Source of the DNA: Jiangella ureilytica
GTDB taxonomy: Bacteria; Actinomycetota; Actinomycetes; Jiangellales; Jiangellaceae
Assembly: GCF_004348545.1 (NCBI RefSeq)
Contig: NZ_SMKL01000061.1
Location: forward strand, 1-35,974
Length of the DNA: 35,974 bases
Reading direction: 5' to 3'
This document shows positions 1 through 35,974 of the stretch, one piece after another; the stretch's first letter is position 1; the number at the start of each line of letters is the position of its first letter. The notes below the pieces were generated by a model. That model had not been told where the DNA came from and made no database searches. It saw only the letters and a list, made by a program, of their open reading frames with translations. The position numbers and the translations under genes are program-made.

Positions 1-8
1 CCTGATAG

Positions 9-114
9 CTGCCCGTTCTTAGGCCCCGGACGGGCGGGTCAAGCGGACCCCCACGGCGCGAAGCGCCACCAGGGTCCGCTTGAGGCGACCGTCCGGGGCC
101 AAGAGAATGGGCAG
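9..114. repeat. Nested inverted repeat (long three-part hairpin)
   Basis: Three nested inverted repeats share one centre. The outer arms are 9-33 and 89-114 (imperfect, sharing the run GGCCCCGGACGG and the ends CTGCCC/GGGCAG). The middle arms 39-50 and 72-83 are a perfect 12-base pair (TCAAGCGGACCC). The inner arms 55-59 and 63-67 (GGCGC/GCGCC) close a 3-base GAA loop. The internal loops are nearly symmetric (34-38 against 84-88, 51-54 against 68-71), so RNA or single-stranded DNA would fold into one rod of about 106 bases. It lies downstream of the LLM oxidoreductase gene. It could be a dispersed palindromic repeat, a small mobile hairpin or a structured RNA; nothing in the window decides which. 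Confidence 0.75.
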
Positions 115-248
115 CAGGGGGACGGGGAACCCAGCGCAACCACACCAGGCCGGACCTGACCTGACCTCTAAGCTTGCGGAACGGGGCGCCGCTCAGCCGG
201 ACCAGAAGCCCACCCTGGGCACCTGGTGACCCCCCTCCCCCATGATCA
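115..248. other. Non-coding stretch downstream of the LLM gene
   Basis: Between the hairpin and the stop of the LLM oxidoreductase gene there is no convincing gene. The only structure seen is a short GACCT tandem (three copies near 160-175). No terminator with a T run is visible. Confidence 0.4.
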
Positions 249-1100
249 TCAAGGGGAGGTGGCGGCGCGGACGGCGGGAGCGACCTCTTCGGCGAAGGTG
301 CGGAGCTGGTCCACGGGCCCGCCGAACACCAGGACGTCGGCGCGGTGGTCCGTGACCAGGGCGCTCAGCTCGTCGACCCACTGCGACGGGGGGCCGTCGA
401 GATAGCCCTCGGAGGCGCCGCCGGTGATGGTGCCGCCGACGTTGTACACGCGCTTCACCGCCGACGGGTCGCGGCCGGCGTCCGCCGCGCCGGCGTCGAC
501 CCGGTCGTTGAGCTCCGGCAGCCGCCCCACCACCTGGGCGGACACCGACGGTACCCAGCCGTCGGCCACGCGACCGGTCAGGGCCAGCGCCCGCGGCCCG
601 TACGCGCCGATCCAGATGCCGATGTCGTGCGCCGGCAGCGGCCCGGAGTGCATGCCTCTGAGGTGGTAGTGCGAGCCCTCGAAGCGCAGGCCGCGGTCGC
701 CGCTCCACAGGAGCCGGATCACCTCGACCGCCTCGCCCAGCGCCGCCAGCGCCTCGCCCGGCGAGCGCCGCGCACCGCCGTAGCCCTCGATGGCGTCCCA
801 GAACGCCCCCGCGCCCAGCCCCAGCTCGAACCGTCCGCCCGACAGCACGTCCAGCGACGCCGCCGCCTTGGCCAGGACACCGGGCGGGCGCAGCGGCAGG
901 CAGGCGACGTCGGGGAAGACGCGAAGCGACGACGTCGCCGTGAGGATCGCGCTCGACAGGACCAGGGTGTCGACGAACCGGCGCTGGTACGGGTGGTCCT
1001 GGATGCCGACGTACTCCAACCCGAGCGACTCGGCCAGCCGTGCCGTCTCGACCAGCGGGTCGGCGGCGTTCGGGACGAGGAAGTAGCCGAAGCTCACCAC
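249..1100 (-). CDS. LLM-class flavin/F420-dependent oxidoreductase
   Basis: The predicted 283-residue protein belongs to the luciferase-like monooxygenase (bacterial luciferase fold, TIM barrel) superfamily. These are soluble enzymes using FMNH2 or F420. Family signs are the N-terminal FGYFLVPNA strand, the SGGRFELGLGAG segment near residue 90, and the later GPLP...IWIGAYGPRAL block typical of F420-dependent members. The GTG at 1098-1100 is chosen because GGAGG lies 8 bases before it; a second in-frame GTG follows at once (1095-1097) and would give a 4-base GTGA overlap with the amidase stop. Either way it is translationally coupled to the amidase upstream. The substrate is unknown. It may act on the product of the amidase, but this is inferred only from the operon. 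Confidence 0.85.
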   Translation of the reverse strand: MVSFGYFLVPNAADPLVETARLAESLGLEYVGIQDHPYQRRFVDTLVLSSAILTATSSLRVFPDVACLPLRPPGVLAKAAASLDVLSGGRFELGLGAGAFWDAIEGYGGARRSPGEALAALGEAVEVIRLLWSGDRGLRFEGSHYHLRGMHSGPLPAHDIGIWIGAYGPRALALTGRVADGWVPSVSAQVVGRLPELNDRVDAGAADAGRDPSAVKRVYNVGGTITGGASEGYLDGPPSQWVDELSALVTDHRADVLVFGGPVDQLRTFAEEVAPAVRAATSP

Positions 1101-2527
1101 GTCGCCGGCCTCCGGTCGCGCCAGGGCCGGGCCGCCTCGAGCTGCGCGGCCAGCGACAGCAGCGTCTCGTCGGCGCCGTGGCGCCCGCCCAGCATGACGC
1201 CGACCGGCAGCTCGACCCCGTCGGCGACCGCCGTCTCCAGGGGCAGGCTGATCGCCGGCCAGCCGGTGAGGTTCCAGACGCTGGTCCAGGGCGTGAACGC
1301 CATCTGCCGGGCGAAGTCGCCGGCGGGGTCGACGTCGTCGCGCTGCGAGCCGACCGGCGCCGGCAGCTGCGCCAGCGTGGGGCTCAGGACGACGTCGTAG
1401 GCCGCCCACGTGGCCGCCGCTTCGCGCGTCGTCGTCTGGATGAGCGCGAGCGCCGACGCGAACTCGATGCCGCTGACCGACCGGCCCTTGTCGCGCAGCC
1501 AGCGGGTCAGCGGGAGCAGCAGGCGCTCGTGCTCCGGCGGGACCGGCGCGCTCAGCGCCAGCACCGACCAGATCGACTCGAAGGAGTCCCAGCGCTCCGC
1601 CTCGAACGGGACGGGGGCCGGCTCGACCCGGTGCCCGAGGTCCTCGAGCAGCCGCGCGGTGCGGACGGCGGCGGCGAGGCAGGCGTCGTCGACGGGGGCG
1701 CCTGGGGAGATGACGGGGCTGGTGAGCAGGCCGATGGTGAGCCGCCCCGGCTCGCGCTCGCAGGCGTCGAGGAACGTGGTGCGCGGCGGCGCGAGCACGT
1801 GCAGGTCGCCCGGCCAGTTGAGCGACAGCACGTCCAGCAGCGCCGCGGTGTCGCGGACATCGCGCGTGAGCACGCCGTTCGACGCCAGCCCGGCGCCTTC
1901 GGGGCGGTACGGGCCGGGGCTGACGCGGCCGCGGGTGGGCTTGAGGCCCACCAGCCCGCAGGCGCTGGCCGGGATGCGGATGGAGCCGCCGCCGTCGCTG
2001 CCGTGGGCGATGGGCGCGATGCCGGCCGCGACCGCCGCGGCCGACCCGCCGCTGGAACCGCCGGCCGACCGGGAGAGGTCCCACGGCGTCCGGGCGGGCG
2101 GGGCGATGTCGGGCTCGGTGTACGGCGGCAGGCCGAACTCGGGCGTGTTGGTCTTGCCGATCATGAGTGTGCCGGCCCGGCGCAGCAGCGTGACGACGCC
2201 GTCGTCGGCGGGCGCCACGAAGTCGCCGAGCGCCGCGCTGCCGGAGCGGAACGGCACGCCGGCGACCATCGCGAGGTCCTTGACAGGGCACGGCACGCCG
2301 AGGAACGGCGGCAGCTCGTCGTCGGAGCGGGACTGGCGCAGCAGCAGCTCGGCCTCGGCGGCCTGCTCGCGCGCGAGTCCGGGGGTCAGGGTGACGAAGG
2401 CGCCGACGGACGGGTCCAGCCGTTCGGCCCGCTCGAGCGTGTGGTCGACGACCTCCGACGGCGACACCTCATGTTTGCGGACGGCCGTGGCGAGCTCCAG
2501 CCCGGTCAGCTCGTGGATCTGAGACAC
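1094..2527 (-). CDS. Amidase (amidase signature family)
   Basis: A 477-residue amidase-signature hydrolase, predicted cytosolic, that splits C-N amide bonds. The complete Ser-cisSer-Lys triad is visible: Lys83 in PVKDL, cis-Ser158 in the AGGSSGGS motif and nucleophile Ser182 in GGGSIRIPA; the 24-residue gap between the two serines matches fatty acid amide hydrolase. Length is normal for the family. The GTG start at 2525-2527 has no usable ribosome site (GGAGG would sit one base away). Instead a TAGGTT -10 box ends 6 bases upstream, which suggests a leaderless transcript. It overlaps the LLM oxidoreductase gene and forms a two-gene operon with it. The substrate is unknown; Glu-tRNA amidotransferase GatA is less likely because no gatB or gatC is nearby. 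Confidence 0.92.
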   Translation of the reverse strand: MSQIHELTGLELATAVRKHEVSPSEVVDHTLERAERLDPSVGAFVTLTPGLAREQAAEAELLLRQSRSDDELPPFLGVPCPVKDLAMVAGVPFRSGSAALGDFVAPADDGVVTLLRRAGTLMIGKTNTPEFGLPPYTEPDIAPPARTPWDLSRSAGGSSGGSAAAVAAGIAPIAHGSDGGGSIRIPASACGLVGLKPTRGRVSPGPYRPEGAGLASNGVLTRDVRDTAALLDVLSLNWPGDLHVLAPPRTTFLDACEREPGRLTIGLLTSPVISPGAPVDDACLAAAVRTARLLEDLGHRVEPAPVPFEAERWDSFESIWSVLALSAPVPPEHERLLLPLTRWLRDKGRSVSGIEFASALALIQTTTREAAATWAAYDVVLSPTLAQLPAPVGSQRDDVDPAGDFARQMAFTPWTSVWNLTGWPAISLPLETAVADGVELPVGVMLGGRHGADETLLSLAAQLEAARPWRDRRPATW

Positions 2528-2745
2528 CCCTCCAACCTATGGTGCCGGAGTGCCCGGCAGGTCGGGGTGGGCGGAATCGGCGGTGCCAACGGGATGGCTC
2601 GACCCGCGCCGGCGCCGGTGACGGATCTCGGCGTTTCTCATCAGGACGCGAGAACCATGTCACCGGACGGCCATATGGTGACTTTCACAGGTACGCGGCC
2701 GTCCCCGGGCCGCGTCAGCGACCAACGAGTTCATCGGAGGCGGCG
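2528..2745. promoter_or_regulatory. Divergent intergenic region, amidase / M48 protease
   Basis: This region carries the promoters of two divergent units. Besides the amidase -10 box it holds an inverted repeat GTCACC (2659-2664) / GGTGAC (2677-2682), with the palindrome CCATATGG at 2671-2678 overlapping the right arm. This is a possible operator for the protease unit. A good ribosome site (CGGAGG) lies before the protease ATG. Confidence 0.4.
2534..2539 (-). promoter_or_regulatory. Candidate -10 box, leaderless amidase transcript
   Basis: Read on the minus strand the hexamer is TAGGTT (fits TANNNT) and ends 6 bases before the GTG start of the amidase. This is the usual -10 to start distance of leaderless actinobacterial mRNAs. 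No clear -35 box was seen. Confidence 0.4.
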
Positions 2746-3840
2746 ATGAGCGACGACGGCCGGACGTCCGGCGCGCGCCCCACCGGGCCCCCGGGCGGCT
2801 TCGACGATCCCGAACCGCCTCCGGCCACGGGCCTGCGCGGCCGCTGGTCGGCGCAGGCCACCACGCCGCGCCCGCTGAGGCACCGGCGCGGCGCCGACCT
2901 CTCCACGCTGGCCTCGCTGGTCCTCGGGCTGCCCTGGTTCCTGTTCAGCCTCACGGTGGTGGGCCTGGGCGGGCTGGGCATCGGCGCGCTGGCCGGCAAC
3001 ACCACCGTCGTGCCCATCCTGGTCATGGTGCTGTGGCTGCTCAGCGGCGTGCTCATCTTCTACCGGCCGGTCGAGGTCGGGGTGGCCCGGTTCATGCTGC
3101 GCGCCCGCAGGCCCACGCCCAGCGAGCGCGACCGGCTCGAGCACGCCTGGCACGAGGTGAACCGCGCGGCCGGCCGCGACGGCGGCAAGTACCAGCTGTT
3201 CATCGAGGACAGCGACGCGCTGAACGCCTACGCCGCGTCCGGGCACATCGTCACCGTCACCCGCAAGACGCTCGACGCCATGCCGCACCACCACCTGGCG
3301 GCGGTGCTGGCGCACGAGCTGGGCCACCACCTCGGCGGGCACCCGTGGAGCAACCTGCTGACCTACTGGTACTCGGTGCCGGCGCGGCTGCTGACCCGCG
3401 CACTCCGGCTGGTGCTGCGCATCGTCGTCGTGCTGTTCTCGACCCTCTTCGCCGTGGTGGCCCGCATGCCGGCGCTGGCGTCGTTCATCGCCAAGATTCT
3501 CACCTGGTCGCTCATCCTGTTCGTGGTGTTCTTCGTGACGGTGCTCATGGCGACGGCGGTGCAGTCCGGCCAGACGTGGGCGCCGCCCACCGTCGCGCTG
3601 GTGCTGCTCACCCCGATCCTGCTGCCCTGGCTGGCCCGCCGCAGCGAGTACCGCGCCGACCGCGTCGCCGCCAACCTCGGCTACGGCTACGCGCTCATCG
3701 AGGTGTTCGAGGACTGGCTGCGCCAGGGCATGGACGACGACCGGCGCAACTTCGTGCTCCGGGCGCGGCTGTTCAGCACCCACCCGGCGCTGGCGGCGCG
3801 CATCAAGAAGCTCGACGCCTACCTGCGGAAGAACGCGTAG
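2746..3840 (+). CDS. M48-family membrane metalloprotease (HtpX-like)
   Basis: A 364-residue integral membrane zinc protease. The HEXXH motif is H190-E191-L-G-H194, and the third zinc ligand is probably the Glu of RSEYRAD about 95 residues later, as in HtpX/Ste24 proteins. Two hydrophobic segments lie at about residues 52-106, and a further hydrophobic block of two to three spans follows the active site (about 215-295), so the catalytic part should face the cytosol. The first 50 residues are a Pro/Gly/Arg-rich disordered tail. The ATG at 2746 is chosen over upstream in-frame starts because CGGAGG precedes it. It is followed after 8 bases by the TraG-like ATPase gene, so the two are one operon. 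HtpX relatives degrade damaged membrane proteins; a dedicated role with the ATPase is inference. Confidence 0.9.
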   Translation: MSDDGRTSGARPTGPPGGFDDPEPPPATGLRGRWSAQATTPRPLRHRRGADLSTLASLVLGLPWFLFSLTVVGLGGLGIGALAGNTTVVPILVMVLWLLSGVLIFYRPVEVGVARFMLRARRPTPSERDRLEHAWHEVNRAAGRDGGKYQLFIEDSDALNAYAASGHIVTVTRKTLDAMPHHHLAAVLAHELGHHLGGHPWSNLLTYWYSVPARLLTRALRLVLRIVVVLFSTLFAVVARMPALASFIAKILTWSLILFVVFFVTVLMATAVQSGQTWAPPTVALVLLTPILLPWLARRSEYRADRVAANLGYGYALIEVFEDWLRQGMDDDRRNFVLRARLFSTHPALAARIKKLDAYLRKNA

Positions 3841-3848
3841 GAGACCCC

Positions 3849-5450
3849 ATGCCGATCCGACGACGACGACGCAGCGAGACCCCCTGGGACGTGCTGCGCG
3901 ACGACCATCCCGACGCCGCCGTCGCCATGGACCGGCTGGTCCAGGACGGCCGGCTGTCCGACGTCGACTCCGCGCGCATCGCCTGGGCGCTCGACACCCG
4001 GGCCGAGGACCCCGCCGCGCTGGCCCAGCTGGCCGACGAGATCGTGCGCTACGGCCCGGCGGCGCTCGCGCACCCGTCGGCCCTGCACGACCTCCCGGTG
4101 CCGCGGATCGCGCGGCACAACCTCACCGCGGGCCAGGTGCGGCTCGGCCGCACCGTCCAGGACACGCACGCCGACACCGTCATGACCCAGGACTTCGGCA
4201 TCGACCACGACGTGCTGCGCACGTCGCTGCTGGTCATCGGGCCGCCGGGGTCGGGCAAGACGCGCGGCTTCGCGCTGCCCATCGTCGAGCACCTGTCGTT
4301 GTCGGCGCTGGCCGGGCAGGCCAGCGTCGTCGTGGTCGACCCCAAGGGCGACGACTTCGCGCACGAGGGCTGGTTCGACGTCACCATCGACCCACTCAGG
4401 CCCACCACCGGGTTCGACCTCTACGGCGGCACCCAGCACCCCGACACCGCGGCCGACCGGCTCGCCAGCGCCATGCTGCCGCCGTACGTCACCGACGACA
4501 TGGCCTACTTCATGGACGGCTCGCGCAACGCGCTCTACGCCTGCCTGGCGCCGTTCCATCTCGCGTTCGGGCGGTGGCCGAAGATCCGCGAGATGCTGGC
4601 GCTGCTGCGCTCCGAGCAGGGCATGACCGACCAGGTCAAGGCCAACCTGCGCGGCCCGGAGGGCAAAGAGGCCAAGGCGCTGCTCGACAGCCGGCGCGAC
4701 CAGGCGACCCGCAACGCCGACCCCGCCGCCTCGCTGGTCGAGCGGTTCCAGCTGCTGGCCCGGCCGCGGCTCATGGAGCTGTTCGACCGCGACAACACGT
4801 TCCGCATGCACGACATCAACAAGCCGACCCGCGTGCGGGTCTCGCTGCCCGAGGCCGAGTTCCCCGACGCCACCCGCATCCTGGCCCGGCTGGTGGTCTC
4901 GCAGTTCGTGCAGGTCACCTCCGCCCCCGACACCAACCGCACCATCTTCAAGGCGCTCGCCATCGACGAGGCCGGCCGCTTCGTCGACGACTACGTCGCC
5001 CGCGGCGTGCAGAAGCTGCGCTCCAACAACGCCGGGCTCATCCTGCTGGCCCAGACCATCAGCGACTTCCCCGTCCAGGTGCGGGCGACCGTGTTCGGCT
5101 CGGTCGGCTGCAAGGCGGTGTTCGGCGGCATCGACCCGGTCGACGCCAAGGTGTTCTCCGACTGGTTCGGCGACCATTGGGTGGCCGAGATCAGCTACAG
5201 CCAGGGCGAGGCATCCGGCCTGGCCCGCACCAGCGGCAGTTCCCGCGACAGCCGCGGCGGCTGGAACCGCTCCGACGGCGAGACCCGCAACTGGGGCGTC
5301 ACCAAGGGCACCAACCTGCGCCGGGTCGAGCGGCCGCGCTGGACGGTGTCCGACATCGTCACCCGCATTCCCGCCGGCCACTGCGTCGTCGCCCTCTCCC
5401 GCTCCGACGGCACCCGCACCGGCCCGACGCTGATCAACTTGCGCGCCTGA
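3849..5450 (+). CDS. TraG/VirD4-like type IV coupling ATPase, orphan
   Basis: A 533-residue P-loop ATPase of the conjugative coupling protein group (TraG/TraD/VirD4, with a TraM-recognition-like C-terminus). Walker A is GPPGSGKT (131-138), a VVVDPKGD strand (161-168) follows as in VirD4, Walker B is ALAIDEAGRF (369-378), and an AQT sensor lies near 401-403. No membrane span is visible, unlike full VirD4, so it should be soluble or recruited to the membrane. A Ser/Arg/Gly-rich stretch lies at about 457-480. GGAG overlapping the protease stop codon serves as its ribosome site. There is no relaxase, VirB4 or other type IV secretion gene in the window, so this looks like a chromosomal orphan paired with the protease, not part of a conjugative element. 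Confidence 0.85.
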   Translation: MPIRRRRRSETPWDVLRDDHPDAAVAMDRLVQDGRLSDVDSARIAWALDTRAEDPAALAQLADEIVRYGPAALAHPSALHDLPVPRIARHNLTAGQVRLGRTVQDTHADTVMTQDFGIDHDVLRTSLLVIGPPGSGKTRGFALPIVEHLSLSALAGQASVVVVDPKGDDFAHEGWFDVTIDPLRPTTGFDLYGGTQHPDTAADRLASAMLPPYVTDDMAYFMDGSRNALYACLAPFHLAFGRWPKIREMLALLRSEQGMTDQVKANLRGPEGKEAKALLDSRRDQATRNADPAASLVERFQLLARPRLMELFDRDNTFRMHDINKPTRVRVSLPEAEFPDATRILARLVVSQFVQVTSAPDTNRTIFKALAIDEAGRFVDDYVARGVQKLRSNNAGLILLAQTISDFPVQVRATVFGSVGCKAVFGGIDPVDAKVFSDWFGDHWVAEISYSQGEASGLARTSGSSRDSRGGWNRSDGETRNWGVTKGTNLRRVERPRWTVSDIVTRIPAGHCVVALSRSDGTRTGPTLINLRA

Positions 5451-5553
5451 CGCATTCTGTGCCGGCACCCGCCGGCGGAACGGCGCATGCCGCGGGCACC
5501 CGCTCGCGGAAATCCGCGCGCCTGGACCCGCACCGACGCCGGATACTGGCGCG
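5451..5553 (+). promoter_or_regulatory. Short intergenic region with a weak leaderless-type -10
   Basis: A GC-rich spacer. GATACT at 5542-5547 sits 6 bases before the ATG of the phosphotransferase pseudogene and no ribosome site is present. This resembles the leaderless promoters elsewhere in the window, although the first base does not fit TANNNT. Confidence 0.25.
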
Positions 5554-6298
5554 ATGGACGAGGTGAAGGTCGTCGTCGCGCATTCCGAGCGGGCGACCCT
5601 GCGGGTCGGCGATGTGTTCCTGAAGGTCGACGCCGACCAGACGCGGCTCGACGCCGAGGTAGCGGCGATGGCGCTGGCGCCAGTCCCGACCCCGAGGGTG
5701 CTGTGGCGCGAGCGGCCCGTGCTCGCGATCGCCGCGGTCACGGAACGGCGCTCGGCCGCCTCGGCGAGCCGTCGACCACGCCACCGGTGGCATGGGCCGC
5801 GGCGGGCGCCGCCATCCGGAAGCTGCACGACGCGCCGCTGCCGACCCGGATCGGCCGGGCCGGCCGGGGCATCGACGAGCTGGCGGCGGAGCTCGACCGT
5901 GAGTGCGAGTGGCTCGTGGCCGGCGGCGTCCTACCTGCCGGTCTGGTCGCCCGCAACCGCGAGGTCGCCGAGGCCGCTCTTCGGCCGTGGACGCCGGCGT
6001 TCACGCACGGCGACCTGCAGATCGCCCACGTGTTCGTCGACGGCGACGAGGTCACCGGCGTCATCGACTGGTCCGAGGCGGGCCGGGGCGATGCCCTCTA
6101 CGACCTCGCCATCTGACGCTCGGACACGAGGAGCACCTTCACGACGTCCTCGCCGGCTATGGCGCCGACGTCGACCTCGACGTGATCCGCGCGTGGTGGT
6201 CGATGCGCAGCCTGCTGGCGATCCGCTGGCTGATCGAGCACGGTTTCGACCCGTTCAGGCCGGGCTGCGAGGTCGACGTGCTGCGATCGGCGAGATGA
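5554..6298 (+). pseudogene. Aminoglycoside phosphotransferase-like gene, two frameshifts
   Basis: Reading three frames in succession gives one APH/choline-kinase-like protein of about 248 residues. Frame one gives an N-lobe beginning MDEVKVVVAHSERATL. A shift near 5735-5745 joins a frame with the linker and C-lobe, including the catalytic loop HGDLQIAH and the metal-binding IDWSE. A shift near 6111 joins the C-terminal helices (LTLGHEEH... onward). Both shifts fit single-base deletions: at the second, restoring one C in GCCATCTGACG changes the TGA stop into Ile-Leu-Thr. The Asn usual in HGDxxxxN is His here. The gene overlaps the end of the convergent SGNH hydrolase by 44 bases. It is either a fresh pseudogene or carries two sequencing errors. 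Substrate unknown; such proteins often have no drug-resistance role. Confidence 0.8.
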
Positions 6299-7337
6299 GG
6301 CCCCCGGCGAGCACCGGCAGAGCGGCCTCGGCGAGGCGGGCACGGCCGGCGTCGGTGAGGTGCAGGTGGTCGCCGGAGTCGTAGGCGGGCAGCAGGCGGC
6401 CCGGCCGGGCCGGGTCGCGCAATGCGGCGTCGAAGTCGGCGACGCCGTCGAGGTCGGCCGCCGTGCGCAGGTGGGTGTTGGCCGCCTGCCGGATCGCCTC
6501 GCGGGCCGGCGTCCAGCTCGCGGCACCGCTGAACGGGGTCATGGTGGCGCCGACGACGGCGAGACCGCGGGCCCGCGCGCGGGCGACCACCTCGTCGTAG
6601 GCGGCGATCAGCTGCCCGGCCGCCGTCACGCCGCGGGAGAGGTCGTTGATCCCCTCGAACAGCATCAGCGTGTGCACGCCCGGCTGGCTCAGCGCGTCGC
6701 GCTCCAGCCGGCTCAGCAGTGCCGGGCCGAAGCCGTCGACGGTGACGCGGTTGCCGGCCATGCCCGAGTTGAGCAGCGCGAACGGCAAGCCGCCGGGCGA
6801 CGCGCGCAGCGCCGCAGCCACTCGGTCCGGCCAGCGCAGGTTCCGGTCGGGGACGTGGCCGTCGCTGTCGGTGAGGGAGTCGCCGACGACCACCACGGCG
6901 CCGTCGACATCGGGCCGGTCGAGCGTCAGCCGGTCGAGGAAGAACCAGTGCAGCACCCGCTCGGTGCCCGCGGCCGAGGTCACGACCGTTGTCTGCGACG
7001 AGCGCAGGTGACCCGTCACCGCGTCCACGACCCCGGCCACGGAGACGCTGACGACGACGTCCGTGCCACCCGCCACGGGGAACGACGGCACCGGGTCGCT
7101 CACCGCGAGCCCGCCGGCCGGCACCGTCACCGAGACGGCGCCACCGTCGAACGTCACCGCGCGCTCGCCGACGGCGACCGGCCCGAACGTCACCGGCGCC
7201 GTCCCGAACACGTTCGACAGCCGCAGCCGCAGACCGTCGCCGCCGATGCTGGGCCGGACCACCATGCGGATGGTCGCGTCCGCCAGCCGGACGTCTTCGA
7301 GCCATGCCGTCGCCGCCGTCCACACACCCACCGTCAC
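6255..7337 (-). CDS. SGNH/GDSL-family hydrolase
   Basis: A 360-residue esterase/lipase-type hydrolase with all four SGNH blocks: GDSLTDS (nucleophile Ser154), the NSGMAGN block (Gly192 and Asn196 region), EGIND (Asn231) and DHLH near the C-terminus (Asp323, His326). An N-terminal beta-rich domain of about 140 residues precedes the catalytic fold. No signal peptide is obvious, so it may be cytosolic. The GTG start has GGAAAGGGG upstream. Its 3' end overlaps the phosphotransferase pseudogene on the other strand. Relatives include carbohydrate deacetylases and sugar esterases; the position next to a sugar-acid locus makes such a role plausible but unproven. Confidence 0.88.
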   Translation of the reverse strand: MTVGVWTAATAWLEDVRLADATIRMVVRPSIGGDGLRLRLSNVFGTAPVTFGPVAVGERAVTFDGGAVSVTVPAGGLAVSDPVPSFPVAGGTDVVVSVSVAGVVDAVTGHLRSSQTTVVTSAAGTERVLHWFFLDRLTLDRPDVDGAVVVVGDSLTDSDGHVPDRNLRWPDRVAAALRASPGGLPFALLNSGMAGNRVTVDGFGPALLSRLERDALSQPGVHTLMLFEGINDLSRGVTAAGQLIAAYDEVVARARARGLAVVGATMTPFSGAASWTPAREAIRQAANTHLRTAADLDGVADFDAALRDPARPGRLLPAYDSGDHLHLTDAGRARLAEAALPVLAGGLISPIAARRPRSPA

Positions 7338-7356
7338 GCGCGGGCCCCTTTCCGGA

Positions 7357-7362
7357 TATAGT
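7357..7362 (+). promoter_or_regulatory. Candidate -10 box of the aro leader transcript
   Basis: TATAGT fits the actinobacterial TANNNT -10 pattern and ends 7 bases before the GTG of the leader peptide, so transcription could start at or next to that codon. No strong -35 box is visible. Confidence 0.45.
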
Positions 7363-7369
7363 TCAGCTC

Positions 7370-7438
7370 GTGGTCGCGGTTCGTCGGTATCCGTATTTTG
7401 CGCAGGCTCCGGGTGGAGCCGGGCGTGTCATGCGCTGA
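7370..7438 (+). CDS. Putative leader peptide with Tyr-Pro-Tyr-Phe
   Basis: A 22-codon reading frame, GTG to TGA, encoding VVAVRRYPYFAQ and ten further residues. The aromatic run is written TAT CCG TAT TTT; A/T-ending Tyr and Phe codons are rare in this GC-rich window, so three together stand out. The frame ends between the two arms of the first hairpin, as in classical amino-acid leader peptides, and the next gene makes the first enzyme of aromatic amino acid synthesis. A ribosome waiting for charged Tyr or Phe tRNA at 7388-7399 would reach into the left arm at 7405. There is no good ribosome site; leaderless translation is likely. That the peptide is translated is inferred. Confidence 0.55.
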   Translation: MVAVRRYPYFAQAPGGAGRVMR

Positions 7439-7487
7439 CCGACGACCCACCCGGAGCCAGCTGGGCAGAGACATCTCGTCTCTGCCC
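7405..7487 (+). promoter_or_regulatory. Putative attenuator of DAHP synthase
   Basis: There are two perfect hairpins in tandem. The first pairs 7405-7416 with 7447-7458 (12 bp, GGCTCCGGGTGG with its complement) and its left arm lies inside the leader peptide. The second pairs 7463-7472 with 7478-7487 (10 bp, GGGCAGAGAC, 5-base loop) and looks like a terminator, although only TT follows it. GGCTCC at 7405-7410 can instead pair with GGAGCC at 7415-7420. CTCTGC in the last arm can also pair with GCAGAG at 7542-7547 next to the ribosome site, so control could be at translation. A strong antiterminator pairing between the two hairpins was not found by eye. Confidence 0.55.
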
Positions 7488-7523
7488 TTCGTCATGAGAC
7501 GGGCCGGCTCGCAGGCGATCCGA

Positions 7524-7535
7524 CGGGACGTCCCG
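7524..7535. promoter_or_regulatory. 12-bp perfect palindrome upstream of DAHP synthase
   Basis: CGGGACGTCCCG is a perfect palindrome 27 bases before the DAHP synthase start, between the terminator-like hairpin and the ribosome site AGGAG (7546-7550). It is a possible protein-binding site or a small stem. Confidence 0.3.
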
Positions 7536-7561
7536 CTCGTTGCAGAGGAGACGTTGCACCC

Positions 7562-8632
7562 ATGTCCGAACCCCAGTCCCCCACCGGCGACCTGCGCATC
7601 GTCGGCTTCCAGCCGCTCATCACGCCCGCGGGCATGCTCGTCGAGCTGCCGATGGACGAAGAGCACGCCGCGCTCGTGCGGTCCAGCCGGGCCGAGGTCC
7701 GCCGCATCATGGCCGGCGACGACGACCGCCTCATGGTCGTCGTCGGCCCGTGCTCGGTGCACGACCCGGTGGCGGCGCTCGACTACGCCCAGCTGCTCAA
7801 ACCGGTGGCTGACGAGCTGCGCGACGACCTCGCCGTCGTCATGCGCGTGTACTTCGAGAAGCCCCGGACGACGGTGGGCTGGAAGGGCCTGATCAACGAC
7901 CCCGGCCTGGACGAGACGTTCGACGTGCAGCGCGGCCTGCGCATCGCTCGCGAGCTGCTGTTCGAGGTGCTCGGCGCCGGGCTCCCGGTGGGCTGCGAGT
8001 TCCTCGAGCCGATCAGCCCGCAGTACATCGCCGACACCGTCTCGTGGGGCGCCATCGGGGCGCGCACGCCGGAGAGCCAGGTGCACCGCCAGCTCGCGTC
8101 CGGCCTGTCGATGCCGGTCGGCTTCAAGAACGCCACCAGCGGCGACGTCCAGGCGGCCATCGACGGCTGCACTGCGGCCGCGCACGGGCACGTCTTCTTC
8201 GGCGTCGACCACGACGGGCGCGCGGCCGCTGTCAGCACCGCCGGCAACCCCGACTGCCACGTCATCCTGCGTGGCGGCAGCGGCGGTCCGAACTACGGCC
8301 CCGAGCACGTCCTCGACGCGCTCGCGCTGCTGCACAAGGCGCAGCTGCCGGAGCGGCTGGTCATCGACGCCAGCCACGGCAACAGCGGCAAGGACCATGA
8401 GCGGCAGGCCGTCGTCACCGGCGAGATCGCCGGGCAGATCGCGGCCGGCCAGCGCGGCATCGCCGGGGTGATGCTGGAGAGCTTCCTGGTGGCCGGGCGG
8501 CAGGACATCGGAAGCACGCCGCTGGTCTACGGCCAGAGCGTCACCGACGCGTGCATGAGCTGGGAGACGACCGAAGGCCTGCTCGGCGACCTGGCCGCGG
8601 CGGTGCGGGCCCGGCGCACGGCGGCGAGCTGA
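7562..8632 (+). CDS. aroG: 3-deoxy-7-phosphoheptulonate synthase, class I
   Basis: DAHP synthase joins phosphoenolpyruvate and erythrose 4-phosphate in the first step of the shikimate pathway, in the cytosol. The 356-residue length and the motifs VVGPCSVHDP, EKPRTTVGWKG, GARTPESQVHR, GFKNATSGD and IDASHGNSGKDH mark the class I (AroF/G/H) type, close to the 350-residue E. coli enzymes. The start is ATG with AGGAG 11 bases upstream. The gene stands alone, preceded by a putative Tyr/Phe leader-peptide attenuator, so expression is probably tied to aromatic amino acid supply. Many actinobacteria also hold a class II enzyme, and which role this one fills cannot be told here. The exact paralogue (aroF, aroG or aroH) is uncertain. 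Confidence 0.95.
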   Translation: MSEPQSPTGDLRIVGFQPLITPAGMLVELPMDEEHAALVRSSRAEVRRIMAGDDDRLMVVVGPCSVHDPVAALDYAQLLKPVADELRDDLAVVMRVYFEKPRTTVGWKGLINDPGLDETFDVQRGLRIARELLFEVLGAGLPVGCEFLEPISPQYIADTVSWGAIGARTPESQVHRQLASGLSMPVGFKNATSGDVQAAIDGCTAAAHGHVFFGVDHDGRAAAVSTAGNPDCHVILRGGSGGPNYGPEHVLDALALLHKAQLPERLVIDASHGNSGKDHERQAVVTGEIAGQIAAGQRGIAGVMLESFLVAGRQDIGSTPLVYGQSVTDACMSWETTEGLLGDLAAAVRARRTAAS

Positions 8633-8646
8633 GCGACCGCGACGGG

Positions 8647-9240
8647 TCACGGGGCGAGCCCGCGCTGGACGGTGAGGGTGGCGAGCAGCGCGGGCAGGGC
8701 GGGGAAGAACAGCGGGACGGCGGCCGGCGTCGTGAGCCAGCCGCCGACGGCCAGTAGCACGACCAGTGCCGCCACCGCCGCCGTCGCCAGCGGCCGCCGC
8801 CACGCCACCTCCGCCGTGACCTGCCACGACCGCACCACCGGCAGGTCGACGTGCGCGACAACCGCGGGCAGCTGCAACAGCGTCGCTGCGTACCCGGCCG
8901 CGAGCACGGCCATCCCCCATGCCAACGGGGTCGACCGCGACAGCAGCAGGTAGAACACGACCACCCAGACGGTCAGGATCGGTACGCCCAGCACCAGCTG
9001 CGACGACCGCAACGACGACCGCCAGACGGCCCAGAAGTCGTGCCACAGCCGCGGCGAACGATTCAGCACGTACGCCCGCAGCACGGCGTACAGCGCGGCC
9101 GTGGCCGGCGCCAGCCCGAACAGCACCAGCCCGGCCAGCACGCCGAGGAGCCACAGCAGGTTGAGGGCGGCCAGCCGCACGGGCCAGTCCAGGTACCCGT
9201 ACAGCCGGCCGAACCGTCCGCCGACCTCGATCTCAGCCAT
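8647..9240 (-). CDS. DUF624 (YesL-like) membrane protein
   Basis: A protein of about 197 residues with four to five hydrophobic spans, starting MAEIEVGGRFGRLYGYLDW. The GRLYGYLDW-LNLLW opening is typical of DUF624/YesL proteins, which are found in carbohydrate ABC-transport and polysaccharide-use operons and whose molecular role is unknown. It is the last gene of the minus-strand operon after the enolase-superfamily and DapA-like genes. The ATG at 9240 has GGGAGG only 3 bases away. An alternative GTG at 9258 overlaps the upstream stop as GTGA and would add six residues, so the start is uncertain. The 14-base gap to the convergent DAHP synthase stop holds no terminator. Confidence 0.8.
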   Translation of the reverse strand: MAEIEVGGRFGRLYGYLDWPVRLAALNLLWLLGVLAGLVLFGLAPATAALYAVLRAYVLNRSPRLWHDFWAVWRSSLRSSQLVLGVPILTVWVVVFYLLLSRSTPLAWGMAVLAAGYAATLLQLPAVVAHVDLPVVRSWQVTAEVAWRRPLATAAVAALVVLLAVGGWLTTPAAVPLFFPALPALLATLTVQRGLAP

Positions 9241-9254
9241 GGTCCTCCCGAGCG

Positions 9255-10160
9255 TCACAGCCTCAAGGCCGTCAGGATGTCATCCAGCAGGGCTCGGCCG
9301 CCCGCGTCCAGCGTCTTCGCCGGCAGCCGGACGGTCGTGTGCTCGATGATGCCGCGGCGCACCAGCACCTCCTTGTGCACTGCCCACGCGATGCCCTGCT
9401 GCAGGCCGTGCACGATCAGCGGCAGCAACCGGGCGAACGCCTCGCGTGCCTCCGCCCGCCGTCCGGCGCGCCAGTCGGCCAGAATCGGCCCGAGCAGGTC
9501 GGGGAACTCGCAGGCCGGCATGGTCCCGATCGAGCCGCGCGCGTACTCGTCCAGCACGAACTGCGCGTTCTGCCCGCCCAGTACGGCGAAACCCCCGTCC
9601 TCGTTGGCGACGGCATCCGCGACGGCGCCGACCTTGGGCACCGTCGGCGGCGCCTCGACCTTGACCGAGGTGACGCCGTCGAGCTTGCTCAGCTCGACGA
9701 TCAGCGCCGGCGACATTGCCACACCGGTGACGCCGGGCGCGTCCTGCACCATGACCTCGGTGCCGGCGGCGGCGGCGAACTCGCCGAGGTGGCCGTAGAA
9801 CTCGACCAGCTGGTCCGGACCCGGCTTGACCATGAACGGCGGCAGCACCATGAGCGCGTCGGCGCCGCCGGACGCCGCCTCACGGGCCTGCTCGAGCGCC
9901 GTCACCGACGATGTCCCGTTCACCCCGGCGACCACCGGGACTGCGGTCCCGACGACGGCCAGTACGTCGCGGAGGATCTTCTGGCGCTCCTCCAGCGTCA
10001 GCGCGAACCCCTCGCTGGCCATGCCGAACACGGCGACGCCGTCGACGCCGGAGGCCAGCTGGAACTCGACCAGCCGGCGCAGCCCCGGCCGGTCCAGGGC
10101 GCCGTCGGGGAGGAAGGGAGTGGCCAGGATGGGGACCAGGCCGTGGACGGTATGACTCAT
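9255..10160 (-). CDS. DapA-family lyase/dehydratase (sugar-acid type)
   Basis: A 301-residue member of the dihydrodipicolinate synthase/N-acetylneuraminate lyase family, class I aldolases with a TIM barrel. Lys167 in SVKVEA is the Schiff-base lysine, and GMASEGFAL (46-54) takes the place of the GTTGE loop. The segment normally reading YNVP, whose Tyr is the acid-base residue of DapA, reads QDAP (139-142), so true DapA activity is unlikely. With dehydratases on both sides, a role on 2-keto-3-deoxy sugar acids (KDG aldolase or 5-keto-4-deoxyglucarate dehydratase type) is the best inference. The ATG overlaps the upstream stop as ATGA, so it is translationally coupled to the enolase-superfamily gene. 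Confidence 0.87.
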   Translation of the reverse strand: MSHTVHGLVPILATPFLPDGALDRPGLRRLVEFQLASGVDGVAVFGMASEGFALTLEERQKILRDVLAVVGTAVPVVAGVNGTSSVTALEQAREAASGGADALMVLPPFMVKPGPDQLVEFYGHLGEFAAAAGTEVMVQDAPGVTGVAMSPALIVELSKLDGVTSVKVEAPPTVPKVGAVADAVANEDGGFAVLGGQNAQFVLDEYARGSIGTMPACEFPDLLGPILADWRAGRRAEAREAFARLLPLIVHGLQQGIAWAVHKEVLVRRGIIEHTTVRLPAKTLDAGGRALLDDILTALRL

Positions 10161-11326
10161 ACGGTTCGACTCTCCTCGGCGATCTTGCGGACGGCTTCCT
10201 CGTCGACGTCGACCCCGAGGCCGGGGCCGGAGGGCAGCGGGATGCGGGCCGGGCCGGCAGCGATCGGCGCGCGCAGGATCTGCTGCCCCACGTCGGTGGA
10301 CAGGGGCTGGTACTCGAACACCTCCAGCAGCTCCACGGCGGCGGCGACGTGCAGCCCGGCGGCCAGCGCCACGGCCAGGCCGGTGGAGTGGTGCGGCGCG
10401 ACGGGCACGTGCCGGGCCGCGGCCAGCTCGGCGATCACCATGGCCTCGGTGATGCCGGTGCGGCCGACGTCGGGTTGGGCGACGGCCATCGCGCCGGCCT
10501 CGAGCCACTGCCGGAACTCGTAGCGGTGCCGCAGCGACTCGCCGGCGGCGATCGGGATCGGCGACCGTCCGGCAAGTTCGGCGTGGCCGGCGACGTCCTC
10601 CGGCGCCAGCGGCGCCTCGAGGAACCAGCCGGACCGCTCGGCCAGCCCCTCGGCCAGCCGCAGCGCCTCGGTGAGCGAGTACGCCCAGTGCGCGTCGACG
10701 GCCATTCGCAGTGCCGGCGCGGCACTGCGGACCGCGTCGACGGTGGCGAGGTCGGCCTCGACGCCGTAACCGAGGTGGAGCTTCACCGCGGTCGCGCCGC
10801 GGTTCGCCCAATCGCGGGCCAGCCAGGCCCGGGCAGCGTCGGACGGCCGCGGCAGCCCGGACACGTAGGCCGGCAGCTCTGTGCGGAACGCCCCGCCGAG
10901 CAGGTCGGCGACCGGCCGCCCGGCCAGCTTGCCGGCGAGGTCCCACAGTGCGATGTCGACCGCGGCCAGCGCGTCGGCCTGGTGCCCGGCGAGGTGGCCG
11001 CGCTCACGCATGAGGTCGCGCAGCCGCGACCACGCCGGCCGCGGCCGGGTCGCGTCCATGCCACGCAGCACCGGCGCGAGCAGCAGGTCGACGATCGAGC
11101 CGGGCACCTCGGGCGCCACCGGCGCCAGCGCCTCGCCCCAGCCGGCGGTGCCGTCGTCGGTGGTCACCTTGACCAGCAGCGCCTCGAACCGGTCGGAGTA
11201 CAGGCTGCGCCAGGGCTCACGCACGGCGTAGCCCGGGCCGATCTCGCTGCCGTCGCGGAGCGCCCCCAGGTACGCGTCGTCGGCGGCGACCTTCAAGATG
11301 AAGGTCTCAACATCACGAATCAACAT
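10157..11326 (-). CDS. Enolase-superfamily dehydratase/racemase, first copy
   Basis: A 389-residue mandelate racemase/muconate lactonizing enzyme family protein. The N-terminal capping domain is followed by a barrel with metal ligands Asp211 (VDAHW), Glu237 (FLEAPL) and Glu263 (AAGE), a His/Asp dyad (Asp286 in QPDVG, His312 or His313 in PHHST) and Lys182 in VKLH. Where mandelate racemase has KxK this protein has Lys-x-His. It most probably dehydrates or epimerises an aldonate or aldarate. The start ATG at 11324-11326 gives MLIRDVETF; upstream extension is unsupported. It heads the minus operon and shares a promoter region with the divergent iclR gene. It is clearly a paralogue of the enzyme at 20314-21453, sharing MRERGHL and GHQADALAAVDIALWDL. 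Confidence 0.9.
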   Translation of the reverse strand: MLIRDVETFILKVAADDAYLGALRDGSEIGPGYAVREPWRSLYSDRFEALLVKVTTDDGTAGWGEALAPVAPEVPGSIVDLLLAPVLRGMDATRPRPAWSRLRDLMRERGHLAGHQADALAAVDIALWDLAGKLAGRPVADLLGGAFRTELPAYVSGLPRPSDAARAWLARDWANRGATAVKLHLGYGVEADLATVDAVRSAAPALRMAVDAHWAYSLTEALRLAEGLAERSGWFLEAPLAPEDVAGHAELAGRSPIPIAAGESLRHRYEFRQWLEAGAMAVAQPDVGRTGITEAMVIAELAAARHVPVAPHHSTGLAVALAAGLHVAAAVELLEVFEYQPLSTDVGQQILRAPIAAGPARIPLPSGPGLGVDVDEEAVRKIAEESRTV

Positions 11327-11412
11327 CGCGCATCCGGAGAGGGCTTGACTTGATTCAACATATGCGTAACTCTCCCACATAGTGCACGTAACCTTCAATA
11401 TCAGGAGTGACC
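11327..11412. promoter_or_regulatory. Divergent promoter with phased direct repeats
   Basis: This 86-base region separates the dehydratase operon from iclR. CATATGCGTAAC at 11359-11370 and CATAGTGCACGTAAC at 11378-11392 are similar direct repeats whose ends lie 22 bases apart, about two helical turns. TTGACT at 11345-11350 is a good -35 for the plus strand, with TAACTC (11367-11372) as a weak -10; CATAGT (11378-11383) is an alternative. TCAACAT occurs three times in and near the region. The layout fits an IclR regulator binding between divergent genes. Confidence 0.5.
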
Positions 11413-12201
11413 GTGGCATCGGAGCAGGGCACGAACCAGAGCGTCGAGAAGGCCGCGAGCGTCCTCGCAGCCTTCCTCGACGGCCGTGCGCTGCGGGTCT
11501 CCGACGTCGCGAAGTACGCCGGCCTGGGCCAGTCGACGACGTCGCGCCTGCTGGCGACGCTGGAGACGCTCGAGTACGTGGACCGCGACCCGGCCAGCAA
11601 CCTGTACCGTCTCGGCCCGGCTCTGCTCACGCTGGCCGGCGTGGCGATCAACCAGCACCCGGTGCACCGCGAGGCGCGGCAGGCGGCCCAGAACCTGGCC
11701 GGAACGCTCGGCCTCGGTGTCAACGTCGCGGTCCGGCACGGCTCGTCGCTGTTCTACCTGTGCAACTTCGAGGGCCGGCTGGCGCCCAAGTCCTTCACGC
11801 TGATGGGACAGCGCAACCCGCTGCACGCCACCGGCATCGGCAAGTGCCTGCTGCTCGCGCTCACTCCGGCCGAGCGCCGGGAGCTCCTCCCCGACCTGCA
11901 CCGATACACGCCACGTACTATCTGCGACCACGGCGAGCTCGATGCCGCGCTCGACCTGGCCGCCCACCGCGGCTACGCGACCGAGGTCGAGGAGCTGGCG
12001 CTGGGACGCTCCTGCGTCGCGGCCTCGATCCTCGACCAGTCCGGCAGCATCGTCGCCGCATTGTCCATCTCCGGCCCGCTCTCCGCGCTGGGTCTCGCCG
12101 ACGGCGAGCCCGAGCTGGCCAGCACCGTCATCGAAGTGGCCGACTCGATCAGCGTCGGCCTCGGCTACCTCGGTCCCCGGCACGCGCCGGCGCGTTCCTG
12201 A
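11413..12201 (+). CDS. IclR-family transcriptional regulator
   Basis: A 262-residue regulator with an N-terminal winged helix-turn-helix (about residues 8-60, SVEKAASVLAAF then LGQSTTSRLLATLE) and a C-terminal IclR effector domain with the GQRNPLHATGIGKCLLA-type motif that contacts a small ligand, usually a sugar acid or aromatic acid. The GTG at 11413 is chosen because AGGAG lies 5 bases before it; a GTG two codons upstream lacks a ribosome site. It is the first gene of the plus-strand transport operon and faces the dehydratase operon, so it probably controls both, with a substrate or pathway intermediate as ligand. Whether it represses or activates cannot be read from the sequence. Confidence 0.92.
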   Translation: MASEQGTNQSVEKAASVLAAFLDGRALRVSDVAKYAGLGQSTTSRLLATLETLEYVDRDPASNLYRLGPALLTLAGVAINQHPVHREARQAAQNLAGTLGLGVNVAVRHGSSLFYLCNFEGRLAPKSFTLMGQRNPLHATGIGKCLLLALTPAERRELLPDLHRYTPRTICDHGELDAALDLAAHRGYATEVEELALGRSCVAASILDQSGSIVAALSISGPLSALGLADGEPELASTVIEVADSISVGLGYLGPRHAPARS

Positions 12202-12235
12202 CCCACGTTCACCGACAAAGGAGTCCGCGAGAACC

Positions 12236-13693
12236 ATGTCCCGCACACGACGCACGCTGCGTTGGGCGGCGGCCGCTTCGGCCGTCGCGCTGACGGCCAC
12301 AGGCTGCAACCTCGTCGGCAGCGGCGAGGACGACAGCGGCAACGACGACGCCTCCGGCGAGAACGTCACCATCACCGTCGCGCTGGTCCCCGACCCGCCC
12401 GGCGCGAGTGAGTTCTACCGCGCCCAGTTCGACCAGTTCGAGGAGGACAACCCCGGCATCACGGTCGACGTCATCGAGAACCCCTCGGACCAGCAGCTGG
12501 GCGCCGTCGAGCTGATGTTCCAGCAGGGCGACCCGCCGGACGTGTTCCGGGCGCAGGCCGACGGCTTCGACCGGATGTACGAGCGCGGCTGGGTGCACTC
12601 GCTGGAGGAGTTCGCCACCGACGAGTTCATCGACCGCTTCCCCGAGGGCACCATGAACCCGTCCACGTCCGGGCTGCACCGCGACGGCGAGCTGTACACG
12701 CTGCCACTGGTCTCCGGGAAGTGGGACGTCCGCGTCCTCGTCTACAACGAGGCCGTCCTGGGCGAGAACGGGTACGACGGCCCGCCCGAGACGTGGGGCG
12801 AGCTGGAGGAGATGTCGCGCACCATCACCGCGAACGGCGGCGGCCAGGTGTTCGGTTACGCGCCCACGTCCGGCAAGGCCGGCGCCGTCGAGATCCTGGC
12901 CCAGGTCGCGGCCCCGTTCTCGGTCGTCAGCGACGGGATCGACTTCCGCACCGGCCAGCCCGCCACCGCGTCACCGGGCATGGTCGAGGCGGTCGAGCTG
13001 CACCGTCGCATGCAGGCCGACGGCGTCATGGTGCCGGGTTGGGAGAGCTGGGACGGCGCGCGGGCGTTCACCGAGTTCGCCGCCGGAACCATGGCCATGT
13101 ACCCGACGGCGCCGTGGCACATCGCGGAGATCCGCAAGCTGAACCCCGAGATCGAGATGGGCATCGCACCACTGCCCGTGCCCGACGACGGACGCGTCGC
13201 GTTCACCCCGACGAAGCAGTCGTTCCAGCCGATCTGGTCGATGTCGTCGGAGACCGAGCACCCGGAGGAGGCGTGGAGGGTCATGGACTTCCTGGCCTCC
13301 GAGGACTTCCACCGCGCGTACTACGAGCAGTTCGGCTCCTTCACCGCGCTCGAGAGTGCGTGGGCCGACCAGGCACGGGAGAACGAGGACCAGGCCGCCA
13401 TCCTGTCCGCGGCCGAGGAGACCATGCGAGTGGTGCCCAACCCGATGCTGCTCAGCGAGGGCGGGGCGGAGATCCTGCGGGCCCGTGCCCAGCGGCCGGA
13501 GCTCAAGCACACCGACGCCGCGGTCGACGCGATCATCAGCAACAAGCCGTTCCTGCCGATCGCCGAGGCCCTGGACCAGCAGATCCAGACGTTCCTCGAC
13601 GAGACGCTCGCTGAGCTGAACGGCACCGCGACCATCGACGACATCACGTTCCCCGACTGGGATCCGCTCGAGAACTACACCCCGGAGCAGTAG
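12236..13693 (+). CDS. Sugar ABC transporter substrate-binding lipoprotein
   Basis: A 485-residue extracellular solute-binding protein of family 1 (MalE-like). The signal peptide MSRTRRTLRW plus a hydrophobic stretch ends in a lipobox LTATGC with Cys24, so the mature protein is lipid-anchored outside the membrane. A Ser/Gly/Asp/Glu-rich linker follows. The body shows the usual features of the family, such as PDVFRAQADGFDRM and a C-terminal tail. It is larger than MalE (about 400 residues), common for binding proteins of oligosaccharides or uronic-acid oligomers. AAAGGAG lies 12 bases before the ATG, a long spacing. It precedes two permease genes with a 3-base gap to the first. Confidence 0.92.
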   Translation: MSRTRRTLRWAAAASAVALTATGCNLVGSGEDDSGNDDASGENVTITVALVPDPPGASEFYRAQFDQFEEDNPGITVDVIENPSDQQLGAVELMFQQGDPPDVFRAQADGFDRMYERGWVHSLEEFATDEFIDRFPEGTMNPSTSGLHRDGELYTLPLVSGKWDVRVLVYNEAVLGENGYDGPPETWGELEEMSRTITANGGGQVFGYAPTSGKAGAVEILAQVAAPFSVVSDGIDFRTGQPATASPGMVEAVELHRRMQADGVMVPGWESWDGARAFTEFAAGTMAMYPTAPWHIAEIRKLNPEIEMGIAPLPVPDDGRVAFTPTKQSFQPIWSMSSETEHPEEAWRVMDFLASEDFHRAYYEQFGSFTALESAWADQARENEDQAAILSAAEETMRVVPNPMLLSEGGAEILRARAQRPELKHTDAAVDAIISNKPFLPIAEALDQQIQTFLDETLAELNGTATIDDITFPDWDPLENYTPEQ

Positions 13694-13696
13694 TCC

Positions 13697-14641
13697 ATGG
13701 CTTCGACGTACGCAGCTTCCCGGCGGCCTCGCGCCGCCGGGCGCTGGCGCCGCCACGCGTGGAGCTACGCGTTCCTCGTGCCGGCCGCACTGCTGTTCGG
13801 CGGCTTCTCGATCTGGCCGATGATCGCCAGCTGGTGGTACTCGTTCTTCGACTGGGACGGTGTCGGCTCGCCGACGGACTGGGTCGGCCTGGACAACTTC
13901 CGCGAGGTCCTCGGCTCCGGAGACTTCTGGGACGCGTTCTGGCACTCGTTCCTGTTTTCGCTCGCCGCCCTGGTCATCGAGCTGCCGCTGGCGCTGGTGC
14001 TGGCGATTTTGCTGAACAACGCGTTGCTGCGCGGCCGCAACGTGTATCGGCTGGCACTGTTCCTTCCGGTCGTCACGACGACCGCGGTCGTGGGCATCGT
14101 GTTCGCCATCCTCTTCGACCCGGTGCGCGGCGTGGTCAACACCGCGCTCTCGGACCTGGGACTGATCGACTCCTCGATCAACTTCCTCGGCTCGACGTCG
14201 ACTGCGTTGCCGACGCTGATCGGCATCGACGTCTGGAAGGGCTTCGGCATCACACTGATCTATTGGCTCGCGGCCCTTCAGACCATCCCGAAGGACATCC
14301 ACGAGGCGGCACTGATCGACGGCGCCAGCTCGCGGCAGTCGCTGCGCTTCGTGGTGCTGCCCATGCTGATCCCGCTGGCCATCGTCATCCTGCTGCTGGT
14401 CTTCCAACGCAGTCTCAACACGTTCGATCTGGTGCAGGCGACCACGCAGGGCGGCCCGAACTACGCCACCGACGTCGTACCGACCTACATCTACCGGTTC
14501 GCGTTCGACCCGTTCCTGCAGGCGCCGAGGTACGGGTTCGCCTGCGCGGCCGGCGTGGTGTTCGGCGTGATGACACTGCTGATCACGTTGCTGCAGGCCC
14601 CGGTCCTCCGGCGCCAGTACAAGGCGGGAGCGACGACATGA
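13697..14641 (+). CDS. Sugar ABC transporter permease (MalF-like)
   Basis: A 314-residue inner-membrane permease with six predicted spans and the cytoplasmic EAA loop, seen here as IHEAALIDGASSRQSLRFVVLP, cut by the usual conserved Gly. This loop docks the ATPase. The N-terminus is basic (SRRPRAAGRWRRH), as expected for the inside. It pairs with the next permease, whose ATG overlaps this stop codon. No ATP-binding subunit is encoded in the operon, so the pair must use a shared multi-sugar ATPase (MsmK/MsiK type) encoded elsewhere; this is common in actinobacteria. Confidence 0.93.
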   Translation: MASTYAASRRPRAAGRWRRHAWSYAFLVPAALLFGGFSIWPMIASWWYSFFDWDGVGSPTDWVGLDNFREVLGSGDFWDAFWHSFLFSLAALVIELPLALVLAILLNNALLRGRNVYRLALFLPVVTTTAVVGIVFAILFDPVRGVVNTALSDLGLIDSSINFLGSTSTALPTLIGIDVWKGFGITLIYWLAALQTIPKDIHEAALIDGASSRQSLRFVVLPMLIPLAIVILLLVFQRSLNTFDLVQATTQGGPNYATDVVPTYIYRFAFDPFLQAPRYGFACAAGVVFGVMTLLITLLQAPVLRRQYKAGATT

Positions 14642-15534
14642 GCACCACCGAACTCGTCCGCGAGACCCCGGCGCCGGTCGCACCGGCCGGCCCGGACCGG
14701 CGCAACCGCTGGTACAAGATCCGGCCCAAGCTGTGGCACCTGTTCCTGATCCCGTTCTGCCTGCTCTGGGTCTACCCGTTCATCTGGATGGTCTCGGCCG
14801 CGTTCAAGTCGCAGAGGGAGATGCTCCTCGGCGGCCTGTCGCTGATCCCCGAGGAGTGGACGTACGAGAACTTCGAGCGAGCCTGGACCACCGCCCGGTT
14901 CGGCGACTACACGATCAACACCGTCACGTTCTCCATCACCGTGGTGCTGATCGTCCTGCTCGCGTCGGCCGCGGCGGGCTACGCGCTGTCGCGGCCGGAC
15001 CTGCCGGGAAAGAAGGTGATCGTCGGCATTCTCATCGCCACCATGTTCATCCCGCACGGGTACACCATCATCCCGGTGTTCCTCCTGGTCAGCGACCTAG
15101 GCTTGAACAACGGCCTGCTCGGCGCGGCGCTCGCGCAGGCCGGGCCCGCCCTGGTGGTGCCGATCCTGCTGTTCATGGGCTTCTTCGCCGGCATCCCTCG
15201 CGATCTGGAGGACGCCGCGCGGGTGGACGGCGCCGGCTACCTGCGCACGTTCTTCCGGGTGATGCTGCCGCTCTCGAAGCCGGTCATCGGCACGGTGACG
15301 CTGCTGAACTTCATCACCGCGTGGAACGCGTTCTTCGTCCCGCTGGTGTTCACGCTCGGCAATCCCGATCTGCGCACGCTCGGCGTCGGCATGTACAACT
15401 TCTTCGGCCAGGAAGGTACGGACTGGACCGGCATGGCAGCGGCGGCGTGCATCAGCACCATCCCGATCGTCATCGTCTTCCTCTTCCTGCAGCGCACGTT
15501 CGTCGAAGGAATCGCCGGCGCGGTCAAGAACTGA
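14638..15534 (+). CDS. Sugar ABC transporter permease (MalG-like)
   Basis: A 298-residue partner permease with six spans. The EAA loop reads LEDAARVDGAGYLRTFFRVMLP. The start of the first span, WHLFLIPFCLLWVYPFIWM, is typical of MalG/LacG proteins. The 4-base ATGA overlap with the first permease indicates translational coupling and equal amounts of the two subunits. Together with the lipoprotein it forms a CUT1-type importer that probably takes up oligosaccharides released by the downstream secreted protein. Confidence 0.93.
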   Translation: MSTTELVRETPAPVAPAGPDRRNRWYKIRPKLWHLFLIPFCLLWVYPFIWMVSAAFKSQREMLLGGLSLIPEEWTYENFERAWTTARFGDYTINTVTFSITVVLIVLLASAAAGYALSRPDLPGKKVIVGILIATMFIPHGYTIIPVFLLVSDLGLNNGLLGAALAQAGPALVVPILLFMGFFAGIPRDLEDAARVDGAGYLRTFFRVMLPLSKPVIGTVTLLNFITAWNAFFVPLVFTLGNPDLRTLGVGMYNFFGQEGTDWTGMAAAACISTIPIVIVFLFLQRTFVEGIAGAVKN

Positions 15535-15583
15535 CCTCCCCTCACCCGTCCCTATGTGACCCCCGCACGGAAAGGTCCGGCAC

Positions 15584-18500
15584 ATGCACGAGGTACCCCT
15601 GGCGTCAGCCTGCCCCGATCCGGGCATGTCCCGTCGCACCGCGATCCGCCTACTGCTGGGCGCGGCCGTCCTGCCGCCCGTCATGAACGCGTTCGGGCTG
15701 CCGGTCGCGGCGGCCACCACCCCCGCCGCGGACGGCCAGCCGCCGCTACCCGACGCGCTGCGCCGGCTGCCGATGCCGAACCTGACGGTGGAGCCGGTGG
15801 CGACCATGACCGGCGACCGGCACCGCGTGACGTTCCTGCGCGCCGAATGGGACGGCGGGCACACGTTCGTCCGCGATCTCGAGGTCCGCACCGGCGACGA
15901 TTGGCTGCGCGTGACCGCCTCGGACGCCCGCTTCGACGAGCAGTGGATCGTCCTGACCGGCGGCGACGGCAACCCGACCGACTACTACACGTCCATGACG
16001 CCGAACTGGGTGGCCTTCGACTCCTTCGCGCAGGTCGACGCGCACACCGTCGAGCTGCGCAGCACCCCGCCCGGTGGCTACGACCTCACCGTCCGCTGGA
16101 CGCTGACGCGCACGGGCCCCGAGCTGCAGTGGACGCTCACCGCCGGCGCCGCCGGCGACTACGTCGTCGGCTACCAGTCGGTCGACGCGGTGACCCCCGA
16201 CGACGTCGACGAGGTGCTGTGCGGGTCGCGGCAGCACGCCCGGGTCATCGAGGGTGCGCAGGCGCTCGGCGCGTGGGAGCTGTTCGCGCCGATGTCGCTG
16301 ACCCAGCGGCGCATCGGCGATCACGACGTGACCCTCGGCGTCTACACGCCCGGCGAGGTGCTGCTGTTCGAGCACGAGCGGGAGCTGGGGCCGGACGGGC
16401 AGCCGTTCGGCATGAGCCTTCGCAACGACGAGCGCAACGTGCAGCCGGTGGTCTTCGCCCCGCAGACCGGCCGCCGCTCGCCGCTGGCCGCCGGCGAGAG
16501 CCGCGGCTACGCGTTCGGCCTGTACGCCGCTCCCAGCACCCTGTACGACGCCTACAGCGACCTCGTCCGCAACGAGTACCAGTACGCGCCCTACCGGCGC
16601 AACGTCTACGACACGTCGCTCACCGACACCGTCCACAACCTCATCGACCTGCTCATGGTCGAGCCGGACGGCGACGACAGCGAGGCGTTCGTCCCGTCGT
16701 TCAGCGGCTGGTGGAACCGCGCCAAGGGGTTCGTCGACATCGAGAACGACCAGGCCGTCCGTACCCCGATCGCCGGCGTCCTGCTGTCCGCGTACTACCT
16801 GACCGGCCACGACGGGCTGTACGAGCGCCGGGCCCGGCCACTGATCGAGTACCACCTGTCGCGAGCCGGCCACGGCAGCACACCGGTGCCGGGCGCCTCG
16901 GTCTACGGCGACCCCAACCTGTACCGCATCGGCCGCGTCCCCGGCGACGCGTCGACGCTGGTGCCGCTGTACGAGCAGACCCGCGGACAGAACGCCGGCA
17001 TCCACCGGCTGGCCCGCGACCTCGTCAAGCAGCGCCCCTCGCGCGACGGCCGCACACCGGTCAGCACGCCGCTGCAGGCGTACGTTCTGACCGGCAACCA
17101 GGCCCACCTGGCCGAGGCCAAGGCCGAGGCGCGCCGGTACCTCCGCGATCTCATCATGCGGCCGTACACCACCAACCAGGCGGAGAACGGCTTCGGCTAC
17201 AACTACGTCAAGGGCTGGACCGAACTGCTGGTGCTGTTCGAGCTCACCGGAGAGCGGGAGTTCCTCGACGGCGCATACCGCGAGGCGCAGCGCTACGTCA
17301 CGCTGATGCAGGTGCGGCCGGTCCCCGACACCACGGTGACAGTGCCCAACCAGCCGTTCATCGACGCCCAGATCGACCGCTGGACCACGCCGCTGCTGCC
17401 GGAGTACCCCGAGACGACGGTGCAGAGCGAGGAGGTCCCCGCGTGGATGCCGTCGACCAACGGCGTCACGTTCGAGCAGCTGTCCACGTTCAAGATCGCG
17501 GCGGGCCGGCTGAACCCGGGCGGCGGCTTCACGTGGATCCCGGCATGGGCGGCGTTCTTCCTGCGGCTGGCCCGGCACACCGGCGACGACCTGTTCCGCG
17601 ACGTCGCGCACAACCTGGTGGTCGGCCGGTTCACCAACTACCCCGGCTACTACAACCGGCAGTTCATCGTCGACCAGATGAAGCCGGACTTCCCCTACCA
17701 GGGACCGCCCGGGTCGAGCACCATCTACTTCCACCACATCCCCGGCCAGCTGGGCCTGGCGCTGGACTACTTGGTCACCGAGCACATGACCCGGTCCGGC
17801 GGGGAGATCGACTTCCCGCGTCAGTTCGAGACGAACTACGTGTTCTTCAAGTACTCGACCTACGGGCACGCGCCGGGGACGTTCTACGGCGAGGACGGCG
17901 TCTGGCCCTACTTCCCGAAGGGCATCGTCCAGGTCGACAACCCGCAGGTGAACTGGCTGACGGCGGTCGGCAACGCCAGCCTGTACATCAGCCTGACCAA
18001 TGAGAGCGACACCGAGGAGCGGGTGAGCGTCGACGTCGCCACACCGGTCACCGGGTTGGCCCGCCGCGACGCGAACCGGGTCGAGGTGCTCGGCGGCGGT
18101 GCCGGCATCCGGACCGCCCGTGCGCTGCGCGGCGGGCGGCTGACCACGACGGTGCCGGCCAAGGGCCACGCCGCGCTGGTGATCCGCGACGTCGACATCG
18201 ACGTGCCGTGGCACTGGACGTCCGACGCCGGCGACCGGTCGCCGGACAGCCACCACGAGGCCTTCCTCGACCCCGCCGCCGAGACCGGCCTGGTCCGCGC
18301 CGTGCTGCTGGTCCGGCCGGACCGGTCCGGGTACGACGCGTACGTGCAGGTCGACGTCGAGTCGCCGCAGCCGCAGCTGTTCTACGCCGTCGGCGACGGA
18401 GCGGAGCAGCAGGCACCGGCCAAGATCTTCCCGTTCGAGTGGACCGTCCCCGTCGACGGCCTCACGACGCCGTTCGCGTACCGGGTCGTCTCCGGCCCGG

Positions 18501-20302
18501 CGGCGACGCAGGCCCATACGCTGCGGCTGCCGGCGTCGGTCACGGGCGTCGTGCCGGCCGGGCAGGCGGCGAACGGTGACCTGTCGGCGTCGCCGGACAC
18601 CACGCCGGGCGACACCGTCCGGCTCCGGGCCCGGGTACGTGCGGGCGCCGCCGAGCTGGCCGGCGCCGCCGTGGCGCTGAGCGTGCCGGACGGCTGGACG
18701 GCGCGGCCGGTGGGCGAGGTGCCCGCGACGGTGCCGGCCGGCGGGACCGCGGACTGGACGTTCGACGTCACCTCGCCGGCCGACGCGACCGGCACCGTCG
18801 AGCTGGCCGGGACGGCCGACTGGACCGGCGGGAGCGTCGCGCTCACCCCCGCGGCGGTCGAGGTGCTGCCGCCGCTGAAGCTGCCCGCGCTGACCGCGAC
18901 ACCGGCCGAACTGGCCGCGGCGGGCGACTCGTTCGAGCTGACCGCCGCCGTGCTGAACGTCGGGCCGCTCCCCCTCTCGGGAACGCTGCGGGTCAGCGTG
19001 CCGGCGGGCTGGACGGCCGACGCCGCTGAGATCGCGTTCGACGTGCCGGGGCGCGAGGAGCGCGAGTACACCGTCACCGTGACCTCGGCCGCGGACGCCG
19101 CGCCGGGCAGCGCGCACCGTGTCGCCGTGTCCGCGGACGGGGCCGGCGAGCGGGCCGTCACCGTACGGCTGGCCGGCACCGACATCATCGTCGACGACGC
19201 GCACCCGTGGCCGCGCTACGTCGAGACGGGCTGGTGGCTGCCCAGCGGCCTCACCGGCTGGAACCGCACGCCCACACGGTACAGCGAGGAGAACCGGCTC
19301 GGCGGCACCGCCACCTGGCGGCCGGAGCTGCCCGCCGACGGCAGCTACGACGTCGCCGTCTGGTACCCGACCAATGCCGACACGACGCGCGCTGCGGTCT
19401 ACATCGTCCACCACGCCGACGGCGACAGCGAGTTCGTGGTCGACCAGCAGCAGGAGGCCAACGGCTGGCGGCCGCTGGGCCGTTTCCGGTTCGGTGCCGG
19501 CACCGACGGCTACGTGCGGGCCGAGGTGCGCAACCCCGGTTTCCTCCGGGTCGACGCGGTCCGGTTCCAGCCGGTCGACGCGGCCGCGCTGCTGCCGGTG
19601 CTGTCGGACGTGGCTGCAACGGACGTCGCGGCGCCGGGCGGGACGACGACGCTGACGGCGACCCTGACCGCTCGCGAGGGCACGCCGGTGAGCGGCACCG
19701 CGACCGTGGCGGTGCCGGCCGGCTGGACGGTCGCGCCCGCCTCCGTCGATGTCGACCTCGCCGGCGGCGCGTCGATGCCGCTGGAGTTCCGGCTGACCGC
19801 GCCGGCCGACGCCGTGGCGGGGACGCTGCACGAGGTCGCGCTGTCCGCAGCCGGCGCGGAGGACGCGCTGGCGGTGGCCGTCGGCGCGCCGGACCCCTCC
19901 GCCACCGCCGTCGTGGACAACGAGGACGCCGGGTACGCCGAGTCCGGCGCGTGGAGCGCCAGCAGCCTGTTCGGCCACGACGGAAGCCGGACCCGGTTCA
20001 CCGGCGGCGCCACCGGCGCTGTCGCCACGTGGACCCCGGCGCTCGCCGCGGCGGGCCGGTACCGCGTCAGCGTCTGGTACCCGACGAACTCGACGACCAC
20101 GACGGCCGCCGCTTACACCGTCGTGACCGCCGGCGATGCGCTCACCGTCGTCGTCGACCAGACTGTCGGGGCAGGCACCTGGCGCCAGCTCGGCATCGTC
20201 GACCTGGACCCCGCGACCGCGGCGGTCCGGCTGGCCTCCGTCGCGGCCGGCCACCATCGAGCCGACGCGGCCCGGTTCGAGTCCGTTGTGCCTGCGCAGT
20301 GA
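15584..20302 (+). CDS. Giant secreted multidomain putative polysaccharide-active protein
   Basis: A 1572-residue protein with a twin-arginine-type signal (Arg17-Arg18, then IRLLLGAAVLPP), so it is probably exported folded. Residues about 60-330 look like a beta-sandwich. About 330-850 has repeated helix pairs ending in short Gly loops (AYYLTGHDGLYER, AYVLTGNQAHLAE, FELTGEREFLDG), as in alpha/alpha-toroid glycoside hydrolases and polysaccharide lyases. The C-terminal third has three NEW3-like beta repeats (near 1000, 1100 and 1340) and two Golvesin/Xly-type domains (about 1200-1335 and 1440-1572), which often bind sugars. ATG 15584 has GGAAAGG 8 bases upstream; Met15 is an alternative. No known CAZy family could be named by eye. 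The position between the importer and catabolic genes supports a role in depolymerisation. Confidence 0.8.
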   Translation: MHEVPLASACPDPGMSRRTAIRLLLGAAVLPPVMNAFGLPVAAATTPAADGQPPLPDALRRLPMPNLTVEPVATMTGDRHRVTFLRAEWDGGHTFVRDLEVRTGDDWLRVTASDARFDEQWIVLTGGDGNPTDYYTSMTPNWVAFDSFAQVDAHTVELRSTPPGGYDLTVRWTLTRTGPELQWTLTAGAAGDYVVGYQSVDAVTPDDVDEVLCGSRQHARVIEGAQALGAWELFAPMSLTQRRIGDHDVTLGVYTPGEVLLFEHERELGPDGQPFGMSLRNDERNVQPVVFAPQTGRRSPLAAGESRGYAFGLYAAPSTLYDAYSDLVRNEYQYAPYRRNVYDTSLTDTVHNLIDLLMVEPDGDDSEAFVPSFSGWWNRAKGFVDIENDQAVRTPIAGVLLSAYYLTGHDGLYERRARPLIEYHLSRAGHGSTPVPGASVYGDPNLYRIGRVPGDASTLVPLYEQTRGQNAGIHRLARDLVKQRPSRDGRTPVSTPLQAYVLTGNQAHLAEAKAEARRYLRDLIMRPYTTNQAENGFGYNYVKGWTELLVLFELTGEREFLDGAYREAQRYVTLMQVRPVPDTTVTVPNQPFIDAQIDRWTTPLLPEYPETTVQSEEVPAWMPSTNGVTFEQLSTFKIAAGRLNPGGGFTWIPAWAAFFLRLARHTGDDLFRDVAHNLVVGRFTNYPGYYNRQFIVDQMKPDFPYQGPPGSSTIYFHHIPGQLGLALDYLVTEHMTRSGGEIDFPRQFETNYVFFKYSTYGHAPGTFYGEDGVWPYFPKGIVQVDNPQVNWLTAVGNASLYISLTNESDTEERVSVDVATPVTGLARRDANRVEVLGGGAGIRTARALRGGRLTTTVPAKGHAALVIRDVDIDVPWHWTSDAGDRSPDSHHEAFLDPAAETGLVRAVLLVRPDRSGYDAYVQVDVESPQPQLFYAVGDGAEQQAPAKIFPFEWTVPVDGLTTPFAYRVVSGPAATQAHTLRLPASVTGVVPAGQAANGDLSASPDTTPGDTVRLRARVRAGAAELAGAAVALSVPDGWTARPVGEVPATVPAGGTADWTFDVTSPADATGTVELAGTADWTGGSVALTPAAVEVLPPLKLPALTATPAELAAAGDSFELTAAVLNVGPLPLSGTLRVSVPAGWTADAAEIAFDVPGREEREYTVTVTSAADAAPGSAHRVAVSADGAGERAVTVRLAGTDIIVDDAHPWPRYVETGWWLPSGLTGWNRTPTRYSEENRLGGTATWRPELPADGSYDVAVWYPTNADTTRAAVYIVHHADGDSEFVVDQQQEANGWRPLGRFRFGAGTDGYVRAEVRNPGFLRVDAVRFQPVDAAALLPVLSDVAATDVAAPGGTTTLTATLTAREGTPVSGTATVAVPAGWTVAPASVDVDLAGGASMPLEFRLTAPADAVAGTLHEVALSAAGAEDALAVAVGAPDPSATAVVDNEDAGYAESGAWSASSLFGHDGSRTRFTGGATGAVATWTPALAAAGRYRVSVWYPTNSTTTTAAAYTVVTAGDALTVVVDQTVGAGTWRQLGIVDLDPATAAVRLASVAAGHHRADAARFESVVPAQ

Positions 20303-20313
20303 TCGGAGAACAG

Positions 20314-21453
20314 GTGAAGAGCATGGTGATCGCGGCGGTCGAGGCGTTCCCGCTCCGGCTGGCGCTGGACGGCACGCCCGACCGCGGCGGCCCCGACTAC
20401 CGGGCGCCGCACCAGCGGCCCACCATCTACTCGCCCAGCCGCGAGACGGTGTTCGTCCGCATCGAGACGACCGACGGGCTGGTCGGCTGGGGCGAGGCAC
20501 TGGTTCCGGTCGGGCCGCGGGTCGTCGCCGCGATCGTCGAGGACCTGCTCACGCCGGCGCTGCTCGGCGCCGATGCGGCGGACGTGCGGCCACTGCGGTT
20601 CCGCCTCGGCGAGCTGATGCGCGAGCGTGGCCACCTCGGCGGGCACCAGGCCGACGCGCTGGCCGCCGTCGACATCGCACTGTGGGACCTGCTCGGGCGG
20701 GCCACCGGGCTGTCGGTGGCGGCGCTGCTGGGCGGGGCGTTCCAGCGGCGGATCCCCAGCTACCTCACGTCCGTGGGCACCACCACGACCGCTGACGAGT
20801 TCCGGCGGCACTGGGACGACGGCATCCGGCGGTTCAAGCTGCACCTCGGCCCGGACGTCGATGAGGCGCTGGCGGTGTTCGACCGGGCCGCCGGGGTGCT
20901 GCCGGACGCACGGTTCGCCGTCGACGTGCACTGCCGGCTCGACGGCCCGTCGGGCCTGCGGATGGCCCGCGAGCTGGCGGCACGCGGGGCGTGGTTCCTC
21001 GAGTCCGCGCTGCCGGCCGAGCACGCCCGCGGGTACGCCGCGCTGGCGGCCGCCGCCGACCTGCCGATCGCAGCCGGGGAGGCGCACCGGCACCGCCACG
21101 AGGTGGCCGACTGGCTGGCGGTCGACGCGCTGGACGTCTACCAGCCCGACATCGGCCGCACCGGCATCACCGAGGGCAATGCCATCGCGACGCTGGTCAA
21201 CACCGCGTACCGGCCGATCCTCCCGCATCATTCGGCGGCCCTGGGGCTGGCGCTGGCGGCCGGGCTGCATGTGGCGGCCGCGGCGGACAACGCCCCGTAT
21301 TTCGAGTACTCGCCGGGGACGGTGGAGCTGGCGAACAGTCTGCTGGCCGAGCCGATCGTCGCCGAGGCCGCCGCGTACCTGCTGCCCGACGGTCCCGGTC
21401 TCGGTGTGGTGGTCGACGAGGACAAGGTCCGTGCCGCCGTGGTCGACCGCTGA
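20314..21453 (+). CDS. Enolase-superfamily dehydratase/racemase, second copy
   Basis: A 379-residue enolase-superfamily enzyme. Metal ligands are Asp204 (VDVHC), Glu230 (FLESAL) and Glu256 (AAGE). The dyad is Asp279 (QPDIG) with His305 or His306 (PHHSA), and Lys175 sits in FKLH. The active-site pattern matches the copy at 10157-11326. The two share long identical runs in the capping region but differ after the metal ligands, where this protein has HRHRHE. GTG 20314 is chosen because GGAGA lies 5 bases before it; ATG 20323 is too far from any ribosome site. It is the last gene of the plus operon, 11 bases after the giant gene. It probably handles a related sugar acid. Confidence 0.9.
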   Translation: MKSMVIAAVEAFPLRLALDGTPDRGGPDYRAPHQRPTIYSPSRETVFVRIETTDGLVGWGEALVPVGPRVVAAIVEDLLTPALLGADAADVRPLRFRLGELMRERGHLGGHQADALAAVDIALWDLLGRATGLSVAALLGGAFQRRIPSYLTSVGTTTTADEFRRHWDDGIRRFKLHLGPDVDEALAVFDRAAGVLPDARFAVDVHCRLDGPSGLRMARELAARGAWFLESALPAEHARGYAALAAAADLPIAAGEAHRHRHEVADWLAVDALDVYQPDIGRTGITEGNAIATLVNTAYRPILPHHSAALGLALAAGLHVAAAADNAPYFEYSPGTVELANSLLAEPIVAEAAAYLLPDGPGLGVVVDEDKVRAAVVDR

Positions 21454-21469
21454 GCGGGCGAGCGCCGGC

Positions 21470-22201
21470 TCAGGGCAGGAAGCGGGCGCGCATCTCGGGC
21501 CGGGCGAAGGCGGAGGGGCTGGCAATGGTGAGGCCACCGTCGACGGGAAGCGACACGCCGGTGACGAAGGAGGCGCCGTCGCCGGCGAGGAAGTGCACGA
21601 CCTCGGCGACCTCGGCCGGTCGGCCGGTGCGGTAGAGCGGGTAGCCCTCGGCCAGGCCGGGCCGGTCGTCCTCGTCGGTGGTGATGAGGCCGGGGACCAC
21701 GGCGTTGACGCGGATGCCGCGTGGCCCATACTCCAGTGCCAGCTGCCGCACCAGGCCCTCGAGCCCGGCCTTGGCCGCGGCGTAGGCCGGTAGCCACGGC
21801 GAGGCGACCCGCCCGTTCACCGACGACACGGCGACGATCGAGGAGCCGGACCCCAGATGCGGCAGGCTGTGCTTGCAGACCTGGAACGCGGTGGTCATGA
21901 CGGCGTCGAGGCTCGCGTGCCACTGCTCGTCGGTGGTCTCGGTAAGCGGCGCGGTGGGCTGCACGGCCGCCGCTGGGACGATGACGTCGAGCCGCCCGGC
22001 CGCCTCGAGCACGGCCCGCACCACCGCGCCGGCGCCGCCGGGCGTGGCACAGTCGGCCGTGACGTGAGCTGCGAGGGACGGGTGGCCGAAGACGTCGAGG
22101 CCGGCGCCGACGACGGTATCGCCGTCGGCGGCGAACCGGCCCGCGATGGCGCGGCCGATCTCGGACGACGCACCGATGAGCAACACCCCTCGTCCGGACA
22201 C
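21470..22201 (-). CDS. SDR-family oxidoreductase, atypical
   Basis: A 243-residue short-chain dehydrogenase/reductase with the Rossmann glycine motif GASSEIG (10-16), Ser126 in VSSVNG, and Tyr139-x-x-x-Lys143. Two usual elements are altered: the NNAG motif after the fourth strand reads PAAA, and the catalytic Asn of the tetrad, expected 7 residues after Trp93, is Val100. It may still reduce or oxidise with a changed proton relay, or act as a regulator. The GTG start has AGGAGG 4-5 bases upstream. It faces the second dehydratase gene tail to tail with a 16-base gap and diverges from the third enolase-superfamily gene. Confidence 0.87.
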   Translation of the reverse strand: MSGRGVLLIGASSEIGRAIAGRFAADGDTVVGAGLDVFGHPSLAAHVTADCATPGGAGAVVRAVLEAAGRLDVIVPAAAVQPTAPLTETTDEQWHASLDAVMTTAFQVCKHSLPHLGSGSSIVAVSSVNGRVASPWLPAYAAAKAGLEGLVRQLALEYGPRGIRVNAVVPGLITTDEDDRPGLAEGYPLYRTGRPAEVAEVVHFLAGDGASFVTGVSLPVDGGLTIASPSAFARPEMRARFLP

Positions 22202-22282
22202 CCGACCTCCTCACAGCTGCACGGCTAGTGCATCATGGGGATGACACTACCACCATACGGATATCACTCTGGGGCCGCATCG
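22202..22282. promoter_or_regulatory. Divergent promoter region, SDR / GalD-like gene
   Basis: An 81-base region between divergent starts. It holds the SDR ribosome site and an A/T-richer patch (near 22250-22268, ATACGGATATCACT) that could contain a promoter. No clear operator was recognised; an in-frame ATG at 22235 could extend the plus-strand gene by 16 residues but is unlike the family start. Confidence 0.3.
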
Positions 22283-23419
22283 ATGAAGATCACCGAGGTC
22301 GAACCGCTGGTCGTCGCCACGAGGTCGGGCACCTACCTGCTGGTCGTCGTGCACACGGACGAGGGACTCCACGGCCTGGGCGAGGTGGGCATGCGCTCGC
22401 GGCCGCGAGCCGTGCTGGGTGCGCTCGCCGACTTCGCCGAGCTCGCCACCGGCACCCAGGCGCACCGCATCGAGGAGCTGTCGCAGCTGTTCCTCCGCGG
22501 TGGCTTCTTCCCCGCGGTCGGCGACGTCGCGGCGGCCGCGGCGGCCATCGACCTCGCGCTGTGGGACCTGCGCGGCAAGGCCCTCGGGGTCCCCGTGCAC
22601 GAGCTGCTCGGCGGCGCCGTCCGCGACCACGTCCCCGCCTACGTGCACCTGCCGGGGCACAGTCTGCCGGAGTACCTCGACCACGCGCACGGGCTGGTCG
22701 AGCGGGGTTGGCGGCATCTGCGCATCGGGCTGCAGCCGCCCACCGACCCGGTGCTGGAGCCGCGGGCGACGCTGCGCGCGAACGTCGAGGCCTTCCACGG
22801 CCTGCGCGAGGCGCTCGGCGACGACGTCGAGCTGCTCGTCGACGTGCACACGCGGCTCGACCCGGCCGAGGCAACGGTCTTCTGCCGCGAGATCGAGCCG
22901 GCCCGGCCGTACTTCGTCGAGGATCCGCTGCGCTCGGAGAGCATGGACGCCTACCGCATGCTGCGGGCCCGCACCGGCGTCCCGCTGGCCGCCGGCGAGC
23001 AGCTGACGACGGCGTGGGAGTTCCGGCCGCTGCTCGAGGGCGATCTCGTCGACCACGCTCGCATCGACCTGGCCAACACCGGGCTCACGCAGGGCCGCAA
23101 GATCGCCGCCATCGCCGAGGCGCACCACATCCAGGTCACCACCCACAACCCGCTCGGGCCGGTCTGCACCGCGGCGTCGGCGCACTTCAACCTCACCCTG
23201 CCGAACCTCGGCGTGCAGGAGCAGACCCACCCGCACGGGTGGGACGACGACCCACTGGTCGTGGCCGGGGCGATCGTCGACGGCGGCAGCGTGCGGCCGA
23301 GCGGCCTGCCGGGCTTCGGCGTCGACCTCGATCTCGAGGCGGCGCGCCGCGCGGCGACGGGTGAGCTGGGGCCGCCGCCCCGCTACCGTCGTCCTGACGG
23401 ATCGCTGACCAACTGGTGA
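22283..23419 (+). CDS. Enolase-superfamily sugar-acid dehydratase (GalD/ManD-like)
   Basis: A 378-residue enzyme unlike the other two enolase-superfamily copies here. Metal ligands are Asp187, Glu213 (FVEDP) and Glu239 (AAGEQL). His189 in DVHTR and His288 in THNPLGPVCTAA match the two catalytic histidines of galactonate/mannonate dehydratases, and IDLANTGLTQ precedes the second. It should dehydrate an aldonate to a 2-keto-3-deoxy acid, although family members are often promiscuous. ATG 22283 opens with MKITEVEPL, the common family start. The downstream dehydrogenase uses a ribosome site overlapping this gene's stop, so the two form an operon. Confidence 0.9.
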   Translation: MKITEVEPLVVATRSGTYLLVVVHTDEGLHGLGEVGMRSRPRAVLGALADFAELATGTQAHRIEELSQLFLRGGFFPAVGDVAAAAAAIDLALWDLRGKALGVPVHELLGGAVRDHVPAYVHLPGHSLPEYLDHAHGLVERGWRHLRIGLQPPTDPVLEPRATLRANVEAFHGLREALGDDVELLVDVHTRLDPAEATVFCREIEPARPYFVEDPLRSESMDAYRMLRARTGVPLAAGEQLTTAWEFRPLLEGDLVDHARIDLANTGLTQGRKIAAIAEAHHIQVTTHNPLGPVCTAASAHFNLTLPNLGVQEQTHPHGWDDDPLVVAGAIVDGGSVRPSGLPGFGVDLDLEAARRAATGELGPPPRYRRPDGSLTNW

Positions 23420-23426
23420 GGCCGAC

Positions 23427-24194
23427 GTGACCACTGTGCTCGTGACCGGCGCCGCCGGCAAGGTCGCCGGGATGCTCCGTCCCGGCCTGACCGGTGTCGA
23501 CGTGCGCGCCGTCGACACTCGCGAGGTGACCGGCTGGGACGGCGCCGAGACCCGTACCGGCGACCTCACCGACCCGGACTTCACCGCCGCCGCCGTCGAC
23601 GGCGTCGACGCGGTGGTGCATTTGGCGGCGAACCCGCGGCCCGGCGCCTCGTGGGCCGAGCTGCGCGGGCCGAACGCCGACGCCGTCGTCACCCTGCTCG
23701 ACGCCGCCTGGGCCGCCGGCGTGAGCAGGGTCGTGCTGGCCAGCTCCGTGCACGCGATGGGCGGCTACGTCGCCGAGGGCCTGCCGCCCGGCGCCACCGT
23801 CGACCCCGGCTGGCCCGCGCGGCCGTGCTGCACCTACGGCGCGACCAAGGTGTTCGCCGAGGCCTACGCCCGCACCGTCGCCGACGGCGGCGAGCTGTCG
23901 GTGCTGTGCCTGCGGCTGGGCGGCGTGGTGCCCCGGCCCACCGACACCGGCAACCTCATGGGCTGGCTGGCGCCCGGCGACCTGCGGCGACTGGTCCGGG
24001 CCGCGCTGGCGGCCGACGTGCACTTCGGCTGCTACTTCGGGGTGTCGGCCAACACCCGCGGGGTCTTCGACTACGCCAACGCGACCGCCGAGCTGGGCTA
24101 CCGGCCCGAGCTGGACTCCGAGGCCTACGCGAACGACATCGTGGCCGGCGACGGTGGCCTGTGCCGCTGGAACGCCGAGCGGGCGGCAGGCTGA
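23427..24194 (+). CDS. NAD-dependent uronate-dehydrogenase-like protein
   Basis: A 255-residue extended SDR/epimerase-fold protein. The cofactor motif is TGAAGKVAG, with Ala14 where the third Gly usually stands. Ser106-Ser107 (ASSVHAMG), Tyr137 and Lys141 (TYGATK) form the active site. Length, the ASSxHxxG motif, the FGVSANTRGVFDYANA segment and the end YRPELDSEAYAND are reminiscent of uronate dehydrogenases, which oxidise galacturonate or glucuronate to the aldarolactone. Downstream of a dehydratase this would start an oxidative uronate route. GAGG 5 bases before the GTG overlaps the previous stop. UDP-sugar epimerase is less likely, as those are over 300 residues. Confidence 0.8.
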   Translation: MTTVLVTGAAGKVAGMLRPGLTGVDVRAVDTREVTGWDGAETRTGDLTDPDFTAAAVDGVDAVVHLAANPRPGASWAELRGPNADAVVTLLDAAWAAGVSRVVLASSVHAMGGYVAEGLPPGATVDPGWPARPCCTYGATKVFAEAYARTVADGGELSVLCLRLGGVVPRPTDTGNLMGWLAPGDLRRLVRAALAADVHFGCYFGVSANTRGVFDYANATAELGYRPELDSEAYANDIVAGDGGLCRWNAERAAG

Positions 24195-24438
24195 GCGCCC
24201 TGTCGATCTCCATTCCGGCCGCGGGTTCCGCCAATCTGCCCCGGCCGCTCCGACGTCGCCCGGCCCCTGCCGCGGCCGGCTTCTGGCCTCTTGCGGCCTC
24301 TGGCTGGTCGTCAGCCGCTCCGCGCTCGCGTGCGCTAGCCGGGCAGAGTTCACCCATTCGGACTGTGGCGAGACACCCGCGCAGCCACGACGCACCCACA
24401 GGCTCACAACATCGCGTCGTTCCGGCTCCCCTCTGTTG
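24195..24438. other. Non-coding stretch, left flank of the IS110-type element
   Basis: No gene is supported here. The stretch probably contains the 3' end of the IS110-family element, whose transposase stop is at 24439, and its junction with the chromosome. IS110 elements lack terminal inverted repeats, so the border cannot be placed by eye. Confidence 0.35.
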
Positions 24439-25706
24439 TCAACCGGCTCGTTCGAGGGATTGCTTGGCTGTGGGCTTCCGGGAGGGTGGGCTCGGTTGTA
24501 GCGTCGGTTTCGCGGGTCCGGGAAGTGGCTGATCCGAAGTGTCGATGTGCGGGGGCAGGTCGACCGCGCTGGATTGATGAGTCGCCCCGCAGTGCCCTCC
24601 CGGGCCCGTTCCAAACTCCTCGATGTCGGCGGCGCGAGCGTCGGCGACCAACTGCCGGTAGACCGCGTCGGAGATCCGGCGTTTGAGGCCGCGCATGGCT
24701 TCCATCCGGGTCTTTCCGTCGGCGAGGTTGCGTCGGTAGTACGCCCCGCCTGGTGTGTCGAGCCTGATCTGGGTTGTGCCCACGATGTGCAGCATGTGGT
24801 TCATCCGTCGGTTCCCAGCCCGCGACAGCCGGTGCCGGACCTGCTCACCCGACGATGCCACCAGCGGCGCGGTCCCGGTCCAGGGGGCGAAGCGGTTGCG
24901 GTCGGCGAACCTGGCGATGTTACCGACCTCGACGAGAACGCGGGCAGCCACCAGTGGTCCGACACCACGCAGATCCATCAGGCGCGACTGCGACGCGACC
25001 ACCATCTGCTCGATCTGTGTAGCCAGCGCCTTGGCCTTCTTCTCGATCCCGACCAGCTCTGGTGCCGAGCGGCAGGCCGGCGAACAGCTCGCCGTCGCCG
25101 GCGGCAACCTCGTCGGCGGCGATGCGCCGCCGGGTCTTGCCCACCAGGTCTCGCCGACGCACAGTCCTCAGCAGCGCCTGTGCTTGCGGGCTGGTGATGT
25201 CCTTCTTCGCCATGCCGGGCAGCAGTTCCGACAACAGCCGGTGGAGTCGGTTGACCGTCTGCACACGGCGGCGCATCAGCTCATCACGGCGATCCAACAG
25301 CATCCGTAACGCCTCCAGCTGGGCGTCGACGGCGAGCACGCGCAACTCCTTGGAGCGCACCGCTGCAACGGCCACCGAGCTGCGCGTCATGAGCGTCGGT
25401 CTTGCGGCCGTGACTGGTGTCGAGCAGCCGCGCTCGAGCGGCCAGCTTCGCCGGAAGGTCAGCCACCGCCTCGCCGTCGGCGAGCAGCCGTTGCGCGAGT
25501 GGTCGCCCGGCTCCGTTGCTGCCCTCGAACGCCCAGACCCGGTGCGGCCAGTCCTGCACGTAGCGACGCATCGCCTGGTAACCAGCCTTGTCGGTGCTGA
25601 ACCGACCACATCCCAGAATCTGTTCACGCTGGTCGACGACCTCGATCGTGGCCGACAACTTGTGCGGGTCAACGCCGATCACGACGCCGTGCTTCTCGAT
25701 GCTCAT
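24439..25706 (-). pseudogene. IS110-family transposase, frameshifted
   Basis: Three frames read in turn give one IS110-family DEDD recombinase of about 420 residues. The N-terminal RuvC-like part has Asp13 (VIGVDPHK), Glu61 (AFEGSNG), Asp104 and Asp107 (KTDAHD), the complete tetrad. The C-terminal part has HGVGP-like LRGVGPLVAARV and the WTGTAP...ASSGEQ region with the catalytic Ser. The first shift is a clear one-base insertion near 25380: removing it turns the sequence into DAHSVAV, the usual continuation. A second shift of the same sign lies between about 25050 and 25105. ATG 25706 has GGGAG upstream. The frames make it inactive unless the shifts are sequencing errors or recoded. Confidence 0.88.
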
Positions 25707-25960
25707 GTAGCTCCCCGCTCCCGATACCGATGGGCCGGCGCGGCGGGCACTGCTACTGCGAGCCGGGCACACCCCTCTTGAGCCACACCGCGCCACGGCG
25801 CCCAGCGGACCGCAAACCGAACTAGAGCCACACCCCACAAGCGGGATGGGCAGCCCAGAAGAGAGCGTCCCGCCGAGCGCCTGGACCGAGTCTGGCCGGA
25901 CGCCGGTCCTACGGGAATCGTCTATAGCCCAGAGTGACGACGGCGACACGGTCTCCACGA
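25707..25960 (-). mobile_element. 5' non-coding end of the IS110-type element (possible bridge RNA region)
   Basis: IS110-group elements carry a non-coding end upstream of the transposase gene that encodes the bridge RNA guiding insertion. This stretch lies in that place and has no gene. It contains a 13-base direct repeat with one mismatch (CTTGAGCCACACC at 25777-25789, CTAGAGCCACACC at 25822-25834, plus-strand reading). The right border is a guess; homologous copies would be needed to set it. Confidence 0.4.
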
Positions 25961-26180
25961 CGTTCAGCCGGCACGCCACCGTTCACGGCGTCAGCACACG
26001 CCAGTTCTCATGCCGCAACGCCCTCCATGCAATCATGGTCATCGTCGGCCTCCTGGTCTTCATCGACGAGGAGGCCGCGGACGTGGAGGCCGCGTAGCGG
26101 CCCCTCCATCGCGATCAGTACGGGGATGATCCGGATGGCCCGCGAGATTGTCGGCCACCACATGTTCCTAGAATCCGACC
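25961..26180 (+). other. Non-coding stretch before the P-loop gene
   Basis: No reliable gene. A plus-strand frame ending at 26097 has odd composition and no start signals. Repeats seen are GGAGGCCGCG in two copies separated by 5 bases (near 26070-26095) and GGCCTCC/GGAGGCC as an inverted pair. The right end holds the leaderless-type promoter of the next gene. Confidence 0.3.
26169..26174 (+). promoter_or_regulatory. Candidate -10 box, leaderless P-loop gene
   Basis: TAGAAT, a 5/6 match to TATAAT, ends exactly 6 bases before the ATG at 26181, and no ribosome site exists there. TTGTCG at 26148-26153 could be a -35 but the 15-base spacer is short. Confidence 0.5.
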
Positions 26181-26726
26181 ATGGTCATTGTGGTGTCCGG
26201 AACCCACGCGAGCGGGAAGACCTCCCTGATCGATGCGTTCGCGACAGCGCAACCGCAGTTCCGGATTCTGCCGGACCCGTTCGAGATGCTCGACGATTAC
26301 AGGATCGATGCGGGCGCCGGCATCTTCTACCAGCAGTTGGAGGTCTCAGCGGCGCGGCTCCTCGAACTCCGCAATGGGCCAGTGATCGCTGAACGCGGCC
26401 CGTTGGACTTCCTTGCATACCTGGACGCGCTCGAGCAGCTGGGGCGACCCGCGCGGTCTCGCGACCATGTCCGTCGCGGAGTCAACCTGTGCATCGAAGC
26501 GATGAAGAAGGTCGATCTGGTTGTCCTGCTTACCCTCAACTCTGTCGACCGCATCGACGTTCCCGAGGACGAAGATCCGGATCTGCGCTCAGCAATGAAC
26601 GAGGCTCTTCTCGAACTCGCCAACGACGAGGACCTGACGGGAGGAGCCGAGGTCATCGAGGTGGCGGGTGCGCCAGACACTCGCTTGGCCAGGCTCGAAC
26701 TAGTGGTCGCGTCCCTCCAGACCTGA
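26181..26726 (+). CDS. Small P-loop NTPase/kinase-like protein
   Basis: A 181-residue soluble P-loop protein. Walker A is GTHASGKT (7-14) at the very N-terminus, followed by a nucleoside-kinase-like ERGPLDFLAYLDAL segment near residue 70 and a central VDLVVLLTL strand. The ERGPLD motif recalls AAA_28/NadR-type and deoxynucleoside-kinase-like proteins; the substrate is unknown. A/T-ending codons are more frequent than in neighbouring genes, which with the adjacent IS110 remnant suggests horizontal transfer. The start is ATG with a -10 box 6 bases upstream and no ribosome site, so the mRNA is probably leaderless. A small acidic protein gene follows. Confidence 0.75.
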   Translation: MVIVVSGTHASGKTSLIDAFATAQPQFRILPDPFEMLDDYRIDAGAGIFYQQLEVSAARLLELRNGPVIAERGPLDFLAYLDALEQLGRPARSRDHVRRGVNLCIEAMKKVDLVVLLTLNSVDRIDVPEDEDPDLRSAMNEALLELANDEDLTGGAEVIEVAGAPDTRLARLELVVASLQT

Positions 26727-26754
26727 ACGCCCGGGCGGCACGACGGCGTTCCTG

Positions 26755-26778
26755 CTGCCTGGGAATCTGCCTGGGAAA
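26755..26778 (+). repeat. 12-base tandem duplication
   Basis: CTGCCTGGGAAT is followed directly by CTGCCTGGGAAA. This short duplication lies in the gap after the P-loop gene and has no evident role. Confidence 0.5.
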
Positions 26779-26883
26779 GTGCGTCATTCCGCCGCGTTCG
26801 CTGCGCAACATCTCGGTGCGACGGAGGCCGTCGTGGCGCGCTGGCACTCGCGCGCCACAGTGTTGTGGGTGCAGGATCGTCAG

Positions 26884-27066
26884 ATGGACACGATCCGAGT
26901 ACGCCTTCGCGACCCATCCGGAGCGGTGGTAGGAACCATCGACGTGGCCGCTGACGCAGACCGAGTTGAGCACGAAGGCCGCTGGTTTCGCCGTGGAGGC
27001 GGCGGCTCCGCGGTCGGGCCTGACTCCGTACTAGTCAGCTTCCACGAGGAGTCCGACGACGAGTGA
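26884..27066 (+). CDS. Small acidic hypothetical protein
   Basis: A possible 60-residue protein starting MDTIRVRLRD and ending in the acidic tail HEESDDE, with a RWFRRGGGG stretch in the middle. AGGAT lies 7 bases before the ATG. A longer in-frame start at 26779 is possible but its first 35 residues look non-coding. The beta-rich pattern (IRVRLRD, VVGTIDVAA) suggests a small folded domain. No family is recognised. It lies in the accessory island after the P-loop gene and might be its partner, though this is only proximity. Confidence 0.45.
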   Translation: MDTIRVRLRDPSGAVVGTIDVAADADRVEHEGRWFRRGGGGSAVGPDSVLVSFHEESDDE

Positions 27067-27328
27067 GCATCCAAGGCTCGGAGTTGACGAGCCGGGGAGT
27101 ATCTGACCGGTGCGTCATAGCGCCGCGAGAGATGCGGAGTGCGCGCATGTCGAAGCGAGCAGTGACTCGCAGGCCAGCGGGTTCGGCCGCTGCTCGAGAG
27201 AAGGCGTAGGTCAGGCGGTCGCTTGAGCACAACGCGCGGGGCAGAGAGGCGACCTTCGTCAGCGATACTGATTGCGCATCCTGCGGGCAGGGACGTCACG
27301 TCGTTCCGCCTTGACCTCGAGATCGCAG
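27067..27328. other. Non-coding stretch with a small hairpin
   Basis: GGCTCG (27075-27080) and CGAGCC (27088-27093) form a 6-bp stem just after the small acidic gene and could be a weak terminator. The rest holds no gene I can support; a minus-strand frame at 27035-27232 has no start signal and no recognisable domain. Confidence 0.35.
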
Positions 27329-30277
27329 TCAGGAGGCGGCGGTGTCGAGCAGGCCGTCGCGGTGGGCGATGGCCGCGGCCTCGCCCCGGCCGGACGCGCC
27401 CAGCTTGGCCAGGATGTTCGACACGTGCACGCTGGCGGTCTTGGAGCTGATGAACAGCGCCTCGCCGATCTCGCGGTTGCTGCGGCCCTGCGCGACCAGG
27501 CGCAGCACCTCGTGCTCGCGCGCCGTGAGCCCGGACGGCGTGACCCGCGGCGACGGCACCCCGGCGACCAGCGGCAGGTGGGCCCGCTGGGACAACTCGT
27601 CGACCCAGCCGCGGAACAGCCCGGCGCCCAGCGCGTCGGCCGCCGCGGCCGCGGCGCGCAGCGCGGTGAGCGCGCCGTCGCGGTCGCCGGCCTCGACCAG
27701 CGCCCGGCCCAGCCGGTAGCCGGCGTACGGAATCAGGTGGACCGGGCCCTCGGCCGCCTCGAGCACGCCGAGCGCGTGGTCCCAGGCCGCGGCGTCGTTG
27801 CCCCCGAGCCCAGCCAGCTCGGCGTCGACCAGGGCCGGCCACAGGTCGACCGGCCAGCCGCTCGCCGTGTGCTCGGTGAGCGCGCGCAGCCAGGCGATGT
27901 CGCCCGTGAGGCCGGCGGTGCCGCCCGCTGCCCGGATGCGCGCGCCGAGCGCCTGGGCGCCGGCGAAGGCCAGCGGCAGGTCGTAGCCCGGGACAGCGGC
28001 GTCGATGCGGCCGCCGACCTCGGTGGTGACGGCGGTCCAGGCCCGCTCGGCGTCGCCCTGCACGAGCGCGACGTCGGCGTCGAGCCGGGCCACCAGCCGG
28101 CTGTCCTGGGGCAGCAGGACGCGGCGGGTCATGCCGGCGCGCAGCCGCTCGACCGCCGCGGCCGCCGCGTCGACCTCGCCGCGCCAGAGCTCGAGCCAGG
28201 CCTTGAGACCGATCATGTGCCGCTCGTGGTTGGGTGGCGGCACCAGCTCGAGGCCGCGCTCGATCATGCGCTCGGCCCGCTCCCAGTCGCCCAGCGCCAG
28301 CATGGGCTCGGCGGCGTTGCCGGCCAGCACGACGCCGGAAGTGCGTTTGCGGCCGCGCTTGCGGGCGTGCTCGTAGCCCTCGGTGGCGACGTCGACGGCC
28401 TCGCGGTAGCGGCCCAGCAGGGTGTAGGCGTCGGACAGGTTGACGAAGTAGCGGTGCAGGTGGTCGGGTTCGGCGCTGGCCGTGGGACCGGCCAGCCGCA
28501 GCTCGGCGAGCGCCTTGTCGGCGTCGCCCATGTGCACCCAGGCGGTGCCGCGGGTGACGTGCGCCGAGGCGACGATGCGCTCGAGCCCGACGGCGGCCGC
28601 CACCTGCTCGGCTTCGTCGGCGACCTGAAGGCACTCGGCGAAGCGCCAGTCGAGCATGAGCATGGTGGCCAGCCAGTCGAGCGCCTCGGCCCGCTGCACC
28701 GACGGCTCGGCCGGGATGAGCTCGCGCGCCTCCATGAGCGACTCGACGGCGCCCGGGCGGCCGAGCCGGCTCTTCACGCTGCCCTGATGGGCCAGCAGCC
28801 AGCCGGCCCGGGCCGGGTCGGCGGTGCGGTCGACCAGCCGGAGCGCCTCTTTGACCAGCGACAGCGTGCGCTCGAACTCGCCGGCGGCGTAGGCCTCGGT
28901 GGCCGCGCGGATGAAGACGTCGAGGCGGTCGCGCCCGGCCACCTTCTCGGGCTCGGCGACCTGGTCCCACAGCTCGAGCGCGCGCTCGAGCAGCTGCTGC
29001 GCCGTGGCATGCGCGTAGCTGCGCACGAGCTCGTCGGCCGCGGTGAGTGACCAGGCGAACGCGCGCTCGACGTCGTGGGCGGAGTACCAGTGGTGCGCGA
29101 CCTCGGTGGCCGTGGGCGAGCTGGGCATCAGCTCGGGGTGCGCTTCGAGCGCCTGCGCGTAGCGGGCGTGCATGCGCGCGTGCTCGCCGGGCAGCATGTC
29201 GTCGTGCAGGGCCTCGCGCAGCAGCGCGTGCCGGAAGGCGTAGCCGTCGCCGTCGACCACGATGACACCGGCCGAGACGGCCTCGCGCAGGGCGGCCTCG
29301 AGCGCGCCGGAGTGCTCTTCGGCGACGATCTCGAGGACGGAGTGGTCGACGCGGTTGCCGGCGGCCGACATGAGCCGGAGCAGCCGCTGGGTGTCCTCGG
29401 ACAGCGGCTCGACCCGGACCAGCAGCAGGTCGCGCAGCGAGCCGGGCAGTTCCGAACACCCGCCGTCCACGTCGACCCAGGCCAGCTCCTCGACGAAGAA
29501 CGGGATGCCTTCGCTGCGCTGGATGATGCGCTGCACGTGCGCGTGCTCGGGCGGACGGCCCAGCAGCCCGCGCAGCTGCAGCACGACCTCGTCGGGGTCG
29601 AGGCGGGGCAGCTCGATGCGGTGCACCTGGCGCAACCGGTCGAGCTCGGCCAGCAGCGGGCGCAGCGGGTGGCCGCGGTGCAGTTCGTCGCTGCGGTAGG
29701 TGGCCAGGATGAGCAGCCGGGAGTCGCGCACGCCGCGCACCATGAAGCGCAGGAGGTCGCGGGTGGGGCTGTCGGCCCACTGCAGGTCTTCGAGCAGCAC
29801 CACCAGCGGCCGCTCGGCGGCGACCCGCTCGAGCAGCGACGTGACGACCTCGTAGAGCCGGCCGCGGCCCTCGGGACCCTCGGCCGGCGCGACCCCCAGC
29901 TCGGGCACGAGCCCGGCCAGGGCGTCGGCGCCGGGGCCGGCGAGCTCGAGCAGCTGCTGGGCGCCGAACTCGGCGTGCAGCCCGCGCAGCGCGCCGACGA
30001 GCGGGGCGAACGCGGGCCCTTCGCCGTCGAGCGGCACCGACTGCCCCACGACCGCGCGGGCGCCGTCGGCCACCACCTCGGCGACGAACTCCTCGGTGAG
30101 CCGGGTCTTGCCGATGCCCGCCTCGCCCCCGACGAGGACGATGACCGGCTCGCCGCCGCGCGCGGTGGCGTAGGCCTCGCGCAGGTCGGCGAGCTGCCGT
30201 TCCCTGCCGACGAGACCCGTGCGGGCGACGTGGATGGGCACGTCGTTCATCCTGCCACCCGCCACCGACAGCGCCAT
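27329..30277 (-). CDS. LAL-family LuxR transcriptional regulator
   Basis: A 982-residue large ATP-binding regulator of the LuxR family (MalT/LAL type). The N-terminus is an AAA ATPase with Walker A GGEAGIGKT (50-58) and Walker B VVLLEDLQWAD. The centre is a long helical TPR-like region (about 370-900). The last 65 residues are a LuxR helix-turn-helix (LTAREHEVLRLVAQGRSNREI). ATP and an inducer control such proteins, which often switch on sugar or secondary-metabolite genes. ATG 30277 has AAGGGA about 9 bases before it; ATG 30250 is an alternative without a proper ribosome site. A small basic protein gene and a hairpin precede it. Its targets are unknown and no cluster for it is adjacent. Confidence 0.92.
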   Translation of the reverse strand: MALSVAGGRMNDVPIHVARTGLVGRERQLADLREAYATARGGEPVIVLVGGEAGIGKTRLTEEFVAEVVADGARAVVGQSVPLDGEGPAFAPLVGALRGLHAEFGAQQLLELAGPGADALAGLVPELGVAPAEGPEGRGRLYEVVTSLLERVAAERPLVVLLEDLQWADSPTRDLLRFMVRGVRDSRLLILATYRSDELHRGHPLRPLLAELDRLRQVHRIELPRLDPDEVVLQLRGLLGRPPEHAHVQRIIQRSEGIPFFVEELAWVDVDGGCSELPGSLRDLLLVRVEPLSEDTQRLLRLMSAAGNRVDHSVLEIVAEEHSGALEAALREAVSAGVIVVDGDGYAFRHALLREALHDDMLPGEHARMHARYAQALEAHPELMPSSPTATEVAHHWYSAHDVERAFAWSLTAADELVRSYAHATAQQLLERALELWDQVAEPEKVAGRDRLDVFIRAATEAYAAGEFERTLSLVKEALRLVDRTADPARAGWLLAHQGSVKSRLGRPGAVESLMEARELIPAEPSVQRAEALDWLATMLMLDWRFAECLQVADEAEQVAAAVGLERIVASAHVTRGTAWVHMGDADKALAELRLAGPTASAEPDHLHRYFVNLSDAYTLLGRYREAVDVATEGYEHARKRGRKRTSGVVLAGNAAEPMLALGDWERAERMIERGLELVPPPNHERHMIGLKAWLELWRGEVDAAAAAVERLRAGMTRRVLLPQDSRLVARLDADVALVQGDAERAWTAVTTEVGGRIDAAVPGYDLPLAFAGAQALGARIRAAGGTAGLTGDIAWLRALTEHTASGWPVDLWPALVDAELAGLGGNDAAAWDHALGVLEAAEGPVHLIPYAGYRLGRALVEAGDRDGALTALRAAAAAADALGAGLFRGWVDELSQRAHLPLVAGVPSPRVTPSGLTAREHEVLRLVAQGRSNREIGEALFISSKTASVHVSNILAKLGASGRGEAAAIAHRDGLLDTAAS

Positions 30278-30297
30278 CCGATATTTCCCTTCGGCAG

Positions 30298-30332
30298 AGC
30301 CGGGCCCGGCCTCAAGCGGTCCGGGCCCGGCT
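30298..30332 (-). terminator. Perfect 12-bp hairpin between small protein and LAL regulator
   Basis: Arms 30298-30309 and 30321-30332 are perfect complements (AGCCGGGCCCGG) with an 11-base loop that contains the stop codon of the small protein. It is GC-only and has no T run. Lying 21 bases before the LAL start, it would act as a partial terminator or block translation of the regulator. Confidence 0.5.
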
Positions 30333-30503
30333 GCCGGCGACCGCGCGAGCCTTGCGGTCGCGCTTGCGCCTGATGGCGGCCCGTGCCTGCCGCGCCAGGC
30401 CGTCGCGGCGCGCCTCGGCCTGCAGGTCGCGCGCACGCTGGTCGTGGACGATGAATGCTGCGTAGTCCCCGTGGATGCTCATGATGCTTCGGCTCCTCGC
30501 CAT
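30312..30503 (-). CDS. Small basic protein upstream of LAL regulator
   Basis: A possible 63-residue, very Arg/Ala-rich protein starting MARSRSIMSIHGDYAAF. GAGGG lies 8 bases before the ATG, and an internal ATG (Met8) also has AGGAG at 10 bases. The second half (RQARAAIRRKRDRKARA) is an amphipathic basic helix that could bind nucleic acid or membranes. The MSIHGDYAAFIVHDQRARDL opening looks like genuine coding sequence. It is probably co-transcribed with the LAL gene, from which the hairpin separates it. No family is recognised. Confidence 0.55.
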   Translation of the reverse strand: MARSRSIMSIHGDYAAFIVHDQRARDLQAEARRDGLARQARAAIRRKRDRKARAVAGSRARTA

Positions 30504-30736
30504 ACTCGTTTCCCTCTGTCATCGAGAATGGTCCTGAGGCACCGTGTGACGCATCGGGAGACTGCCGCATTGTGGCCGCTGAGCAGCGTCTAAGCCCTCC
30601 TCAGACGCCCCCTAAGGCCCCCTCGGTCACCTCTGAGGGGGCCTGAGCAGGCCTCAGGCGGGTCCACCGGACGGTGGACTCCGCATCCCACCGCGCGGTG
30701 CTCGTGCCGGCCCGGCGGCACCGGCATCGTGGAGCC
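30504..30736. promoter_or_regulatory. Divergent regulatory region rich in inverted repeats
   Basis: Between divergent starts lies a dense set of repeats. AGGCCCCCTC (30615-30624) and GAGGGGGCCT (30635-30644) form a perfect 10-bp stem, overlapped by GCCTGAG (30641-30647) with CTCAGGC (30653-30659). Variants of CCTNAGG recur through 30597-30660. GTCCACC/GGTGGAC is a further pair near 30661-30678. Promoters for the small protein/LAL unit and the ABC/two-component operon must lie here, and the repeats could be sites for the NarL-type regulator downstream. Confidence 0.5.
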
Positions 30737-31612
30737 ATGACCGCAGCGACATCCACCGCCATCCGCGTCCGCGGACTGCGCAAGGCCTACGCCGGGGTGC
30801 CCGCCGTCGACGGGCTCGACCTCGACGTGGCGCACGGCGAGGTCTTCGCCCTGCTCGGCCCGAACGGCGCCGGGAAGACGACCACCGTCGAGATCCTCGA
30901 GGGCTACCGCGGTCGCGACGCCGGCGAGGTCGCCGTCCTCGGCGCGGACCCGGCCCGCTCCGGACCGGCCTGGCGGGCCCGCATCGGCATCGTGCTGCAG
31001 AGCTCCGCGGGACTCGACGAGATCTCCGTCCAGGAGCTGGTGCAGCACTTCGCCGGCTACTTTCCCGACCCCCGCGACCCCGACGAGGTCATCGCGGCCG
31101 TCGGCCTCGAGGCCAAGCGCGCCACCCGGGCCCGGCAGCTCTCCGGCGGCCAGCGCCGCCGCCTCGACGTGGCGCTGGGCATCCTCGGCAACCCGGAGCT
31201 GCTCTTCCTCGACGAGCCCACCACCGGATTCGACCCGGAGGCGCGGCGCGACTTCTGGGCGCTCATCTCCTCGCTCGCCGGCGGCGGCACGACGATCATC
31301 CTCACCACCCACTACCTCGACGAGGCCGAGCACCTGGCCGACCGCGTCGGTGTCATCGCCGCGGGCCGCATCGTCGCCCTCGACACCCCCGACCGGCTCG
31401 GCGGCCGCGACCAGGACCAGGCGATCGTGCGCTGGACCGAGGACGGCCGCCCGCGCACCGAGCGGACCGCCACCCCGACGGCGCTGATCGCACGGCTGGC
31501 CGCTCGGCTGGGCGGCGAGGTGCCCGGCCTCGCCGTCACCCGGCCCACGCTGGAGGACGTGTACCTGCGGCTGATCGGCCAGCCGGCCGAGACCCTGGAG
31601 GTCGTGTCATGA
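30737..31612 (+). CDS. ABC-2 exporter ATP-binding protein (DrrA-like)
   Basis: A 291-residue ATPase subunit of a drug/lipid-type ABC exporter. Walker A is GPNGAGKTT (41-49), the signature LSGGQRRR is near residue 135, Walker B is LLFLDEP, and the H-loop follows in TTHYLDEA. The C-terminal extension after residue 215 is typical of DrrA/NodI-like proteins. GGAG lies 2 bases before the ATG, rather close. It is the first gene of a four-gene operon; its stop overlaps the permease start. Such ATPases with a DesK/NarL-type kinase and regulator usually serve resistance to, or sensing of, membrane-active compounds. Confidence 0.95.
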   Translation: MTAATSTAIRVRGLRKAYAGVPAVDGLDLDVAHGEVFALLGPNGAGKTTTVEILEGYRGRDAGEVAVLGADPARSGPAWRARIGIVLQSSAGLDEISVQELVQHFAGYFPDPRDPDEVIAAVGLEAKRATRARQLSGGQRRRLDVALGILGNPELLFLDEPTTGFDPEARRDFWALISSLAGGGTTIILTTHYLDEAEHLADRVGVIAAGRIVALDTPDRLGGRDQDQAIVRWTEDGRPRTERTATPTALIARLAARLGGEVPGLAVTRPTLEDVYLRLIGQPAETLEVVS

Positions 31613-32427
31613 CCATCACGGTGAGCCCGGCCCGCATCGCCCGGTCGCGCGCCACGCTGGAGATCAAGAGCTACTTCCGCGAGCGCGACTCGCTCATCTT
31701 CTCGTTCCTGTTCCCGATCATCATGCTGGGCATCTTCGCCGTCGCGTTCGGCGGCGAGGACGTCGGACAGGACAGCGGTGCCCCCGTCGACTTCGCCCGC
31801 TACTTCCTGCCCGGCATGGTCGCCTCCGGCATCATGCTGGTCAGCTTCCAGACGCTCGCGATCGGCCTCGCCGTCGAGCGCGACGACGGCACGCTCAAGC
31901 GGCTGCGCGGCACGCCGATGCCGCCGGTGTCGTACTTCCTCGGGAAGGTCGGCATGATCCTGGTCGTCGGGCTGAGCCAGATCGCGCTGCTGCTGGCGGT
32001 CGCCGCCCTCGCGTTCGGCGTCGAGCTGCCGTCCGAGTCGGCGAAGTGGCTGACCTTCGCCTGGTGCTACGTCCTCGGGACCGCCGGTGGCGCCGTTCTG
32101 GGCATCGCGTACTCGTCGGTGCCGCGGTCGGCGAAGAGCGCCTCCGCCGTCGTCGTCGGGCCGCTCATCATCCTGCAGTTCATCTCGGGCGTGTTCTTCG
32201 TCTTCTCCGACCTGCCAAGCTGGCTGCAGAACGTCGCCTCGGTGTTCCCGCTGAAATGGCTGGCGCAGGGGATGCGTTCGGTGTTCCTGCCCGACGGCTT
32301 CGAGGACCTGGAGGTGTCCGGATCATGGCAGCACGGCCCGACGGTGCTGATCCTGTCGCTGTGGCTGATCGCCGGCCTGGTGATCTGCGTCCGGACGTTC
32401 CGGTGGCAGCGCAGGGACGGGGGCTGA
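31609..32427 (+). CDS. ABC-2 type permease (DrrB-like)
   Basis: A 272-residue membrane protein with six predicted spans and the ABC-2 fold. The first span follows an RERDSLIFSFLFPI stretch, and the family segment FISGVFFVFSDLPSWLQ followed by FPLKWLAQGMR is clear. It forms the pore with the ATPase upstream, whose stop overlaps its ATG (ATGA). The substrate is unknown. The downstream kinase gene begins about 20 bases after the stop, so all four genes are probably one transcript. Confidence 0.93.
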   Translation: MTITVSPARIARSRATLEIKSYFRERDSLIFSFLFPIIMLGIFAVAFGGEDVGQDSGAPVDFARYFLPGMVASGIMLVSFQTLAIGLAVERDDGTLKRLRGTPMPPVSYFLGKVGMILVVGLSQIALLLAVAALAFGVELPSESAKWLTFAWCYVLGTAGGAVLGIAYSSVPRSAKSASAVVVGPLIILQFISGVFFVFSDLPSWLQNVASVFPLKWLAQGMRSVFLPDGFEDLEVSGSWQHGPTVLILSLWLIAGLVICVRTFRWQRRDGG

Positions 32428-32447
32428 GCGCCGGCGACGGCGGCCCG

Positions 32448-33659
32448 GTGCGCAGCAGCGTCGCCGAGCTCGACACGTTCTGGCAGCGCACCACGGTCGC
32501 CTGGCACTCGGTGTACCTCGGGCTGCTCGGGCTGCTCGCGCTGATCATCGGCAGCTCCGGCGAGCTGTCCAGCCGCGACCGCCTGGCCGGCCTCCTCGCG
32601 TTGACGACGATGGTGGTCGTCTACCTGCTGATCGGGCGGCGGCTGCTGGGCACCGAGGAGCACGGCTGGCAGGCGGTGACCCAGCTGGTCGTCAGCTGGG
32701 CCGGTATGTACGTGCTGCTGGGGGTCGGCAGCGACGACGCCTACTTCCTGCTGTTCGGGCTCATCCCCCACATCTGGGTGTACCTCCCGACCCGGTGGGC
32801 GGTCGGCGGCACGGTGGTGTTCCTCTCCGGCCTGGCCGCGGTCGAGGTCGGCCGCGACGGCTGGACCCCCGAGGCGGTGCGCGAGGTCGCGCCGCAGGCC
32901 GGGCTGCAGATCGGGCTGTCGCTGCTGATGGGCCTGTTCATCAGCCACGTGTTCATCCAGGCGGAGAAGCGGGCCACGCTCATCGACGAGCTGGAGCGCA
33001 CCCGCGGCGAGCTGGCGCAGCTCGAGCACGCCCGCGGCGTCCTGGCCGAACGGCAGCGGCTGGCGCACGAGATCCACGACACCCTGGCCCAGGGGTTCAC
33101 CAGCATCCTCACGCTCGCCCAGGCCATCGAGGTGGCGCTCGACCGCGACCCCGTCGCCGTCCGCGACCGGCTGGCGTTGCTGGAGCAGACGGCGCGCGAC
33201 AACCTCGCCGAGGCGCGGGCCCTGGTCAGCTCGCTGGCGCCGGTCGGCCTGCAGGACGCCACGCTGCCCGAGGCGGTCGAGCGCATCGCCGCCCGGTTCG
33301 CCGACGAGACCGGGCTGGACGTCACCGTGCAGGTCGATGGCGAGGCCCCTGTCCTGCCGGCGAACGTCGAGGTGGTGCTGCTGCGGGCCGCGCAGGAGGC
33401 GCTGACCAACGTGCGCAAGCACGCCGGGGCGCGGCGGGTCACGGTCGCGCTGCGGTTCCGGCCGGGCCCGGCCGGGGCCGCCACGGTCGCCGTCGTCGAC
33501 GACGGCCGCGGGTTCGAGCCGACCGCCACCACCCGCGACCGCTACGGGCTGCGCGGCATGAGGACCCGGGTCGAGCAGGTGGGCGGGGTGCTCGAGATCG
33601 TCAGCGCGCCCGGCGCGGGGACGACGGTGCGCGCGACCGTCGCGCTGCCGCGCAGGTAG
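32448..33659 (+). CDS. NarL/DesK-type sensor histidine kinase
   Basis: A 403-residue membrane histidine kinase. Five hydrophobic spans occupy roughly residues 18-175 with no sizeable outside domain, so it probably senses within the membrane. A coiled segment (ELERTRGELAQLEHARG) leads to the HisKA_3 box ERQRLAHEIHD with phospho-accepting His near 210. The ATPase domain has NVRKHAG (N box), DDGRGF and GLRGMRTRVEQ. The start is uncertain: GTG 32448 is used, but GTG 32403 inside the permease gene is also in frame and neither has a good ribosome site. It stands between the exporter and its partner regulator (11-base gap). Confidence 0.9.
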   Translation: MRSSVAELDTFWQRTTVAWHSVYLGLLGLLALIIGSSGELSSRDRLAGLLALTTMVVVYLLIGRRLLGTEEHGWQAVTQLVVSWAGMYVLLGVGSDDAYFLLFGLIPHIWVYLPTRWAVGGTVVFLSGLAAVEVGRDGWTPEAVREVAPQAGLQIGLSLLMGLFISHVFIQAEKRATLIDELERTRGELAQLEHARGVLAERQRLAHEIHDTLAQGFTSILTLAQAIEVALDRDPVAVRDRLALLEQTARDNLAEARALVSSLAPVGLQDATLPEAVERIAARFADETGLDVTVQVDGEAPVLPANVEVVLLRAAQEALTNVRKHAGARRVTVALRFRPGPAGAATVAVVDDGRGFEPTATTRDRYGLRGMRTRVEQVGGVLEIVSAPGAGTTVRATVALPRR

Positions 33660-33670
33660 CGTGAGGCGCC

Positions 33671-34321
33671 GTGACGACGTTGCGGCTGCTGCTGGTCGAC
33701 GACCATCCGGTCGTGCGGACCGGTCTCGCGGGCATGCTCGGGGCCGAGGACGACATCGAGGTGGTCGGCGAGGCCGGCGACGGCGAGGAGGCGCTGGTCC
33801 TGGCCCGCCGGCTGCGTCCCGACGTGATCCTCATGGACCTGCGCATGCCCCGGCTCGACGGCGCCGAAGCGACGGCGCGCATCCTCGCCGAGCTGCCCCG
33901 CACCCGGATCCTGGTGCTGACCACGTACGACACCGACTCCGACATCGTCCGCGCGGTCGAGGCCGGCGCCACCGGCTACCTGCTCAAGGACACGCCGCGG
34001 CTGGAACTGGCTGCGGCCGTCCGGGCGGCGCACCGCGGCGAGACCGTGCTGGCGCCGCCCGTGGCCGCCCGCCTCGTCCACCGGCTGCGGACGCCGTCGG
34101 TCCCCCCACTGACCCCGCGCGAGCGCGAGGTGCTCGCCGCCGTCGCCACCGGGCTGTCGAACGCCGAGGTCGGGCGGGTGCTGCACATCGGCGAGGCGAC
34201 GGTGAAGACGCACCTGCTGCGGGTGTTCGCCAAGCTCGGCGTCGACGACCGCACCGCCGCCGTGACGACGGCCTACGCCCTGGGCATCCTGGCCCCGCCC
34301 GGGCAGGCGCCCGCCCCTTGA
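33671..34321 (+). CDS. NarL-family response regulator
   Basis: A 216-residue regulator. The receiver domain has Asp10-Asp11, phospho-Asp56 (ILMDLRMP), Thr84/85 and Lys106 (YLLKDT). The LuxR-type helix-turn-helix covers about 145-205 (LTPREREVLAAVATGLSNAEV). It is the partner of the kinase upstream. It probably controls the exporter operon itself through the repeat-rich region before 30737, as in many ABC/two-component units. GTG 33671 has GAGG 4 bases upstream. Confidence 0.95.
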   Translation: MTTLRLLLVDDHPVVRTGLAGMLGAEDDIEVVGEAGDGEEALVLARRLRPDVILMDLRMPRLDGAEATARILAELPRTRILVLTTYDTDSDIVRAVEAGATGYLLKDTPRLELAAAVRAAHRGETVLAPPVAARLVHRLRTPSVPPLTPREREVLAAVATGLSNAEVGRVLHIGEATVKTHLLRVFAKLGVDDRTAAVTTAYALGILAPPGQAPAP

Positions 34322-34356
34322 CCGGCCGCGTGACACCGTCCGGCCATACTGTGGGC

Positions 34357-35526
34357 ATGTCTCCAACCCGGACGCGGGTGTCCCGGCTGGCGCTGCGGCC
34401 CACCATCGGCATCGACATCGGCGGGACCAAGGTCGCGGCCGGCGTAGTCGACCCCGAGGGCACCATCATCGACCGCACGCGCCGCGAGACGCCCAGCAAG
34501 AACAAGAGCGCCCGCGTGGTCGAGGACACCATCGCCGACATCGTCGGCGAGCTCGGTGCCCGTCACCACGTCCTGGGGGTCGGCATCGGCGCCGCCGGCT
34601 TCGTCGACGGCACCCAGTCCTCCGTGCTCTTCGCCCCGCACCTCGCCTGGCGCAACGAGCCGCTGCGCGACGCCCTCCAGCGCCGCATCGGCCTGCCGGT
34701 CGTCGTCGACAACGACGCCAACGCCGCCCTCTGGGCCGAGTGCCGGTTCGGCGCCGCCCAGGGCGAGTCGCACGTCGTGTGCGTCAACCTCGGCACCGGC
34801 ATCGGCGGCGCGGTGGTCCTCGACGGCGTCCTGCACCGCGGGCGGTTCGGCGTGGCCGGCGAGTTCGGGCACATGGTCGTCGTGCCGGGCGGGCATCGCT
34901 GCGAGTGCGGCAACCGCGGCTGCTGGGAGCAGTACGCCAGTGGCAACGTGCTGGTCCGCGAGGCGCGCGAGCTGGTCGCCAACGGCTCCCCCGTCGCCTA
35001 CCGCATCGCCGAGACCTGCGAGGGCGATCCGTCGCGCATCACCGGGCCCATGGTCAGCGCGCTGGCCGCCCAGGGCGACCCCGCGGCGCTGGAGCTGCTC
35101 GAGGACATCGGCCACTGGCTGGGCGTCGGGCTGGCCAACCTGGCGGCGGCGTTCGACCCCGGCCTGTTCGTCATCGGCGGCGGCGTCTCCGACGTCGGCG
35201 ACCTGCTGCTCGACCCGGCCCGCACCACGTTCCGGCGCACGCTGACAGGGCGCGGCTTCCGGCCCGAGGCGGGGGTGGTGCGGGCGTCGCTCGGCAACGA
35301 CGCCGGGCTCATCGGCGCCGCCGACCTCGCCCGCCGCAGCAGCTCGCGCCGTCGCGACCGCGCCAAGCTGGTGACGACCCGGCTGCTGCTCCCCCGCCGG
35401 CGCGACGTCGCCGGCAACGGCACACCCGTGCGGCGCGCCCGCCGCACGGCCGGCGGCACGGGGACGGCCATCGACCCGGTCGCCCCGCGGCGGGCGAACG
35501 GCACCTGGCGCCGCAGCGTCCCCTGA
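34357..35526 (+). CDS. ROK-family sugar kinase (glucokinase-like), extended tail
   Basis: A 389-residue ROK kinase. The phosphate-binding motif GIDIGGTK is at 18-25, catalytic Asp120 sits in VDNDANAA, LGTGIGG follows near 145-151, and the zinc site is His172 with Cys182, Cys184 and Cys189 (CECGNRGCWE). Actinobacterial glucokinases of this group use ATP or polyphosphate and are about 310-330 residues. Here about 60 extra Arg/Ser/Pro-rich residues (RRSSSRRRDR onward) follow the fold and look disordered. The ATG start lacks a clear ribosome site; CATACT at 34345-34350 lies 6 bases upstream and might be a leaderless-type -10, and GTG 34351 is an in-frame alternative. Substrate is probably glucose, but ROK repressor ancestry makes this uncertain. 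Confidence 0.9.
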   Translation: MSPTRTRVSRLALRPTIGIDIGGTKVAAGVVDPEGTIIDRTRRETPSKNKSARVVEDTIADIVGELGARHHVLGVGIGAAGFVDGTQSSVLFAPHLAWRNEPLRDALQRRIGLPVVVDNDANAALWAECRFGAAQGESHVVCVNLGTGIGGAVVLDGVLHRGRFGVAGEFGHMVVVPGGHRCECGNRGCWEQYASGNVLVREARELVANGSPVAYRIAETCEGDPSRITGPMVSALAAQGDPAALELLEDIGHWLGVGLANLAAAFDPGLFVIGGGVSDVGDLLLDPARTTFRRTLTGRGFRPEAGVVRASLGNDAGLIGAADLARRSSSRRRDRAKLVTTRLLLPRRRDVAGNGTPVRRARRTAGGTGTAIDPVAPRRANGTWRRSVP

Positions 35527-35532
35527 ATGACC

Positions 35533-35812
35533 ACGTTCACCACCCGATTCCCTCCCGCACGAGGCTTGCGGCCCTTGTGATGCCCGGGTGATCCTCGTGA
35601 TGCCTGGCCGATCCTGGTGCTGCCTGGCCCGGGATCCTCGTGATGTCCGGGCGATCCTCGTGCTGCCTGGCCCCGGATCTCCTGATGCCCGGGTGATCCT
35701 CGTGATGCCCGGCCCGCCCCGGGGAAAGCGATTGCCGGCCTACGTCGCGAGGGCCGCGCGTCCATCACGAGGGCTGCAAGCCTCGTGGAGCAGGGAATTC
35801 CGTGGTGAACGT
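35533..35812. repeat. Foldback element with 50-base imperfect inverted repeats
   Basis: Left arm 35533-35582 and the reverse complement of 35763-35812 agree at 42 of 50 positions without gaps by eye count; both begin ACGTTCACCA and end CGTGATG or TGTGATG. CCCTGA/TCAGGG just outside may extend the arms. The arms enclose tandem repeats whose CCTCGTGATG core is also the inner end of the arms. No reading frame is convincing. It resembles a MITE-like foldback or a dispersed intergenic repeat. It begins 6 bases after the ROK stop and could also end transcription. Confidence 0.75.
35590..35714. repeat. Tandem repeat, about six 19-23-base units
   Basis: Units start at 35590, 35610, 35633, 35653, 35676 and 35695, each beginning GATCCT or GATCT and containing CTG, CGTGATG or GTGCTG followed by CC(T/C)GG. 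Units alternate 20 and 23 bases, so the real period is a 43-base pair (35590-35632, 35633-35675), with a shorter third pair. A partial unit precedes at 35574-35589. There are no spacers, so this is not a CRISPR. Confidence 0.75.
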
Positions 35813-35974
35813 GATCTCTCTGTCAGGGTTCTGCTACCGGGCGCTGTTCGACGGGGCGGGGCCTGGCGTGGTCGCCGGGTGACTCCAACGTGATCTGCCC
35901 GCTGTGTGTGGCTTCGGTAATGACGTGTCCATGGTGATCACGGGTGAGAGCCCGGCCGGGAGTGACTTGATAGA
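35813..35974. other. Non-coding end of the window
   Basis: No gene was recognised in the last 160 bases. An inverted pair around GCCCGGCCGGG lies near 35950. The window ends before any further gene can be judged. Confidence 0.35.

Follow-up and report, generated by a model that had tools for sequence, protein, structure and literature searches.

The class I 3-deoxy-7-phosphoheptulonate (DAHP) synthase gene of Jiangella ureilytica is very likely preceded by a real and functional leader-peptide attenuator. Such an element had been proposed in a first-pass annotation of the same 35,974-nucleotide stretch of DNA (hereafter the window), and the proposal is supported by the conservation of its aromatic codons and hairpins in orthologous loci. 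The system is probably a leaderless, ribosome-mediated attenuator of the type described for aroR of Corynebacterium glutamicum, because leaders of Corynebacterium, including one (L280) adjoining a published aroR primer site, have matching anatomy.

Leader region and neighbouring genes

A short frame containing codons for end products of the pathway lies ahead of a gene of that pathway, and its translation is predicted. The peptide encoded by the frame at 7370-7438 is VVAVRRYPYFAQAPGGAGRVMR. The features of the region, all on the forward strand, are as follows.

7357..7362, +: -10-like box TATAGT, with 7 nt between the box and the GTG; leaderless promoter with a presumed start site
7370..7438, +: leader peptide frame, GTG 7370 to TGA 7436-7438, 22 codons plus TGA (sequence, codon bias)
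7382..7388, +: 5' arm of helix P0, pairing with 7438-7444; candidate anti-antiterminator (covariation)
7388..7399, +: sensor codons TAT 7388-7390, CCG, TAT 7394-7396, TTT 7397-7399
7405..7420, +: local hairpin P1, GGCTCC/GGAGCC, 7405-7410/7415-7420; excludes P2
7405..7416, +: 5' arm of the 12-bp hairpin P2; candidate antiterminator (conservation)
7438..7444, +: 3' arm of P0 (covariation)
7447..7458, +: 3' arm of P2 (conservation)
7463..7487, +: P3, perfect 10-bp terminator-like hairpin, arms 7463-7472/7478-7487 (conservation)
7496..7538, +: post-terminator hairpin region, GAGACGGG 7496-7503 with CCCGCTC 7532-7538 (RNAalifold)
7506..7510, +: GGCTC, remnant copy of the P2 5' arm, which can pair with the P2 3' arm in sister genera
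7545..7550, +: Shine-Dalgarno sequence GAGGAG of the DAHP synthase gene (by eye)
7562..8632, +: class I DAHP synthase gene, ATG 7562 (TIGR00034)

The anatomy described in the first-pass annotation was recovered at these positions: a 22-codon frame with TAT CCG TAT TTT in a genome that avoids TAT and TTT (the codon counts below agree), a -10 box seven bases ahead of the GTG, a stop codon inside the loop of a perfect 12-bp hairpin, and a perfect 10-bp terminator-like hairpin next to it. The following gene had been taken for the first enzyme of aromatic synthesis, and its product scores 492.6 bits against the class I DAHP synthase model TIGR00034 (cut-off 173.2). The same genome also encodes a class II DAHP synthase (PF01474), as do 21 of the 22 genomes searched, including all 12 of the own genus and G012; C. 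glutamicum, which served as control, has one too. In an Rfam search of the window no family reached its gathering score, and none had E<=1 within 7330-7600. On the reverse strand, a GDSL-type lipase/acylhydrolase gene (PF13472; 6255-7337) is divergent from the leader, with its start about 20 bp from the -10 box, and a DUF624 membrane protein gene (8647-9258) is convergent with the DAHP synthase gene.

Conservation and codon usage

Of 40 genomes covered by a protein search, 21 had the class I DAHP synthase gene; the own family, with 22 genomes, accounted for 20 of these. The leader, its TANNNT box at the equivalent place and both hairpins were present at 19 of the 20 own-family loci (window counted), with GTG or ATG as start codon, whereas the twentieth, L019, is unreadable owing to a run of N over the leader region. 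Thus, the check on orthologues that the annotation had asked for showed aromatic codons and hairpins to be kept at all 19 readable own-family loci. L021, of another family, has an MTNRWYAYFSLALEGPASN leader and both hairpins in altered sequence.

The leader uses rare codons more than chance would allow. Across the 19 own-family leaders, TAT and TAC occur in a ratio of 30 : 2 and TTT and TTC in a ratio of 19 : 0; the DAHP synthase genes of the same 19 loci have TAT 0 : TAC 97 and TTT 0 : TTC 165, and 17 open reading frames of the window have TAT 7 : TAC 155 and TTT 3 : TTC 211. A similar count in 141 other leaders gave TAT 167, TAC 7, TTT 147 and TTC 31.

It is very improbable that the peptide itself, as an arrest peptide or small protein, is the product and the RNA structure incidental. 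The residues APGG do recur in many families, as such a product would lead one to expect, but their codons are the P2 5' arm, and both arms change together in L021 (GGCTCTGGAGG/CCTTCAGAGCC); moreover, the leaders listed range from 13 to 29 residues and have little in common beyond Phe.

Distribution of the leader

A wider survey covered 237 regions upstream of DAHP synthase genes, comprising named loci (the best 80 of 587 matches) and further loci drawn from a set of 393 genomes belonging to the class, of which 77 gave a match at E<=1e-60, and from three samples at family level, where the gene was found in 101 of 121, 22 of 61 and 38 of 61 genomes. With a leader defined by at least three aromatic residues within seven and a TANNNT box ahead of the start, 153 of the 237 regions were positive, compared with two of 237 reverse complements and one of 237 shuffled controls. 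The 237 regions include five duplicate loci (L118/L172, L125/L180, L145/L237, L146/L238 and L154/L197), and the 153 positives contain at least three non-actinobacterial ones (L068, L081 and L086); L011 and L012 carry the leader yet fail the three-aromatics rule, and L167, which could not be oriented, was left out. Among the best 80 of 587 matches, leader-bearing genera include Glycomyces, Mycobacterium, Williamsia, Rhodococcus, Pseudonocardia, Amycolatopsis, Dietzia, Kribbella, Arthrobacter, Microbacterium and Micromonospora, among others.

An explanation of the frame as a chance occurrence beside an ordinary promoter and terminator is hardly credible; it would suit the single copy in the own genome, but is contradicted by the conservation, the codon bias and the gene association.

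Class I DAHP synthase genes without a rule-passing leader were also observed (L022, L025, L031, L032 and 23 loci of family f17). None of these 23 f17 loci, from the 393-genome sample, passed the leader rule; the same family has the leader before chorismate mutase in other genomes, and a swap of the regulated gene is possible. Separately, proteobacterial class I DAHP synthase genes (L055, L058, L079 and L083, from Xanthomonas and relatives, and L095-L097) follow frames very rich in Phe, Tyr and Trp (e.g., FYFWYY) with no leaderless box, which probably represent an independent attenuator.

Leaders ahead of chorismate mutase genes

A covariance model of the leader, built from 19 leaders with no gene information, had matches in 59 of the 393 genomes. 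Forty of these matches precede class I DAHP synthase, and 18 lie in genomes without a class I DAHP synthase match (17 from family f17, the other being G014 in the own family); the last one, in G365, precedes a Cys/Met-metabolism enzyme and is probably false. Behind all 18 leaders lies a gene whose product passes the Pfam cut-off for a chorismate mutase type II domain. In three cases this domain stands alone; in the other 15 it is fused to a DAHP-synthase-like one, which scores under its own cut-off in L321 and L324. All 18 leaders have a TANNNT box with the frame starting about 7 nt after it.

The fusion loci are L319-L322, L324, L326, L329 and L331-L337 in family f17 and L323 in G014, and their DAHP-synthase-like domain is shortened. 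Because the GPCS motif is absent in L320 and L323, the two sequences inspected, the first domain of the fusions may be inactive or regulatory. At L325, L328 and L330, a stand-alone chorismate mutase behind the leader is followed by a membrane-protein-like frame (AzlC-like by eye).

Amino acid signal

The annotation had named Tyr and Phe together as the amino acids sensed; the Phe part of this claim stands, and Tyr as an equal sensor does not, being secondary only. A Phe residue at a fixed place, with A, P, G or S two residues later, was found in 208 of 211 leaders from several families (the first 193 chosen for aromatic residues, the last 18, which are covariance-model hits, not so chosen, and a few non-actinobacterial rows removed by hand), and its codon was TTT in 200 and TTC in eight of the 208. 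Six of the 18 leaders not chosen for aromatic residues lack Tyr altogether. Within the own family, Phe TTT is retained in 19/19 leaders; L011 and L012, which belong to the own genus, have lost the Tyr at residue 7, and L015-L018 and L020 that at residue 9, this second Tyr being replaced by Arg in sister genera. As Phe is near-invariant while neither Tyr is invariant, the leader sequences indicate that Phe is the common signal and that Tyr, or Trp in other families, is an addition. In the accessible text of PMC11802643, aroF transcription in C. glutamicum, downstream of the aroR leader, is reported to rise under Phe limitation and not with Tyr.

RNA structure

The annotation had described the 12-bp hairpin with a terminator-like hairpin after it; a reading as one pause hairpin plus a terminator is too simple, since the 12-bp hairpin P2 competes with P0 and P1. 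These helices are mutually exclusive, in that P0 and P1 exclude P2, and P0 and P2 each covary. In 19 aligned sequences, 89.1% of the cells of P0 were paired and three of its seven pairs had changed on both sides (e.g., C-G in 11 and U-A in 5), although a partner-swap test was weaker (82/2000). P1 had 98.2% of its cells paired with zero changes on both sides, and a measure of further pair types in the covariation test of P0 and P1 was not above shuffles (362/500). P2 had 99.6% of its cells paired, with three of 12 pairs doubly changed, every one from the distant L021; it recurs elsewhere in different sequence, such as GTTGGCTCTGGAGG/CCTTCAGAGCCAAC and GCCGGCCCTGGTG/CACCAGAGCCGGC in other families. 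For P3, 92.6% of the cells were paired in an alignment with two visibly misaligned rows. The position of the ribosome would select between P0/P1 and P2.

P2 ends at 7458 and P3 starts at 7463, so that they are 4 nt apart in the window and have no base in common. The P3 5' arm starts 0-6 nt past the P2 3' arm motif in 127 of the 140 sequences where this motif could be assigned; the other 22 of 162 lacked an assignable one, and the count omits all 34 sequences of a class without P3. In the latter class, with an FWF leader (Rhodococcus/Amycolatopsis type), the P2 3' arm can pair directly with a 5'-arm copy located behind it. P3 in the window is itself GC-rich and is followed by TTCGTC (7488-7493), with no real T run; longer true T runs stand behind P3 in Corynebacterium relatives. 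Further downstream, the hairpin region 7496-7538 was predicted by RNAalifold on 18 sequences, with a partner-swap result of 0/2000.

Proposed switch mechanism

In the preferred reading, that of an aroR-type attenuator, transcription would start at or near the GTG at 7370, with translation of the leader beginning at the very 5' end of the RNA. Under a shortage of charged tRNA-Phe (and probably of tRNA-Tyr too in this genus), the ribosome would wait at the rare TAT and TTT codons and cover the P0 5' arm and part of P1, so that the 12-bp P2 could form and transcription would proceed into the DAHP synthase gene. When the tRNA is plentiful, the ribosome would clear the frame; P0 and P1 would then form, or the ribosome would occupy the loop of P2, and with P2 absent P3 would terminate part of the transcripts. 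The direction of the switch is adopted by analogy with published relatives, and P3 would be the terminator, its disturbance by P2 being a presumed step.

Several observations were counted against this scheme. When a ribosome was placed on the first aromatic codon in folding calculations, pairing of the P3 5' arm fell below its ribosome-free level in every class tested (own-family mean pairing 0.30 versus 0.64), which is the opposite of a textbook antiterminator; therefore, P2 does not sequester a P3 arm. Energy tests revealed no consistent switch by which the 12-bp hairpin acts on the abutting terminator-like hairpin. Among the 203 leaders in which the spacing was measured, 160 have the Phe codon 5 nt away from the P2 5' arm motif and 199 have it 4-6 nt away; a ribosome waiting at Phe would therefore cover about five bases of that arm. 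The presence of TTCGTC alone behind P3 also weighs against the scheme, and the class without P3 must have another way of ending the OFF state. One candidate, in which RNAfold prolongs P2 in the window by way of TTTTGC as far as the P3 5' arm, was rejected as the switch: a ribosome at TAT or TTT would cover those bases, and sister genera do not keep the pairing.

The same spacing could be read with the roles reversed: the Phe-waiting ribosome would block P2 by sitting on the lower half of its 5' arm, and since P2 stacked on P3 would aid termination, its loss would lead to readthrough. Such a reversal is improbable. It agrees with the 4-6 nt between Phe codon and arm in 199 of 203 leaders and with the short gap between P2 and P3 in 127 of 140, but it leaves no clear job for P0 and P1, seven P2 base pairs would remain free, and the mutational model of ilvBNC, in the portion of PMC11857589 available, assigns the opposite role to the corresponding hairpin.

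Attenuation might instead act on translation, through a chain of helices from the P2 3' arm to the 5'-arm copy, the next segment and the Shine-Dalgarno region, in which stalling would make the DAHP synthase gene's ribosome binding site accessible. Own partners had better energies than swapped ones in the own family (3:4 1/2000 with bulges permitted, 4:5 0/2000, 5:6 5/2000) and in parts of other classes, and the 3:4 hairpin is retained in the class without P3. In an ungapped test, the own-family 3:4 pairing of the P2 3' arm with the 5'-arm copy did not stand out (own 17.1, other-class 17.8, shuffled 16.6), and it comprises only 5 bp in the window. However, removal of the P2 3' arm raised Shine-Dalgarno accessibility in 21 and lowered it in 29 of 141 sequences (the test is weak for the class without P3, where that arm is misassigned in several sequences), and a ribosome at Phe raised it in 32 and lowered it in 31 of 187, the WYAYF class being an exception (0.26 to 0.41). 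In addition, 4:5 is unsupported in three classes and 5:6 in one, some of the swap-test windows have 4-6 nt in common, tests of this kind are inflated by relatedness, and the Corynebacterium leader L240 has no visible 5'-arm copy behind P3. Four further helices reaching the Shine-Dalgarno region were thus set aside as the main switch, given that swap tests agree partly and accessibility calculations do not, and translational control is kept as an unlikely rival.

As a more general and rather doubtful idea, the aroR-type attenuator could be one Phe-reading cassette, widespread in Actinobacteria, that moves among aromatic genes (class I DAHP synthase, DAHP-synthase-like/chorismate mutase fusions and chorismate mutase), and in which an antiterminator lying flush (0-6 nt) on an intact terminator, rather than claiming one of its arms, might control termination in the region where the RNA exits, through stacking or steric contact.

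Comparison with known attenuators

Ribosomes stall on codons of the end product in the pheA and trp leaders of Escherichia coli, where the antiterminator is built with one of the terminator's arms. Stalling on end-product codons would be common to these leaders and the window, whose antiterminator takes no terminator arm; accordingly, P2 uses no arm of P3 and the classical trp-type arrangement of four segments was not found. Both E. coli leaders are named in the accessible text of PMC11802643.

The closest similarities in gene context are to the aroR-aroF attenuator of C. glutamicum (Neshat et al. 2014, via citing papers; Mentz et al. 2013, PMC4046766), with which, as far as these sources are available, the window has in common an aromatic leader with Phe, class I DAHP synthase as the next gene and the spacing of a leaderless -10 box. 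The accessible text of PMC4046766 reports Phe-Tyr-Phe in the aroR leader and the detection of short leader transcripts. In the genomes, the gene was present in 33 of 121 Corynebacterium genomes, and 28 of 29 loci examined had a leader with RFYF or RFYY. At L280, the stretch printed as the aroR primer (PMC7356990) lies directly ahead of the start of a leader with Phe-Tyr-Phe, and at L282, another Corynebacterium locus, the rule failed but an GCAGGCTCCGGG frame with Tyr-Tyr is present. The aroR-type loci of Corynebacterium, including L280, have, by eye, a GGCTCCGG/CCGGAGYC helix and an abutting terminator hairpin, as in the window, where a Phe/Tyr leader, class I DAHP synthase, leaderless spacing and a GGCTCC helix abutting a terminator hairpin occur together. 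The differences are that the window leader has Tyr-Pro-Tyr-Phe in place of Phe-Tyr-Phe, that its GC-rich P3 is followed by TTCGTC whereas L280 has TTTTTTGTTT, and that, unlike aroR, it has extra structure between P3 and the gene.

For the hairpin arrangement, the nearest precedent is the ilvBNC model of C. glutamicum, with hairpins abutting at a shared trinucleotide. A three-hairpin model with mutational support has been proposed for this system in the portion of PMC11857589 available, and its near-leaderless leader, its order of anti-antiterminator, antiterminator and terminator, its control codons near the antiterminator 5' arm and its abutting hairpins are as in the window. Its hairpins share a GCC trinucleotide, whereas the core helices of the window, 4 nt apart, share no base; thus, the boundary trinucleotide common to terminator and antiterminator that marks an ilvBNC-type fast attenuator was not found here.

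The annotation had regarded a leaderless design as unusual for an attenuator, but it is ordinary in Actinobacteria, judging from the available text on ilvBNC (PMC11857589) and on Streptomyces lividans, for which several leaderless leader peptides are described (PMC8079986). The trp and leu leaders of Streptomyces and Corynebacterium are likewise leaderless, rich in regulated codons and placed before the first pathway gene, for another amino acid (accessible parts of PMC1262725 and PMC8079986). According to the available text of a 2005 survey (PMC1262725), no conserved RNA structures were seen upstream of Phe and Tyr operons in Actinobacteria, and a Phe-attenuator family beyond C. glutamicum aroF was not found in print in a search that lay mostly outside the subscription literature, including the 2014 aroR paper. 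Taken together, the comparison suggests a widespread Phe attenuator over many actinobacterial genera, acting on two kinds of aromatic-pathway enzymes. If so, it would be relevant to strain engineering of aromatic products, and it would offer a large natural data set for the question of how a non-overlapping helix controls a terminator.
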